A stretch of 56,463 nt of DNA, from assembly GCA_000431535.1 (NCBI GenBank), contig HF991822.1:197912-254374 (forward strand). The letters are read 5' to 3'. Below, in pieces: positions 1 through 56,463 of the stretch; the stretch's first letter is position 1; each line of letters opens with the position of its first letter. The position numbers and the translations under genes are program-made. The notes beneath the pieces are model-generated. The model had not been told where the DNA came from. It worked only from the letters and a program-made list of their open reading frames with translations, and did no database searches. Source of the DNA: Clostridium sp. CAG:678. GTDB taxonomy: Bacteria > Bacillota > Clostridia > Oscillospirales > Acutalibacteraceae.

Positions 1-1
1 C

Positions 2-841
2 TATGAGGCGGAAGAGGCTGTAGCGCTCCTTAAGGTCTTTGCGCAGAAGATCGTGGAGAGAGGGCTGGACGTAAAACTCTATGCTCTGGAAAGCGGCAAC
101 ATTGGCGATACAGCGAAAAATTATTATAATTTAATGATGGCAGATGAAGACATCAGCAAGGTCTTGGGCGCATACAGTTTTCATTCTTATTTTAATGATA
201 ATGATAAGGTAAAGAAAGACAGGTTCGGAAACTGGATTCAGGAAAGTGTTTCTGTCAGAAGCGATATGAGCGAATGGTGTGAACTGCCGTCTACGCATGA
301 CGCGTCTGATCCTTTGACAGCTGTAATTATGGCGCGGGTGATCTCCAATGACATCGGCTGTCTGAATGTAAACGGCTGGAGCAACTGGGTTGCGATGAAT
401 GAAACAGGCGTCAATCCGGAGGATGGAAAAGACTATTCAGATGGGCTTCTTGTGGCCGATCCACAGAACACTTCAGACTTTTACACGTCTTACCGTTATT
501 ATGGATATATGCAGTACAGCCGCTTTATTCCCGCCGGTTCCAAAGTGCTTGGCTGCTCAGACGGCGTATATACTGTAGCAACCTATAAGGATGACGAGGG
601 TACGCATTTCAGGGAACTTGTCAATGAAACAGCCTATCTCACGCCGGAAGGCAATGTAGTGGTGGTTGTTGTTAATGAGGGCGATTCAAGAGACCTGAAA
701 ATCAACCTGGAGGGCTATTCCAATCTAACCGTTTACACAACTGATTCGGAAAAAATGTGCGAAGAGGTTTACAGCGGCGCACCGCAGGAGAGTTATACAT
801 GCGCGCAAAATTCTGTTTCCACGTATATTTTCAGTAAATAA
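2..841 (+). CDS. GH30-family glycoside hydrolase, C-terminal part (5' end outside window)
   Basis: The reading frame is open from base 2, so the gene starts upstream; the GTG at 53 is internal. What is visible is the end of a TIM barrel and a C-terminal beta-sandwich, the usual GH30 arrangement. The barrel part has the AYSFHSYF strand and SEWCEL, whose Glu (about codon 91 of the visible part) fits the GH30 catalytic nucleophile. The beta-sandwich starts near YYGYMQYSRFIPAG and ends in the STYIF-type strand typical of the family. GH30 enzymes cleave beta-linked xylan, glucan, galactan or glucosylceramide; the substrate cannot be read from this fragment. The gene lies 12 bp upstream of a GH2 beta-galactosidase-like gene, so a shared operon for plant or host glycan breakdown is likely (inference). 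Any signal peptide would be outside the window. Confidence 0.75.
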   Translation, partial: YEAEEAVALLKVFAQKIVERGLDVKLYALESGNIGDTAKNYYNLMMADEDISKVLGAYSFHSYFNDNDKVKKDRFGNWIQESVSVRSDMSEWCELPSTHDASDPLTAVIMARVISNDIGCLNVNGWSNWVAMNETGVNPEDGKDYSDGLLVADPQNTSDFYTSYRYYGYMQYSRFIPAGSKVLGCSDGVYTVATYKDDEGTHFRELVNETAYLTPEGNVVVVVVNEGDSRDLKINLEGYSNLTVYTTDSEKMCEEVYSGAPQESYTCAQNSVSTYIFSK

Positions 842-853
842 AAGGGTGATATC

Positions 854-3112
854 ATGAGAAAATGTATAGAGATCAATCAAGGCTGGTATTTTTCAAAAGA
901 TTCTTCCGCTTTTCCGGATGCACTTCCAAACGGCTGGGAGCAAGTGGATCTGCCCCATACTTGGAACGGCAAAGACGGACAGGACGGCGGAAATGATTAT
1001 TACCGCGGAAAATGTTATTATGCAAAAGAATTGCTGCGTTCTGATTTCAGCGGCGGCGAGGAATATTATCTGCAGTTTGATGCCGTTAACTCAAGCGCGG
1101 AAGTCTATTTTAACGGTAAAAAACAGATCACGCATCACGGCGGTTATTCTGCCTTTCGAGTAAAGATCGAAAAGAATGACATAAAGGATAAAAATTTGCT
1201 TGTTGTTTCTGCTGATAACAGCCCTAATGATTTTGTATATCCGCAAAATGCCGATTTTACGTTTTACGGCGGAATTTACCGCAGTGTAAAGATCATTGTT
1301 GTGCCAAAAGTGCATTTCAGTCTGGATTATTTCGGCGCGCCCGGAATTGCCGTTACCCCGAAAGTAAACGGCAGCAGCGCAGATATCCTTGTAAAAGCCT
1401 ATACAAACAGTCAGGCAGAGGTGTTTTTTGAGATCTTGGATCATTCCGGAAATACGGTTTGCAGCCAAACAGTTTCGGGAAAAGATCCGGAATGCAGTTT
1501 TCACATGGATTCCGTTCACCTGTGGGATGGCGTTCAGGATCCTTATCTGTACACCGCATCGGCGAGTATTGTGCAAAAGGATCATAACGGCGATAAGATA
1601 ACTGCAAAATTCGGTTGCAGATCTTTCTCCTTTGATCCGGATAAAGGCTTTTTCCTAAACGGCCGTTCCTATCCGCTCCGGGGTGTTTCAAGGCATCAGG
1701 ACAGACCTGATATCGGTAATGCGCTGAAATATGAGCATCACAAGGAAGATATTGAACTGATCTGCGAAATGGGCGCCAATACGGTGAGACTGGCTCATTA
1801 CCAGCATGCGCAGGAGTTTTATGATCTTTGTGATGCGCATGGACTGATCGTTTGGGCAGAAATTCCGTATATATCCCGCCATATGCCAAACGGCAGGCAA
1901 AACACCGTTTCTCAAATGACGGAACTGATCTGCCAGAACTATAATCATCCCTGCATCGTTACATGGGGGCTTTCGAACGAGATCACCATGGGCGGCGCAG
2001 CAGATAAAGATCTTTTGGATAATCACAGAGTATTGAATGATCTTGTTCATAAGATGGATAAAACAAGGCCAACTACAATGGCAGTGGTTACGATGTGTGA
2101 TCCGTCAGAAGAGATCACCAAGATCTCCGATATTCTTTCTTATAACCATTATTTTGGCTGGTACGGCGGAAATGTGAATATGTACGGCCCCTGGTTTGAT
2201 GAATACCATAAAAAATACCCTGATCGTGTGATCGGTATCAGCGAATACGGATGCGAGGCGCTGGACTGGCACACTTCCAATCCGGAACAGGGTGATTATA
2301 CCGAAGAATATCAGGCGTTTTATCACGAGGAACTGATCAAACAGATATCCAAACGCCCGTATCTTTGGTCAACACATGTTTGGAATATGTTTGATTTTGC
2401 CGCTGACGCCCGCGCAGAAGGCGGCGAGAACGGTATGAATCATAAAGGCCTTGTTACGTTTGACAGAAAATATAAAAAAGATTCCTTTTACGCCTATAAA
2501 GCATGGCTGTCTGATAAACCGTTTGTGCACATCTGCTCAAAACGGTATACGGATAGGGTAGAGGATGAAACACTCATCACAGTGTATTCCAACCTGCCGT
2601 ATGTTGAACTTTATGCAAATGGAGAGTGTATCGAAAAGCAGGATAAAGGTGAATTTCCATTTTTTAAATTTAAGGTAAAAAATGTTGGCGAGACAAAATT
2701 GCTTGCCAAATGCGGCGAATATACGGATGAGAGCTTAATCAGGAAAGTAGATGTATTTAATGAAAAATACAGAATGAAAGAAGAGGGCGCGGTGATCAAC
2801 TGGTTTGAGATCACAACGCCGCCCGGCAGATATTCTGTGAATGACACGATAGGGGATATTATATCCACTTTCCGCGGCAAGATCTTTGCCGTTAGGCTTT
2901 TGCTTATGATTTCCAAGGCGTTTTCAGCCGGCAAAGATAAGAAAAAGCAAAAGGACGGCGCCAGCATAGCCGGATTTAAGATCAATAAAACCATGCTTGG
3001 TATCGCGAAAGGCTTTACGCTGAAACGCGCGCTTATGATGATGGGCGGTAAGTTTTCTAAAGAAGATATTTTAAAAATCAATTCGATGCTGAATAAGATC
3101 AAAAAGAAATAA
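854..3112 (+). CDS. GH2 beta-galactosidase-like glycoside hydrolase (752 aa)
   Basis: This is a GH2 exo-glycosidase, probably cytoplasmic because no signal peptide is seen. An N-terminal jelly-roll domain (about 1-160) is followed by an Ig-like domain and a TIM barrel from about residue 265 (RGVSRHQDRPD). The general acid/base Glu is E376 in GLSNE and the nucleophile is E464 in GISEYG. It resembles the compact (about 750 aa) clostridial beta-galactosidases rather than the 1000-residue LacZ type. After the barrel and a short Ig-like domain (about 560-635) comes a basic tail of about 110 residues, rich in Lys, Met and amphipathic stretches and not part of the catalytic fold. The ATG follows an AGGGTGAT ribosome binding site, 12 bp after the GH30 gene. 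A strong hairpin terminator follows. Exact sugar specificity is not shown by the sequence. Confidence 0.85.
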   Translation: MRKCIEINQGWYFSKDSSAFPDALPNGWEQVDLPHTWNGKDGQDGGNDYYRGKCYYAKELLRSDFSGGEEYYLQFDAVNSSAEVYFNGKKQITHHGGYSAFRVKIEKNDIKDKNLLVVSADNSPNDFVYPQNADFTFYGGIYRSVKIIVVPKVHFSLDYFGAPGIAVTPKVNGSSADILVKAYTNSQAEVFFEILDHSGNTVCSQTVSGKDPECSFHMDSVHLWDGVQDPYLYTASASIVQKDHNGDKITAKFGCRSFSFDPDKGFFLNGRSYPLRGVSRHQDRPDIGNALKYEHHKEDIELICEMGANTVRLAHYQHAQEFYDLCDAHGLIVWAEIPYISRHMPNGRQNTVSQMTELICQNYNHPCIVTWGLSNEITMGGAADKDLLDNHRVLNDLVHKMDKTRPTTMAVVTMCDPSEEITKISDILSYNHYFGWYGGNVNMYGPWFDEYHKKYPDRVIGISEYGCEALDWHTSNPEQGDYTEEYQAFYHEELIKQISKRPYLWSTHVWNMFDFAADARAEGGENGMNHKGLVTFDRKYKKDSFYAYKAWLSDKPFVHICSKRYTDRVEDETLITVYSNLPYVELYANGECIEKQDKGEFPFFKFKVKNVGETKLLAKCGEYTDESLIRKVDVFNEKYRMKEEGAVINWFEITTPPGRYSVNDTIGDIISTFRGKIFAVRLLLMISKAFSAGKDKKKQKDGASIAGFKINKTMLGIAKGFTLKRALMMMGGKFSKEDILKINSMLNKIKKK

Positions 3113-3117
3113 AAAAA

Positions 3118-3157
3118 GACCCGTTCGGATCACGGTTCATGTTCCGAACGGGTCTTT
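3118..3157. terminator. Bidirectional intrinsic terminator between GH2 and E2-like genes
   Basis: Perfect 12-bp inverted repeat (GACCCGTTCGGA at 3118-3129, complement at 3143-3154), with an A-run before and a short T-rich stretch after. It lies between convergent genes and can end transcription from both sides. Confidence 0.85.
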
Positions 3158-3166
3158 GTATGTGTT

Positions 3167-4090
3167 TTATTTCCATTTTTGGATCACTGCAGGATCGTTA
3201 AAAATCTCATTCAATCTATTGATCATAGGAACGCAATCGCCATAGTCAAGCGAACGGTGGTCAATTGCACATGTCAGCGGCAAAATGGAGCGGATCTCAA
3301 TCTTCTCATTGCCGTTTTCATCTGTAACCACCCAAGGCTTTCTTTGCACTGCGCCTATACAAAATGCAGTGGTCTGCGGAGGAATGATTTCAAGAAGATA
3401 ACAGGTGCCTTTGTGGGTTCTGCCGATTGATCCAATATTGGAGATGGTGGTAGTTCCTTGCTCAATATCATACTTTGTCAGTCTGTCCTTCTTTGAAATA
3501 GAATAATATTTCTTTTTTTCTCTGCCGCTTAATGTTTTAACTTTGTGTTTTCCAGGCATTTTTGAGCCGTAGAGTCTGCGAATCGTTTGCTTAACCTTTC
3601 CTTTTTTTAGACCTTTTATTGTGTTATCCATTGACACTTCAAACATTACTTCGTTAAGGTCAGTGTTATTTGCACGGCGAATTGTGTCATTTAAAGCGTC
3701 AGTCATTTCAGAAAGTGACTTGTTTTCCATATTGTGCATATTGACAGTCATCATTTCTCCGTTATGAAGGATCATCGGCATAGAGATATCAATATTATCA
3801 TGGTAATATAAAGTACCGCGCACAAGTTTTCTGTTAAATTCCAGTGTACAGTTCATTTTTGGCGCTGCTTTAAGACCTTCGCAGATAATTTTAAGCACAA
3901 CTGTATTTATGCTTATCTTTTTACTCTTGTCCGTAACGCCTTCATTCAGTTTTTTAATCTCTTTCAGCAAGTCAGTAACATCAGCGTCATAACTCATCGT
4001 TGCATGGGGAATTTCTTCCCAGCTTTGAGAAGTCATGTTGGAAACAATCTTTCTTGCGATCCCGAAATGTTCTGTTTTGTAAATTGCCAT
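3167..4090 (-). CDS. Stand-alone 2-oxo acid dehydrogenase E2-type acyltransferase (307 aa)
   Basis: The protein has the chloramphenicol-acetyltransferase/E2 catalytic fold only: there is no lipoyl domain or subunit-binding domain and no E1/E3 gene nearby. The catalytic-domain start (RKIVSNMTSQSWEEIPH) and the active-site motif DHRSLDY (277-283) are present. The family signature is DHRxxDG, so the Gly after the Asp is Tyr here. Residues 155-205 form a basic insertion rich in Lys. Such orphan E2 proteins occur in Clostridia with unknown substrates; the two CoA-transferases next door suggest acyl-CoA use (inference). The ATG has a strong TTAGGAG site. The first ~30 residues, the RBS and about 30 bp upstream are closely similar to the start of the neighbouring CoA-transferase gene (4215-5582). 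Confidence 0.75.
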   Translation of the reverse strand: MAIYKTEHFGIARKIVSNMTSQSWEEIPHATMSYDADVTDLLKEIKKLNEGVTDKSKKISINTVVLKIICEGLKAAPKMNCTLEFNRKLVRGTLYYHDNIDISMPMILHNGEMMTVNMHNMENKSLSEMTDALNDTIRRANNTDLNEVMFEVSMDNTIKGLKKGKVKQTIRRLYGSKMPGKHKVKTLSGREKKKYYSISKKDRLTKYDIEQGTTTISNIGSIGRTHKGTCYLLEIIPPQTTAFCIGAVQRKPWVVTDENGNEKIEIRSILPLTCAIDHRSLDYGDCVPMINRLNEIFNDPAVIQKWK

Positions 4091-4140
4091 TATTTTACTC
4101 CTAACCCTTAATTATTGTTAAATCAAAAACAACAAAACTT

Positions 4141-4169
4141 ATTATAACATAAATGATCAATCATAGCAA
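4141..4169 (-). promoter_or_regulatory. Putative sigma-A promoter of the E2-like gene
   Basis: Reading the minus strand, TTGCTA (4164-4169) and TATAAT (4141-4146) are separated by 17 bp and lie about 50 bp upstream of the start codon. The E2-like gene therefore probably has its own transcript although it is downstream of the CoA-transferase. Inferred from consensus match only. Confidence 0.5.
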
Positions 4170-4214
4170 TACAATCTTTTACAGAAATATAAATTTGTTA
4201 AAAACGCTGCTGAT

Positions 4215-5582
4215 TTAATCAAAGGCTTTTTCATGAAAACGGTTTTCAAATTCCGCTTCAAGCATAGGTCTGAATTTCGGGTGAGCAATTTTAATAAGTT
4301 CTCTTGCTCTTTCCTTAAGCGTTCTGCCTTTAAGGTATGCGATTCCGTATTCTGTAACAACACAGTGAACATCGTTTCTGGTTGTTGTAATTGCCGAATA
4401 TTTGGTTATCTTTGGCACGATTTTAGAAACTGTGTCATTTTTCGTGGTAGAAGTCATAGCGATGATTGATCTTCCGTTTTTGCTGTGGGCTGCGCCGCGA
4501 ATAAAATCTACCTGACCGCCGACTGCGGAGACCTGTGATAACCCAATCGTGTCCGCAACTACCTGACCTAAAAGGTCGATCTGTAAGCATGAATTTATTG
4601 ATACTACGTTATCATTCATAGCAATAACATAGGGGTCATTCACATAATCAATGGGGTGCATTTCAACTGCCGGATTATCATTTATATAATCAAATAGTAT
4701 TTTGGAGCCGAATGCAGCGCCAAGCACGGTCTTACCCTTATGTAACTGCTTTCTTTTATTGTTTATAACGCCCGATTCAAGAAGTTTAACAACGCCGTCG
4801 CCAACAAGTTCACTGTGAAGCCCTAAATCTTTTTTATCTCCGAGTTCTTCACAGATAGCATCCGGAATTCCGCCTATGCCGAGTTGGAGGCAGTCGCCGT
4901 TGTTTATCAGAGAGGAACAATTTTTACCTATCTTTCTTTCAATATCCGTAATTTCAACAGATTTTACTTCCGGAAGCGGTTCGTCTATCTCAACAAAATA
5001 TGTAAAGTCTCTAACGTTTTTAGTGCTGTCACCTAAAGTTCGGGGAACATATTTATTTACTTGGGCTATAACCACCTCAGTGTAATCTGTTGTGCCCTTT
5101 GTGTAATCAACGGTGGTACCGAATGACACGTTACCGTGAGAATCGGGAGGGGAGACCATACAAACTGAAACACGCGGCCTGATAAAATCTCTTATAACTT
5201 CGGGAATTTCACTGAAGTTTATCGGAGTAAAATCTGCCACACCGCTTGCTATGTGCATTCTGTTACTATTTGAAGCAAACAGGCAGTTCAATGTAAAATG
5301 CCCTTCCATTTCCGGTCTGCACCAGGGAGAACTGCCGAGTGAAAGCATATTTACTATTTTTACATCGTGAAATCTTTTATAATTTTCAATTAAAGCCCTT
5401 TCAATTCCAAAAGGTTCACCGCAGGCAAAACCGGTAACAACTGTGTCACCGTCTTTAATACTTGTGATTGCTTCTTCAGCGCTGACTAATTTGCTTTTGT
5501 AAATTTCTTCCCAACTTCGGGAAACAGTATTGTAAACATCCTTTTGAACATCCACAGAATGTTCTGCTTTGTAATTCCCCAT
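4215..5582 (-). CDS. Acetyl-CoA hydrolase/CoA-transferase family protein (butyryl-CoA / 4-hydroxybutyrate type), copy 1
   Basis: This is a class I-type CoA-transferase of the Cat2/AbfT/But group, which moves CoA between acyl-CoA and acetate or another carboxylate. The catalytic Glu lies in GLHSELVGDG; the CoA-binding LQLGIGGIPDAI and the C-terminal TEYGIAYLKGRTLKERA motif are intact. A frame extends upstream to a TTG at 5600, but the ATG at 5582 has the AGGAG site six bases upstream and is preferred (455 aa). Compared with the tandem copy 2 it carries an extra N-terminal leader of about 22 residues (MGNYKAEH...) that resembles the start of the E2-like protein. The rest is strongly similar to copy 2, so this is a tandem duplication. 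Butyrate-forming or 4-hydroxybutyrate role cannot be decided by eye. Confidence 0.85.
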   Translation of the reverse strand: MGNYKAEHSVDVQKDVYNTVSRSWEEIYKSKLVSAEEAITSIKDGDTVVTGFACGEPFGIERALIENYKRFHDVKIVNMLSLGSSPWCRPEMEGHFTLNCLFASNSNRMHIASGVADFTPINFSEIPEVIRDFIRPRVSVCMVSPPDSHGNVSFGTTVDYTKGTTDYTEVVIAQVNKYVPRTLGDSTKNVRDFTYFVEIDEPLPEVKSVEITDIERKIGKNCSSLINNGDCLQLGIGGIPDAICEELGDKKDLGLHSELVGDGVVKLLESGVINNKRKQLHKGKTVLGAAFGSKILFDYINDNPAVEMHPIDYVNDPYVIAMNDNVVSINSCLQIDLLGQVVADTIGLSQVSAVGGQVDFIRGAAHSKNGRSIIAMTSTTKNDTVSKIVPKITKYSAITTTRNDVHCVVTEYGIAYLKGRTLKERARELIKIAHPKFRPMLEAEFENRFHEKAFD

Positions 5583-5644
5583 TGTTTTACTCCTAACCAA
5601 TCATTATTGGATTGCCTTGTTTTATAAACAAAAGCAACGCAGAT

Positions 5645-5673
5645 ATTATATCATGGTTAGATTATAAAAACAA
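5645..5673 (-). promoter_or_regulatory. Possible promoter of CoA-transferase copy 1
   Basis: On the minus strand TTGTTT (5668-5673) and TATAAT (5645-5650) are 17 bp apart, about 60 bp upstream of the ATG at 5582. The layout is the same as that in front of the E2-like gene. The -35 match is weak. Confidence 0.35.
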
Positions 5674-5715
5674 TATAATTTTACAATAATAAAAATTTGT
5701 TTAAATTAGTGTCCG

Positions 5716-7020
5716 TTAATCAAAGGCTTTTTCATGAAACCTTTTTTCAAATTCCTCAGAAAGCCAGTCTCTGAAATTGGGGTGCGCAACTTTAATGAGC
5801 GCCCTTGCTCTTTCCTTTAAAGTTCTGCCTTTAAGGTAAGCAATGCCGTATTCGGTTACAACGCAGTTCACATCATTTCTTGTTGTGGTTACTGCAGAAT
5901 TTTCCGTGATCGTGGGCACAATCTTGGATATCGTATCATGCTTGGCTGTAGAGGGCATGGCTATGATCGACCTGCCGCCCTTGCTCATGGTAGCGCCGCG
6001 AACAAAATCAACCTGCCCGCCAACACCAGAAAACTGTGTCAGCCCAATTGTGTCGGCAACAACCTGACCCATTAGGTCTATCTGTATGCAGGAGTTGATC
6101 GAAACCACATTATCATTTTTCGCAATATTTGGCGGATAATTGACATAGTCGATAGGGTACATTTCTATATCTTTGTTATTATTCATGTAATCAAATAATT
6201 TTGTAGTGCCGAACGCGAAGCCAAGTATTGTTTTCCCTTTGTGCGTTTGCTTTTTAGAATTGTTGATAACGCCGCTTTTAAGCAGGTCTACAACGCCGTC
6301 TCCAACCATTTCAGAGTGCAGGCCAAGATCTTTTTTGCTTTTCAGTTCTTCGCATATTGCATTTGGAATCCCGCCGATACCAAGCTGCAGGCAGTCCCCG
6401 TCATGAATCAGAGAAGCGCAGTTGCGTCCGATTGCTTTTTCTACATCGGTAAGCTCCACGGAAGGCACTTCCGGCAGCGGGTGATCGCATTCCACAAAAT
6501 AATCAAATTCACTGATATGCTTTCTTGCCTTGCCGTATGAGCGCGGCACATATTTATTGACCTGTGCAATCTTAAGCTCACAGTGAGACATGGTTGGCTC
6601 AATGTAATCTATATTTGTTCCTAAAGAAACATATCCGTCTTCGTCCGGCGGGCAAACGGAATATAAACCCACTCTCGGTTTGATGATTTCTTTCAGCACC
6701 ATAGGTATTTCATAAAAATGGCAGGTCGTAAAATCAGCAATCCCGCTTGAAATTGCTTTTCTGTTGCTTGCCGAAGCAAAAAAACTGTTGTATTTTATAT
6801 GACCTTTCATTTCATCACGCACCCAGGGCGTGTCCCCAATGATCAGCATATTTATAATCTCAACATTTTTGTAATTCAGATAATTTTTTTCTATGGCGCG
6901 CTCTATTCCCAGCGGTTCGCAGCAACCGAATGCAGTCACCACTTTATCTCCGTCTTTGATCAAACCGGCGGCGTCTTCGGCGGTTATAACTTTGCTTTGG
7001 TAGAGTTCTTTGTTGTCCAT
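5716..7020 (-). CDS. Acetyl-CoA hydrolase/CoA-transferase family protein (butyryl-CoA / 4-hydroxybutyrate type), copy 2
   Basis: 434 aa, the usual length for the Cat2/AbfT/But family, with a normal N-terminus (MDNKELYQSKVITAEDA). The catalytic Glu sits in GLHSEMVGDG, followed by the glycine-rich QLGIGGIPNAI CoA site (upstream of the Glu) and the C-terminal TEYGIAYLKGRTLKERA block. The ATG at 7020 follows GGAGG with a 6-nt gap. It lies between the SCIFF maturase gene (96 bp upstream) and the related copy 1 (133 bp downstream), all on the minus strand. The two paralogues may have diverged in acyl substrate; members of this family are terminal enzymes of butyrate formation or of succinate/4-aminobutyrate fermentation (family knowledge). 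Which one applies here is not visible. Confidence 0.85.
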   Translation of the reverse strand: MDNKELYQSKVITAEDAAGLIKDGDKVVTAFGCCEPLGIERAIEKNYLNYKNVEIINMLIIGDTPWVRDEMKGHIKYNSFFASASNRKAISSGIADFTTCHFYEIPMVLKEIIKPRVGLYSVCPPDEDGYVSLGTNIDYIEPTMSHCELKIAQVNKYVPRSYGKARKHISEFDYFVECDHPLPEVPSVELTDVEKAIGRNCASLIHDGDCLQLGIGGIPNAICEELKSKKDLGLHSEMVGDGVVDLLKSGVINNSKKQTHKGKTILGFAFGTTKLFDYMNNNKDIEMYPIDYVNYPPNIAKNDNVVSINSCIQIDLMGQVVADTIGLTQFSGVGGQVDFVRGATMSKGGRSIIAMPSTAKHDTISKIVPTITENSAVTTTRNDVNCVVTEYGIAYLKGRTLKERARALIKVAHPNFRDWLSEEFEKRFHEKAFD

Positions 7021-7116
7021 AAATTGCCTCCGTTATTCATAGAACATAGTATGGTGGTTAATTCCGGTAATATTTTAAAACAGAATTTATATTCTTTCAA
7101 CCTTATTATTCTATAT

Positions 7117-8508
7117 TTAATAAACAATTTTCAAATTTTCTTCCGCTTCTGCAACTTTGAGCATTACGGCGCATTCTATTCTTTTTCTGTGCAGTTCGCA
7201 GCCGAATTCATATATGCCGGAAACACTGCCCGTAGAATGGTAAGCGTTTGCAGCGCAGCCGCCGCTACAGTACAGTTTTGCAAAGCAGTCCTTGCATTCT
7301 TTGTGAGAATAAACATTGCAGTTTTCAAACTGCGAAAGAACCTGCTTGTTTTTTACGCCGTGCCAGATATCGCCGAGCAGAAATTTATCATCCCCCACAA
7401 ACTGATGGCAGGGGTATAATTCACCGTCCGGCGTAACTGCCATATACTCCGTGCCGACCCCGCAGCCGGAAACCCGTTTCACGATGCACGGGCCTGCGTC
7501 AAGATCTATCATATAATGATAAAATGTAAAGCCACTGCCGTTTCTGTATCTTCTGAGCATCTCGTTTGCAAGGATCTCATACTGTTCTTTTAATACCGGC
7601 AGATCGCTTTCTTTCAGCGCATAATCCTCCTCCGGGGCGCAGACAACAGGTTCTATGGAAAGTTCTTTAAATCCCAGGTCCGCCATATGGATCACGTCTT
7701 TGGAAAAGTCTGTGTTATAATGCGTATAAGTGCCGCGCATGTAGTAGTCTTTTTGGTTTCTGGATTCGGCAAATTTTTTAAATTTATCAATGATCAGGTC
7801 GTAAGAACCGGTGTTTTTTCTCGTAATTCTGAGGCGGTCATGCGTTTCTTTTCTGCCGTCAAGGGATAATACAACATTTCCCATTTCCTTGTTGCAGAAA
7901 TCCATGATTTCATCATTTAGAAGCACACCGTTGGTTGTAACGGTAAATCGGAATTTCTTGTTGTATTCCTTTTCGCGGCTTCGCCCGTACGCAACCAGTT
8001 TTTTGCAAACTTCCCAGTTCAGGAGCGGTTCGCCGCCGAAAAAATCCACTTCAAGATTATGCCTTGTTCCGCTCTGCTCAATCAGAAAATCAAGCGCTCT
8101 TTTGCCGGTCTCAAAACTCATCAGACCTTTCGGTCCGTCATATTCGCCTTTACCGGCAAAGCAGTATTTGCAGGCAAGGTTGCAGTCGTGCGCCACATGA
8201 AGGCAGATTGCTTTTAATACGCCCTGTCTCTTTTTAAATTCAGCCGCGGTCATTTCAAAAGTGTCTTCTGCAAACAGACGGCCTTCTTTTTTTAAGTCTT
8301 CTATGTCCAGAAAGCAAAGGTCAATATCTTCCGGTGTAACGTCATCTTTCTCTTTATATTTATCTAATATGAAAGTTTTGATGTTTTCTTTGCTCTCCGT
8401 TTCATATCTTGTGATGATATCATATGCCACTTCGTCCACAGAGTGCACGCAGCCGCTGTTTTGATCTATGATAATATTATAGCCGTTCATTTTGTAGGCA
8501 TGAATCAT
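7117..8508 (-). CDS. SCIFF peptide radical-SAM maturase (CcpM/CteB-like)
   Basis: 463 aa radical-SAM/SPASM protein that installs thioether crosslinks in the SCIFF peptide encoded just upstream. The SAM-cluster motif CNLACKYC (C109, C113, C116) is followed by the GGEPLLNW strand. The C-terminal SPASM region has CGVGTEY, CHQFVGDD and the CKDCFAKLYCSGGC block that binds auxiliary [4Fe-4S] clusters. The N-terminal ~90 residues match the peptide-recognition (RRE-like) part of this family, beginning MIHAYKMNGYNIIID. The start ATG has a GGAGA site. Its gene is 61 bp downstream of the peptide gene, with a hairpin between them. Assignment rests on both the motifs and the adjacent precursor. Confidence 0.9.
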   Translation of the reverse strand: MIHAYKMNGYNIIIDQNSGCVHSVDEVAYDIITRYETESKENIKTFILDKYKEKDDVTPEDIDLCFLDIEDLKKEGRLFAEDTFEMTAAEFKKRQGVLKAICLHVAHDCNLACKYCFAGKGEYDGPKGLMSFETGKRALDFLIEQSGTRHNLEVDFFGGEPLLNWEVCKKLVAYGRSREKEYNKKFRFTVTTNGVLLNDEIMDFCNKEMGNVVLSLDGRKETHDRLRITRKNTGSYDLIIDKFKKFAESRNQKDYYMRGTYTHYNTDFSKDVIHMADLGFKELSIEPVVCAPEEDYALKESDLPVLKEQYEILANEMLRRYRNGSGFTFYHYMIDLDAGPCIVKRVSGCGVGTEYMAVTPDGELYPCHQFVGDDKFLLGDIWHGVKNKQVLSQFENCNVYSHKECKDCFAKLYCSGGCAANAYHSTGSVSGIYEFGCELHRKRIECAVMLKVAEAEENLKIVY

Positions 8509-8530
8509 AAAGAAATCTCCTCAAAGAAAA

Positions 8531-8557
8531 GCGGCGGTAATTTTACCGCCGCGCTGA
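8531..8557 (-). terminator. Hairpin between SCIFF peptide and maturase genes (attenuator/terminator)
   Basis: Perfect 10-bp inverted repeat (GCGGCGGTAA, 8531-8540, complement 8543-8552), followed on the minus strand by TTTT. It probably lets only part of the transcripts continue into the maturase, giving more peptide than enzyme (inference). Confidence 0.7.
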
Positions 8558-8569
8558 TTGGATGCACGA

Positions 8570-8716
8570 TTATTTTTTCAGCTGCTCGCACTTCTGATTT
8601 GCAACGGAGCAAGATGTTTTGCTTGCAGACTGGCAGGATGTCTGGCATTCGCCGCAGCCGCCTTTTTTAGCAGATTCGCAAAGATTGCGTGAGCTTAACG
8701 TGTTGATTCTTTTCAT
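8570..8716 (-). CDS. SCIFF family six-cysteine ribosomal peptide (48 aa), variant
   Basis: This small gene was read directly from the minus strand: ATG at 8716, TAA at 8570. The product starts MKRINTLSSRNL and contains CGECQTSCQSASKTSC, the near-invariant core of the SCIFF (six cysteines in forty-five residues) family. Cysteines are at 13, 21, 24, 28, 36 and 43, six in total. In the family core QSACKTSCT (from memory) the Cys of SAC and the Thr after the last TSC form the characterised thioether; here both positions are Ser (QSASKTSCS), while an unusual extra Cys appears at 13. The start has a GAGG site 11 nt upstream. The maturase gene follows directly. SCIFF is a hallmark of Clostridia; its biological role is not known. 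Confidence 0.9.
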   Translation of the reverse strand: MKRINTLSSRNLCESAKKGGCGECQTSCQSASKTSCSVANQKCEQLKK

Positions 8717-8749
8717 ATTTCAAAACCTCGTTTCTTTTTTATTTACTCT

Positions 8750-8778
8750 ATTTTATATTATTGCTCCTGTTTTGTCAA
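8750..8778 (-). promoter_or_regulatory. Promoter of the SCIFF peptide gene
   Basis: On the minus strand TTGACA (8773-8778) and TAAAAT (8750-8755) are 17 bp apart, 34 bp before the SCIFF start. The -35 box lies inside the last codons of the upstream decarboxylase-like gene. Confidence 0.6.
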
Positions 8779-10077
8779 TATAAAGCGGGGAAGTAATTTG
8801 CCGGTGCTTTTTATATTGACGCCGTTTGCGACCAGAGCCATAATATAGTTTATGGATTCCTGCGTAATTTTCTCATTCGGAAAAAGGATCGGTATACCGG
8901 GCGGATAGGCATATACAAATTCAGCTGATCGTTTGCCGGCGCTCCTTTCAAATTCAGTTTGTGTGGTTTTGTGATTTGAAACAGCAAAAGAATAGATTTT
9001 ATCTGAAATGAGCGGGCGGGAAAGGGGAGGTTTGCGTGCTGCGGGAATCGTCCTGTCCACTTTAAGCAGAGCGGTGGAAAGTTTGTTGAATGCAGATTCT
9101 TCATCGCCGATGGTTGCCATTAGAATAATATGCCGCAACTGAGCCGACTCACATTCTATGTTATATTCGTTTCGCAGTTTCTCAGCAAGTTCGTTTCCGT
9201 TAATAGCGCAGCCGGCAACAGACAGGTTGATCTTGCTTGGGTCGTCAGATACAAGAAAGGTAAGATGATTTAATTTTGTGTTTTCATAAAATTGTTTTAA
9301 TGCTTTTTCAAAGCAGAAAAAATCTTTCCTGTTGTTTTCAAGGTATTCCGTGCAGACCGAAATGCTGTTCATTAAAACATAACTTGGTGAGCTTGTTTCA
9401 AAAATATCAAGGTAATGCCTAAATTTAAAAGCCCATTCTTCTTTGTAAATATTTGCAACAGCCGTTTGCGTCAGCGCAGGCAGGGTCTTATGCAGGCTGG
9501 ATATCACAATATCTCCCTGCGGATAGTTTCCAAAACGGCAAAACGGCAGATGCGCACCGTGCGCCGCATCAATCAGAACAGGAATGCTGCTTTCTATACC
9601 GCTTATATACCCCTCATAGGTGGGGCTGGTTATAATAATCAGCTTAACTTCCGGGTGCTTTGCTGTAATTCTGTCTATTTCCTCCTGCCTGAGTCTTGTG
9701 TAGATTCCGTTTCTGCAATCAAATTCAGGATTCGCAATCAGCACATTGAGTTTTCGAAGCGAACAGGCATTATAAACGCTTTTGTGGCAGTTTGCAGCAA
9801 CGATTACCGTGTCACCCTCGTTCGTCATAGCAAACACTGCGGATAAAATTCCAACGGTAGATCCGTTGACGAGCAATGCGGATGATTTGCTATTGTAAAG
9901 ACAGCTTAATTTTTCTTCTGTTTCTCTGATCAAACCGTTCGGATCGTGCAGATCATCATAACCGGCAATTTCTGTAATATCGATATCTGCACCGCAAATG
10001 CCGAATTTTTTGTTTCTTTTGTGTCCCGGCATATGAAAAGGGTACTTGTTCAGTTTTTTCAGTTCATCATTAAGCAT
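8758..10077 (-). CDS. Orn/Lys/Arg decarboxylase-family PLP enzyme (439 aa)
   Basis: This is a PLP-dependent fold-type I enzyme of the short Gram-positive Orn/Lys/Arg decarboxylase group (SpeA/YaaO-like, about 440-490 aa). The N-terminal FHMPGHK motif, DAAHGAH (Asp170, contacts the pyridine nitrogen) and SSLHKTLPALTQ with the Schiff-base Lys197 are intact. The C-terminal domain contains AYPPGIPILFPNE, also a family signature. Family members make cadaverine, agmatine or putrescine; specificity cannot be read here. The window also carries a spermidine/putrescine uptake operon at 48-52 kb, so polyamine metabolism is plausible. The start ATG overlaps the end of the upstream membrane protein gene by 8 bp, indicating translational coupling. 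Confidence 0.85.
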   Translation of the reverse strand: MLNDELKKLNKYPFHMPGHKRNKKFGICGADIDITEIAGYDDLHDPNGLIRETEEKLSCLYNSKSSALLVNGSTVGILSAVFAMTNEGDTVIVAANCHKSVYNACSLRKLNVLIANPEFDCRNGIYTRLRQEEIDRITAKHPEVKLIIITSPTYEGYISGIESSIPVLIDAAHGAHLPFCRFGNYPQGDIVISSLHKTLPALTQTAVANIYKEEWAFKFRHYLDIFETSSPSYVLMNSISVCTEYLENNRKDFFCFEKALKQFYENTKLNHLTFLVSDDPSKINLSVAGCAINGNELAEKLRNEYNIECESAQLRHIILMATIGDEESAFNKLSTALLKVDRTIPAARKPPLSRPLISDKIYSFAVSNHKTTQTEFERSAGKRSAEFVYAYPPGIPILFPNEKITQESINYIMALVANGVNIKSTGKLLPRFILTKQEQ

Positions 10078-10642
10078 CGGCGAACTCCTTGTTTTTCTTT
10101 CTGTATTGGTTGTAAGCCAGCGTTACGGGCATTGCGATCAGCGCAAAGAGAACGGGTACGGTTTCAATTAAGGCGTTTTGCTTAAAAATAATAAGTAAGA
10201 TAAGATCGGTAAGCAGAATAACTCCGATTATCATGGTCAGTACAGCGTTAAAAACATTCTTTTTAAATCCGGACAGGTATGTGATAAATACGGCAACACC
10301 GGTACAAACGGAAAAAATGAGCGATCCTGCGCAGTGCAAAAAATACTGCGTTTTCAGAGAATAGTCAAATTTAAAAATTAAAGTTAACCCCATTCCAATA
10401 AGAGCGGATACAGCAAATATGATATGGAAACTTGTTATCCTGCCAAATGTTTTTGCAAGGGAAAAGATATTTATGTAAAGCGCAATGTAAACCAGCGTGC
10501 CCCAGATAAAAAATAAAACGGGATGAGAAAGCCCCGTTTTGGATAGAGCACCCTCATTACTGGTTAGATCATTCAGGCTCATATAAAATATAGTATACAC
10601 AGCAGCACACAAACTAATTGCTGTATTTGCAATAAACTTCAT
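10070..10642 (-). CDS. Hypothetical multi-pass membrane protein (190 aa)
   Basis: I do not recognise the family. The sequence shows about six hydrophobic segments (roughly 5-20, 42-62, 70-92, 103-125, 133-152, 158-175), with short loops and a basic C-terminal end (YRKKNKEF). There is no catalytic motif. It is the first gene of a two-gene unit: its end overlaps the start of the PLP decarboxylase-like gene by 8 bp. A transport or sensing role linked to that enzyme is possible but is not supported by sequence. The ATG at 10642 is preceded by a weak GAGGATAAT site. Confidence 0.6.
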   Translation of the reverse strand: MKFIANTAISLCAAVYTIFYMSLNDLTSNEGALSKTGLSHPVLFFIWGTLVYIALYINIFSLAKTFGRITSFHIIFAVSALIGMGLTLIFKFDYSLKTQYFLHCAGSLIFSVCTGVAVFITYLSGFKKNVFNAVLTMIIGVILLTDLILLIIFKQNALIETVPVLFALIAMPVTLAYNQYRKKNKEFADA

Positions 10643-10816
10643 ATTATCCTCGAAAATATTGTATTAATCGGATAAATTATATAATAATTGGATTGACTTT
10701 TCAAGTTACTTGTGGTAATATACCGTTGTTGCGATTCAGTAATACATAGAAACAAAAGTTGATTTTTTATTAAAACGGCTTGAATATTCTATGGATAATG
10801 CTGTTCAATCCAAATG

Positions 10817-10840
10817 ATAATAACAGTCTTCTGTTATTAT
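10817..10840. repeat. Perfect 10-bp inverted repeat in the 10.64-10.94 kb intergenic region
   Basis: ATAATAACAG (10817-10826), TCTT loop, complement 10831-10840. There is no T-run on either side, so a terminator is unlikely; an operator or RNA hairpin is possible. The rest of 10643-10937 shows no gene or other clear signal. Confidence 0.6.
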
Positions 10841-10937
10841 AAATCAGCGGAATAAGTTGAAAAGTAAGTTTTAACTGAAAGTAAACTCCGCCTCGGTCGT
10901 CCTCGCCGTGTAAAATGTAGAGGACAAAACTGAATAT

Positions 10938-11024
10938 GCGGAAGTGGCGGAATCGGCAGACGCGCTAGATTCAGGTTCTAGTGAATGCAAATTCATGAGG
11001 GTTCAAGTCCCTTCTTCCGCACCA
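10938..11024 (+). tRNA. tRNA-Leu (CAG)
   Basis: The acceptor stem GCGGAAG pairs with CTTCCGC (11014-11020), followed by an encoded ACCA. The anticodon stem CTAGA/TCTAG encloses loop TTCAGGT, giving anticodon CAG at 10972-10974. A long variable arm and the GGTTCAAGTCC T-arm confirm a class II leucine tRNA. Confidence 0.95.
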
Positions 11025-11028
11025 TTAA

Positions 11029-11063
11029 AAAAGGATGAACTATATTGGGTTCATCCTTTTTTA
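11029..11063. terminator. Bidirectional terminator between tRNA-Leu and the 11.1 kb gene
   Basis: GGATGAA and TTCATCC arms flank a 9-11 nt loop, with A-run before and T-run after. It ends the tRNA transcript and, on the other strand, the AT-rich gene. Confidence 0.8.
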
Positions 11064-11069
11064 CTCTAA

Positions 11070-11891
11070 TTAATTTTCAAATATCTGTTCAGCTTCTTCT
11101 AAGTTTAATGTTACAGTATCTCTATTTTTCAAATCAATTTTCAATTTAGATTCATATAGATTTTCAAGAGCATCTTTATATACTATAGAAAAATCCAATA
11201 TTAATTCACTAAATGCATGTTCTGTATCTATAAATAGAGATTTATACTCGGCTGGCTTTACAAAAGTTATTGGTTTATAAGGTAATTCATATTTAATATT
11301 TTCGTGTTTTAAGTATAACGGAACCAGAATGTTATTAGCTAGATTTGAAATCGTCATATCAATAGAAATTGCTGTTATAGGATTAGCAGTAGTGACTAAT
11401 TTATGCTTACACTCTATTGATGGATATGGCTTATTTATATTCCTTAATTCTTCACTCTTATTTATCTGTTGCATGGTATTAGAATAATGTATTCCTAATA
11501 AAGATACAAGAGCTGGCAGCAAAGTAATCAGTCCTGTAATTATTGAGTTAATAATACTTTTCCATTCTTCATTTAGTGATATAGACATTATATATAGAAT
11601 TGGTAATGGAATAACAATAAGTAATACTAAAAATAAAACACCTGATTTTAAACTATGTCTATCACTATATTCAATCCACATTATTCTAGCATCAATAGTT
11701 ATTGCTAAAAACTCGTATATTGTCATTGCAATGGCACCAATAAAAATTACAGCAATTGCTAATGCAGTGAAAATATTGTTGTTTAGTATGTATTGTAAAA
11801 TTGCAAATATAATAAAAGATATAACACATATTATCGACATTATTATTGCATTTTTAAAATACTTTTTTTGCTTTTTCTTAAGTTTTTCCAT
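11070..11891 (-). CDS. Hypothetical AT-rich membrane protein (273 aa)
   Basis: I do not recognise the family. There is a Lys-rich N-terminus, then four membrane segments (about 14-34, 40-62, 83-105, 117-137), then a soluble C-terminal domain of about 130 residues with alternating beta-strand pattern (for example ITAISIDMTISNLAN) that looks like an Ig-like or jelly-roll fold. The base composition is strikingly AT-rich and the protein Ile/Asn/Lys-rich compared with every neighbour, which suggests recent horizontal acquisition. It sits directly after a tRNA-Leu gene, a common integration site, and before an IS200-end-like palindrome. The ATG has an AGGAG site nine bases upstream. A defence or phage-related role is possible but is not shown by any motif. 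Confidence 0.6.
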   Translation of the reverse strand: MEKLKKKQKKYFKNAIIMSIICVISFIIFAILQYILNNNIFTALAIAVIFIGAIAMTIYEFLAITIDARIMWIEYSDRHSLKSGVLFLVLLIVIPLPILYIMSISLNEEWKSIINSIITGLITLLPALVSLLGIHYSNTMQQINKSEELRNINKPYPSIECKHKLVTTANPITAISIDMTISNLANNILVPLYLKHENIKYELPYKPITFVKPAEYKSLFIDTEHAFSELILDFSIVYKDALENLYESKLKIDLKNRDTVTLNLEEAEQIFEN

Positions 11892-11981
11892 TAGATAATT
11901 CTCCTTATTTATTTTGCAATAATATTTTATTATGACTATTTATAATTTGCAAGTATATAGAAAAAGGATTTACAACATCTT

Positions 11982-12018
11982 GAATCATAACCACCAGTTC
12001 AACTGGTGGTTTTGATTC
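11982..12018. repeat. Long palindrome matching the IS200-like element end at 34.3 kb
   Basis: The core AACCACCAGTT (11989-11999), 1-nt spacer and AACTGGTGGTT is identical in both arms to the hairpin at 34308-34330. The flanking AATCAT is also shared. Here the palindrome extends further by GAATCA/TGATTC. No transposase is nearby, so it is a solo end, a REP-like element or a target site. The rest of 11892-12124 shows no gene. Confidence 0.7.
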
Positions 12019-12124
12019 GTTCCCTCAACCTTTTGAAAAGTCATTTCATGGTTAAAAAATATGGTGTTTGATTGTAACTTATAACGGAAAGTTTTTCATG
12101 ATTTTGAATTCTTTTTATACAATA

Positions 12125-12153
12125 TTGACAAAGAGATCGTTTGCTTGTATAAT
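12125..12153 (+). promoter_or_regulatory. Consensus promoter of the ROK-controlled glycan operon
   Basis: TTGACA (12125-12130), exactly 17 bp, TATAAT (12148-12153): a full sigma-A consensus. Such a strong promoter needs repression, which the adjacent palindrome can provide. Confidence 0.85.
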
Positions 12154-12154
12154 T

Positions 12155-12179
12155 ACTTTTAACACCCAGTGTTAAAAGT
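12155..12179 (+). promoter_or_regulatory. Palindromic operator over the transcription start, probably for the ROK repressor
   Basis: Perfect inverted repeat with 11-bp arms (ACTTTTAACAC and its complement) around a 3-nt spacer, starting one base after the -10 box and covering +1. Bound protein would block RNA polymerase. The first gene of the operon encodes a ROK repressor, so autoregulation is the simplest reading (inference). Confidence 0.75.
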
Positions 12180-12197
12180 GTTGGGCAGGTGATCTGT

Positions 12198-13172
12198 TTG
12201 CCAGAACAAAATATACTTAAGGATATCAGACTAAAAAATCTTTCGGATATTTTTCAAGTTCTGAGAAAAAGCGGCCCTTGCAGTTTGGCTCAGTTGACAG
12301 AGCAGACTGACGGCGGGCTGACAACCGTAAAAAAATGCGTTATGCAGGCAATGGAGTTCGGAATGGTGCTGGAAGGCGACACGGCTGATTCTACCGGAGG
12401 GCGTAAAGCAAAACTGTATGAACTGAATCATGATTATCAGTATTTTTTATTTATAATTGTTGATAACAACGATCTGATCTGTAAGATCTGCGATTTTGGA
12501 TTTCATATTAAAAAAGAGTTCACGCGCACTTTTATATTACATCATCTCTTGGATAGTGTTTATGGCTTGATTGATGATGCGTTGGCTGAATATGAAATCT
12601 CAACGGTTTGCCTTGCCTTGCCCTGTGTTTTGCATGACGGTATTGTTATGGACTGGTATTATAATCCGTCCGTGGTCGGGCTGAATATTAAAAAAGAGAT
12701 AGAGCAAAAATACGATATAAATGTTATTGTTCAAAACGATATGAAACTCACGGCGATCGGAGAATGTGCTTGTGCCGGCAAAAATATAGTAAATATTGCA
12801 ACCGTTCAGTTCGGGCATAACGGTATAGGCGTTGGGGAAACCGTAAACGGCGAACTGCTGACCGGAAGTGCCGGATTTGCCGGTGAGGTCGGTTACACGG
12901 AAGATATTAGAAAAAGCATCATGGGTATTTCTTTTCCCGCCAAGATTGTCAGGAATATCATTATTTATCTTAACCCGCAGTTGATCGTATTTTACAGATC
13001 TCAGCGCCAGAATCAGTTTGAAAAAATATTTGACACTGCTGTTCGGAAACTGCCGAAGTATGCATTACCGGAATTCAAAGTGTCAGATGAATATTCAGAA
13101 AGCATAGTCCGCGGATTTATTTCTCTTATAAATAAAAACGGCTATTTTATAAAACCAGGGGTAAAAATATGA
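12198..13172 (+). CDS. ROK-family transcriptional repressor (short form)
   Basis: The N-terminus is a winged helix (about 1-75 after the start), followed by an actin-like ROK sensor domain with GHNGIGVGETVNGEL and GSAGFAGEVGYTE. The protein is about 324 aa, shorter than typical NagC/XylR repressors (about 380-400). The zinc motif CxCGxxGCxE that normally follows GEVGH is absent: the sequence jumps from GYTEDIRKS to the next helix. Two starts are possible, GTG at 12189 and TTG at 12198; the TTG is preferred because AGGTGA lies five bases upstream. The operator-like palindrome just upstream suggests it controls its own operon in response to a sugar. Its stop overlaps the transporter start. Confidence 0.8.
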   Translation: MPEQNILKDIRLKNLSDIFQVLRKSGPCSLAQLTEQTDGGLTTVKKCVMQAMEFGMVLEGDTADSTGGRKAKLYELNHDYQYFLFIIVDNNDLICKICDFGFHIKKEFTRTFILHHLLDSVYGLIDDALAEYEISTVCLALPCVLHDGIVMDWYYNPSVVGLNIKKEIEQKYDINVIVQNDMKLTAIGECACAGKNIVNIATVQFGHNGIGVGETVNGELLTGSAGFAGEVGYTEDIRKSIMGISFPAKIVRNIIIYLNPQLIVFYRSQRQNQFEKIFDTAVRKLPKYALPEFKVSDEYSESIVRGFISLINKNGYFIKPGVKI

Positions 13173-14743
13173 AAAGTTTGTTTAAAAAGAAATCAACAAG
13201 GGAAATCCTTGCTTTTTCGTTGCTGCCTTTTGGTATCAGCACGATTTACAGCATTGTGGGCACAGCGCTGAACATGTATTTTACCGATGTGCTTGGGCTT
13301 TCTCTTTCCATGACAGGTATTATGCTGGCGGTAACAAAAGTATGGGATGCTGTTAATGATCCTTTAATGGGCATGCTGGTGGATAAAACCAATACACGCT
13401 GGGGTAAATGCAGACCGTATGTGTTCTGGATGTCAGGACCCATGATTTTGGTAACAGCCTTGCTTTTTGCTCCGGTAGATTTCGGGCAAACAGGTAATTT
13501 TATCTACGCCATTATTGCTTACATACTTTATTATACGATTTATACTGCGCTGGATATCCCGAATAAAGGCCTTGCGCCGCTTGTTTTTCCGGAAGATAAA
13601 CTGCGAGTAAAAGCGCTGTCTTGGAGCAATATTCTCGGCTCCCTCGGTTCTGTTTTGCCTTCACTTCTGTTCTTCACCGTTGCCGGTCTTTGGGGCAGGG
13701 AAAATCAAAAGCAGGGCTACTTCTTTTCTGCGCTTATCTTTGCAACGCTTGGCGCGGTACCGATGTTCTTTTCCGCATTTGGTTTTAAGGAAAAGATCAA
13801 AATTCCACCTAAAAAAGAAAAATATATCGATGGTCTTAAAATCGTTTTTAAAGATAAAAAGTATATTGTTCTAACCATTGCAATGTTCTTTTCGTCTATT
13901 GTAAACATCGGCTCCATGTTTTTGCCTTATTTTGCAAAATGGAACTGTATCGGTGTGCTTCCGATAGATCAACTGTGCGATTGGATCAATCAGACTTTCG
14001 GTATTTCTTTGCAACTCACAAGTGAAGGGCTTTTAACACCGTTACTTCAGATCGGAAGCGGTATATCCTATATGCTTTCCATGGCGCTTATTCCGCTGTT
14101 CCTCAAAAAGATGGACAAAAAAACGCTTTGGATCGGCACATCCATCATCGGTATCGCAGCGGATATTATCTGCTTTATTGTTGGCATTTGGATTGTTCCA
14201 TACAACACGTTTGCCGGTGCAGTGGTATATATGATTCTTCGTTTCTTTACAAATTTCCCGGTTGGAATTATGACCGTTCTGACCACTGCCATGTTTTCTG
14301 ATGTTGTGGAAGATCTTGAAATGCGTACCGGCAAACGCCTTGAAGGAACGGTTTTCTCGTTCCAAAGCCTGATCAGCCAGATTTCTGTGGCAATATTCAA
14401 TGCACTTCTGTTAAATGTTGTTGACGCATTTGGATATAACGTGGATAAAATGAATGCGCTGACCAACAATCTGACACAGCCACTGATCCAAAGCCCAACG
14501 CAGTCTTTTGTATCCGGCGGTGTGGATTATACATTGCTTCTGAACGTTATTTTCTTTCTGTTAACGGCATTCGGCGCAATCGGTCTTCTGCTACAAACAA
14601 TCCCGATGTTTTTCTATAAGTTTGATGAAAAAGCACAGGCGGGTAAACTGAAAGCCTTTAGGGAAGAAAAGGAAAGACGTGAAAATGAAGAACTGAATGC
14701 ATTAGCAGCGGAAAACGAAAAAAGCGCAAGTGATGCAAAATGA
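13169..14743 (+). CDS. GPH-family sugar:cation symporter (MelB-like)
   Basis: A 524-aa, 12-segment MFS transporter of the glycoside-pentoside-hexuronide group. The diagnostic block AVTKVWDAVNDPLMGMLVD followed by TRWGKCRPYVFW is intact, matching the cation-site aspartates of MelB. GPH proteins import glycosides such as melibiose, lactose, xylosides or glucuronides with Na+ or H+. A hydrophilic, Lys/Glu-rich C-terminal tail (about 485-524) is predicted in the cytoplasm. The gene overlaps both neighbours by 4 bp (ATGA), so it is translated together with the ROK repressor and the phosphoesterase. It presumably imports the product released by the exported GH18 protein of the same operon (inference). 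Confidence 0.9.
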   Translation: MKSLFKKKSTREILAFSLLPFGISTIYSIVGTALNMYFTDVLGLSLSMTGIMLAVTKVWDAVNDPLMGMLVDKTNTRWGKCRPYVFWMSGPMILVTALLFAPVDFGQTGNFIYAIIAYILYYTIYTALDIPNKGLAPLVFPEDKLRVKALSWSNILGSLGSVLPSLLFFTVAGLWGRENQKQGYFFSALIFATLGAVPMFFSAFGFKEKIKIPPKKEKYIDGLKIVFKDKKYIVLTIAMFFSSIVNIGSMFLPYFAKWNCIGVLPIDQLCDWINQTFGISLQLTSEGLLTPLLQIGSGISYMLSMALIPLFLKKMDKKTLWIGTSIIGIAADIICFIVGIWIVPYNTFAGAVVYMILRFFTNFPVGIMTVLTTAMFSDVVEDLEMRTGKRLEGTVFSFQSLISQISVAIFNALLLNVVDAFGYNVDKMNALTNNLTQPLIQSPTQSFVSGGVDYTLLLNVIFFLLTAFGAIGLLLQTIPMFFYKFDEKAQAGKLKAFREEKERRENEELNALAAENEKSASDAK

Positions 14744-16083
14744 GTAAAAAGAAAAAAATAACAACGGCAATTCTTATTGTTTTTGCTATTCTGATTGTTG
14801 CGGGGGTGATTATTTTGTCCGTATTGTATTCCTCTTCAAGCAGATCCATGATCAATAAAACAGAGATACAGGAGTTTCAGACGGATTCAGCAGATTTTAA
14901 GGTTGCTGTAATTTCAGATACGCAGCTGCCGCCTACTGAAAAACAACTTGCAGAAGATGATACGTATTTAATCAACCTAAAAAAAGCGCTTACGGTTATG
15001 AAAAACAATCAAGTGGATATGATCTTGTTTGCCGGAGATATCGGCGATCTTGGCACTGCATTTGCTTTTCAGACATATGAGGACGCGATTGATGAAGTGT
15101 TTGGCAGTGATCGGCCGATCATCCAAAATATTATGGGCAACCACGACTACTGGAGCAAAAACGTGTTTACTTACCGCCCGCACAAGGCGGCCTACGAGCG
15201 CGTTACGGGTTCATCGCCATGGACGCATTATGTGGTCAACGGCTATCATTTTATAGGCGCTTCTCCTGATACCGGAAGTATGCAAAACGGCTATAAATAT
15301 ACTTTGAAATGGCTGGACAGCGAACTGCAGAAAGCGGCTGCGGATTCGAACGGAAAACCGATTTTCGTCATGACCCATAATCAGCCGGAAAATACCAGTT
15401 ACGGCAGCGAAGATTGGGGCGATAAGAATCTGGACAGCGTGTTTTCCAAATACCCGAATGTGATTGATTTCAGCGGCCATGTTCATTATTCGCTGTTGGA
15501 TGAACGATCAATCTGGCAGGGCGCTTACACAGTGATCAATACGCAGTCCCTGTCTTATACAGAGCTTGAAGAAGGCAAGGAAAACGGAACCGTTCCCCCC
15601 GATGCCGAAGCTACACCGATGGGATATATTATGGATTTCACGGCAGATTCCATCACGATTCACCGTGTGAATTTTGCTGACGGTGATTTTGGAAAAGAAG
15701 AACAAGCCGATAAAGTCTGGAGTTTTTCATTGCCTTATGTGAATGACGGCAAATATTCGTTTGAAAACAGGAAAGCGGTGAACACAGCGCCGGAATTTAC
15801 GGATACGATCGGCAGCGCAAGCATCAGTGAAGATAAAGTGATCTTATCTTTTCCGGCGGCAAGTGACGATGATTTTGTCCATTCCTATAAAGTGGTCATG
15901 GATGATCGGGAAACAAAATATTATTTCAGTGATTTCTATAACGGAATAGACGATATGAATCAAACCGTTGATCTGGAATTGCAGCTGCCTGCAAAAGGCA
16001 ACCACCATTTTAAGATTTATGCTGTAGACAGTTGGGATGAAGAAAGCAAAAACTGTGTGGAAATCGATCTGGATATTCAGTAG
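14740..16083 (+). CDS. Membrane-anchored calcineurin-like metallophosphoesterase (447 aa)
   Basis: One N-terminal membrane segment (about 8-30) anchors an extracellular calcineurin-like phosphoesterase domain (about 52-260). The metal ligands are D60 in ISDTQ, D100 in FAGDIGD, N134-H135-D136 in GNHDYW, H213 in MTHNQ and H247/H249 in GHVH. The first motif is SDTQ instead of SDxH, seen in some extracellular subfamilies (recalled). Residues about 335-447 form an Ig/fibronectin-like domain. It lies inside a glycan operon between the symporter (4-bp overlap) and the LacZ-type GH2. A plausible role is removing phosphate or cleaving a phosphodiester from a decorated glycan before uptake; this is inference, the substrate is unknown. 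Confidence 0.85.
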   Translation: MSKKKKITTAILIVFAILIVAGVIILSVLYSSSSRSMINKTEIQEFQTDSADFKVAVISDTQLPPTEKQLAEDDTYLINLKKALTVMKNNQVDMILFAGDIGDLGTAFAFQTYEDAIDEVFGSDRPIIQNIMGNHDYWSKNVFTYRPHKAAYERVTGSSPWTHYVVNGYHFIGASPDTGSMQNGYKYTLKWLDSELQKAAADSNGKPIFVMTHNQPENTSYGSEDWGDKNLDSVFSKYPNVIDFSGHVHYSLLDERSIWQGAYTVINTQSLSYTELEEGKENGTVPPDAEATPMGYIMDFTADSITIHRVNFADGDFGKEEQADKVWSFSLPYVNDGKYSFENRKAVNTAPEFTDTIGSASISEDKVILSFPAASDDDFVHSYKVVMDDRETKYYFSDFYNGIDDMNQTVDLELQLPAKGNHHFKIYAVDSWDEESKNCVEIDLDIQ

Positions 16084-16140
16084 CCGGATTCATAAATTTA
16101 AACCATGTTCAATACTTTTCAGATATAAGAGAGGGTAAAT

Positions 16141-19100
16141 ATGAAATATATGATTCGCAGAGATCTGCATACGGATTTCAATATTTTTGAGGAAAATAAG
16201 CTTGCTGAAAGAAGTTATTTTATACCGTTTTCCAATGAACGGGCATTGTGTGATACGGATTATAAAACGGAGCGCTATCATTCAGACAGGATATCTGTAC
16301 TCAGCGGCGAGTGGGATTTTGCATATTTTAAAAAGCTGAGCGAAGTGCCTGCTGATTTTGACACGGATAATATTGCTTTTGACAGGATCACTGTGCCGTC
16401 TACATGGCAGAGAACCGGATACGATCAGATCGCATACATAAATACAAGGTATCCGTTTCCAAAAAGGCCGCCGCACATACCTGATGATGTTGCAACAGGC
16501 ATATACAGAAAATGTACGGAAATATCGGATCCTGAAAAAAACTATATTCTTACCTTTTTGGGTGTAGCGGGCGCACTGTCTGTTTATGTAAACGGCAAAT
16601 ATGTCGGCTATAGCGAAGGCTCGCACAATACGGCGGAATTTGATGTTTCAAATTACATTTGTGCCGGGAATAACGAGATCGTGGCAGTTGTGTATAAATG
16701 GAGCAACGGCACTTACTTGGAATGCCAGGATATGTTCCGCGAAAACGGCATATTCCGCGATGTGTATTTGATACAGCGTGAAACGGATTACATTCATGAT
16801 TTTCTGTTCAGAACTTCTAAAAACGCTGACGGAACATATGATCTGAAGGTCTCTGTGCGCGGCAGTTTTTCTCCGGACGCAGAGATAGAGATCACGGCAA
16901 AAGATTTGTTTGATACGCATGTTGATAAAAACGGCAAAGCAGAATTGCACTCTCTTTCGGTGAAAGAATGGTCTGCGGAAACGCCGAATGTATATGAAGT
17001 GCATATCTTACTTAAAAACGGTTCCAATGTAACAGAGGCAATACGCACTTATATCGGTTTCAAGACGATCCGAATTGACGGCAATGTTTTTCTTTTCAAC
17101 AATCAGCCGATAAAACTGCTTGGCGTCAATCATCACGATACGCACATGACAAAGGGATATGCCATGTCTGTGGCGGATCTTGAGCAAGATGTGCGTTTGA
17201 TGAAAGCGTATAACTGCAACGCGGTGCGCACTTCCCATTACCCGCCTGATCCGGTCTTTTTAACAATGTGTGACCATTACGGCCTTTATGTTGTGGACGA
17301 GGCGGATATTGAAACACACGGCTTTTATGCAGTGCCTTTCAGTACCTATAATCCCAACAGACTCAGCAATGATATTAGTTGGGCGTCGCATTATCTGGAC
17401 AGAGTGAAAAGAATGTATGGGAGAGATAAAAATCACCCCAGCATTACCATGTGGAGCCTTGGCAATGAATCCGGCGGTTATAAATGCCAAGATGTGTGTT
17501 ATGCGTATCTGAAAAAAGAAGATCCCGGTATTCCGGTTCATTATGAGGGCGTAACACGCAGCAGCAAATGGGCGTATGACGTAGTGTCCAGAATGTATGC
17601 CACGCCGACTCTGATGAGAAAGATTCTTAATGGCACTGCAGGAAAGAAGTATAGGGATAAACCGTTCTTTCAGTGCGAATATGCCCATGCTATGGGGAAC
17701 GGCCCCGGCGGTCTTGAGGAATATGTGCAGTTATTTTATTCCTCAGATCAGTTTATGGGCGGCTGCATATGGGAATGGGCAGATCACAGTGTATATGATG
17801 AAAACGCTAAGTATAAGTGGACTTACGGCGGTGATCACAATGAGCCGATACATGATGGTAATTTCTGTGTTGACGGTTTGTTTTATCCGGATCGCAAACC
17901 ATCCAGCGGCGCGGAAGAAATGAAGATCTGTTACCGCCCGATCAGAGCCGCTTATATCGATGAAGATATTTTTGAAATTAAAAATATAAGGTATTTTAAA
18001 GATAGTGCGGACATTGCTATTCATTTTAATATCTCTGTAAACGGTGAGATCCGGCAGAGGGGAACAGTGAAAAGCGTTCTTAATGCCGGCAGTTCGAAAC
18101 GAATTAAAATCAATTCTTCTTATTTTAAACAGCATGATCAGGATGTGTTTGTTAACTTTATTTATACGGATAAGAATACCGGCATGGAAATTGCCCGCGA
18201 GCAATTGATCGTTTCGGCTGCTCAGCTGAAAAAAGCGGATTATTCTGCAAGACCGGCAGCTATTTCTGAGGTCGGCAACATCATATCCGTAACTTATGAC
18301 GGCGGAAAAGCAATCTTTGATAAAAAGAAAGGTCTTGTACGCTACAGCAAAAAGAATACGGAATACTTGAATGAAACGCCTTTAGATAAGGCGCATGGTT
18401 TTGTGCCGCATATTTACAGGGGAAAGCTGGATAATGATCAGTATATGGTCATTTTCTGGAAGATCCTTGGGCTGGACAGCGCAGCCGCGAAACTGGTATC
18501 ATGCTGTGTAAAGCATAAAAACGGAATCAAATATGTAAGCACGGTCTATGATTTTGTTACAAGGGGTTTGTTTGTGCTTGCACGGTCTGAGGTCAGTTAT
18601 TTCTTTGATCAAAACGGCAAGATAACAATCAGCGCTTCCCTTAAAAAGGTGTGCCCGCTGACAGATCAGCTTCCTCGTTTCGGTGTTCATGCTGAGTTAA
18701 AAAAAGAGTTTGAGAATGTTGTATACTATGGCAGAGGTCCGCTGGAGAATTATTCGGATTTCAAGGAGCATGCCCCGATTGGCATTTACAAAACAAGCGT
18801 ATCAGACATGGCACATAAATATATCAAACCGCAGGATTCCGGAAACAGAGGCGATGTGCGCTACAGTATTCTTACAGATCATAAAAATACTGGTCTCCGA
18901 TTTACTGCGCTTCAAAAATACATCAATTTTAATGCCAATCACTTTACGCTTGAACAGTTAAAAAGGGCTAAGCATATTGAAGATCTGCCGGATTGCAACA
19001 CAACTTTTCTGGCCGTTGACGGATATGTTCGCGGCACGGGTTCCGGCAGCTGCGGACCAATTCCCGCTAAAGAGCACTGGATTGATTTTGGTTACTTTAA

Positions 19101-19155
19101 ACCGCTTTGCTATTCTTTTGAAGTAGAGCCTTTTAACCAGAAAAACGAGGAGTAA
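16141..19155 (+). CDS. LacZ-type GH2 beta-galactosidase (1004 aa)
   Basis: A full-length five-domain beta-galactosidase. The sugar-binding jelly roll (about 40-210) holds STWQRTGYDQ and FRENGIFRDVY. The barrel starts near LGVNHHDTH; acid/base E443 is in WSLGNESGG and nucleophile E513 in CEYAHAMGN. The C-terminal domain has YYGRGPLENYSDF and the QDSGNRGDVR loop typical of LacZ domain 5. No signal peptide is seen, so it acts in the cytoplasm on an imported oligosaccharide. The ATG at 16141 has a GAGAGGG site. It follows the phosphoesterase by 57 bp and precedes the GH18 gene by 5 bp. Its substrate may be lactose, LacNAc-type or other beta-galactosides. It is only distantly like the shorter GH2 at 854-3112. 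Confidence 0.9.
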   Translation: MKYMIRRDLHTDFNIFEENKLAERSYFIPFSNERALCDTDYKTERYHSDRISVLSGEWDFAYFKKLSEVPADFDTDNIAFDRITVPSTWQRTGYDQIAYINTRYPFPKRPPHIPDDVATGIYRKCTEISDPEKNYILTFLGVAGALSVYVNGKYVGYSEGSHNTAEFDVSNYICAGNNEIVAVVYKWSNGTYLECQDMFRENGIFRDVYLIQRETDYIHDFLFRTSKNADGTYDLKVSVRGSFSPDAEIEITAKDLFDTHVDKNGKAELHSLSVKEWSAETPNVYEVHILLKNGSNVTEAIRTYIGFKTIRIDGNVFLFNNQPIKLLGVNHHDTHMTKGYAMSVADLEQDVRLMKAYNCNAVRTSHYPPDPVFLTMCDHYGLYVVDEADIETHGFYAVPFSTYNPNRLSNDISWASHYLDRVKRMYGRDKNHPSITMWSLGNESGGYKCQDVCYAYLKKEDPGIPVHYEGVTRSSKWAYDVVSRMYATPTLMRKILNGTAGKKYRDKPFFQCEYAHAMGNGPGGLEEYVQLFYSSDQFMGGCIWEWADHSVYDENAKYKWTYGGDHNEPIHDGNFCVDGLFYPDRKPSSGAEEMKICYRPIRAAYIDEDIFEIKNIRYFKDSADIAIHFNISVNGEIRQRGTVKSVLNAGSSKRIKINSSYFKQHDQDVFVNFIYTDKNTGMEIAREQLIVSAAQLKKADYSARPAAISEVGNIISVTYDGGKAIFDKKKGLVRYSKKNTEYLNETPLDKAHGFVPHIYRGKLDNDQYMVIFWKILGLDSAAAKLVSCCVKHKNGIKYVSTVYDFVTRGLFVLARSEVSYFFDQNGKITISASLKKVCPLTDQLPRFGVHAELKKEFENVVYYGRGPLENYSDFKEHAPIGIYKTSVSDMAHKYIKPQDSGNRGDVRYSILTDHKNTGLRFTALQKYINFNANHFTLEQLKRAKHIEDLPDCNTTFLAVDGYVRGTGSGSCGPIPAKEHWIDFGYFKPLCYSFEVEPFNQKNEE

Positions 19156-19160
19156 TCGCC

Positions 19161-20630
19161 ATGAAAAGAAAGATTATTATATCGGTTATCATCATAGTTC
19201 TGTGTGCTGCCTTGTTGATCTCATCCACAGCGTTTGCCGGCAGCGGATATGCGGATCTGCCCGCTCCCGCAGGTGCTCAGAACGTTGCAGTTACACAGTA
19301 TGAAAGTGCTGAGAACGCAAAGGGCGTTTCCAATGCCAATGCATATAAAGCAGTTGATTCAGACACGGATACTGCGTGGCGTTCTTCTGCCAAAACGGAC
19401 GCGCTGATCCTTACTTTTAAACAAGAACAATCTTTTAATACAATCGTTTTGCGTGAAAAAGGCTGGAACATCAAAAAATTCAATCTTTCTTATTATGTTG
19501 ATGAGCCGGGCAATGAACACTGGGAAAAGTTTTATGAACAGGACTCCGTCAACGATTACAGATATTGTGCTTTTGAGACCGTTACTGCAAAACAGCTCAA
19601 ACTGGAGATTACGGAATCAGACAGCATTTTCAAAATAAGAGAGTTTGAAGTATATAACATTGCGAAAAAAGAACGCTCTGATTTTCGTGTTTCCGACTAT
19701 GTTGTTACGCCGCAGCTTGCAAGCGGAGAGATCTTTGATCCGCAGTCCAGCAATTATTTGTCTCCGGAATACTGTGATGTTGTAAATCAGATTCATGTTA
19801 TTGCCTCTGCAAAATGGAATGACCGGGGCGAATTGGTTATTCCGGACGGATTAACGGGTGCTGAATTAAAGGATTCCGTGCAGAGACTTCGGAATTATTA
19901 CGGCGAAAAAGATGTGGAAATTTTTGCAACCGTATTCTTTAACGCGTGTGACCCGAATATCGTAATGACACAGTATAAAGACGCTGTTGTTACCAATACT
20001 GTTGATTTTCTTTTGGAATACGGCTTTGACGGTGTAAGTTATGACTGGGAGTATCCGAACAAAGAGCAGTGGGATATGTTCAGCGACCACATTGTTGCTT
20101 TGAAAACGGCGCTTTCGGAATATGATCTGAAGATTTCCTGTGCTGTGTGCCCTTGGAATTTTTACATGCGGGAAGATGCGATTCAGGCTTTGGATCAGAT
20201 TGAGATTATGAGCTATGATCTGTTTGATGAAAACGGCAATCATAGTTCATTTGCCGGCGGAGCAGTTCAGCCCGTTCAGTATTTTCTTGAAAAAGGTTTT
20301 CGGCCGGAACAGATCAATTTGGGATTGCCTTTTTATGCCCGCCCTGATGATGGCGGTGGCATATGGATCAATTATGATGATCCGGGATATACCCCGTCGG
20401 ACAGATTTCAGAATTATTCAAACGGCATGTGGTTTTCCGGAACGCAGATGACGTTTGATAAAACGGCATACGCCATCGAAAATGATCTTGGCGGTATGAT
20501 GATCTTTACTGCCACGGAGGATATTCCGTACAGTGAAGACAACAGCCTCTTAAAATCACTAAAATATGCCATTTCCAGCCGAACAACAATTGATGATAAG
20601 CAGGAGGATACAAGAGATGAAATACAATAA
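19161..20630 (+). CDS. Exported CBM32-GH18 protein (chitinase/ENGase superfamily)
   Basis: The protein has an N-terminal signal peptide (hydrophobic 5-23, cleavage near TAFA-GS), a discoidin/F5-8C (CBM32) domain (about 40-168; KAVDSDTDTAWRS), and a GH18 TIM barrel (about 175-470). The catalytic motif is FDGVSYDWEYP with D290, D295 and acid E297; the usual DxxDxDxE has Ser293 in place of the second Asp. EIMSYDLFDENG gives the conserved Met-Tyr-Asp strand. GH18 members hydrolyse chitin, peptidoglycan or the chitobiose core of N-glycans (ENGase). Together with a beta-galactosidase and symporter, release of a host or microbial GlcNAc-containing glycan is likely (inference). The ATG has a GAGGAG site. 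The end overlaps the next gene by 14 bp. Confidence 0.85.
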   Translation: MKRKIIISVIIIVLCAALLISSTAFAGSGYADLPAPAGAQNVAVTQYESAENAKGVSNANAYKAVDSDTDTAWRSSAKTDALILTFKQEQSFNTIVLREKGWNIKKFNLSYYVDEPGNEHWEKFYEQDSVNDYRYCAFETVTAKQLKLEITESDSIFKIREFEVYNIAKKERSDFRVSDYVVTPQLASGEIFDPQSSNYLSPEYCDVVNQIHVIASAKWNDRGELVIPDGLTGAELKDSVQRLRNYYGEKDVEIFATVFFNACDPNIVMTQYKDAVVTNTVDFLLEYGFDGVSYDWEYPNKEQWDMFSDHIVALKTALSEYDLKISCAVCPWNFYMREDAIQALDQIEIMSYDLFDENGNHSSFAGGAVQPVQYFLEKGFRPEQINLGLPFYARPDDGGGIWINYDDPGYTPSDRFQNYSNGMWFSGTQMTFDKTAYAIENDLGGMMIFTATEDIPYSEDNSLLKSLKYAISSRTTIDDKQEDTRDEIQ

Positions 20631-21285
20631 AAAATTAAATCCTTATATTATTTCATTTTTGGTCTCTGCTGTGTTGTCTGCTGCCGCAGTCCTGGCAATA
20701 AAATATTATATTCCATTTTCTAATGAAACTGCCGGATCTTATGCGGTTGTAACGATTTTCGGCGATTCAATCAAAGTGTTTCTAATTAAAATTTTATCTG
20801 TTGTTGCCTGTGCTTTGGCGCTGATTACGTTTCTACTTAGAAGCAGAAAAAGAACAGCTCACAAAGTATTCTTCCCAAGTTTTACGATTGTTTTTTCCGT
20901 AATATGGCTTCTCCTCCCGCTGTTGTCTTCCTATACAATCAGCAGGTATACCGGCAGCCTGATCACGCAAACGGTTACCGGGATCGCGATCATCGCAAAC
21001 GCAGTGTTTTTTATGCTCAGTGTATTTTTTGCAGGAATAGCGGCGATGGATCTTATTTATTGTATCGTTCTGCTACAAAACAGGGAACAGCGCGCAGGTT
21101 GCTCGGCAATGCTTCTTTGCGGTGTTCTTTTCGGAATTGCCGTGTCTGTGTTTGCTTCGTCAGCCTTGCAGTCTGCTGTTGGTTTAAATTACGTCTTTGT
21201 CATATTTGGCGCAGTGGCGCTGATCGTTGGGATTTTCAGTCTATTCCTTGCTACCAAAGGTAATAAGGAAATGATAAAGGAATAG
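20617..21285 (+). CDS. Hypothetical membrane protein, last gene of the glycan operon (222 aa)
   Basis: I do not recognise the family. An open frame extends upstream to 20566, but the ATG at 20617 has an AGGAGG site nine bases before it and gives a typical Lys/Asn-rich N-terminus. There are about six membrane segments (about 10-28, 45-67, 80-103, 115-145, 158-180, 185-210), with no catalytic motif. The start lies inside the GH18 gene (14-bp overlap), so it is translated with it and belongs to the operon. It may help anchor or export a partner, but nothing in the sequence shows this. Confidence 0.6.
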   Translation: MKYNKKLNPYIISFLVSAVLSAAAVLAIKYYIPFSNETAGSYAVVTIFGDSIKVFLIKILSVVACALALITFLLRSRKRTAHKVFFPSFTIVFSVIWLLLPLLSSYTISRYTGSLITQTVTGIAIIANAVFFMLSVFFAGIAAMDLIYCIVLLQNREQRAGCSAMLLCGVLFGIAVSVFASSALQSAVGLNYVFVIFGAVALIVGIFSLFLATKGNKEMIKE

Positions 21286-21315
21286 ACAGATCAAAAATTT
21301 CTTTAAAAGTTAAAC

Positions 21316-21352
21316 AAAAAAGCAGCACACTTTTAAGTGTACTGCTTTTTTG
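21316..21352. terminator. Bidirectional terminator, end of glycan operon
   Basis: A-run, GCAGCACACTT/AAGTGTACTGC stem with one mismatch, 2-nt loop, then T-run; between convergent genes. Confidence 0.85.
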
Positions 21353-21372
21353 TTACCCTGCTTGCTTAAATT

Positions 21373-22182
21373 TTATCTGTTCAGTTTTAGAAAAGTTAAA
21401 TTGATTTCGCCGTCTCTTGCATCTGCTGACCCGGAATAAGTTAGTGAAAACGTGGTTTCACTGGTTGCATTTATAATAAAATGTGCTGATCCTGTCGCAC
21501 TGGATCCGTTTGTTGCCGTTGCAAAATAAACACCGTATTCCAGATGAGCGGTTCCATTGTAGAACGGGGTTACCTGCATATAATTTGCTGTTGCAAAGAT
21601 TGCTGAAACTTTATAGGATACAAGGTAATATCCCGGTTGTAAAGTTATCACGTTTTCTGAAGTTTGCTGAATATTTCCAGTCGTATCAATAACATCCGGA
21701 AAGATCTGTATCTGTGTGTTCAGTGTCAGAGGCAACTGATATGCTGCGTAGGATGCAAAAGCGTTTAATGCCGGAGCACCTGTTGGCCCCGTTTCTCCTG
21801 TAGGGCCTGTGGGTCCTGTTGGACCGATTGCTCCATTTGTACCCGAAACACCGGTAGCACCTGTGGCGCCGGTTGCGCCCGTAGGGCCGGTTACGCCGTC
21901 TGTTCCCTTTGCCCCGGTCGCCCCCGTTGCGCCTGTTGGTCCAGTTGCCCCGGTAGGTCCGGTTATGCCTTGCGGCCCTGTTGCTCCGGTTATGCCCTGC
22001 ATTCCCGTTACGCCTGTCGCTCCTGTAGCGCCTGTTGGGCCTGTAATGCCCTGCGGACCTGTTGCACCGGTAGCCCCTGTTTCTCCCATGGGGCCTGTAG
22101 CCCCCGTGTCTCCTTTAACTGTTTCTATACATACACACGGTTTATTATTGCACGGATTGCATCCGAAATGATAAGTTTTCAT
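21373..22182 (-). CDS. Collagen-like repeat protein with BclA/C1q-type C-terminal domain
   Basis: A short Cys-rich N-terminus ([11 protein letters not shown]) is followed by 38 uninterrupted Gly-X-Y triplets (about residues 24-137), mostly GPT, GAT and GIT, then a ~130-residue beta-sandwich (from [11 protein letters not shown] to FLKLNR) like the C-terminal trimerisation domain of Bacillus BclA and other C1q/TNF-like domains. Thr in the Y position is the site that is glycosylated in BclA (family knowledge). Such proteins form hair-like filaments on spore exosporia or cell surfaces. An upstream TTG at 22191 is in frame, but the ATG at 22182 is preferred by position relative to the AGAAAG sequence. 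The sporulation genes dpaAB elsewhere in the window fit a spore-surface role (inference). Confidence 0.85.
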
Positions 22183-22364
22183 ATCGCACAAACTTTCTTT
22201 TGCTGTACTTGGTATCTTTTATATTCTATAGTATTCAAAACCGGAAATATCTGTTAATTTATTAAATTTGAAATAAACGCCGATATTTTTATTAAAATAT
22301 TTACAATCTGTTCATTTTTATTTTTGCGTATTTTGTTTGTTTTTACGATATTTTACCATATTTA

Positions 22365-22394
22365 TTGACAGTAAGTGTTTGTTATTATTATAAT
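22365..22394 (+). promoter_or_regulatory. Promoter of the ABC exporter operon
   Basis: TTGACA (22365-22370), 18 bp, TATAAT (22389-22394). Transcription would start near 22401. The 22183-22364 stretch between the divergent genes is AT-rich and shows no gene. Confidence 0.7.
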
Positions 22395-22429
22395 ATACAT
22401 CATCTTAAAATTGTTATATGGGTGTCAGT

Positions 22430-24151
22430 ATGAAGAGCCTGCTTGTTTATTTAAAAAACTATAAAAAAGAATCTTTTTTTGCGCCGCTTTTTAAAATGCT
22501 GGAGGCAATTTTTGAACTGATCGTTCCGCTGGTTGTTTCATCCGTAATTGATAACGGTATTTTAAGAAACGATTACAGAAAAGTGCTTTACGATGTGGGC
22601 ATCATGGTAGTGCTTGCTGTTGTAGGCATGTCTGTTTCTGTAACCGCGCAGTATTTTGCTGCAAAAGCTGCTGCCGGTTTTGGAAGAGAATTGCGCTCAG
22701 ATTTGTTTAAGAAGATACAGTCTCTTTCTTTTTCTGAACTGGACAGCGCCGGAACGTCAACGCTTGTAACCATTATGACGAATGATACGGCACAGGTGCA
22801 AAACGGCGTTAATATGGTGCTCCGTTTATTCTTACGGAGCCCGTTTATCGTTTTCGGCGCGCTGGTTATGGCCTTTACCATTGACGTGCAATGCGCACTG
22901 ATCTTTTTGGTTACAATACCGATTTTGACCGTTGTTATCGTTGCAATCATGAGATATACGATGCCGCGTTACCGATCTATTCAGTTCCACTTAGATGAAC
23001 TTACGCTGAAAACGCGCGAAAATCTGTCCGGCGCAAGAGTAATACGCGCTTTCACTCGTGAGGCGGAAGAAACGGAAAGTTTTTTTGAGAAAAACAAAGC
23101 ACTTTCACATCTTCAAAAGGCAGTCGGCAGAATCTCTGCTCTTATGAATCCGCTTACGTATGTGATCATCAATGTTGCTATCATCGTTTTGATTTATGAA
23201 GGCGGCGTTCGGGTAGATGCCGGGGATCTTTCACAGGGGCAGGTTGTTGCTCTTTACAATTATATGAGCCAGATCCTTGTTGAACTTATAAAACTTGCAA
23301 ATCTCATCGTTACGGTTACAAGAAGTTTTGCCTGTGCGTCAAGAATTGAAAACGTGTTTAAACTCCGAAATTCTCTTCAGCACAGCGATAACACAGTGAA
23401 AGCAAATGATTATGCAGTTTGCTTTGATCATGTTTCCCTTAAATACAATGGCTCTTCTGAAGAGTCCTTAAAAGATATTGATTTTAGGGCAAATAAAGGA
23501 GATATTATCGGTATCATCGGTGGCACGGGCAGTGGTAAAACAAGCATGGTTTCCCTGATTCCTCACTTTTATGACGCAACAGAGGGCACGGTTTATGTAA
23601 ACGGTGTTGATGTGAAAGCGCAGGAGGATCATGTTCTCAGAAATAAAATAGGATTTGTGCTTCAAAAAGCTGCACTCTTTAAAGGTACGGTGCGGGATAA
23701 TCTTTTGTGGGGCAATAAAAATGCAACAGATGATGAAATGCGTGCTGCTCTTAAAGACGCCCAGGTGCTTGATACCATAAACGAAAAAGGCGGACTGGAT
23801 GCGGAAATTAAGCAAAACGGCGCCAATTTTTCTGGCGGTCAGAAACAGCGGCTTTCCGTTGCAAGGGCGCTGGTGCGCAAACCGGAAATACTGATTCTGG
23901 ACGACAGTTCTTCCGCGCTGGATTTTGCAACTGAGGCTGCAATGAGAAAAGCCATTTTGAATCTAAGTTATAAGCCAACTGTTTTTATTGTCAGTCAAAG
24001 GGCGTCTTCCGTTATGTTTGCCGATCAGATCATCGTTTTGGATGACGGCGAATGCGTTGGCTGCGGCACACATGCTGATCTTCTGAATAACTGCGAAGTG
24101 TACAGAGAAATCTATGAATCGCAGTTCCAAAAGGAGGCAGCCGCAAAATGA
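22430..24151 (+). CDS. ABC exporter half-transporter with degenerate NBD (TM287-like)
   Basis: Type IV ABC exporter: six membrane segments (about 1-310) followed by an ATP-binding domain (about 340-570). Walker A is GGTGSGKTS, the signature is SGGQKQR, and Walker B reads LILDDSSSALD: the residue after the Walker B Asp is Asp, not the catalytic Glu. This is the mark of the degenerate subunit of heterodimeric exporters (TM287/288, BmrCD type). An in-frame ATG at 22418 exists, but 22430 has GGGTG five bases upstream, while 22418 has no site. The stop overlaps the next gene, its partner, by 4 bp. Substrate unknown; the family exports drugs, lipids or peptides. Confidence 0.88.
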   Translation: MKSLLVYLKNYKKESFFAPLFKMLEAIFELIVPLVVSSVIDNGILRNDYRKVLYDVGIMVVLAVVGMSVSVTAQYFAAKAAAGFGRELRSDLFKKIQSLSFSELDSAGTSTLVTIMTNDTAQVQNGVNMVLRLFLRSPFIVFGALVMAFTIDVQCALIFLVTIPILTVVIVAIMRYTMPRYRSIQFHLDELTLKTRENLSGARVIRAFTREAEETESFFEKNKALSHLQKAVGRISALMNPLTYVIINVAIIVLIYEGGVRVDAGDLSQGQVVALYNYMSQILVELIKLANLIVTVTRSFACASRIENVFKLRNSLQHSDNTVKANDYAVCFDHVSLKYNGSSEESLKDIDFRANKGDIIGIIGGTGSGKTSMVSLIPHFYDATEGTVYVNGVDVKAQEDHVLRNKIGFVLQKAALFKGTVRDNLLWGNKNATDDEMRAALKDAQVLDTINEKGGLDAEIKQNGANFSGGQKQRLSVARALVRKPEILILDDSSSALDFATEAAMRKAILNLSYKPTVFIVSQRASSVMFADQIIVLDDGECVGCGTHADLLNNCEVYREIYESQFQKEAAAK

Positions 24152-25893
24152 CAAAAACAATCATAAAAAAAGTGCTCAGTTATATTGGCAGATATAAGTT
24201 TATTCTCATCATCTCAATCTTCTGCGCTGCCGGCTCCTCTTTGCTTACTCTGTATGTACCCATTCTTATCGGCCGCGCGATCGATTATATTGTCGGCCCG
24301 GGTAATGTTGATTTTGATTCCATGATCAGCCTGTTTATAAAGATTGCTGTGATCGTTGCGGTAACTGCGCTTTTGCAATGGCTGATGAATGTTCTCAACA
24401 ACAGGATCACATTTAATGTTGTGCGCGATATGCGCAATAAGGCATTTAAAAAACTACAGGTATTGCCGTTCCAGTTCCTTGACAGCCATTCAAACGGAGA
24501 AATCGTCAGCCGCGTGATTACGGATGCGGATCAGTTTGCAGACGGTCTGCTGATGGGGTTCACGCAGCTTTTTACGGGAATCGTAACCATTATCGGCACG
24601 CTCGGATTTATGATCTATATTAATTTCTGGATCGCGCTTTTGGTGGTTGTGTTGACGCCAATGTCCTTTCTGCTGGCAAATTTTATTGCCAAAAAAACAT
24701 ATAAGATGTTCAGAAAGCAGAGCGAGGCAAGGGGAGAGCAAACCGCTTTTGTGGACGAAATGATCACCAATCAGAAAGTTACGGAAGCATACGGGCATAA
24801 AACAGAAAATCAGGAAAATTTTGATAAAACCAATAAGAATGTTGCACTGTACTATTTTAAAGCAACTTTTTATTCCTCTTTTGCGAATCCGGGAACGCGG
24901 TTTGTAAATAATATCGTTTACGCAGCGGTTACTCTTTTTGGCGCCATTCTTGCCATAAGAGGGAATATAACCGTTGGCATACTTTCCAGTTTTCTTGCAT
25001 ACGCAACGCAGTATACCAAGCCTTTTAACGAGATCAGCGGCGTTGTTACTGAACTGCAAAACGCAGTTGCCTGTGCCGGCAGACTGATTCATCTAATCGA
25101 GGAAGAAGAGGTCGAGCCGGATACAGATCAGAAAAAGACGCTCAGCAACGCCAAAGGAAAGATTGAAGTGCAGCATGTTGACTTCAGTTATTCAGAGGAT
25201 AAAAAACTTATTGAAGATCTGAATATCAGCGTAAAGCCCGGAATGCGCATTGCAATCGTGGGCCCCACAGGATGCGGTAAAACCACGATTATAAATCTTC
25301 TCATGAAGTTTTATAATGTGAAAGGCGGGGTGATTTATGCGGATGATATTCCGTATTCTGAGATCAATGTGAGATCGCTGCGATCTTCGTTTGGTATGGT
25401 GCTTCAGGATACTTGGCTGAAGTCCGGCACGATTCTGGAGAATATCACGATGGGCAAACCTGACGCCACGCTGGAAGAGGCAATAGATGCCGCTAAGAAA
25501 TCGCACGCGCATTCGTTTATCAGACGTCTGCCGGACGGATACAGCACCGTGATCGGCTCTGACGGCGGTAATCTTTCTCAGGGTCAAAAACAGCTTTTAT
25601 GTATTACCAGGCTGATGCTGGTGAATCCGCCGATGCTGATCCTGGATGAGGCAACATCAAGCATTGATACACGAACAGAGATCAGGATCCAGAAAGCCTT
25701 TGATGTTCTGATGAAAGGTAAAACCACTTTTATCGTTGCGCACAGACTTTCAACAATAAGGAATGCGGATCTGATCCTGGTTATGAACAGCGGTAAAGTT
25801 ATCGAACAGGGCAAACATGATGAATTGCTTGCTAAGCACGGCTTTTATTATCACCTTTATAACAGCCAGTTTGCAGGTTTTGAAAATAAATGA
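24148..25893 (+). CDS. ABC exporter half-transporter with consensus NBD (TM288-like)
   Basis: 581 aa, partner of the preceding gene (4-bp ATGA overlap). Six membrane segments (about 15-310) precede the NBD. Walker A is GPTGCGKTT and Walker B LILDEATSSID has the catalytic Glu. Its signature motif, however, is LSQGQKQ instead of LSGGQ. Thus the degenerate site pairs the Asp-type Walker B of the first subunit with this altered signature, while the active site pairs this Walker B with the intact SGGQ of the first. This is exactly the arrangement known for heterodimeric exporters. Substrate not shown. The next gene follows by 15 bp. Confidence 0.9.
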   Translation: MTKTIIKKVLSYIGRYKFILIISIFCAAGSSLLTLYVPILIGRAIDYIVGPGNVDFDSMISLFIKIAVIVAVTALLQWLMNVLNNRITFNVVRDMRNKAFKKLQVLPFQFLDSHSNGEIVSRVITDADQFADGLLMGFTQLFTGIVTIIGTLGFMIYINFWIALLVVVLTPMSFLLANFIAKKTYKMFRKQSEARGEQTAFVDEMITNQKVTEAYGHKTENQENFDKTNKNVALYYFKATFYSSFANPGTRFVNNIVYAAVTLFGAILAIRGNITVGILSSFLAYATQYTKPFNEISGVVTELQNAVACAGRLIHLIEEEEVEPDTDQKKTLSNAKGKIEVQHVDFSYSEDKKLIEDLNISVKPGMRIAIVGPTGCGKTTIINLLMKFYNVKGGVIYADDIPYSEINVRSLRSSFGMVLQDTWLKSGTILENITMGKPDATLEEAIDAAKKSHAHSFIRRLPDGYSTVIGSDGGNLSQGQKQLLCITRLMLVNPPMLILDEATSSIDTRTEIRIQKAFDVLMKGKTTFIVAHRLSTIRNADLILVMNSGKVIEQGKHDELLAKHGFYYHLYNSQFAGFENK

Positions 25894-25908
25894 TTAAAGG
25901 AGTAAACT

Positions 25909-27309
25909 ATGGAAAAGTTAGGCGAAATACTTGATGCGATTGACGGGGTAGTTTGGGGCCCGGTAATGCTTGTTTTTCTGGTTGGTACCGGAATATTCCT
26001 CACCTTTAAGCTGAATTTTCTGCCTTGGCGTAATCTGCCGAAAGCGCTGAAAATGGTTTTCAGCCCGGAATCCAGAAAAACGGATAAAGGGAAAGGGGAT
26101 ATCTCTCCTTTTTCAGCGCTGATGACTGCTCTTGCCGGCACAATCGGAACCGGTAATATCGTTGGTGTAGCAACCGCTATGATAACTGGCGGTCCCGGTG
26201 CGCTTGTGTGGATGTGGATCGCGGCAGCGTTTGGCATTTCCACGAAATACGCTGAATGTGCGCTTGCTATAAAATACAGAGAGACCAATTCAAAAGGCGA
26301 GATGTGCGGCGGCCCTATGTATACGATCAAAAATGCGTTTAAGCATAAAAAAATTGCGCTGATTCTTGCAGGTGCGTTTGCAGTATTTACCGTGCTCGCG
26401 TCTTTCGGAATCGGTAATATGTCTCAGGCAAATTCCATTTCTGCCTCGTTGACGCAAACATTTTCCATTCCTTCCTGGATCACCGGTATTGTGCTTGCCG
26501 TTTTGACCGGTATCATCATTTTCGGCGGTATCAAATCCATTTCCAAAGTATCTTCCGTTTTGGTGCCGGTTATGGCGGTCTTTTACATAATTTCCGGTTT
26601 GGTTGTTATTATTGCCAATTATAAAAATATTCCTGCCGGTCTTGGCACCATATGGTCTATGGCTTTCGGAGGAAAAGCTGTTGCCGGAGGTCTTGCCGGC
26701 ACGCTCACGGTTTCCGTTATGCAGAGCATTCGCTACGGTGTTTCAAGAGGCGTTTTTTCTAATGAAGCCGGTCTTGGCTCTGCGGCGATAACGGCGTCTT
26801 CCGTTACAACGGACAGCCATGTGAATCAGGGTTATATCAACATGTGCGGCACGTTTATTGATACAATTGTTGTTTGCTCGATTACCGGCCTTGTTATTGC
26901 CTCTTCCGGCCTTTTGGGATCAACGGATGCAAACGGGGTACTTCTTGACGGTGCGGATCTCACCCTTGCCTGCTTTGAAAGTGTTTTAGGCAAGCCCGGT
27001 GCAGTGGTCGTTTCCATCGGCATTCTTCTGTTTGCGTGGTCCACCATACTCGGTTGGGAATACCAGGGCGAAAAGGCGCTGGAATACCTCTTTAAAAACA
27101 GAGCGATCTGCTATATTTACAGGATCGTGTTTGCCGTTATGGTGTTTTTCGGTTCGGTTGCAGCTCTTGATGTGGCATGGTCTTTCAGTGATATTGCGAA
27201 CGGACTTATGGCAGTGCCAAACCTGATTTCGCTGATTGTTTTATCCGGGGTTCTGCGCAAGGATACGATCTCACACCATAAACTGACTAAACAAAGCAAA
27301 CAAAAGTAA
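25909..27309 (+). CDS. AGCS-family alanine/glycine:cation symporter
   Basis: 466 aa with about 11 membrane segments, the usual size of the AGCS (Alanine or Glycine:Cation Symporter) family. The family blocks are recognisable: GPVMLVFLVGTGIFLTF near the N-terminus, SALMTALAGTIGTGNIVGVA, GPGALVWMWIAA, and the RGVFSNEAGLGSAAI motif. It takes up alanine or glycine with Na+. The ATG at 25909 follows AAGGAG. It lies 15 bp after the ABC exporter pair, in the same direction, so it may be co-transcribed with it, although no functional link is obvious. No riboswitch is seen upstream in the short gap. Confidence 0.9.
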   Translation: MEKLGEILDAIDGVVWGPVMLVFLVGTGIFLTFKLNFLPWRNLPKALKMVFSPESRKTDKGKGDISPFSALMTALAGTIGTGNIVGVATAMITGGPGALVWMWIAAAFGISTKYAECALAIKYRETNSKGEMCGGPMYTIKNAFKHKKIALILAGAFAVFTVLASFGIGNMSQANSISASLTQTFSIPSWITGIVLAVLTGIIIFGGIKSISKVSSVLVPVMAVFYIISGLVVIIANYKNIPAGLGTIWSMAFGGKAVAGGLAGTLTVSVMQSIRYGVSRGVFSNEAGLGSAAITASSVTTDSHVNQGYINMCGTFIDTIVVCSITGLVIASSGLLGSTDANGVLLDGADLTLACFESVLGKPGAVVVSIGILLFAWSTILGWEYQGEKALEYLFKNRAICYIYRIVFAVMVFFGSVAALDVAWSFSDIANGLMAVPNLISLIVLSGVLRKDTISHHKLTKQSKQK

Positions 27310-27387
27310 CGCTCTTATTTTTAATATTGACTTTTTATTACAAACATTATAAAATATTACGTAGTATTTTTGATAAGAGGTGTCACG

Positions 27388-28323
27388 ATGGCAACTTGCC
27401 CCAACTGCGGAAAGAAGATTCCATGGTGGAATATTAAGGCGGAATGCAAATATTGCGGCGTTTCCATTCCCAACTATAATTGGATGGAACGCCTGGAAGA
27501 GGATAATCAAAAAGCAGAAGCGGCTTTCACCGTGTTCTACAGAACGATGAACCGAGTCCGTTATTCTCTTTTCGGCACAAAACTCAGGATCGTCAGATTT
27601 ATACTTACATTCCTGCCCGCTGTTGCGTTTATTATTCCTTGGTCGGCTGTCAACAGCGCCGGCGAGAATTTTCAGCTTACACTGTTTTCTTTTACAGGTG
27701 CAAAATCCGCGCTGGATATCTTTCTTCAGTTCTTTAATAATTTTTCGCTGATTTGGGAAAATCTGAAGTTTGAAAACTTCTTCGGCCCAACAACATTCCT
27801 TGTTGTAGGTACGGTTTTTTATTTCCTTGCCGCTTTGTTTATTGTTATTGCGTTTTTTATGAACATTATCAAGTGCAAAAAGCCGAAAACCAAGTCTGCG
27901 ATCACGTTTGATATTATCACGATTGCGTTTTCCATAGTGGCTGTTTCTTTGTTTTCATCTGCTGCCGGAATCGGCGCGGACGCTAAGGCGTTTTCGGTTG
28001 GTGAATTTGCCGTATATGACGTAAGCGGAGGATTTTTCTGGGGTTATATCATCGCGCTTGTGCTGTTTCTTGTTGCTTTGGGCATCAATATTGCGGTTGT
28101 TATCGCTCCTGCAAAATCAGATGAAACGCTTGAGCAGGAACGCCTTGCAAAGGCGGAAGCCAAGGCTGCCAAAGAACGCGAGAACGAGCTGAAAAAAGAG
28201 AAAGAACGCGAAGAGGCTGCAAAAGCGCACGAAGAAGAACAAAAACGTATTATTGAAGAGGCAAAACGTAAAGTTGCGGAGAAAAAGGCCCGGGATGAGG
28301 CTAAGAAGAAAAAGAAAAAATAA
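27388..28323 (+). CDS. Zinc-ribbon membrane protein with charged coiled-coil tail (311 aa)
   Basis: Not a characterised family as far as I can tell. The N-terminus is a zinc ribbon (CPNCGKK and CKYCG, residues 4-30). Four membrane segments follow (about 65-85, 130-155, 175-200, 215-240), and the protein ends in a highly charged Lys/Glu/Ala coiled coil (about 250-311). The open frame extends upstream to a TTG at 27370, but the ATG at 27388 with AGAGGTG before it gives the ribbon-first protein expected of this type. It follows the alanine symporter by 78 bp and precedes a terminator. Function unknown; the ribbon and coiled coil suggest protein-protein contact at the membrane. Confidence 0.65.
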   Translation: MATCPNCGKKIPWWNIKAECKYCGVSIPNYNWMERLEEDNQKAEAAFTVFYRTMNRVRYSLFGTKLRIVRFILTFLPAVAFIIPWSAVNSAGENFQLTLFSFTGAKSALDIFLQFFNNFSLIWENLKFENFFGPTTFLVVGTVFYFLAALFIVIAFFMNIIKCKKPKTKSAITFDIITIAFSIVAVSLFSSAAGIGADAKAFSVGEFAVYDVSGGFFWGYIIALVLFLVALGINIAVVIAPAKSDETLEQERLAKAEAKAAKERENELKKEKEREEAAKAHEEEQKRIIEEAKRKVAEKKARDEAKKKKKK

Positions 28324-28343
28324 AGTTCTTGTTTAATTTTGGT

Positions 28344-28371
28344 AAAAGCGTCGTTTTACGGCGCTTTTTTA
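28344..28371 (+). terminator. Intrinsic terminator after the zinc-ribbon gene
   Basis: AAAAGCG-T-CG loop CG-G-CGCTTTT hairpin followed by six Ts; immediately precedes the next promoter. Confidence 0.75.
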
Positions 28372-28400
28372 TTGATTTCATACCGTATAAATGGTATACT
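28372..28400 (+). promoter_or_regulatory. Promoter of the OYE-family reductase gene
   Basis: TTGATT (28372-28377), 17 bp, TATACT (28395-28400). Transcription would begin near 28407, only a few bases before the first usable ATG. Confidence 0.65.
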
Positions 28401-28411
28401 TTTTATATTAC

Positions 28412-30499
28412 ATGAAAGCGGTGATTCCTATTTCCTACGATATGCTTTTCAGTCCTATGAAGATAGGCAGCCTCGAAATAAAAAACAGAGTTGTGATGGC
28501 GCCCATGCTTATGGGATTCGGCACCTTTAACGGTGATGCTACTGATCAAATGATCGATTATTATGAAGAACGTGCCAAGGGTGGTACGGGTTTGATCATT
28601 ACGGAGATTACAAGGGTAAATGACCTCACCGGTGCGTCTTCCTTTGGTCAGCTTTCCGCTTCTAAAGACCGTAATATTCCGTCTATCAAACGTTTGGCAG
28701 ACAGAATACATAAATACGGTGCAAAACTTTTTGTGGAACTTCACCATCCGGGAAGGCAGAATGTCAATCTTATGATCAATACCGTCCCGATTTCCGTTGC
28801 CATGGATAAGATCCTGCCCGGCAATGCTTATTCAAAACTTTTGTATGGCAAAATCGTTCCGCTCGGAAAGAAAATGGTTGAAAAGGATCTGTTTTTTAAA
28901 ACCGTTGCACCCAGTAAAACAGAAAAAAGCAAATTTTCTGAAAGTGCAAATAAGGCATTGACTGTAAAACAGATCAAAAAGATCATATCCCAGTTTGGAG
29001 ATGCCGCGCTGAGAGTGAAAAAAGCCGGATGCGACGGTGTTGAACTGCATGCAAGCCATGGCTATCTGATTCAGCAGTTTCTTTCGCCCGCAACCAATCA
29101 CCGAACCGATCAATACGGCGGATCTCTTGAAAACAGGATGCGGTTTTTAAATGAGATTATAGATGATGTGCGTGCGAAATGCGGGCGCGATTTTCCATTA
29201 ATCGTTCGCCTTACTGTTGATGAAATGTATGACCGGATTGGTCAGAAAAGCAGAGGATACGGGCTGAATGAAGGCTTGAAAATGGCAAAAATGCTGGACG
29301 AAAAGGGCATAGATGCCATTGATGTTTCCTCCGGTGCGTACGATACTTTCAACTATTGGCTGGAACCGGCAACTTTTGAATGCGGCTGGCGTAAAAATTT
29401 AGCGCAGGAAGTCAAAAAAGTTGTTAGCGTTCCCGTTATCGCGGCAAATCTGATTCGTTCACCGAAACAGGCTGAAGAACAGTTAGAGGCAGGGATTCAG
29501 GATTTTGTTTCCCTTGGCCGCCCGCATATTGCAGATCCGCACTGGGTGCAAAAGGTGCAAAACGGAAAAGAAAAAGAAATCAAACGATGCATTTGCTGTT
29601 TGTATTGCTTTGAGAGCATGATGAACGGTGCCTATACCGGTACGCATGGTCATTGCTCTGTCAATCCGTTTGTTGGCAGGGAAAAGGAAAAACTGAAACA
29701 AAACGGAAACGGAAGAAAAGTATTGATCATTGGTGCAGGCGTTGCGGGTTTATGTGCTGCAGAACTTCTTGCGCGGCGCGGTTTCAGCGTTACTGTTCTC
29801 GAGAAAGAAAATTCAGCCGGCGGTCAGATTAATCTTGCGGATAAACCGCCGCATAAGGCAAAACTGCACTGGTGTGTTGAGGATCTTGAAACAAATTGCC
29901 TTTCAAACGGTGTGGATATTCAATACGGTGTAAATGCAGATCAGAATGTTATAGATTCTTATTCTCCTGAATATATTATTTTTGCTACAGGCGCAAATGC
30001 GGTTCATCCCAAAGCCTTTTCCGGTGATCATGTTGTAACAGTTACCGATGTTTTGAACGGGACCGTCCAATACAGCGGCAAAAAAATCTGTGTTATCGGT
30101 TCCGGTATGACCGGTCTGGAGACTTCGGAACTGCTTGTGGAACAGGGAAATCAAGTTTCTGTTATTGAAATGGCAGATCAGATCGCACCCGGCGCGTGGT
30201 TTCAGCAGCTTGATGACGCTATGCCGAAACTTGTGCAGGCAGATACGCAGTTTTATACTTCCACAAAACTTGCGGATATTCTTCCGAGCGGAATCGCGGT
30301 TGAAGATACAAAAACCGGGGAAAAATACACAATAGAATGTGACGGCGTTGTGCTTTCCATGGGTGTAAGGCCGGATAATACACTTTACAATGAACTGAAA
30401 GACAGGTATAATAATGTTTATGCGATCGGTGACTGCTTAAAATCCGGCAGGATCTATAACGCCACTGAGGACGCATATCATCTTGCAATAACTTTATAG
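28412..30499 (+). CDS. Old-yellow-enzyme/FAD-dependent 2-enoate (2,4-dienoyl-CoA) reductase
   Basis: Two-part flavoenzyme of the FadH/2-enoate reductase/BaiCD/trimethylamine dehydrogenase group. An FMN TIM barrel (about 1-380; MAPMLMGF, HASHGYLIQQFLSP) is followed by the [4Fe-4S] cysteines (RCICCLYC and HCSVNP), an FAD-binding VLIIGAGVAGLCAAEL and an NAD(P)-binding VIGSGMTGLETSEL Rossmann fold, and the C-terminal AIGDC motif. Such enzymes reduce alpha,beta-unsaturated acids or acyl-CoAs, including cinnamate and bile-acid intermediates, with NAD(P)H. The substrate is not decidable. The start is uncertain: 28412 lies about 5 nt from the predicted transcription start; 28442 (MLFSPMKIG) is an alternative fitting family N-termini. 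A Met at 28391 lies upstream of the -10 box and is rejected. Confidence 0.85.
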   Translation: MKAVIPISYDMLFSPMKIGSLEIKNRVVMAPMLMGFGTFNGDATDQMIDYYEERAKGGTGLIITEITRVNDLTGASSFGQLSASKDRNIPSIKRLADRIHKYGAKLFVELHHPGRQNVNLMINTVPISVAMDKILPGNAYSKLLYGKIVPLGKKMVEKDLFFKTVAPSKTEKSKFSESANKALTVKQIKKIISQFGDAALRVKKAGCDGVELHASHGYLIQQFLSPATNHRTDQYGGSLENRMRFLNEIIDDVRAKCGRDFPLIVRLTVDEMYDRIGQKSRGYGLNEGLKMAKMLDEKGIDAIDVSSGAYDTFNYWLEPATFECGWRKNLAQEVKKVVSVPVIAANLIRSPKQAEEQLEAGIQDFVSLGRPHIADPHWVQKVQNGKEKEIKRCICCLYCFESMMNGAYTGTHGHCSVNPFVGREKEKLKQNGNGRKVLIIGAGVAGLCAAELLARRGFSVTVLEKENSAGGQINLADKPPHKAKLHWCVEDLETNCLSNGVDIQYGVNADQNVIDSYSPEYIIFATGANAVHPKAFSGDHVVTVTDVLNGTVQYSGKKICVIGSGMTGLETSELLVEQGNQVSVIEMADQIAPGAWFQQLDDAMPKLVQADTQFYTSTKLADILPSGIAVEDTKTGEKYTIECDGVVLSMGVRPDNTLYNELKDRYNNVYAIGDCLKSGRIYNATEDAYHLAITL

Positions 30500-30509
30500 G
30501 AGAAATCGT

Positions 30510-31388
30510 ATGAACAGCGAAAAAAATGACATTCAAAATGCGGAAAATAAAAAAAGATCCGGCGTAGGAGAGATCATTATGCGCCTGATCCATGGTTCAA
30601 TTATTGGTTTGGGTGCTGTTTTGCCCGGAATTTCCGGAGGCGTTTTATGTGTTGTTTTCGGCGTGTATAAGCCGATTATGGAACTGCTATCTCATCCCTT
30701 CAAAGCAATCAAGAAATATGCCAAACTGCTTATACCTATCGTAATCGGCATCGGAATCGGTTTTTTGGCCATATCCAAACTTCTCGGATTTCTGCTGAAT
30801 AAATATCCGGATCCCTCGGTTTGCTTATTTGTTGGGCTGATCGCGGGAATGCTTCCTTCTTTGTTTAGAGAGGCGGGCGAAAAGGGCAGAAGTAAAGGCT
30901 CTTTCATCTCACTCGGTATATGTTTCGTTGTTGTGCTTGCCCTGCTTCTCGGATTAAATGCCATTCATGTAACCATTGTTCCGAATTTCGGGTGGTATCT
31001 GTTCTGCGGTTTCTGCATTGCACTCAGCGTTATCGCGCCCGGTATGAGCTTTTCTACACTGTTAATGCCGCTTGGTCTGTATACGCCGCTTGTGGAAGGC
31101 ATCGGCAATCTGGATTTCAGTGTCCTGATACCGGCGGGTATCGGTGCTTTGATTACAGTTATTTTGCTTGCCAAGGCTATAGATACGCTGATGAACCGGC
31201 ATTACAGTATCGTGTTCCACGGAATTATCGGAATCGTTATCGCTGCAACAATCGTGATTATACCGTTTAAAAGTTTTACAGTCGGCATCAAGGAAGCGGT
31301 GATTAATATTGTCTGCATAGCAGCCGGTATTATTATTGCGCTTGTGCTTGATAAATTTAACAGCAAAGTAAATGTTCCTGAAAAATAA
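30510..31388 (+). CDS. DUF368/PopT undecaprenyl-phosphate transporter
   Basis: 292 aa, about eight membrane segments, with the duplicated DUF368 motifs GLGAVLPGISGGVLCVVFGVY (near residue 37) and ALSVIAPGMSFSTLLMPLGLY (near 172). DUF368 proteins were shown to recycle undecaprenyl phosphate across the membrane for cell-wall and surface glycan synthesis (established knowledge). The N-terminus is a short charged cytoplasmic segment. The ATG has a GGAG site and follows the flavoenzyme gene by 10 bp, so they are co-transcribed, though no functional link is clear. A strong terminator follows. Confidence 0.85.
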   Translation: MNSEKNDIQNAENKKRSGVGEIIMRLIHGSIIGLGAVLPGISGGVLCVVFGVYKPIMELLSHPFKAIKKYAKLLIPIVIGIGIGFLAISKLLGFLLNKYPDPSVCLFVGLIAGMLPSLFREAGEKGRSKGSFISLGICFVVVLALLLGLNAIHVTIVPNFGWYLFCGFCIALSVIAPGMSFSTLLMPLGLYTPLVEGIGNLDFSVLIPAGIGALITVILLAKAIDTLMNRHYSIVFHGIIGIVIAATIVIIPFKSFTVGIKEAVINIVCIAAGIIIALVLDKFNSKVNVPEK

Positions 31389-31393
31389 ATTTT

Positions 31394-31420
31394 GCCTTCG
31401 CTTTAGCGAAGGCTTTTTTA
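31394..31420 (+). terminator. Intrinsic terminator after the DUF368 gene
   Basis: Perfect GCCTTCGCT/AGCGAAGGC 9-bp stem with a TT loop, followed by six Ts. Confidence 0.9.
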
Positions 31421-31424
31421 TGGG

Positions 31425-31474
31425 TTGACAAATACCCTAATGGGGTATATAATAAGGATACCCCATGAGGGTAT
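31425..31474 (+). promoter_or_regulatory. csoR-copA promoter with two CsoR operator boxes
   Basis: TTGACA (31425-31430), 17 bp, TATAAT (31448-31453). Operator 1, ATACCCTAATGGGGTAT (31432-31448), fills the spacer. Operator 2, ATACCCCATGAGGGTAT (31458-31474), covers +1. Both have the G/C-tract palindrome known for copper-responsive CsoR. Repressor on either box blocks polymerase; copper releases it (family knowledge). Confidence 0.9.
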
Positions 31475-31487
31475 AGAGGGAGGAACT

Positions 31488-31787
31488 ATGAAAGATTGTA
31501 ATTGTACGCATAAAACCAAAGAACGCGGCGAAACTGAATATAAATCTCTTATCAATCGGCTGAACCGCATAGAAGGTCAGATACGGGGTATTAAAAGAAT
31601 GGTTGAAAATAATGCTTATTGCACAGATATTATCAACCAGGCAGTTGCCGCTTCTTCGGCGCTGAATGCATTTAACCGCGAACTGCTTTCAAACCATATT
31701 AAGACCTGCGTGGAACAGGATATAAAAGACGGAAAGTATGAAACGGTTGACGATCTGATCTCTACTTTGCAAAAATTGTTAAAATAA
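31488..31787 (+). CDS. csoR: CsoR-family copper-sensing repressor
   Basis: 99-residue all-helical DUF156 repressor. The Cu(I) ligands of CsoR proper are present: C45 in NAYCTDI, H70 and C74 in NHIKTC. The conserved [17 protein letters not shown] helix is complete. The N-terminus adds CNCTH, which might give an extra metal contact. The open frame extends upstream to 31425, through the promoter; the true start is the ATG at 31488, preceded by GGGAGG. It lies 13 bp before the copper ATPase gene and downstream of two operator palindromes, so it represses its own operon until copper binds. Confidence 0.92.
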
Positions 31788-31800
31788 AAGAAGGGATACT

Positions 31801-34302
31801 ATGGCAAAATATGATGTTACCGGCATGACCTGCGCCGCATGCTCGGCACGGGTGGAAAAAGCGGTCTCCTCACTGGATGATGTCCGTTCCTGTTCTGTGA
31901 ATCTGCTTACCAATTCCATGATTGTGGAAGGAACAGCAACAGATGCGGAAATCGTGAAAGCTGTGGAAGATGCCGGTTACGGTGCATCCCGTCAGGGGGC
32001 CAATCCGGATCATGCAAAAGAAAAAACAGATGCGTTAAAAGACAGTGAAACACCAAAAATGCTCAAACGCCTTGTAGCGAGCGTTGTTTTGCTTTTACCG
32101 CTCATGTATGTGTCCATGGGGCATATGATGTGGGGCTGGCCTGTTCCGGCATTTTTAGATGGAAATATAATGGGCATAGCGCTGTTTCAGTTGTTGTTTA
32201 CCATTGCGGTAATGATCATAAATAAACGGTTTTTCATCAGCGGATTTAAAGGGCTTTTGCACCGTGCCCCGAATATGGATACGCTCGTGGCACTCGGCAG
32301 CGGCGCCGCATTCGTTTACAGCACGGTTGTTATGTTCATTATGAGTTATGAGATCACAATGGGCAACACTGCAGCGGCGCACGAATATATGCACGGAAAT
32401 CTGTATTTTGAGTCTTCAGCCATGATTTTAACACTGATTACTGTTGGTAAAACACTTGAGACGTATTCCAAAGGCAGAACAACTGATGCGTTAAAGAGCC
32501 TTATGAAACTTGCGCCGGATACAGCTGTCCTTTTAAAGGATGGTAAAGAAGTCAGAGTCAGTGTGGATGATGTTCAGGTTGGCGATATTTTTGTTGTCCG
32601 CGCTGGAGAGAGCATACCGGTGGACGGCGTTATCTTAAAAGGGGAGAGCGCTGTGGATGAATCTGCCTTGACCGGTGAAAGTATTCCAGTTGACCGAACG
32701 GTGGGAGACAGCGTTTCTGCCGCCACGATTAATCAGTCCGGGTTTATAGAGTGCAAGGCAACTTCTGTTGGTGAAGATACCGCACTTTCCAAGATCATCC
32801 AAATGGTGTCTGATGCCTCTGCAACAAAGGCACCGATCGCTAAAATTGCGGATAAAGTTTCCGGTGTATTTGTGCCTGCCGTTATTGCAATCAGCCTAAT
32901 CACCATGATCGGATGGATGATTGCAGGGCAGAGTGCCGGATTTATACTTTCAAGAGGAATCTCTGTACTGGTTATCAGTTGCCCGTGTGCACTGGGGCTG
33001 GCAACGCCTGTTGCCATTATGGTCGGCAGCGGGAAAGGTGCAAAAAACGGCATATTATTCAAAACTGCGGAAAGTTTGGAAGTGTGCGGAAAAACGGATA
33101 TTGTCTGCCTGGATAAAACGGGAACGGTCACAGAAGGTGATCCTTCAGTTACGGATATTCTTTCCGACAACACGGATAAACTGTTAAAATTTGCTTATGC
33201 TCTGGAAAGCAAAAGTGAGCATCCACTTTCCAAAGCGGTTATTTCTTACTGCATTGATAACCATATTGATCTTCTGGAATGCGAAAACGCGGCAACTGTT
33301 GCCGGAAACGGGCTCCATGGAACCGTAAACGGTTATGAGGTCTATGGCGGAAATGATAAATATATTTCTGAATTCTGCGAGATTCCGGAAAACTATATTT
33401 CTAAAGCAACCGAGCTTTCCGAAAATGGCAAAACGCCACTGTATTTTGCCGTAAACGGTGAATTTGCAGGACTGATCGCGGTTGCGGATACGGTTAAGAA
33501 AACAAGCCGGCAAGCTGTGGCAGATCTTAAGAAAATGGGCATAACACCGGTTATGATAACAGGAGATAATGAACGGACGGCAAATGCCATCGCACATGAA
33601 GTCGGTATTGATCATGTGATCGCAAAAGTGTTGCCGGATGGTAAAGAGGAAAAAGCACGCGTGTTGTCCGAATTAGGAAATGTTGCCATGGTAGGGGACG
33701 GCATTAATGACGCACCGGCGCTTACAAGGGCAGCAACCGGCATCGCGATCGGTGCGGGCACGGACGTTGCAATTGACGCAGCAGACGTTGTTCTCATGAA
33801 AAGCGATCCGCATGACATTTCAAAAGCAGTTTCCCTTTCACGGCGAGTGATTCTGAATATTAAGGAAAACCTGTTCTGGGCATTTATTTATAACGTGATC
33901 GGTATACCGATCGCCGCAGGTGTGCTTGAACCGGCGTTCGGCATTACTCTGAATCCTATGATCGCAGCTGCTGCGATGAGTCTTTCCAGCTTTTGTGTGG
34001 TCATGAATGCTTTAAGGCTGAATCTTGTGAATATAGATAAAGCTGTATATAAAAAATCTAAAAAAGGAGAAATAGATATGAGTATTTTTAACAAAGACAA
34101 AAAACCTTACATTGAGATCGAGGGTATGATGTGCCAAAACTGTGAGCGCCATGTAACGGAAGCGCTTGAGAAAATCGGCGTTACGGTTAAGGCGGACCAC
34201 AGCGCCGGCAAAGCGTATATTCAAAGCGGTGATGCAGAGGATGACGTTTTGAAAGCAGCTGTGGAAGGCGCCGGATATAAATATATTAAAACAGTCAGAT
34301 AA
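31801..34302 (+). CDS. copA: Cu(I)-translocating P1B-type ATPase with an extra C-terminal HMA domain
   Basis: 833 aa. An N-terminal HMA domain (GMTCAAC, C11/C14) is followed by the P1B core with CPC (394-396), phosphorylation site DKTGT (D438), and the [10 protein letters not shown] hinge. After the last membrane helices there is a Lys-rich linker (about 745-768) and a second HMA domain with GMMCQNC (C778/C781). Most CopA proteins carry all HMA domains at the N-terminus, so the C-terminal one looks like a fused CopZ chaperone. The linker contains an in-frame ATG with its own ribosome binding site (see 34078-34302). It exports Cu(I) from the cytoplasm. Controlled by csoR upstream. An IS200-like end begins 5 bp after the stop. 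Confidence 0.92.
34078..34302 (+). CDS. Possible internal-start product: free CopZ-like copper chaperone (74 aa)
   Basis: Within copA, in the same frame, AAGGAG (34064-34069) sits eight bases before an ATG at 34078. Translation from it would give a 74-residue HMA protein beginning [16 protein letters not shown], with the Cu(I) motif MMCQNC and a complete beta-alpha-beta-beta-alpha-beta length, the size of ordinary CopZ. The spacing and strength of the site are as good as those of true starts nearby. It may be a real dual-product arrangement or the relic of a copA-copZ gene pair fused by loss of a stop codon. Only experiment can decide. Confidence 0.5.
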
Positions 34303-34307
34303 ATCAT

Positions 34308-35076
34308 AACCACCAGTTAAACTGGTGGTTTGCACAGGCCCTAAAAGGGCCGCCTACTGGCTCGCCGACTGAAAGTCGGCACTGAAGTTTGACAGCGCAT
34401 TACTATCTCAAGCAGCCGCTCTCGTGCGGCTGTTTTCCTTTTGCTTACTTATTCTTGTTACCCGTGAACGGGTCTACATACTCTCTGAGTGAGATTTGGT
34501 CATTCGCCAAATCTTCCTCAAGCTGATTTTGTATGTACTTCTCTATCACTTTCTTATTTCGACCGACTGTATCTACATAGTATCCTCTGCACCAAAATGC
34601 CGGTTGCCGTACTTATACTTTAAATTCGCGTGTCGGTCGAAAATCATCAGTGTGCTTTTTCCCTTGAGATATCCCATGAATTGTGCTACACTTATGTACG
34701 GCGGGATACTTACCAAAAGGTGTATGTGATCCTTGCACGCTTCTGCCTCGATGATCTCCACACCTTTTTGTTCACACAATTTTCGGATTATCTCCCCAAT
34801 ATCTTTTTTGATTTTACCGTAGATTGCTTTTCTGCGATATTTTGGTGCAAAAACTATATGGTACTGACATCTGTATGTTGAGTGCGATAATGTTTTTATT
34901 TCATTGTTTCCGTTCTTTTTTATCATGTTTTAAACCTCCTGTATTTTAGTAACGCGGCTGCCAAACCGTTTCTATTATACTTGGAGGTTTTCTTTTCGCC
35001 AACACGCCCGGCTTGCATTAAGCTCGCCGGTTTTATTTTTACTAAAGCTTTTTATTTCCCCCGGTTGAACCGGGGG
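34308..35076 (-). mobile_element. IS200-like element (Y1 HUH transposase, hairpin ends)
   Basis: One end (34308-34330) is an AACCACCAGTT/AACTGGTGGTT hairpin with a 1-nt loop. The other (35058-35076) is a CCCCCGGTT/AACCGGGGG hairpin, also with a 1-nt loop. Between them lie a frameshifted tnpA on the minus strand and several small hairpins at 34336-34435, including a terminator-like GCAGCCG/CGGCTGT stem. There are no terminal inverted repeats or target duplication, as expected for IS200/IS605. The exact cleavage points are not determined. It sits between copA and the convergent DUF3592 gene. Confidence 0.85.
34445..34926 (-). pseudogene. tnpA: IS200-type transposase tnpA, frameshifted
   Basis: The first 105 or so codons encode an IS200 Y1 transposase: YHIVFAPKYRRK, then the HUH metal motif in DHIHLLVSIPP. 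At AAAA 34594-34597 one base is missing compared with the family: the reading frame ends at 34573 after HFGAEDTM, whereas slipping back one base gives HFWCRGYYVDTVGRN with the catalytic Tyr and an intact C-terminal end to a stop at 34445. Full length would be about 160 aa, normal for the family. Explanations are a decayed copy, a sequencing error in the homopolymer, or -1 frameshifting; the first two are more likely. The ATG at 34926 has AGGAGG upstream. Confidence 0.85.
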
Positions 35077-35103
35077 TTTATTCTTTGCTGAAGAGCAATA
35101 AAA

Positions 35104-35131
35104 AACCGGAACACTTTTTAGTGTTCCGGTT
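35104..35131 (-). terminator. Intrinsic terminator overlapping the end of the DUF3592 gene
   Basis: 12-bp perfect stem (AACCGGAACACT and complement) with a 4-nt loop, followed on the minus strand by a U-run. The stop codon of the gene (35118-35120) lies in the loop, so the last four codons form half of the stem. Confidence 0.85.
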
Positions 35132-35816
35132 TGTTATTGCCTTTACTTTTTAGTTTTTCTTTCAGCGGTGCGGCAAAACTTCTGATGAGCAGAAATATGC
35201 CGGCTGCAAACAGTAAAACCGGAATGAGCAGCATTGGGTTAAAAGAATCTGAGAAAAATTCAAATACCTTGGCAGGTTTCAGAGAACCTGCAATCAAATA
35301 TACAGAACCCGTGGTCAGACCGATCAACACTGCGCCGAAAATGAAATCCGTGATGTTCATTTTAAGATTTTGCAGAACGCCGGCAAAGCCCAGTCCGATC
35401 ACACCGGGAATCACAATAAACAGAATTCCGATAAAGGTCATGGCAGAGCCAGCAGCATCACCGCTTAGCACCGATTCTTCCGGATAACCCGGATTATAGC
35501 GTATGTCTCTGGTGCTGCCTACTGACGGCACAGCGCTTGTTGCCATTTGTGAACGTAGTATATAGCCCTGCCCGTCTACTTCATATTTGTAGATCAAAGC
35601 ATAGGTTGCGGCATGTTCGGTTCTTTTTGCCGCGTCATAGTAAGCGTCCCGGTATAGTTCATAATCTACCAGCGTACCCTCAGTTGTTTCCCAGTTTTTT
35701 GTGTTTTTGTTTTCAAGTGAAAGATCCCTTATGCCCGCGATCAGCAGGATCAAGCCGATAATCAATGCGGCTGAACACATCAGAATCGGAATCAGTTTTA
35801 CTTTTTGAATTGTCAT
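35118..35816 (-). CDS. DUF3592-type membrane protein (232 aa)
   Basis: Two N-terminal-to-middle parts are visible: a membrane segment (about 8-30), an extracellular beta-rich domain of about 100 residues with the pattern GTLVDYELYRD ... ALIYKYEVDGQGY and VPSVGSTRDIRYNPGYPEES, which matches DUF3592, then three membrane segments (about 128-150, 160-180, 190-212). The frame is open further upstream (35873), but that overlaps the neighbouring peptidase gene; the ATG at 35816, 13 bp after its stop and with GAGG upstream, is preferred. The function of DUF3592 proteins is unknown. It forms a two-gene unit with the M24 peptidase. Confidence 0.7.
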   Translation of the reverse strand: MTIQKVKLIPILMCSAALIIGLILLIAGIRDLSLENKNTKNWETTEGTLVDYELYRDAYYDAAKRTEHAATYALIYKYEVDGQGYILRSQMATSAVPSVGSTRDIRYNPGYPEESVLSGDAAGSAMTFIGILFIVIPGVIGLGFAGVLQNLKMNITDFIFGAVLIGLTTGSVYLIAGSLKPAKVFEFFSDSFNPMLLIPVLLFAAGIFLLIRSFAAPLKEKLKSKGNNKPEH

Positions 35817-35829
35817 ATTCTGCTGCCTC

Positions 35830-36897
35830 TTAAAGAACTGTAAAAGATTTTGAAAATTGAGAAATATCTTCATTTCCGTCTTCTGTTACCAGGCAAACGT
35901 CTTCTATTCGGATTCCAAACAGATCGGGAATATAGATGCCCGGTTCGATTGAAGTGATATTTCCGGGAACAAAGATGTCTTTGCTGCGCGGCGAAGCGTT
36001 AAACCCTTCATGAATGTCCAGCCCAACACCGTGCCCGAGCGAATGGCGGAAATATCTGCCCATATTTTTAGATTCCAGCACGTCATATGCCGCCTGATAT
36101 ACGTCTACGCACGCCGTGTTTGGTTTCAGCGCATGGATTCCTGCAAGATTTGCTCGTAAAACAAGATCATACATTTCTTTCATTTCGTCACTGGCTGCGC
36201 CCACGGCGAATGTTCTTGTCATATCGGAATGATAGCCTTTATATGTTGCGCCGAAATCGATCAGCACAAAATCGCCTTTCTGAATCTTTCTGTCGTCCGG
36301 CACTCCGTGCGGCAGGGAAGTGTGCGCGCCTGTAAGCAGAATGGTATCGAACGAAACGCCGTCAGATCCGTTTTGCAGCATAATATAATCAAAATAAGCT
36401 TGCAGTTCTTTTTCTGTTTTCCCCGGGCGGATATGGTTCAGAAGTTCGGCAAGGCTTTTTTCAGCAATTTCATTTGCCTTTTTCATATACCGGATTTCTT
36501 CCGGTTCTTTTACATTTCGGATGCGCATTAAGGCGTCTCCGATCCCGATGAATATACAGCCTGTCTTTTCCTTATAAAGATTGTAACGCTTATAGGATAT
36601 GGTCTCGTCCTCAAACGCGATCTTTCTTATATTTGCATGTTTGCATATTTCAGCAATATGATCGGCAAACGGAACCTCCGGCTCCTGAACGATAAGACCG
36701 GTTTTTTTGGCATAATTCTGCGCGGTTTCTGTATATCTGGAATCAACAATATGGTATCCGCAGCCGTTTTTCAAAATCAAAACGATGCCTTCGCTTGGGG
36801 CAAAACCACAAAAATAGTGCATGTTGCTTTCGTTAAACAGAAGGAGTGCGTCTGCTCCCTTTTCTTCAATCAGTTTTAATGCTTTTTCTGTCCTCAT
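35830..36897 (-). CDS. M24 aminopeptidase P-family peptidase (Xaa-Pro peptidase-like)
   Basis: 355 aa. An N-terminal creatinase-like domain (1-125) precedes a pita-bread catalytic domain. All five dinuclear-metal ligands can be assigned: D214 (VLIDFGATY), D225 (HSDMTRTF), H289 (GHGVGLDIHEG), E318 (SIEPGIYI) and E332 (IRIEDV). This fits cytoplasmic Xaa-Pro aminopeptidase or dipeptidase (PepP/PepQ), which removes residues before proline. The upstream TTG at 36909 is in frame, but ATG at 36897 has GGTGA five bases before it. The DUF3592 gene follows after 13 bp. Confidence 0.88.
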   Translation of the reverse strand: MRTEKALKLIEEKGADALLLFNESNMHYFCGFAPSEGIVLILKNGCGYHIVDSRYTETAQNYAKKTGLIVQEPEVPFADHIAEICKHANIRKIAFEDETISYKRYNLYKEKTGCIFIGIGDALMRIRNVKEPEEIRYMKKANEIAEKSLAELLNHIRPGKTEKELQAYFDYIMLQNGSDGVSFDTILLTGAHTSLPHGVPDDRKIQKGDFVLIDFGATYKGYHSDMTRTFAVGAASDEMKEMYDLVLRANLAGIHALKPNTACVDVYQAAYDVLESKNMGRYFRHSLGHGVGLDIHEGFNASPRSKDIFVPGNITSIEPGIYIPDLFGIRIEDVCLVTEDGNEDISQFSKSFTVL

Positions 36898-36950
36898 ATA
36901 AATCACCAAAATTAATTGTAAAATAAATTGCGCAAACTGTCAAATTATTA

Positions 36951-36979
36951 TTGACTTTAAATTTTGGTTATGGTAGTTT
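36951..36979 (+). promoter_or_regulatory. Possible promoter of the GH51 gene
   Basis: TTGACT (36951-36956), 17 bp, TAGTTT (36974-36979), about 32 bp before the ATG. The -10 match is weak. Confidence 0.4.
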
Positions 36980-37011
36980 TATTTCATTAAATAGCGGAAA
37001 GGTTTTAAAAA

Positions 37012-38490
37012 ATGGAAAAATATCTTATTAACCCTTATCAGAAAATGAGCAAGATCAATAAAGACATTTACGGCCATTTTTCCGAGCATCTCGGCAGATG
37101 TATCTACGAAGGCATTTATGTGGGCGAAGATTCCAAAATTCCGAACGTAAACGGTATGCGCTGTGATGTGGTAAATGCGCTGAAAGAAATGGGCATTCCC
37201 GTGCTCCGCTGGCCGGGCGGCTGCTTTGCGGACGAATATCACTGGAAAGACGGTATCGGTGATAAAGCGAAAAGAAAGCGGATGGTCAACACCCACTGGG
37301 GCGGTGTGGTAGAGGACAATTCTTTCGGCACACATGAATTTTTTGAACTGTGCCGCCAACTTGGCTGTGATGCATATATCAACGGAAACGTAGGTTCCGG
37401 CACGGTCGCGGAAATGAATGAATGGATCGAGTATATGACCTTTGACGGAGATTCGCCTATGGCGCGCCTGCGCGCAGAAAATGGGCACAAGGAACCGTGG
37501 AGGCTGAAATATTTCGGCGTTGGCAATGAAAGCTGGGGCTGCGGCGGCAGTATGCAGGCGCAGTATTACAGCGATCTTTTCAGAAGATATAACACCTATG
37601 TGCGTGATTATGATCCGAATCATAAGATCTTGCGCGTTGCCTGCGGCCCGAACGCGGAAGATTATAACTGGACAGATGTTCTGATGAAAAATGCCGGCAA
37701 CAAAGCAAACGGTATCTCTTTGCATTATTATACTGTGCCGACGGGTAACTGGGATCAAAAAGGTTCCTCTACCAATTTTGATGCTGAGGAATACTTTTCA
37801 ACCGTTGCGAAAGCGTATAAGATGGACAGCATTATTTCACGTCACTGCAGCATTATGGATAAGTATGATCCTGAAAAACGCGTGGGTCTTGTTGTGGACG
37901 AGTGGGGCACTTGGTATGATGTGGAGCCGGGCACGAACCCCGGTTTCCTGTATCAGCTCAGCACCATGCGCGATGCGGTTGTTGCCGCGCTCACTTTAAA
38001 TATTTTTAACAAGCATGCAGATAGGGTCAGAATGGCAAATATAGCGCAGACCGTTAACGTTTTGCAGTCTGTTGCACTGACGGACGGGGAAGATATGGTT
38101 CTGACACCCACGTATTATGTGTTTAAAATGTTTAAAGCGCATCAGAATAATACGCTTCTTGGTTCCTATATCACTACGCCTCAAAGAACGCTTAACAGCG
38201 AAACAGTGCCGCAGTTGGTGGAATCTGCATCCGTAGACGAAAACGGTGCGATCTGTTCCACGATTGTAAATTCCTGCCCGGAACATTCTGCCCGGATAGA
38301 CTGCGAAATTGCGCACAGTGCTGTTCATTCTGTTGATGCAACGATCCTTTCAGGCGATATCCATGACGGAAATACGTTTGAAAGCAAAGACTGTGTTGCA
38401 GAAAAGAAATTCACAAACTTTACGGTCTGCAAAAACGGATTTCAGGCTGAACTTCCGCCCTGCAGCGTTGTAAAATTTGTGATTAGATAA
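37012..38490 (+). CDS. GH51 alpha-L-arabinofuranosidase
   Basis: 492 aa, intracellular type: no signal peptide. The TIM barrel starts with [21 protein letters not shown], and [14 protein letters not shown] is the family's substrate loop. The acid/base is E173 in GVGNESWG, the nucleophile E297 in [12 protein letters not shown]-terminal jelly-roll domain begins near residue 385. GH51 enzymes release arabinose from arabinoxylan or arabinan oligosaccharides. With the GH30 and GH2 genes at the other end of the window this suggests plant hemicellulose use (inference). The ATG has a GGAAAGG site. The last base of the stop codon is the first base of the next start. Confidence 0.93.
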
Positions 38491-38753
38491 TGGAACATCT
38501 CTGTAAAAAATGCCTTTTGTATGAGGCGGGGGAAAAAGCGTCTTTAAAAGGAATACAGGATTATCTTAAAACAGTGGATGATTCGCTGAAAGTCAGTCAG
38601 GATGTGTATCGGAAACGGCTGTCTTTCTGCCGGGAATGTGAGGAACTGATCTCCGGCATGTGCCGAAAATGCGGCTGTTACTGCGAATTGCGCGCCGCGT
38701 TTAAGAATAAGGCCTGCGCGGATTATGACCACAGAAAATGGAATAAAGTGTAA
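38490..38753 (+). CDS. Small Cys-rich DUF6171-like protein (87 aa)
   Basis: The product has a CKKCLLYEAG start, a central helix (YLKTVDDSLKVSQDVYRKRL) and a Cys cluster CRECEELISGMCRKCGCYCELRA with a final Cys in ACADYDHRKW. Eight or so cysteines could bind two zinc ions or a cluster. This pattern resembles the DUF6171 family of Firmicutes (recalled, not searched). Function unknown. It overlaps the GH51 stop by one base (TAATG), so it is translated with it. Confidence 0.7.
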   Translation: MEHLCKKCLLYEAGEKASLKGIQDYLKTVDDSLKVSQDVYRKRLSFCRECEELISGMCRKCGCYCELRAAFKNKACADYDHRKWNKV

Positions 38754-38756
38754 CCT

Positions 38757-38793
38757 AAACACGCGACTGAACTTTTGTTTCAGTTGCGTGTTT
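38757..38793 (+). terminator. Intrinsic terminator after the DUF6171-like gene
   Basis: AACACGCGACTGAA pairs with TTCAGTTGCGTGTT (one G-T pair), followed by a T-rich run. Confidence 0.75.
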
Positions 38794-38836
38794 ATTTTTT
38801 ATGTTTACGGTCAATATTTCAGGTATGAAACATTTC

Positions 38837-39643
38837 ATGATCAAAAAATACGATATGACTTTTATGTATATCCCCGTGCTTATCCTAAGTATTTTGTCTG
38901 TTATTCTGTATATTGTTCGGTTGTTTCATGCGGCAGCAGCAAATGATCTCTTTTTTACTTGCACCACCGCATTGCTCTGCTTTTTTATCGTATCCAGAGT
39001 AAATGCAAAAGCGTGGAAAGCCGTTTTGATTCTTCTGGCAATATTCTTTTCCGCCGTCTATTTTATATTGGGGGATTCGCTGTTTTCTTTTGCGGCTGAA
39101 AAATTTGCGTCTGCTTGTGCATCATTTGGCTTTTTTGATTTTCTTTTTAATACGGCGGGTATTTTTGATTTTGAAACGCTGGTTTACCAAACTTCATACG
39201 GCGGCGCACGTTTGATCGGCAACGAGCTTGTATGCGGCGTTGTAAATATTGTAAAGGCAGATCCGCAGACGGATCTGATCCGGTATCTATCCGGGCGCTG
39301 TATTTTTCTGTTTGCTTTGCTCGGTATCCTGCTTTCGGAAAAGAAAAATTTTAAAGCAAATCTGCTGATCGGTGCTCTAATGCTGATCAGCGGGAATCCG
39401 GCGCCGGCGTTGATTCTTTTGCTGTTTACTTCGCCGCCTTTATATTTTCTTGCTCTGCTGATCAATTTTTGCGCATTTATTGTTTCTGTTCTTTTTGAGA
39501 TCAAAGGCGCTTTTGTTGTAAGCCCCTCGGTTTTTGAGATCGTTTATCACTCGCAGAATCTTGTAAACTTTCTTGCCGTTGGCGCAGTGTTTTGCGCTGT
39601 TTCTTATTTTGCCGCACGTATTGTAAAGGAAAGAAAAAAATGA
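38837..39643 (+). CDS. Orphan PTS EIIC-like membrane protein (about 268 aa)
   Basis: About eight membrane segments. The second half resembles the glucose-family PTS EIIC permease: GGARLIGN, RYLSGRCIFLFALLG (EIIC has RFLSGRFP...GLPAAAL), a GALMLISGNPAPALILLLF segment where EIIC has its substrate-site ITEP motif, and the following SPPLYFLALLINF helix. Here ITEP reads GNPAP, so the key Glu is missing. There is no EIIB or EIIA domain. It may be a degenerate or repurposed EIIC. The start is uncertain: ATGs at 38801, 38825 and 38837 are in frame; none has a good ribosome binding site except AGGT at 38821. Similarity is by eye and needs a profile search. Confidence 0.5.
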   Translation: MIKKYDMTFMYIPVLILSILSVILYIVRLFHAAAANDLFFTCTTALLCFFIVSRVNAKAWKAVLILLAIFFSAVYFILGDSLFSFAAEKFASACASFGFFDFLFNTAGIFDFETLVYQTSYGGARLIGNELVCGVVNIVKADPQTDLIRYLSGRCIFLFALLGILLSEKKNFKANLLIGALMLISGNPAPALILLLFTSPPLYFLALLINFCAFIVSVLFEIKGAFVVSPSVFEIVYHSQNLVNFLAVGAVFCAVSYFAARIVKERKK

Positions 39644-39659
39644 TATACTGATTTCGGTG

Positions 39660-40325
39660 ATGAAATTGGACATAAGGCAGAAATTATTCGCCGCGGCGGA
39701 TCCGAAATACAAAGCGTTTCATAAAAAACTGATACCGGATGTGCAGGAAGATAAGATCATCGGCGTCAGAATACCGCAGCTCAGAAAACTGGGCAAAAAA
39801 CTGGAAAGCGATGACTTTGCCTGGGATTATTATGAAGAGGTTATGTTGCACGGCTTTTATATCGGCTATAAAAAAATGGAATATTCCGAAAGATTATCTC
39901 TGTTAGACGGGTTTGTGCCCAGAATTGATAATTGGGCGGTTTGCGATTGTGTCTGCGCGTCCCTGAAATTTATTGAAAAAAAGCGAACGGAATTTTTGCA
40001 ATATTTAAAAAAGTATATGGATTCGGAAAAGGAATACGAACTGCGCTTTGCCGCTGTTATCCTGATGGATTATTATCTGACGGATGATTATATAGATTTC
40101 TCACTAAACTGGCTAAAGAGTGTAAAAAGTGAGTATTATTACGTTCAGATGGCGGTTGCCTGGGCGCTTTGCACGGCCTTTACGAAATATCAGGATAAGG
40201 TGATGCCTGTGCTGGAATCCAAAACTTTGCCCAAAGACGTGCAGAACAGAACCATTTCTAAAATTAGGGACAGTTTCAGGGTGGATCGGAACACAAAAGA
40301 ATATCTTAAAACATTAAGGGCGTAG
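39660..40325 (+). CDS. AlkD-type DNA alkylation repair protein
   Basis: 221 aa made of HEAT-like helical repeats. The family blocks are GVRIPQLRKLGKKL near the N-terminus, MLHGFYIGYKKM, and RIDNWAVCDCVCASLKF, where Trp and Asp form the AlkD lesion site. YYVQMAVAWALCTAF and the final NRTISKIRDSFRV also match. AlkD removes alkylated purines from DNA without base flipping (family knowledge). The start could be GTG 39657 or ATG 39660. It follows the EIIC-like gene by 16 bp. No Ada or other alkylation gene is in the window. Confidence 0.85.
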   Translation: MKLDIRQKLFAAADPKYKAFHKKLIPDVQEDKIIGVRIPQLRKLGKKLESDDFAWDYYEEVMLHGFYIGYKKMEYSERLSLLDGFVPRIDNWAVCDCVCASLKFIEKKRTEFLQYLKKYMDSEKEYELRFAAVILMDYYLTDDYIDFSLNWLKSVKSEYYYVQMAVAWALCTAFTKYQDKVMPVLESKTLPKDVQNRTISKIRDSFRVDRNTKEYLKTLRA

Positions 40326-40388
40326 TATGCGCCCTTTTCTTGTTTGTGTAGAAAGATTCATTGCTGGTGCGCACCGAACGCAGCTAAT

Positions 40389-40404
40389 ATTACAATTTTG
40401 TAAT
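40389..40404. promoter_or_regulatory. Inverted repeat upstream of the response-regulator gene, candidate binding site
   Basis: ATTACAA and TTGTAAT arms around TT. The -10-like TATTAT at 40427-40432 has no good -35, which fits an activator-dependent promoter. A degenerate copy (ATTACGAAACTGTTAT) lies at 42117-42132 before the ABC genes. Confidence 0.4.
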
Positions 40405-40450
40405 GGAGTTCACCTTTTGTATATGCTATTATAGATAAGGAGGTATCGGT

Positions 40451-41125
40451 ATGGATATTTTTCTGCTTGAAGATGACAATGCAATCGGAATCGGCCTTTC
40501 CTATTCGCTTAAAAATGAGGGTTATTCCGTAACGATTGCAAAAACAGTAAAAGAGGCGCTGGAGATCATCCGGAATAAAACCTTTACACTGTATATTCTT
40601 GATCTTACGCTGCCGGATGGCAGCGGTTATGATGTTTGCACGCAAATCAAAAAACAGGGTGATCTGCCTGTGATCTTTCTCACCGCTTATGATGATGAAG
40701 TTAACGTGATTATGGGTCTTGAACTCGGCGCCGATGATTATATTTCAAAACCGTTTCGGGTCAAGGAACTTCTGGCGCGTATCAAGACCGTGCTGCGCCG
40801 CTATAATAAAGACACGGCCGACGGCATTGTTAATATAGGCAACATTAGAATCAATACAAATGAGGCAAAAGTCTATAAAGATTCTAAAGAAGTGATCTTA
40901 ACCGCTATGGAATACAGATTGCTGTTGATCTTTATCAATAACCGCGGCATTGTGCTTTCCCGGCAGAAACTGCTGGAGGATATCTGGGATGTTGCCGGCG
41001 ATTTTGTAAACGATAATACGCTCACCGTGTATATTAAAAGACTGAGAGATAAGATTGAGGAGGATCCCGCGTCTCCCAACATTATAAAAACCGTAAGGGG
41101 ACTCGGGTATATATTGGAAAAATGA
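40451..41125 (+). CDS. OmpR-family response regulator
   Basis: 224 aa. The receiver domain has the acidic pocket LLEDDN, phosphoacceptor D51 in LYILDLTLPDG, the switch Thr in FLTAYDD and Lys in DYISKPF. The C-terminal winged helix (about 125-224) ends with the usual GLGYILEK. It is coupled to the histidine kinase gene by a 4-bp ATGA overlap, and both lie before an ABC transporter, an arrangement typical of peptide-antibiotic sensing and resistance modules in Firmicutes. The ATG has a GGAGG site ten bases upstream. Confidence 0.92.
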   Translation: MDIFLLEDDNAIGIGLSYSLKNEGYSVTIAKTVKEALEIIRNKTFTLYILDLTLPDGSGYDVCTQIKKQGDLPVIFLTAYDDEVNVIMGLELGADDYISKPFRVKELLARIKTVLRRYNKDTADGIVNIGNIRINTNEAKVYKDSKEVILTAMEYRLLLIFINNRGIVLSRQKLLEDIWDVAGDFVNDNTLTVYIKRLRDKIEEDPASPNIIKTVRGLGYILEK

Positions 41126-42114
41126 AAAATAAAGAATTCAGACTCATGCTGATGATATCGGCGTTCGCAACGGTACTATGCTTTTTGATCTGTCTGTTTA
41201 TCAGCACAGCATGCGCGTTCATTAGCCTTGCGCTTGGCATCATCCTATCCGTTGTGTTTTATGTTTTTACAAAGCAGAGATATCGTAAGATAGAAGAACT
41301 CAATGATTATCTTTCCGCAGTCTGCTCCGGCAATTACGAACTTGCTGTCAATGACAATGCCGAGGGCGAGCTTTCTATTCTGAAAAACAATTTATATAAA
41401 GTGATGATCCTGTTGCGCACAGCAAGTGAGGATGCGAAAAAAGATAAACTTTATCTTGCGGATTCGCTTGCAGATATCTCACATCAGCTGAAAACGCCGC
41501 TCACCTCTATGATGATCATTACTGAGGTTTTGCAGGATGAAAAAGATGAAGAAAAGCGCGCCGGATTTATCAGAATCATTGAAGAACAGCTGGAAAAGAT
41601 GAAATGGCTGATCACCACGCTTTTGAAATTATCAAAACTGGATGCGGATACAGCGGATTTTAATATGAAATCTCTGAATTGCGCAGATATTATTGATCGC
41701 AGCATCAAGCCGTTTCTGGTACAGGCGGAGATCAGAAAAATTAAGATCAGCAAACATGTGAATCCCTTTATCTTTACGGGTGATGAAAACTGGAGCGTTG
41801 AGGCGCTTGAAAACATCATTAAAAATTGCTTAGAACACACTTCTGACGGCGGAACGCTCAATATAAACACAAATTCCACAACGATCTATAACGAGATTGA
41901 AATCAGCGATAACGGCAGCGGTATTGCAAAAGAGGATCTTCCGCATATTTTTGAGCGGTTTTATCACGGCAAAAATTCCTCGGCAGAAAGCGTCGGCATC
42001 GGGCTTGCGCTTTCCAAAGCCGTATTTTCAAAAGAAAACGCAAATATAGATGTAAAAAGCAAAGAGGGGATCGGAACGAAGTTTACGATACGTTTTTATA
42101 AGTTTGTAGTGTAA
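41122..42114 (+). CDS. Intramembrane-sensing-like histidine kinase
   Basis: 330 aa. Two membrane helices (about 8-27 and 30-50) are joined by only a few residues, so there is almost no external sensor domain; this is the BceS-like intramembrane layout. A linker resembling HAMP follows, then the HisKA box ADISHQLKTPLTSM with H121, and the HATPase domain with NIIKNCLEHT (N box), DNGSGI and GIGLALSK. It phosphorylates the adjacent regulator. Kinases of this type often read the state of the adjacent ABC transporter (family knowledge), and one is encoded directly downstream. Stop at 42114; the ABC genes follow after 82 bp. Confidence 0.88.
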   Translation: MKNKEFRLMLMISAFATVLCFLICLFISTACAFISLALGIILSVVFYVFTKQRYRKIEELNDYLSAVCSGNYELAVNDNAEGELSILKNNLYKVMILLRTASEDAKKDKLYLADSLADISHQLKTPLTSMMIITEVLQDEKDEEKRAGFIRIIEEQLEKMKWLITTLLKLSKLDADTADFNMKSLNCADIIDRSIKPFLVQAEIRKIKISKHVNPFIFTGDENWSVEALENIIKNCLEHTSDGGTLNINTNSTTIYNEIEISDNGSGIAKEDLPHIFERFYHGKNSSAESVGIGLALSKAVFSKENANIDVKSKEGIGTKFTIRFYKFVV

Positions 42115-42196
42115 TATTACGAAACTGTTATAAAAAAGTCATTTTGCTGTAAGGTTCAAATGGTATTCTTTTGATCGTAGAAAGGAGATAGATGAA

Positions 42197-42880
42197 ATGA
42201 AAATTCTTGAAACGCAAAATCTATGCAAAACTTACGGCAAAGGTGACGTTATGGTTCGAGCGCTGGATAATGTTTCCTTTTCCGTGGAAAAGGGCGAGTT
42301 TGTAGCAATCGTCGGGCCGTCCGGCTCCGGAAAATCCACACTGCTGCACATTCTGGGCGGTGTGGATACCGCAACTTCAGGCTCGGTCATTATTGATAAG
42401 ACCGATATCTCAACCCTGGATGAAACGGCGCTTGCTATTTTCAGACGCAGGCAAATCGGACTGATCTATCAGTTTTATAATTTGATCCCGATCCTGACGG
42501 TGGAGGAAAATCTTACTCTCCCGCTTTTGCTGGACGGCAGAAAACCAGATCAGGCAAAAGTGAACAATATCATTCAGAAACTCGGACTTTCCAACAGAAT
42601 GAATCATCTGCCGAATCAGCTGTCAGGCGGTCAGCAGCAAAGAGTAGCAATCGGCAGAGCACTCATCAATAATCCGGCTCTTTTGCTGGCGGACGAACCT
42701 ACCGGTAATCTGGACAGTGAAAACAGCCGCGAGATCATTTCCTTGCTCAGAAGCTTCAATAAAGAATTCAATCAGACCGTTATTATAATCACGCATGATG
42801 AGCGTATTGCGCTTTCTGCAGACAGGATCATCGCGATTGAAGACGGCAGAATCACAAGAGATGAGGTGAGGATGGGTTGA
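42197..42880 (+). CDS. MacB/FtsE-type ABC transporter ATP-binding protein
   Basis: 227 aa. Walker A GPSGSGKST, Q-loop QFYNLIPILTVEEN, signature LSGGQQQR, Walker B LLLADEPTGNLDSEN, switch H in IITHDE. The DEPTGNLD form is typical of the LolD/MacB/BceA group, which works with FtsX-type permeases. The permease gene overlaps by 4 bp. The start ATG at 42197 follows AAAGGAG with a 9-nt gap. Together with the preceding two-component system this is a likely antimicrobial-peptide or envelope-stress module (inference). Confidence 0.92.
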   Translation: MKILETQNLCKTYGKGDVMVRALDNVSFSVEKGEFVAIVGPSGSGKSTLLHILGGVDTATSGSVIIDKTDISTLDETALAIFRRRQIGLIYQFYNLIPILTVEENLTLPLLLDGRKPDQAKVNNIIQKLGLSNRMNHLPNQLSGGQQQRVAIGRALINNPALLLADEPTGNLDSENSREIISLLRSFNKEFNQTVIIITHDERIALSADRIIAIEDGRITRDEVRMG

Positions 42881-45507
42881 GCATCATACAGAAACTCACC
42901 CTTGCGCATCTTAAAAAGAACAAGGGCAGAACAGTGGTTACGATCCTGGGCATCTGCGTGTCCGTTGCCATGATCACAGCGGTGTTTGTCAGCATTGCTT
43001 CCTTTATGAACTATATAGCTGATGTTACTTACTATTCCGGCGGGCACTGGGACGCGCAGGTCGTAAACGTAACAACAGATGAACTAAGTAAACTTGAATC
43101 GCAAAATACGGTTTCAAAAGTAGGGGAGATCGCCCAGCTTGGTTCGGAATCTTCCGGTTTCATGATTGATTACGGCGTTTCCCCGCGCACTTCCGTTGGG
43201 TCTGTTTATGCTGCGGATTCCGTTGGTCTCAGCCAGACGGTAACTACAGAGATTGACGGCGCTATGCCGAAAAATTATGACGAGATCCTTGTTGAAAAGG
43301 AATTTATTGAAAGTAATGAACTGGACTGGCAGGTTGGAGACACAGTAACCATTCCTGTGGGCACACGGCAGTACGAAAGCGAAGGTTCTGTTCTGGATGT
43401 TACCGGGAATTATGTTGCGGGAGAGTCCTTTACTATAAACGATATCAAAGAATACAGGATCGCCGGGATTGTAGACAATAATTTCCCCACCCGTGGCTAT
43501 AAGATCCTGCGCCTTGCGGAGCCGGAAGAACTGAACGGCGCAACTGCGTACATTCAACTTACCGATGTAAATATGAAATCAACAGCCGATATTCAGCAGA
43601 TCATGACCGCCTGCGGTATCGATTCTTCAAGATACAGAATAAATCAAGAATATTTGGGTGGGAATTTCTCGTTTGCGGCAGACGGTGCCTTCGCGTTGAC
43701 TATCATTCCGATGTGCCTTGTTATTCTTGCGGTTATTATGATTGCAAGCATCGCGCTTATTTATAACGCGTTCGGTATGTCTCTTTCGGAAAGAACCAGA
43801 TATCTCGGTATGTTGGCGTCTGTTGGCGCAACGAAATCTCAAAAGAGTTCTTCCGTTTATTTTGAAGGCTTTTTGCTTGGCCTTGTGGGCATTCCCGTTG
43901 GGATCGGAGCCGGGATTCTCGGTATTTTTATCACGCTTAAGGCGGTTGGAAAAAGAATACAGGAATCCGGTATGATCAATGGCGGAGAGAATATTGAAAT
44001 GAATGTGGTTGTACCTTTATGGATCATCCTCGGCATCATCCTTGTAAGTGCGCTTACAATCTTTATTTCCGCTATGATTCCGGCAAAAAAAGCGTCTTCC
44101 GTTACACCGATAGACGCTTTAAGGCAGACGAATGAAATCAAACTTGAATCTAAAAAATTAAGATCCTCCAAACTGATCCGCCTGATTTTCGGCTACGAGG
44201 GAGAACTTGCAAATAAAAACCTAAAACGCAACGGCAGAAAATCAAGAGTGATAACGGCAAGCATTGCTCTGTCCATCATTCTGTTCTTAAGCGTTAATTC
44301 TTTTTGCAATATGTTTGTAAAAGCGAATGATTTGCAAAACGATATGCCGTATCAGGTAACGGTTACCGCCGGCGGTGAAGAGGATTATAACAAACTTGTT
44401 GAAGAAACGCAGAATATAAACGGTGTAAACGCCGTGTACAGCACGACAAGCAGTATTCTCTTTTACGGCGGCGATACACCGCAGGATAACTTGTATACGA
44501 ATCAGGATGTTGCTAATAAAGAGAATCTAACTTCATCTTACAGCAAATTGTTTGAAGATACCTGCGCCTATATGAATTTTATTAATGATGAGGATTTTAA
44601 TGCCCTGTGTGAAGAAAACGGCATTGATTATCATCCGTATTATTCCGTGGTTAACGGAAATGATTCTCAAGTCAAAGCGCTGCTGATGAATAATGTTTCT
44701 CATGATAATTCAACCGGCAAGGTATTTACGGATAACATAATCGGAAAAGCGTTCTATTATGACGCTACAGATGAAAATGGCAACGTTCTGCCGAATTCCG
44801 AAAATAAAAACATAAAAGCAGTCGTTACTGATTTTGTGGATTATGATGCAGATAATTATCTTTGTAATCTGAACGACGCCACTATGATCAGTCTCTATAT
44901 ACCGCTAAGTATGTATATTTCCTATTGCAATAATGCTTATTTCAGTAACTATGGGGAGCCGCCGATTCTGCAAATGGGCATTGAAACAGACGATGCAGAG
45001 CAAACCTGTGATGAGATCGGCAAGATCATTGATCAGAATTCCATGAGCGGCATTACGTATATCAATCTGACGGAATCCATGGAAACGATGAATACCGTAA
45101 TTTTTGTTCTTCAGGTATTCACTTACGGATTTGTTGCGCTGATCACACTGATTGCCGTAGCCAATATTATTAACACCGTATCAACCGGAATCGATCTCAG
45201 AAGAAAAGAGTTTGCCATGTATAAATCCGTTGGCATTACACCGGCAGGGTTCAATAAAATGATTTGCCTTGAAAGTCTGTTTTACGGGCTGAAAGCACTT
45301 CTATTTGGTATTCCCATCAGTATTTTGATCTCTTTTGGAATGTATATTTGTCTTCAGTCAAGCAATATTCCGTTTACGATCAACATCCCTCTTTTCTTAC
45401 TCGTTGTAGCGGCAGTATTTCTGATTGTTGGTGCCTCCATGTTTTATGCTGTGTCAAAACTGAAACACGATTCAATCGTAGAAACTCTGAAAGAAGATAT
45501 CTGCTGA
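42877..45507 (+). CDS. FtsX/MacB-type ABC permease (876 aa)
   Basis: Two FtsX units are visible. The first has a membrane helix at about 20-42, an extracytoplasmic domain (about 45-265), and three helices (about 270-395). The second starts with a helix near 455-475, a larger external domain (about 480-745), and three helices (about 750-870). The cytoplasmic loops carry RTRYLGMLASVGATKSQ and RRKEFAMYKSVGITPAGF, the usual FtsX coupling motifs. BceB has instead one large loop between helices 7 and 8, so this is not a BceB protein despite the similar gene order. The TTG start lies in the ATP-binding gene's stop region (GGTTGA). Mechanotransmission rather than import is expected for the type. Confidence 0.85.
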   Translation: MSIIQKLTLAHLKKNKGRTVVTILGICVSVAMITAVFVSIASFMNYIADVTYYSGGHWDAQVVNVTTDELSKLESQNTVSKVGEIAQLGSESSGFMIDYGVSPRTSVGSVYAADSVGLSQTVTTEIDGAMPKNYDEILVEKEFIESNELDWQVGDTVTIPVGTRQYESEGSVLDVTGNYVAGESFTINDIKEYRIAGIVDNNFPTRGYKILRLAEPEELNGATAYIQLTDVNMKSTADIQQIMTACGIDSSRYRINQEYLGGNFSFAADGAFALTIIPMCLVILAVIMIASIALIYNAFGMSLSERTRYLGMLASVGATKSQKSSSVYFEGFLLGLVGIPVGIGAGILGIFITLKAVGKRIQESGMINGGENIEMNVVVPLWIILGIILVSALTIFISAMIPAKKASSVTPIDALRQTNEIKLESKKLRSSKLIRLIFGYEGELANKNLKRNGRKSRVITASIALSIILFLSVNSFCNMFVKANDLQNDMPYQVTVTAGGEEDYNKLVEETQNINGVNAVYSTTSSILFYGGDTPQDNLYTNQDVANKENLTSSYSKLFEDTCAYMNFINDEDFNALCEENGIDYHPYYSVVNGNDSQVKALLMNNVSHDNSTGKVFTDNIIGKAFYYDATDENGNVLPNSENKNIKAVVTDFVDYDADNYLCNLNDATMISLYIPLSMYISYCNNAYFSNYGEPPILQMGIETDDAEQTCDEIGKIIDQNSMSGITYINLTESMETMNTVIFVLQVFTYGFVALITLIAVANIINTVSTGIDLRRKEFAMYKSVGITPAGFNKMICLESLFYGLKALLFGIPISILISFGMYICLQSSNIPFTINIPLFLLVVAAVFLIVGASMFYAVSKLKHDSIVETLKEDIC

Positions 45508-45515
45508 TGAGAAAA

Positions 45516-45548
45516 GGGCAGCCGCCTTTTGGCGGTTGCCCAATTTTT
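45516..45548. terminator. Bidirectional terminator between ABC permease and murC
   Basis: GGGCAGCCGCC/GGCGGTTGCCC stem with a TTTT loop (45516-45541), then AATTTTTT. Convergent genes on both sides. Confidence 0.85.
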
Positions 45549-45550
45549 TG

Positions 45551-46924
45551 TTACTTTAATTTCTTTTCCAACATTCTGGAAACTTTATATACATCACCGC
45601 AGCCCAGCGTGATCACAAGATCTCCGTCCTTGCAGTGCTCGGCAAGGTAATCGGCAATATCTTCCAGTTTATCAATCTGAACCGCGCCCGGTATTTTGGA
45701 GGAAAGATCCGTTGCTTTTATACCGATCGTATTTACCTCGCGGCTGCCCATGATTTCAGAGATCACGCATCGATCCGCAATTTTTAATACTCTTGCAAAA
45801 TCATCTAAAAATTTGGCCGTCCTTGTATAAGTAAACGGCTGGTGAACCGCCCATACGCGTTTGTAATTCATTTTTTTTGCGGCTTTGAGCGTTACCTCTA
45901 TCTCTTTGGGGTGGTGCGCATAGTCGTCTGCAAGGGTGATCCCTTTAAAGGTGCCGCGCAGTTCAAACCTTCTGCCGGCGCCGTGAAATTCGTAAAGGGA
46001 CTGCTTGATTTTTTCAAGATCTGCGCCGCTCTCCACGCAAGCAATAAAAGCGGCAAGCGAGTTCAGCACATTGTGTTCGCCCGGAACGGTCAGCACGATA
46101 TGTGTGATATAAGTTTCGCCTTTATAAATATCGTACTCAATATGAAACCCACCGGGTACATCTATATTTTTTGCCGTGTAATCATTGCCGTCTTGGATGC
46201 CGAAAGAAATCAGTTTCTTTCCGGTTATGCCTTTAAGCATATCCACGGTGTTTTCGTCATCACCGTTATAAATAATGGTTCGGGTTGTGTTTTCGCAGAA
46301 TTTGCGGAAAGATTTTTTTATATTATCAAGATTTCCGAAGAAATCCAGATGATCCTCATCCACGTTCAAAACAACCGCCATATCCGGATTCATGTGCAGA
46401 AATGTGTTGTTGAATTCACAGGATTCACAAACAAAATTCTGGCTTTTACCAACTCTGCCGTATGCATCAATTCTCGGCAGTTTGCCGCCGATTACAGCGC
46501 TCGGATCCAAACCGGCGTCCAGCAAAGCCTCTGTGATCATACTGGTGGTCGTTGTTTTTCCGTGTGTTCCGCAAACGCCGATACAGTTGCTGAATACCCT
46601 GCTGACCGCGCCTAAAAGTTCTGCACGCTCAAAACAAGGGAAATTCGCTTTTGCGTATTCCAGCTCTTCATTTCCGGCAAGTATGGCGTTCGTATAGATC
46701 ACAAGCTGCGTATCCGGGCTGATGTTTTCTTTTTTCTGCCCAAGAAATACTTTGGCGCCTTCTTTTTCAACGCGGCGAAAGGTTTCCGTATCGTTATTAT
46801 CCGATCCCGAAACGTGATATCCCAGGGATATGAGGATTTCAGCAAGGGGGCACATTCCTGCGCCGCCGATACCGATAAAATGCACATTCTTAACTTCTTT
46901 CAGCAATTCGTCTATCGTTTTCAA
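45551..46924 (-). CDS. murC: UDP-N-acetylmuramate--L-alanine ligase
   Basis: 457 aa cytoplasmic Mur ligase that adds L-Ala to UDP-MurNAc in peptidoglycan synthesis. The N-terminal UDP-binding VHFIGIGGAGMCPLAEIL, the ATP loop GVCGTHGKTTTTSM, the Mg/carbamylation region FVCESCEFNNTFLH, VVLNVDEDHLDFFG, and the C-terminal DDYAHHPKEIEVTL are all characteristic of MurC. Length is normal. The start is a TTG at 46924 with GGAGG nine bases upstream. It is a single gene here, divergent from dpaA and convergent with the ABC permease; no other mur genes are near. Confidence 0.95.
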   Translation of the reverse strand: MKTIDELLKEVKNVHFIGIGGAGMCPLAEILISLGYHVSGSDNNDTETFRRVEKEGAKVFLGQKKENISPDTQLVIYTNAILAGNEELEYAKANFPCFERAELLGAVSRVFSNCIGVCGTHGKTTTTSMITEALLDAGLDPSAVIGGKLPRIDAYGRVGKSQNFVCESCEFNNTFLHMNPDMAVVLNVDEDHLDFFGNLDNIKKSFRKFCENTTRTIIYNGDDENTVDMLKGITGKKLISFGIQDGNDYTAKNIDVPGGFHIEYDIYKGETYITHIVLTVPGEHNVLNSLAAFIACVESGADLEKIKQSLYEFHGAGRRFELRGTFKGITLADDYAHHPKEIEVTLKAAKKMNYKRVWAVHQPFTYTRTAKFLDDFARVLKIADRCVISEIMGSREVNTIGIKATDLSSKIPGAVQIDKLEDIADYLAEHCKDGDLVITLGCGDVYKVSRMLEKKLK

Positions 46925-47000
46925 GGGGAATATCCTCCGTTACTAAATTTATAATATTATACAACTATTATAACAAAAAATAAACACCTAAACGCAATGA

Positions 47001-47027
47001 ACATCAAAATATTTTAAGCATACTATG
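47001..47027 (+). promoter_or_regulatory. Sigma-K-like promoter of dpaAB
   Basis: AC (47001-47002), 16 bp, CATACTATG (47019-47027), close to the mother-cell consensus AC-N16-CATANNNTA. Late mother-cell expression is what dipicolinate synthase needs. It also rules out the ATG at 47025 as start. Confidence 0.55.
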
Positions 47028-47045
47028 GATTGTGGGAGTGATTAT

Positions 47046-47774
47046 ATGAAACTCGTTTCATTTGCCGTGCCCTATACACAGGATAAAAGAATGATCTACG
47101 CTGCCGAATATCTTGAAAAGCACGGTTTTAAATATACGGAAGACGCCGAAAACTGTGATTTTGTTTTGCTTCCCGTTCCGGTAAAAAAGGAAATGATCGA
47201 TTCCGTGAAAGGAAAAATCGTTTTTTACGGAAAAGGAGATTACAAAAACGGTTTTGATTATATGAAAAACGAAACCTATGTGCAAAAAAACGCATTTCTT
47301 ACTGCGGAGGGCGCTGTTGCCTGCTTAGAGCAGAATACGGATTATTCGCTTACCGGAAGCAAAATACTGCTCATCGGATACGGCAGAATCGCAAAGGCAC
47401 TCCATAAGATCCTTTGCTCTTACGGATCGAACATCACGGTCTGTTCAAGAAGTTCGCTTTCTGCCGCGGAAGTTCAGTTTAACGGCGCCAAACATATTTC
47501 TTTTTCGGAACTGAAAAATCCTGCTGATTATGATATTGTAATCAATACGGTTCCGCATATCGTCTTAACAAAAGACGAATTAGCTGCGCAAAAAAAAGGC
47601 GTTTTGATACTTGACCTCGCTTCATTCCCCGGCGGCGTTGATACGCTTGTTGCAAACAGCCTTAAAATAAAACTGATCAACGGCAAAGGCATGCCGTCCA
47701 AATACACGCAGAAAACGGCGGGAGAAATCATCGCAGAGGCTGTAATGAATATGATTGAGGGGGAAAAACTTTGA
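47046..47774 (+). CDS. dpaA: Dipicolinate synthase subunit A
   Basis: 242 aa. Dipicolinate synthase oxidises the product of DapA-derived dihydrodipicolinate to dipicolinic acid in the sporulating mother cell; DPA then fills the spore core with Ca2+. The C-terminal Rossmann domain has the NAD(P) loop ILLIGYGRIAKALHKIL and later VINTVPHIVL and LDLASFPGGVD, as in SpoVFA. The N-terminal 90 residues form the SpoVFA-specific cap. The ATG at 47046 has GGGAG eight bases before it. The stop overlaps the dpaB start by 4 bp. Its presence marks the organism as an endospore former. Confidence 0.93.
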   Translation: MKLVSFAVPYTQDKRMIYAAEYLEKHGFKYTEDAENCDFVLLPVPVKKEMIDSVKGKIVFYGKGDYKNGFDYMKNETYVQKNAFLTAEGAVACLEQNTDYSLTGSKILLIGYGRIAKALHKILCSYGSNITVCSRSSLSAAEVQFNGAKHISFSELKNPADYDIVINTVPHIVLTKDELAAQKKGVLILDLASFPGGVDTLVANSLKIKLINGKGMPSKYTQKTAGEIIAEAVMNMIEGEKL

Positions 47775-48334
47775 AAATAGGATATGCTTTAACCGGGTCT
47801 TTCTGCACCTTCTCTAAATCCCTGAATGCGCTCAGAGAACTTGTTGACGCAGGATATGATGTTTATCCCATTATGAGCGAAACCGCATATAGTACGGACA
47901 CAAGATTCGGTGACGCCGCAGATTTTCAGAAAGAAATAGAGGAGATCACCGGCAAGCCGATCATTCATAAAATTGAGCAGGCAGAGCCGATTGGCCCTAA
48001 AAAAATGTTTGATATTTTGTGTATTGTGCCCTGCACGGGCAACACGCTTGCAAAGCTTGCAAACGGTATTGCCGATACGGCAGTTACAATGGCGGCAAAG
48101 AGCCATTTAAGAAATTCACGCCCGGTGATCATCGGCGTTTCAACGAATGATGCGCTTGGCGCTGCGGCAAAGAACATCGGCAATCTGATGAATTATAAAA
48201 ATTATTACTTCATTCCGTTCGGAATGGATGACTGCATTCATAAAACAAAATCCATGGTATGCGATTTTTCACTTGTGGCGGATACTGTACGTAAAGTTGC
48301 AAACGGAGAAGAAATTTTGAAAAAAATATTCTGA
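47771..48334 (+). CDS. dpaB: Dipicolinate synthase subunit B
   Basis: 187 aa flavoprotein of the SpoVFB/Dfp-like fold. GYALTGSFCTFSKSL at the N-terminus, ILCIVPCTGNTLAKLANGIADTAVTMAAKSHLR in the middle (phosphate-binding and FMN site) and IPFGMDDCIHKTKSMVCDF near the end match SpoVFB. It works as a heteromer with DpaA. It begins with a TTG (47771) that overlaps the dpaA stop (TTGA), so translation is coupled. No dapA or dapB lies nearby, unlike in Bacillus. Confidence 0.93.
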   Translation: MKIGYALTGSFCTFSKSLNALRELVDAGYDVYPIMSETAYSTDTRFGDAADFQKEIEEITGKPIIHKIEQAEPIGPKKMFDILCIVPCTGNTLAKLANGIADTAVTMAAKSHLRNSRPVIIGVSTNDALGAAAKNIGNLMNYKNYYFIPFGMDDCIHKTKSMVCDFSLVADTVRKVANGEEILKKIF

Positions 48335-48339
48335 AATTA

Positions 48340-48367
48340 TTGACATTTCCTCATAATTTGATATATT
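48340..48367 (+). promoter_or_regulatory. Promoter of the potABCD operon
   Basis: TTGACA (48340-48345), 16 bp, TATATT (48362-48367). A small inverted repeat AACGC-TAAAT-GCGTT (48377-48391) lies just after the predicted transcription start and could be an operator. Confidence 0.65.
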
Positions 48368-48420
48368 TATTTCAATAACGCTAAATGCGTTAAATCGGGT
48401 TACAAAGAGGAAGTGCATAA

Positions 48421-49554
48421 TTGGAAAAAATCATTGATCTTAAGGGTATTACCGTAAAGTACGGAGAAAATGTGATTCTTGACAAACTGAATCTGTCAAT
48501 CAATAAAAAAGAGTTCATAACGCTGCTTGGGCCTTCCGGTTGTGGCAAAACAACCACACTTCGCTGTATCGCGGGTTTTGTTGAGCCGAATGAAGGGGAG
48601 ATCGTATTTGAGGGGAAAGTGATCAACAATATTCCGCCTCATAAAAGAAAGGTTAACACGATCTTTCAGCGTTATGCTCTTTTTTCGCATTTAAATGTGT
48701 TTGAAAACGTGGCTTTTGGCCCGGAAATTCAGAAGATGAGCAAGGCAGAAATCAGAAAAACTGTTGCCGAAATGCTTGAACTTGTCAATCTGAAAGGGTT
48801 TGAGAAACGGTCGATAGACAGCCTTTCGGGCGGGCAGCAGCAGCGTGTTGCCATTGCAAGGGCACTTGCGAACAGACCGCATGTGCTTTTGCTGGACGAG
48901 CCTTTGGGCGCTTTGGATCTAAAACTCAGAAAAGACATGCAAAAGGAACTGAAAGCCATTCAAAAAAGGCTTGGCATCACGTTTATCTATGTTACGCACG
49001 ATCAGGAAGAGGCGCTCTCCATGAGCGATAGGGTTGTTGTTATGGATAAAGGAAAGATCCAGCAAATCGGAACACCGGAAGATATCTACAACGAACCTGT
49101 CAACGCCTTTGTGGCGGATTTTATCGGTGAATCCAATATTGTTGACGCCATTATGATCAAGGATTATTACGTAAAAATCTCCGGCGTTACGTTTGACTGT
49201 GTAGACAAAGGTTTTGCGCCAAACGAGCGTGTGGAAGCTGTGATCCGTCCCGAGGACATCACAATTAAAAAAGTCGGCGAAAAAGATACGCTGCCGGGCG
49301 TAGTAACGGATGTTGTTTTCAAAGGCACTTTCTTTGAAACTTTTGTAGATGTCGGCGGCTTTATCTGGCTTGTTCAAACAACGGAATATCATAAGGTTGG
49401 TGAAACGATCGGCATGTATATAGATGCCGATTCCATTCACGTTATGAAACGCAGCGAATACAGCGGTGAATTCGGCGACTACTCATTCTTCTCAGACGAG
49501 TTTGACCATATAAACGACGCTGATTATGAATGGGAGGACGCAGATGAAAAATAG
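48421..49554 (+). CDS. potA: Spermidine/putrescine ABC transporter ATP-binding protein
   Basis: 377 aa. NBD: Walker [10 protein letters not shown], signature [15 protein letters not shown], Walker [16 protein letters not shown], switch [14 protein letters not shown]. The C-terminal TOBE domain (about 240-345) carries [12 protein letters not shown], as in PotA regulatory domains. An unusual acidic C-terminal tail (about 348-377, rich in Asp/Glu/Tyr/Phe) follows. The start is a TTG at 48421 with AGAGGAAG upstream. First gene of potABCD, overlapping potB by 11 bp. It powers uptake of polyamines. Confidence 0.92.
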
Positions 49555-50371
49555 TCTTTCCAAAAAGATCATAGATAAACCGTATATCCTTTGGTCTGTT
49601 TTATTTATCATTGTGCCGCTTTTGATGGTCATCTATTATGCTTTTACAGATACAACCGGCGCGTTTTCACTGGAAAGTATCAAGGCAATACCGGAATATA
49701 CTTCCACGATTCTGCTTTCCATTCTGTATGGCTTCGCCGCCACGGCGATTTGCCTTGTGGTTGCTTATCCGTTTGCTTATTTCCTTTCTAAACTTAAATT
49801 CAGCACCCAAAGCATGATGGTGCTTCTTGTTATGCTGCCGATGTGGATGAATTTCCTGATCAGGACTTATTCCTGGATGACAATATTGGGCGATACAGGC
49901 ATTATCAATACGTTTTTAAATGCGCTGGGGCTGAACAGTCTCCAGCTGATCAATACAGGCGGAGCCGTGATTTTGGGCATGGTGTATAATTTTCTGCCCT
50001 ATATGATCCTGCCCATTTATTCCGTGCTTTCTAAAATGGATAATTCTCTAATTGAGGCTGCACAGGATCTTGGCTCCAACCGGTTTCAGATTCTGAAAAA
50101 AGTGGTGATGCCGCTGTCTTTGCCGGGCGTGTTAAGCGGCATCACCATGGTATTCGTGCCCTGTGTATCCACTTTTTATATCACCCAAAAACTCGGCGGC
50201 GGTCAGATTGTTCTGATCGGCGATATCATTGAAACGCAGTTTCAGTCTGCAAATAACTATCATCTTGGCGCAAGTCTTTCACTTGTGCTGATGATTTTGA
50301 TACTCATTTGTCTCGGCGTCATGAATTATCTGGGTGCAGACAGCGATTCGGAAGGGGGAGTAGTAATATGA
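49544..50371 (+). CDS. potB: Spermidine/putrescine ABC transporter permease B
   Basis: 275 aa with six membrane helices. The N-terminus [29 protein letters not shown] and the [29 protein letters not shown] coupling loop are those of PotB. The frame is open to 49526, but ATG at 49544 has GGGAGG seven bases before it. Overlaps potA and potC (ATGA), showing a tightly coupled operon. Confidence 0.9.
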
Positions 50372-51189
50372 AAAAAGCAAAACTTTCTCCAATGTCAAAA
50401 TTTTATATGGTTCTGGTTTTCATATTTCTTTACGCTCCGATAGCAGTTATGGCTGTTTTCTCCTTTAACGAAAGCGCAAGCACATATGAATTTACAGATT
50501 TTTCCCTGAAATGGTGGAAAGAAATGTTCTCCAATTCTGCGGCAATGGATGCGCTGAAAAACACCATTATACTTGCGGTTGTTTCCTGTATTATTTCTAC
50601 TGTTATCGGTACGCTGGCTGCTGTAGGCATTTATAATTACAGAAGCAAACGCATCAAAAGTGTTATTATGACCGTAACGAATATTCCCATGATGAATCCG
50701 GAGATCGTTACCGGTATTTCCATGATGCTGCTATTCGTTTTTGTGGGTGCTATGCTAAACCGCAGCGAATCACTCAATTTCTGGTCTTTGCTGATCGCGC
50801 ACGTCACTTTCTGCCTGCCATATGTTATCTTGAATGTTCTGCCGAAACTCAGGCAGTTTGATATTAATATTTATGAGGCGGCAGTTGATCTTGGCTGCAA
50901 ACCGGTCAGGGCGTTTTTCAAAGTCGTTCTGCCCAATATTATGAGCGGAATCATAACTGGTCTTGTCATGAGCTTTACGCTTTCGCTGGATGATTTCATC
51001 ATATCCTATTTTACAAACGGGCCGAGTTTTCAAACGCTGCCCATCTATATTTTTTCGCTTACGAAAAAACGCGTAAAGCCGGATATGTATGCGCTTTCCA
51101 TGCTGATGTTTGTTGTGATTCTTGTGTTGCTTATTCTGCTGAATATTGCGCAGAACCGGTCAGAAAAGGGTAAGAGTGAGCGGAAATGA
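50368..51189 (+). CDS. potC: Spermidine/putrescine ABC transporter permease C
   Basis: 273 aa, six membrane helices. FIFLYAPIAVMAVFSFNES near the N-terminus and the EAAVDLGCKPVRAFFKVVLPNIMSGIITG coupling loop, then SLDDFIISYFTNGP, are PotC signatures. The open frame extends to 50308, but the ATG at 50368 follows GGGGGAG and overlaps the potB stop by 4 bp. It pairs with PotB to form the membrane channel. Confidence 0.9.
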   Translation: MKKAKLSPMSKFYMVLVFIFLYAPIAVMAVFSFNESASTYEFTDFSLKWWKEMFSNSAAMDALKNTIILAVVSCIISTVIGTLAAVGIYNYRSKRIKSVIMTVTNIPMMNPEIVTGISMMLLFVFVGAMLNRSESLNFWSLLIAHVTFCLPYVILNVLPKLRQFDINIYEAAVDLGCKPVRAFFKVVLPNIMSGIITGLVMSFTLSLDDFIISYFTNGPSFQTLPIYIFSLTKKRVKPDMYALSMLMFVVILVLLILLNIAQNRSEKGKSERK

Positions 51190-52466
51190 AAAAGATCTTA
51201 ACCCTTATACTTTGCCTTGTGCTTTGCTGGGCACCTGTTTCCGTTTGTGCTTTTGCCGCGGAGGATGACGAGATCTTTACCGAGGAGCAGATAGCGTACT
51301 ATGAAAACCTCGGCTTGCAGGGCACTACGGTGAACGTGTACAACTGGGGAGAATATATCTCTGACGGTTCTGAAGGATCTATGGACGTTGTTTCGGAATT
51401 TGAGCGGCTGACGGGTGCAACAGTCAACTACACGAATTTTGAATCCAACGAAAATATGTATTCAAAACTCGCCGGCGGCGGTGTGTCATATGATGTGATT
51501 GTGCCGAGTGATTATATGATTGAGCGCCTGATTGATGAAAATATGCTGCTGGAGATCGATTGGAACAATGTTCCCAACCGTTCATTAATTGCGCCGCAAT
51601 ATCAGAATCTGTTTTATGATCCGGATCAGAAATATTCTCTTTGCTATAATGTGGGTACAACGGCACTGATATATAATACACAATTGGTTGACGAAGTTCC
51701 CACCAGCTGGAATGTGCTTTGGGATGAACAGTATAAAGGCAAAGTTTTGATGTTTAATAATTCCAGAGACGCTTTTGCAATTGCGCAGGCGCTGCTTGGT
51801 CAGGATTTCAATACCACGAATGAAAGCGACTGGAACGCTGCCGCCGAACTCCTTGCTGAGCAGAGAGATAAAGTAAACCCCGTTTATGTAATGGATGAAG
51901 TGTTTAATCTTATGGAGAGCGGCGAATACGCGTTTGCCACGTATTATGCCGGGGATTATGCTCTGATGAATGAAAATAACCCCGATCTGGCATACGCTTT
52001 TCCGGAAGAAGGCGTAAACATTTTTTATGACGCGTTTTGCATACCAACCTGTACGCAGAATAAGCGCGGTGCGGAGGCGTTTATCAACTTTATGCATGAG
52101 CCGCAGGTAGCGCTTGAAAACGCGGAATATATTTATTATGCATCTCCCAATCTTTCTGTTATCAATAATGAGGAGCATTCTCTTCATGGCAATGAAGCAG
52201 TCTATCCTGCTGAAATGCCGAAAGGGCAGTATTTTGGCAATCTGCCGCAGAATATTCTTGAACTGCAGGCAGATCTGTGGACGAAAGTAAAGAGCGGCAG
52301 ACTTTCCACAAGCAGCGCTGCGGATGAAAAGAAGATCTATATTGAATTTGCTGCGGTGCTGGGCATTGCTGTTCTTTGCGTTGCCGCAAAACTGATTTAT
52401 GACGCCAAAAAGAAAAAATTTGAAGATTTAAGTGATGTTTATGGAAAAAACGATTATCGTTCATGA
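51186..52466 (+). CDS. potD: Polyamine-binding protein with C-terminal membrane anchor
   Basis: 426 aa. An N-terminal signal peptide (about 1-25, ending CAFAAEDD) has no lipobox cysteine pattern, and a C-terminal hydrophobic helix (about 383-401) followed by Lys-rich residues anchors the protein instead. Clostridial PotD is usually a lipoprotein, so this topology is unusual. The binding fold is intact: VNVYNWGEYIS, YDVIVPSDYMIERL, YNVGTTALIYNTQLV, and WNVLWDEQYKGKVLMFNNSRDA. It delivers spermidine or putrescine to PotBC. The start overlaps potC by 4 bp; the end overlaps the HAD gene by about 32 bp. Confidence 0.88.
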   Translation: MKKILTLILCLVLCWAPVSVCAFAAEDDEIFTEEQIAYYENLGLQGTTVNVYNWGEYISDGSEGSMDVVSEFERLTGATVNYTNFESNENMYSKLAGGGVSYDVIVPSDYMIERLIDENMLLEIDWNNVPNRSLIAPQYQNLFYDPDQKYSLCYNVGTTALIYNTQLVDEVPTSWNVLWDEQYKGKVLMFNNSRDAFAIAQALLGQDFNTTNESDWNAAAELLAEQRDKVNPVYVMDEVFNLMESGEYAFATYYAGDYALMNENNPDLAYAFPEEGVNIFYDAFCIPTCTQNKRGAEAFINFMHEPQVALENAEYIYYASPNLSVINNEEHSLHGNEAVYPAEMPKGQYFGNLPQNILELQADLWTKVKSGRLSTSSAADEKKIYIEFAAVLGIAVLCVAAKLIYDAKKKKFEDLSDVYGKNDYRS

Positions 52467-53172
52467 TGAAAGCAGTTTAATGGAAGCGTCAACCGCGGCA
52501 GGTTCTCCGGAATGCTTTATATTTGATCTTGACGGCACGCTTGTGAATACGATTCAGGATCTTGGGCTTGCGTGTGACTATCTTCTGAAAGAGCATGGAA
52601 TCAAGCCGAAATGGAGTATGGACGATTATAAGGCGTTTGTGGGAAACGGTGCAAAACTGCTTGTTCAAAGAGCGTTTGAAAATAAACTGAGCACGGAAGA
52701 ACTGGAATCCGCCTATGCGAGGTTTAAAGTTGTTTACGATAAAATTAAATTTGACCATGCACATGTTTATCCGGAAATGGCGGAAGTGGTTCGCGCCCTC
52801 AAGAATGCAGGCAAAAAACTGGTTGTCTGCACAAATAAGCCGGATCTTTCCGCCAAGGGCATGGTGTTTGAACTCTTTGGCAGAAATGTTTTTGATGTTG
52901 TGCAGGGCGCGCTGGACAGCAAACCAAAAAAGCCGGACCCACAGGTTCCCGCTGAGATTCTGAAAGAACTTTATATCCAGGCAGAGAATGCTGTGTGGAT
53001 CGGAGACAGCAATGTTGATATTGAGTCTGCGCATAATTTGGGCTGCCTTGGAATCGGCGTTACATGGGGTTTCAGACCCGCTCAGAACCTGCTCTCTGCC
53101 GGTGCGGATATTATCATAAACAATCCGGAAGATATTTTGAAAATTTTTAAAATTGATATTGACAACATATGA
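52435..53172 (+). CDS. HAD-family phosphatase (phosphoglycolate phosphatase-like)
   Basis: Haloacid dehalogenase phosphatase with a C1 helical cap. Motif I is FIFDLDGTLVNT, motif II CTNKPDLS, motif III the Lys of SKPKKPDP, motif IV VWIGDSNVDIESA. This set matches Gph/PpaX-type enzymes acting on small phosphates. The ~28 residues before motif I are unusual and may mean the true start is later (ATG 52480), but no better ribosome binding site is seen there. It overlaps the end of potD, so it is co-transcribed with the polyamine operon. Substrate unknown. Confidence 0.85.
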   Translation: MFMEKTIIVHDESSLMEASTAAGSPECFIFDLDGTLVNTIQDLGLACDYLLKEHGIKPKWSMDDYKAFVGNGAKLLVQRAFENKLSTEELESAYARFKVVYDKIKFDHAHVYPEMAEVVRALKNAGKKLVVCTNKPDLSAKGMVFELFGRNVFDVVQGALDSKPKKPDPQVPAEILKELYIQAENAVWIGDSNVDIESAHNLGCLGIGVTWGFRPAQNLLSAGADIIINNPEDILKIFKIDIDNI

Positions 53173-53187
53173 TTAATCTGTTATAAT
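53159..53187 (+). promoter_or_regulatory. Consensus promoter of tRNA-Leu(GAG)
   Basis: TTGACA (53159-53164), 17 bp, TATAAT (53182-53187). The -35 box lies in the last codons of the HAD gene. Confidence 0.85.
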
Positions 53188-53201
53188 CTCTATCGTTGTG
53201 A

Positions 53202-53286
53202 GCGAGAGTGGCGGAATCGGCAGACGCGCACGTTTGAGGGGCGTGTGGGGCGACTCGTACGGGTTCAAGTCCCGTCTCTCGCACCA
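53202..53286 (+). tRNA. tRNA-Leu (GAG)
   Basis: The acceptor stem GCGAGAG pairs with CTCTCGC, followed by encoded ACCA. The anticodon stem CACGT/GCGTG encloses TTGAGGG, giving anticodon GAG. Long variable arm and GGTTCAAGTCC T-arm as in other leucine tRNAs. Confidence 0.95.
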
Positions 53287-53288
53287 TT

Positions 53289-53327
53289 AAACGGCTATTT
53301 CCATTTGGATTTAGCCGTTTCTTTTTT
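53289..53327 (+). terminator. Terminator of the tRNA-Leu(GAG) transcript
   Basis: AAACGGCTA (53289-53297) pairs with TAGCCGTTT (53312-53320), followed by CTTTTTT. Confidence 0.8.
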
Positions 53328-53364
53328 ATCAAAACAGCAAAGAAACGTCTCTTAGGAGGAAAGT

Positions 53365-54324
53365 ATGAAAATTGTAACGCCTTCTTTTTATAATGATTTT
53401 AAATGCATAGCGGGGGACTGCCCGGATTCCTGCTGCCAGGGCTGGGATGTGGATGCAGACAGCGATTCACTTGTTTATTATAAAGCCATGAAAAACAGTT
53501 TTAAAAGCAGGATCGATTCTGTTTTAAGTAAAGATGAATACGGAAATACTGTTTTTCGGCTTACGGAGAATAAGAGGTGCCCGTTTCTGAACCGGGATAA
53601 TCTTTGCGATATGCATATTGCACTTGGGCAGGAGCACACCCCTTATACCTGCCGTACTTTCCCAAGATTTATTAATGATTTTGGTTCTGTAAGGGAAATG
53701 GGCTTATCCTTTTCCTGCCCGGTCGCAAGCGATATAATGTGGAATTTAAAAGAAGATTTTGATTTTGTGGAAACCGTAAATTCCGATCCGCCTGTGCTGA
53801 ATGACATTGATGCCGAACTCTATTTCCTGCTGTTAAAAGCAAGGAAAAAAGCGTATGAGATCGTAAAAAATAAAGCACTTCCGCTGAAGGACAGAATGAC
53901 GCAGCTTTTAAAATTTGGTTTTGAACTTCAAAAAGATTTGGGCGATTATCCCGAAGGTAAACCTGCTGTGTCTTTTAAAGAGGTCTTTGAGAACCCGGAA
54001 GTCATTAATCCGGAGTGGGTAAAAAAAGTTGAGCAAGGCGTTTTCAATCAATCTGTCATTAACACAAAAAGTTGCGAAAATATAGCAGTATATATGATAT
54101 TTCGATATTTTTTGCAGGCAATATATGACCGGGATGCATTGTCTAAAATCAAAGCCGCAGCAGTCGGCGTGCTGATCCCGGCATTTTTCGGAAATGATGC
54201 CTGGACGATCCACCTTTGGAGCAAGGAAACGGAGCACAGCGATATTAATATGGAGCGGTATAAACATATTCTGCGCACGGATGGTACGCTTGCCGTTCAT
54301 AATCTTATAGAATATTTCTTATGA
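53365..54324 (+). CDS. FliB-like lysine-N-methylase family protein
   Basis: 319 aa with the Cys pattern of the FliB/YkgJ type: C14, C19, C23 and C24 (CIAGDCPDSCCQGW), C72 (KRCPFLN), C81 (LCDMH), C96 (YTCRTFPR) and C118 (SFSCPVAS). FliB proteins methylate lysines of flagellin; the cysteines probably hold an iron-sulfur cluster or zinc. No flagellar gene is in the window, so the target here is unknown, and many non-motile Clostridia have such genes (recalled). The ATG has a GGAGG site. The gene stands alone between a tRNA terminator and its own terminator. Confidence 0.82.
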   Translation: MKIVTPSFYNDFKCIAGDCPDSCCQGWDVDADSDSLVYYKAMKNSFKSRIDSVLSKDEYGNTVFRLTENKRCPFLNRDNLCDMHIALGQEHTPYTCRTFPRFINDFGSVREMGLSFSCPVASDIMWNLKEDFDFVETVNSDPPVLNDIDAELYFLLLKARKKAYEIVKNKALPLKDRMTQLLKFGFELQKDLGDYPEGKPAVSFKEVFENPEVINPEWVKKVEQGVFNQSVINTKSCENIAVYMIFRYFLQAIYDRDALSKIKAAAVGVLIPAFFGNDAWTIHLWSKETEHSDINMERYKHILRTDGTLAVHNLIEYFL

Positions 54325-54329
54325 TTTGT

Positions 54330-54357
54330 GGCTGTTTCAAAACGAAACAGCCTTTTT
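54330..54357 (+). terminator. Terminator after the FliB-like gene
   Basis: GGCTGTTTC/GAAACAGCC stem with a 5-nt loop, followed by TTTTT. Confidence 0.9.
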
Positions 54358-54460
54358 CTGTATTCTTTGTTAAATTTTGCAGGTTTAAAAAGTACAGGTA
54401 ATGAAAGTAGGTATCTACCGGCAGCACTCTTAAAATGAAATGCAGGTAAACTTAAAAAAA

Positions 54461-54484
54461 GATCCGGCAGTTCGCTGCCGGATC
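54461..54484 (-). terminator. Terminator after the ROK kinase gene
   Basis: Perfect 10-bp stem GATCCGGCAG with a 4-nt loop (54461-54484), followed on the minus strand by seven Ts. The 54358-54460 stretch holds nothing else recognisable. Confidence 0.9.
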
Positions 54485-54491
54485 TTAAATT

Positions 54492-55373
54492 TTATAATTT
54501 GGACGCTTTGTATGCAACGCCTAACAGGCCTGCATTGTTTCCAAGTTCTGTGTTTACGATTTTTACGTTTTTAAAGTTTGTCATGAGTTCTTTATATATC
54601 TTTCTGTCTATCAGATCAATAATATATTCTTCACTCATGATTCCGCCGCTGAGAACAATCAGAGACGGATTAAAAACGCAGATCAGGCTTTTCAGACCGA
54701 TGATGATTTCATCAATCCAGATATCAACTACATGGCGGATTTCTCTGTTTTCAATGTTTTCTTTCTGGAAGATCTGAAATCCGTTAAGTTCTTTGCCTGC
54801 TACTTTTTCAACTGCCTGCGTCAGCGCTTTTGCCGAAGCATACTGCTCAAAACAGCCCTCACCGCCGCAAGTGCACGGCCTGCCGCCTGCGTGCGTTATA
54901 ATGTGCCCGAATTCGCCGGCGGAGGAATGAGAACCTTTATACAGTTCATTATTAATATATATTGCGCCGCCGATGCCGGTTCCGAACGTAAGACAGATAA
55001 AATCACTGCATCCCTTAGCGGCGCCGAAAAGCGCTTCGCCGACTGCGGCGGCATTCACGTCATTTTCAACGTATGTTGGAATTCCAGTCTTGCTTTCCAC
55101 CATTTTCTTAACCATCATTCCAGTATAATAGGGAATATTATCTGTGGCATATACCACGATGCCGTTTTCGGAATCTACCTGACCGGCTGTGCTGATTGCA
55201 ATTCGGTCAATATCCTCAAAGTCGTCAATAATATCAAGTACTTTGTTGATGATATACTGACCGCCTTTCGCAGCCTCCGTAGGCACAGACTGGATTTCAG
55301 TAAGCACGTATTTTTCGTTGCAGACGGCATATTTGATGTTCGTGCCGCCAATGTCAAAAGCAAGTATCCTCAT
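54492..55373 (-). CDS. ROK-family sugar kinase (glucokinase-like)
   Basis: 293 aa, no DNA-binding domain, so a kinase rather than a repressor. ATP loop DIGGTN at the N-terminus; catalytic base D105 in YVENDVNAAA; GTGIGGAI; sugar-contact E154 and zinc ligand H157 in GEFGH; zinc-binding cysteines C167, C169, C174 in GGRPCTCGGEGC. These fit glucokinase, N-acetylglucosamine or N-acetylmannosamine kinase of the ROK family. It phosphorylates a hexose at C6 after uptake. The gene is alone; start ATG at 55373 with GGAGTG upstream. It could serve the glycosidase systems in the window (inference). Confidence 0.88.
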   Translation of the reverse strand: MRILAFDIGGTNIKYAVCNEKYVLTEIQSVPTEAAKGGQYIINKVLDIIDDFEDIDRIAISTAGQVDSENGIVVYATDNIPYYTGMMVKKMVESKTGIPTYVENDVNAAAVGEALFGAAKGCSDFICLTFGTGIGGAIYINNELYKGSHSSAGEFGHIITHAGGRPCTCGGEGCFEQYASAKALTQAVEKVAGKELNGFQIFQKENIENREIRHVVDIWIDEIIIGLKSLICVFNPSLIVLSGGIMSEEYIIDLIDRKIYKELMTNFKNVKIVNTELGNNAGLLGVAYKASKL

Positions 55374-55511
55374 AAAAACACTCCTGTTATTTATAGTTAG
55401 ATTATAACAGCGGATATTTTTAATTGCAATAACTTATTGAAAAAAAAGGATTATTATGATATTATATCTAATAATAAAAAGTAGAAATTTGCGGATTAAA
55501 GGATTTTTAAT

Positions 55512-56114
55512 ATGGCAAACGATTATCATGATGAACATCTGGACAGCCCGCTTGTGGTGCATAAAGTAACAGATGCTTCCTATCACGAAACAGAAAACAA
55601 TGTGGATGTTAACGCAACCCATATAGAAGAAGAGACGGCAACGCTGGAACGCCATCGTTTTAAAAAAGAGAAAAAAAGCAGCAAATGGCCTATTATTCTC
55701 ACGTTTCTTGTTGTGGTTATTGCCGTTTTCTGTTATCTGTATTTCAGCGGTTCTCTTGCCGGTATCGGTCTTGGAACTGCGCAAACAACTACGGAGCCGG
55801 AAACGCAAGCATATACCTTGCCGGAAAACCCGTATGAAGGGATCATCACAGTAAAAGGCACCTATATCTTCTTTGAGGGCGAAGAGGTGGACGGAATAGA
55901 AGGGCTTGAAAGCGAAGTGCGTTATCTCGATTCCGGCGCAAGTTTTGTTATCCAGGATGAAGACGCGGATTCCACATTCCTTTATGAGGAAGTGCTGCCG
56001 CTTTTGCAGCAGTACGGCATACAGACGGAAGTGCGCTACGTTGTTTCAAGCGGTCTTACCAGCAGATATGAAACCACTTCCGGCGCTGCGCAAAGCACGT
56101 CTCAGGCACAATAA
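55512..56114 (+). CDS. Hypothetical single-pass membrane protein (200 aa)
   Basis: I do not recognise the family. The N-terminal ~55 residues are polar and acidic (cytoplasmic), then a Lys-rich stretch and one membrane helix (about 58-77), then a Thr/Glu-rich linker (TTTEPETQ) and an external alpha/beta domain (about 100-185) with the pattern KGTYIFFEGEEVDGI ... FVIQDEDADSTFLYEEVLPLL. This last part resembles the ExbD/TolR- or biopolymer-like pairing seen in small periplasmic domains, but only loosely. The Ser/Gln-rich tail (GAAQSTSQAQ) is low complexity. Weak ribosome binding site (AAAGGA) before ATG 55512. Three bases separate it from the next start. Confidence 0.5.
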   Translation: MANDYHDEHLDSPLVVHKVTDASYHETENNVDVNATHIEEETATLERHRFKKEKKSSKWPIILTFLVVVIAVFCYLYFSGSLAGIGLGTAQTTTEPETQAYTLPENPYEGIITVKGTYIFFEGEEVDGIEGLESEVRYLDSGASFVIQDEDADSTFLYEEVLPLLQQYGIQTEVRYVVSSGLTSRYETTSGAAQSTSQAQ

Positions 56115-56117
56115 TCT

Positions 56118-56463
56118 ATGGATTTTAAGTTTATTGATTATGCAGGCATCAGCAATGATCTGAAAACAAAATTAAGTGACCTTGCCGTTTCGGACGAGGT
56201 CGCTTTTTTGCGCCTTGCAGAGGAATATGCGAACGGCAATGTTAAAAAGATCAGAAAATGCAGCGATCTTCTTCGTCTTGCGATTGCCTTGAAAGCATTT
56301 GAATATACCTATAAATGGTATAAAGAAAAAGGAATTCCGGACAGCATCTTTTTTGATACTGTAAGCGACCTTGGTATATGGTGCAGGGAAAATAATAATA
56401 ACGGTCTGAAAAATTATCCATGGATCAAACACCATGTTTCGTTTGAACTTTTTAAGATCGGAA
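56118..56463 (+). CDS. DUF5596/GNAT-like acyltransferase-domain protein, N-terminal part (3' end outside window)
   Basis: The frame from ATG 56118 stays open to the window end (about 115 codons). The visible protein begins MDFKFIDYAGISNDL and contains YKEKGIPDSIFFDTVSDLGIWC and WIKHHVSFELFKIG, which look like the N-terminal helical half of the DUF5596/GNAT-like acyltransferase-domain proteins of Firmicutes (recalled pattern; the usual continuation is RLQF). Function unknown. It starts three bases after the previous gene's stop and is probably co-transcribed with it. Confidence 0.55.
   Translation, partial: MDFKFIDYAGISNDLKTKLSDLAVSDEVAFLRLAEEYANGNVKKIRKCSDLLRLAIALKAFEYTYKWYKEKGIPDSIFFDTVSDLGIWCRENNNNGLKNYPWIKHHVSFELFKIG

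Follow-up and report, generated by a model that had tools for sequence, protein, structure and literature searches.

The locus raises the question of why a CoA-transferase should open with the upstream region and first codons of its neighbour, an acyltransferase of unrelated fold. It lies in a stretch of 56,463 nucleotides from Clostridium sp. CAG:678, the whole of which is called the window here. Four genes follow one another on the minus strand of the window: a SCIFF peptide maturase, two CoA-transferases (C2 and then C1) and an E2-type acyltransferase (E2).

7117..8508, minus strand: SCIFF peptide maturase (radical SAM/SPASM), the next gene upstream; TIGR03974 at 736 bits, cut-off 425
5716..7020, minus strand: CoA-transferase copy 2 (C2), 434 aa, without the leader; of the other lineage (the type of relatives G031 and G023)
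4215..5582, minus strand: CoA-transferase copy 1 (C1), 455 aa, with an E2-derived N-terminal leader; PF02550 and PF13336
3167..4090, minus strand: stand-alone E2-type acyltransferase, 307 aa, the source of the leader; PF00198

The reading favoured here, at a probability of roughly three in four, is that C1 is a junction gene made by ectopic exchange at a microhomology coding for WEEI, that it now has signals derived from E2 and a nearly neutral leader, and that C2 is a CoA-transferase of a second type.

The domain borders of the two proteins place the shared segment differently in each. The sole Pfam match of E2 is PF00198 (2-oxoacid dehydrogenase catalytic domain, E 1.1e-37), which starts at residue 10 and thus inside the leader stretch; H278 and D282, which we take to be the HxxxD motif, are invariant in a 22-row alignment. 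E2 resembles the catalytic core of pyruvate dehydrogenase E2 (PDB 1b5s, 4n72), with which it aligns from residue 9 in the early core, but it differs in standing alone, and since no lipoyl domain was found among its Pfam matches up to an E value of 0.001 it is not a full E2 component. For the CoA-transferases, the gathering cut-offs of PF02550 and PF13336 (AcetylCoA_hydro/transferase domains) are exceeded, while the scores against TIGR03948 (butyryl-CoA:acetate CoA-transferase), 308.9 and 327 bits, fall below its curated cut-off of 674.8. All 20 of the 20 sequences matched in the PDB align from C1 residue 23 or later; members of the 4-hydroxybutyrate CoA-transferase family (PDB 3d3u, 3gk7) cover residues 23-450 and 23-451, nearly the whole chain, whereas the 22-residue leader of C1 falls outside the family borders. 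Elsewhere in the genome there are two more stand-alone E2 paralogues (G000:C32:143138-144058 and G000:C37:287203-288120; 71% and 67% identical), which lie apart from its two CoA-transferase genes, and directly upstream of the SCIFF maturase, at 8570-8716 on the minus strand, is a 48-aa ORF with six cysteines that is presumably the SCIFF peptide.

The N-terminus of C1, MGNYKAEHSVDVQKDVYNTVSRSWEEIYKSKL, and that of E2, MAIYKTEHFGIARKIVSNMTSQSWEEIPHAT, align ungapped with 14 identities over 27 residues, a score reached by none of 100,000 shuffles. The first-pass annotation had the identities and the coordinates right and gave the span as 29 residues, which is two too many. It had also counted the SWEEI block towards the similarity. 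The block is indeed identical in the two proteins, but most CoA-transferases of these groups have W-x-E-I or similar just past the start and E2s have S-W-x-x-I at residues 23-27, so that a WEEI-like stretch is natural to both families and the block by itself is no evidence. With Met-1 and SWEEI removed, residues 2-22 still hold 8 identities, a score reached in 3 of 100,000 shuffles.

The likeness continues in the DNA through the ribosome binding site, as had been noticed, but it does not end about 30 bp upstream; it takes in the whole intergenic region and the final 24 nt of the CoA-transferase ORF upstream, which are identical in C1 and C2 and form the longest identical run between them.

5502..5739, minus strand: duplicated tract copy A; C2 3' end, intergenic region, ribosome binding site and C1 leader as far as WEEI
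4010..4238, minus strand: duplicated tract copy B (source); C1 3' end, intergenic region, ribosome binding site and E2 codons 1-27
5590..5596, minus strand: ribosome binding site TTAGGAG of C1
4098..4104, minus strand: ribosome binding site TTAGGAG of E2

The intergenic regions, of 132 nt before C1 and 124 nt before E2, give a gapped local alignment over nearly their full length with a score of 51, and this was reached by none of 2000 dinucleotide shuffles (maximum 40); when the last 25 nt, at the ribosome binding site end, are removed the score is 44, again reached by 0 of 2000. Among 86 upstream regions taken mechanically from the ORFs of the window, the query and the E2 region included, the query scored 248 against itself, the E2 region 51 and the next best 30. 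In a tree of the whole tract (3' end, intergenic region and leader; 278 columns, six rows, 200 bootstraps, with G079 left out), the copy before C1 groups with the upstream region of the window's own E2 at 98% bootstrap; the leader alone gives the same grouping at 96% and the intergenic region alone at only 39%. A chance or convergent likeness of the two N-termini could draw on the fact that the usual W-x-E-I makes the similarity look greater than it is, but it is hardly credible given the shuffles of the residues and intergenic DNA outside that block, the low scores of unrelated upstream regions and the support for the tract: chance is excluded by the shuffles, the window controls and the tract tree. 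The statistical significance that the first-pass annotation had left in question is thereby borne out.

The direction of copying is seen from the relatives on either side. E2 was found in 73 of 80 genomes of the genus, and in the 42 homologues counted, two of them the genome's own paralogues (L129, L130), leader residues 9, 11, 13-16 and 18-20 never vary, while Y4, K5, E7 and H8 occur in 11, 34, 33 and 29. These 42 come from 44 distinct homologues; L135 and L136 were dropped owing to a late match start and an SW that is not at that place, and both retain FGIxRKIVxNMT on reading. The rows were selected by SW, so the invariance of SW is uninformative. Fourteen E2 matches in the genus have open frames of 511-636 aa, and the two that were read (L137:620-2212 of G017 and L139:675-2195 of G048) carry, after an E2-type catalytic domain, a tail in which K, E and A are very abundant; it has about 200 residues and is likely a coiled coil or a single helix.

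Among CoA-transferases the leader was seen in C1 only. It is in none of the 33 related loci of named genomes, whose CoA-transferases begin M-x-W(K/Q/E)(E/D)IYxSKL or a variant. Of 80 genomes of the genus, 57, the window's included, have a CoA-transferase match, and outside C1 no match starts before query residue 15; among the 56 other genomes the N-termini were read in 36 and the remaining 20 were judged by match start (loci L086-L118 were entered as match rows only). Across the family, a search with residues 1-96 matched 14 of 200 genomes, again including the window's, and outside the window only G247 (from residue 10, 36% identical) and G232 (from residue 6, 30%) start before residue 15, both with an internal stop. 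L010, a candidate whose match runs from residue 4, was set aside, as the residues in question precede its own start (IYMTWNEIYQ) and form no clear leader. The database check proposed in the first-pass annotation has thus returned no second leader-bearing CoA-transferase, and its claims that a 5' module with its translation signal was copied onto an unrelated fold, and that it passed from E2 to the CoA-transferase, both stand: the leader is conserved in E2s and unseen in other CoA-transferases, which makes it an E2 segment that C1 acquired by copying.

The two genes are neighbours irrespective of the leader. E2 adjoins the CoA-transferase in all 28 named loci whose downstream DNA is long enough to show it, the leader being absent there; the other 5 of the 33 (L016, L022, L026, L035, L037) end inside the CoA-transferase or too soon past it to show E2. 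In 17 of the 33 the upstream flank examined includes the SCIFF maturase, and its adjacency is not constant. One genome, G049 (L119, L044), has two cassettes of SCIFF maturase, CoA-transferase and E2 on different contigs with different CoA-transferase types, which is either a duplication or a strain mixture. The pairing of a CoA-transferase with a lipoyl-less E2-type acyltransferase (3167-5582 in the window, and its relatives), often near a SCIFF maturase, is a conserved neighbourhood that may deserve separate study.

C2 lacks the leader, as the first-pass annotation had stated and as reading its sequence confirms, and its ancestry bears on how C1 arose. C1 and C2 are 67% identical and are not each other's closest relatives: C1 groups with G051 (82%) and G050 (78%), and C2 with G158 in a first tree (100/99) and with G031 and G023 once these were added in a second. 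The first tree excludes the genome's own loci L001-L005, L068-L070 and L082, duplicates and proteins of at most 380 residues; the second excludes identical sequences. Against the G031 gene C2 shows 80 and 86% identity over two parts, and against the G023 gene 81% over most of the length (72% over the last 50 residues), and the C2-type genes of G031 and G023 directly follow the SCIFF maturase. Two CoA-transferase types therefore share one slot across species and both are present here; C2 is no recent twin of C1 but a member of another lineage, at home at the same locus in other species. Its 5' UTR shows no significant similarity to those of five relatives.

A simple tandem duplication in this species, taking in the CoA-transferase and the E2 start and deriving both copies from one gene, would account in one event for the presence of two CoA-transferases, for the additional intergenic region and for a leader on the downstream copy only, and the tract borders fit it. 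It is nevertheless unlikely, since the trees place C2 with G158, or with G031 and G023, outside the C1 clade, and since sites common to C1 and C2 but unlike all four relatives make up 1.5-2.8% over the body of the gene as against 3 of 34 at the extreme 3' end. As the sole event, plain tandem duplication is rejected on these trees and counts; at least one further event is needed, because C2 is only 67% identical to C1 and sits in another clade.

The E2 gene of this lineage is the most likely source of the leader, and the copying would date from about the time when the lineage separated from G051, its nearest relative by SCIFF maturase. pS is 0.52 between the leaders of C1 and E2 and 0.60 between the E2 leaders of the window and G051, which makes the event about as old as that split or somewhat younger. 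The leader tree may understate the age of the event, because C1 is placed differently in the two trees (with G050 at 86/51 in one, outside G050 and G051 in the second, for which no supports are shown) and because its identity to G051 is 82% as against 95% for the maturase (E2, 86%). An origin of the leader in the E2 of a C2-type species, G031 for instance, is disfavoured: over two 75-column blocks the copy matches the E2 upstream region of G031 at 57 and 51% and the window's own at 66 and 77%.

C1 changes from E2-like to CoA-transferase sequence at a run of 12 nt that is identical in E2.

5502..5513, minus strand: junction in C1, TGGGAAGAAATT (WEEI)
4010..4021, minus strand: the identical 12 nt in E2, TGGGAAGAAATT

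The short WEEI stretch is common to the two genes by coincidence, and it is likely the site of an ectopic join. Across the 36 loci compared, no relative has the full 12-nt identity between its two genes; the close relative G050 comes top with 14 of 21 nt matching at the junction, and G051 matches at 11 of 21 with no run longer than 3. This comparison drops 8 of the 44 E2 rows, two without a CoA-transferase row of their own locus and six failing the patterns.

The favoured exchange would have joined the E2 5' region to a CoA-transferase at the WEEI-coding microhomology near both N-termini, either by unequal crossover or through a conversion tract primed by the homologous 3' ends of the CoA-transferases. 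Two orders of events may be envisaged: an unequal crossover at the junction brought the two cassette types together, or C2 and C1 were tandem neighbours beforehand and the stretch from the C1 3' end to the E2 start was copied by a conversion tract. In either case C1 would have gained the promoter-like region of E2, its ribosome binding site and about 22-27 codons, its own start codon being replaced. Given that the genome is a draft of 41 contigs, it could be asked whether the arrangement is an assembly artefact or a strain mixture; this is very improbable, as the site is interior to a 290 kb contig, the genome has a completeness of 98.49% and a contamination of 0.11%, and the tract copies have diverged rather than being identical.

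The consequence for C1 can be read from its start. Most relatives begin with M-x-W or something close to it, whereas C1 has S-W, its native start being lost in an in-frame fusion, and between codon 1 and codon 79 it has no ATG and only a GTG at codon 10, so that translation is very likely to begin from the E2-derived ribosome binding site. As the upstream region of C1 is a copy of that of E2, C1 is a case of a captured start and a putative captured promoter, and both regions hold a promoter-like sequence at the matching place.

4141..4169, minus strand: promoter-like TTGCTA-17-TATAAT upstream of E2, with TG before the second hexamer; from the promoter scan, suggestive only
5645..5673, minus strand: promoter-like TTGTTT-17-TATAAT at the matching place upstream of C1; from the sequence

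The scan required 4 of 6 in each hexamer, for which reason the C1 site is unlisted, and over the region it gave no excess over shuffles (13 sites, 13.4 expected). The copied region may nonetheless be active as a promoter, and the likely outcome of the exchange would be transcription as well as translation of C1 from E2-derived signals. Shared expression of C1 and E2 is plausible, both the promoter-like sequence and the ribosome binding site having been copied.

The first-pass annotation had suggested a docking segment, and the retention of the leader to bring CoA-transferase and E2 together, or to mark both for one partner, would agree with the preserved YK-x-EH, with a frame that is still open and with the constant adjacency of the two genes. 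It is highly unlikely for four reasons: first, the part of the leader most conserved in E2s is what C1 has lost, as of the 10 positions within 9-20 that are at least 95% conserved it keeps 3 and has lost 7. Second, over codons 9-22 pN between C1 and E2 is 0.44 against a pS of 0.61 (0.03 and 0.64 between the E2s of the window and G051), and over the leader pN is 0.26 as against 0.02 between those two E2s, at similar pS. Third, the other CoA-transferases adjacent to an E2 lack the leader. Fourth, in E2 the stretch is the beginning of the catalytic domain match. These results tell against the docking proposal and fit a near-neutral extension in C1 that would not be needed as an E2 surface, although for a single leader-bearing sequence weak constraint is possible. 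That the leader gives the CoA-transferase any new property, be it contact with E2 or a shared partner or coupled regulation, is equally doubtful; if it did, a start module moved between unrelated folds would have become a working adaptor. An unusual change in C1 was also considered and rejected, as it departs from 8 of 176 columns conserved at 95% and its relatives from 0-14.

The favoured reading, a junction gene with captured start signals, has partial counterparts in two reports. In long-term evolution of E. coli, citT came under the rnk promoter through a tandem duplication whose junction makes a fusion ORF (PMC5918244); there too a duplication junction sets a neighbour's promoter before a metabolic gene with a fusion ORF, but C1 carries its captured start as an in-frame fusion with the enzyme, the two parts meet at a short coding similarity, the event dates far back and the upstream copy comes from another lineage. 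Illegitimate recombination at 9-bp microhomology borders gives tandem copies (PMC11111574), comparable to the 12 nt common here, although those joins were engineered and selected and that of C1 is natural. A limited literature search found no related bacterial case of promoter capture, and it is not claimed that none is published.

In summary, no new biochemical system follows from the finding, and C1 is a natural and older case of a known kind of gene remodelling, not a novel system for protein docking. It is a readable one, in which a gene has exchanged its promoter-like region, ribosome binding site and first codons for those of its neighbour, and for which the source, the copy, the borders and the unaltered relatives are all available. 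It suggests as well that at one locus, beside a stand-alone E2-type acyltransferase, two lineages of CoA-transferase replace each other.
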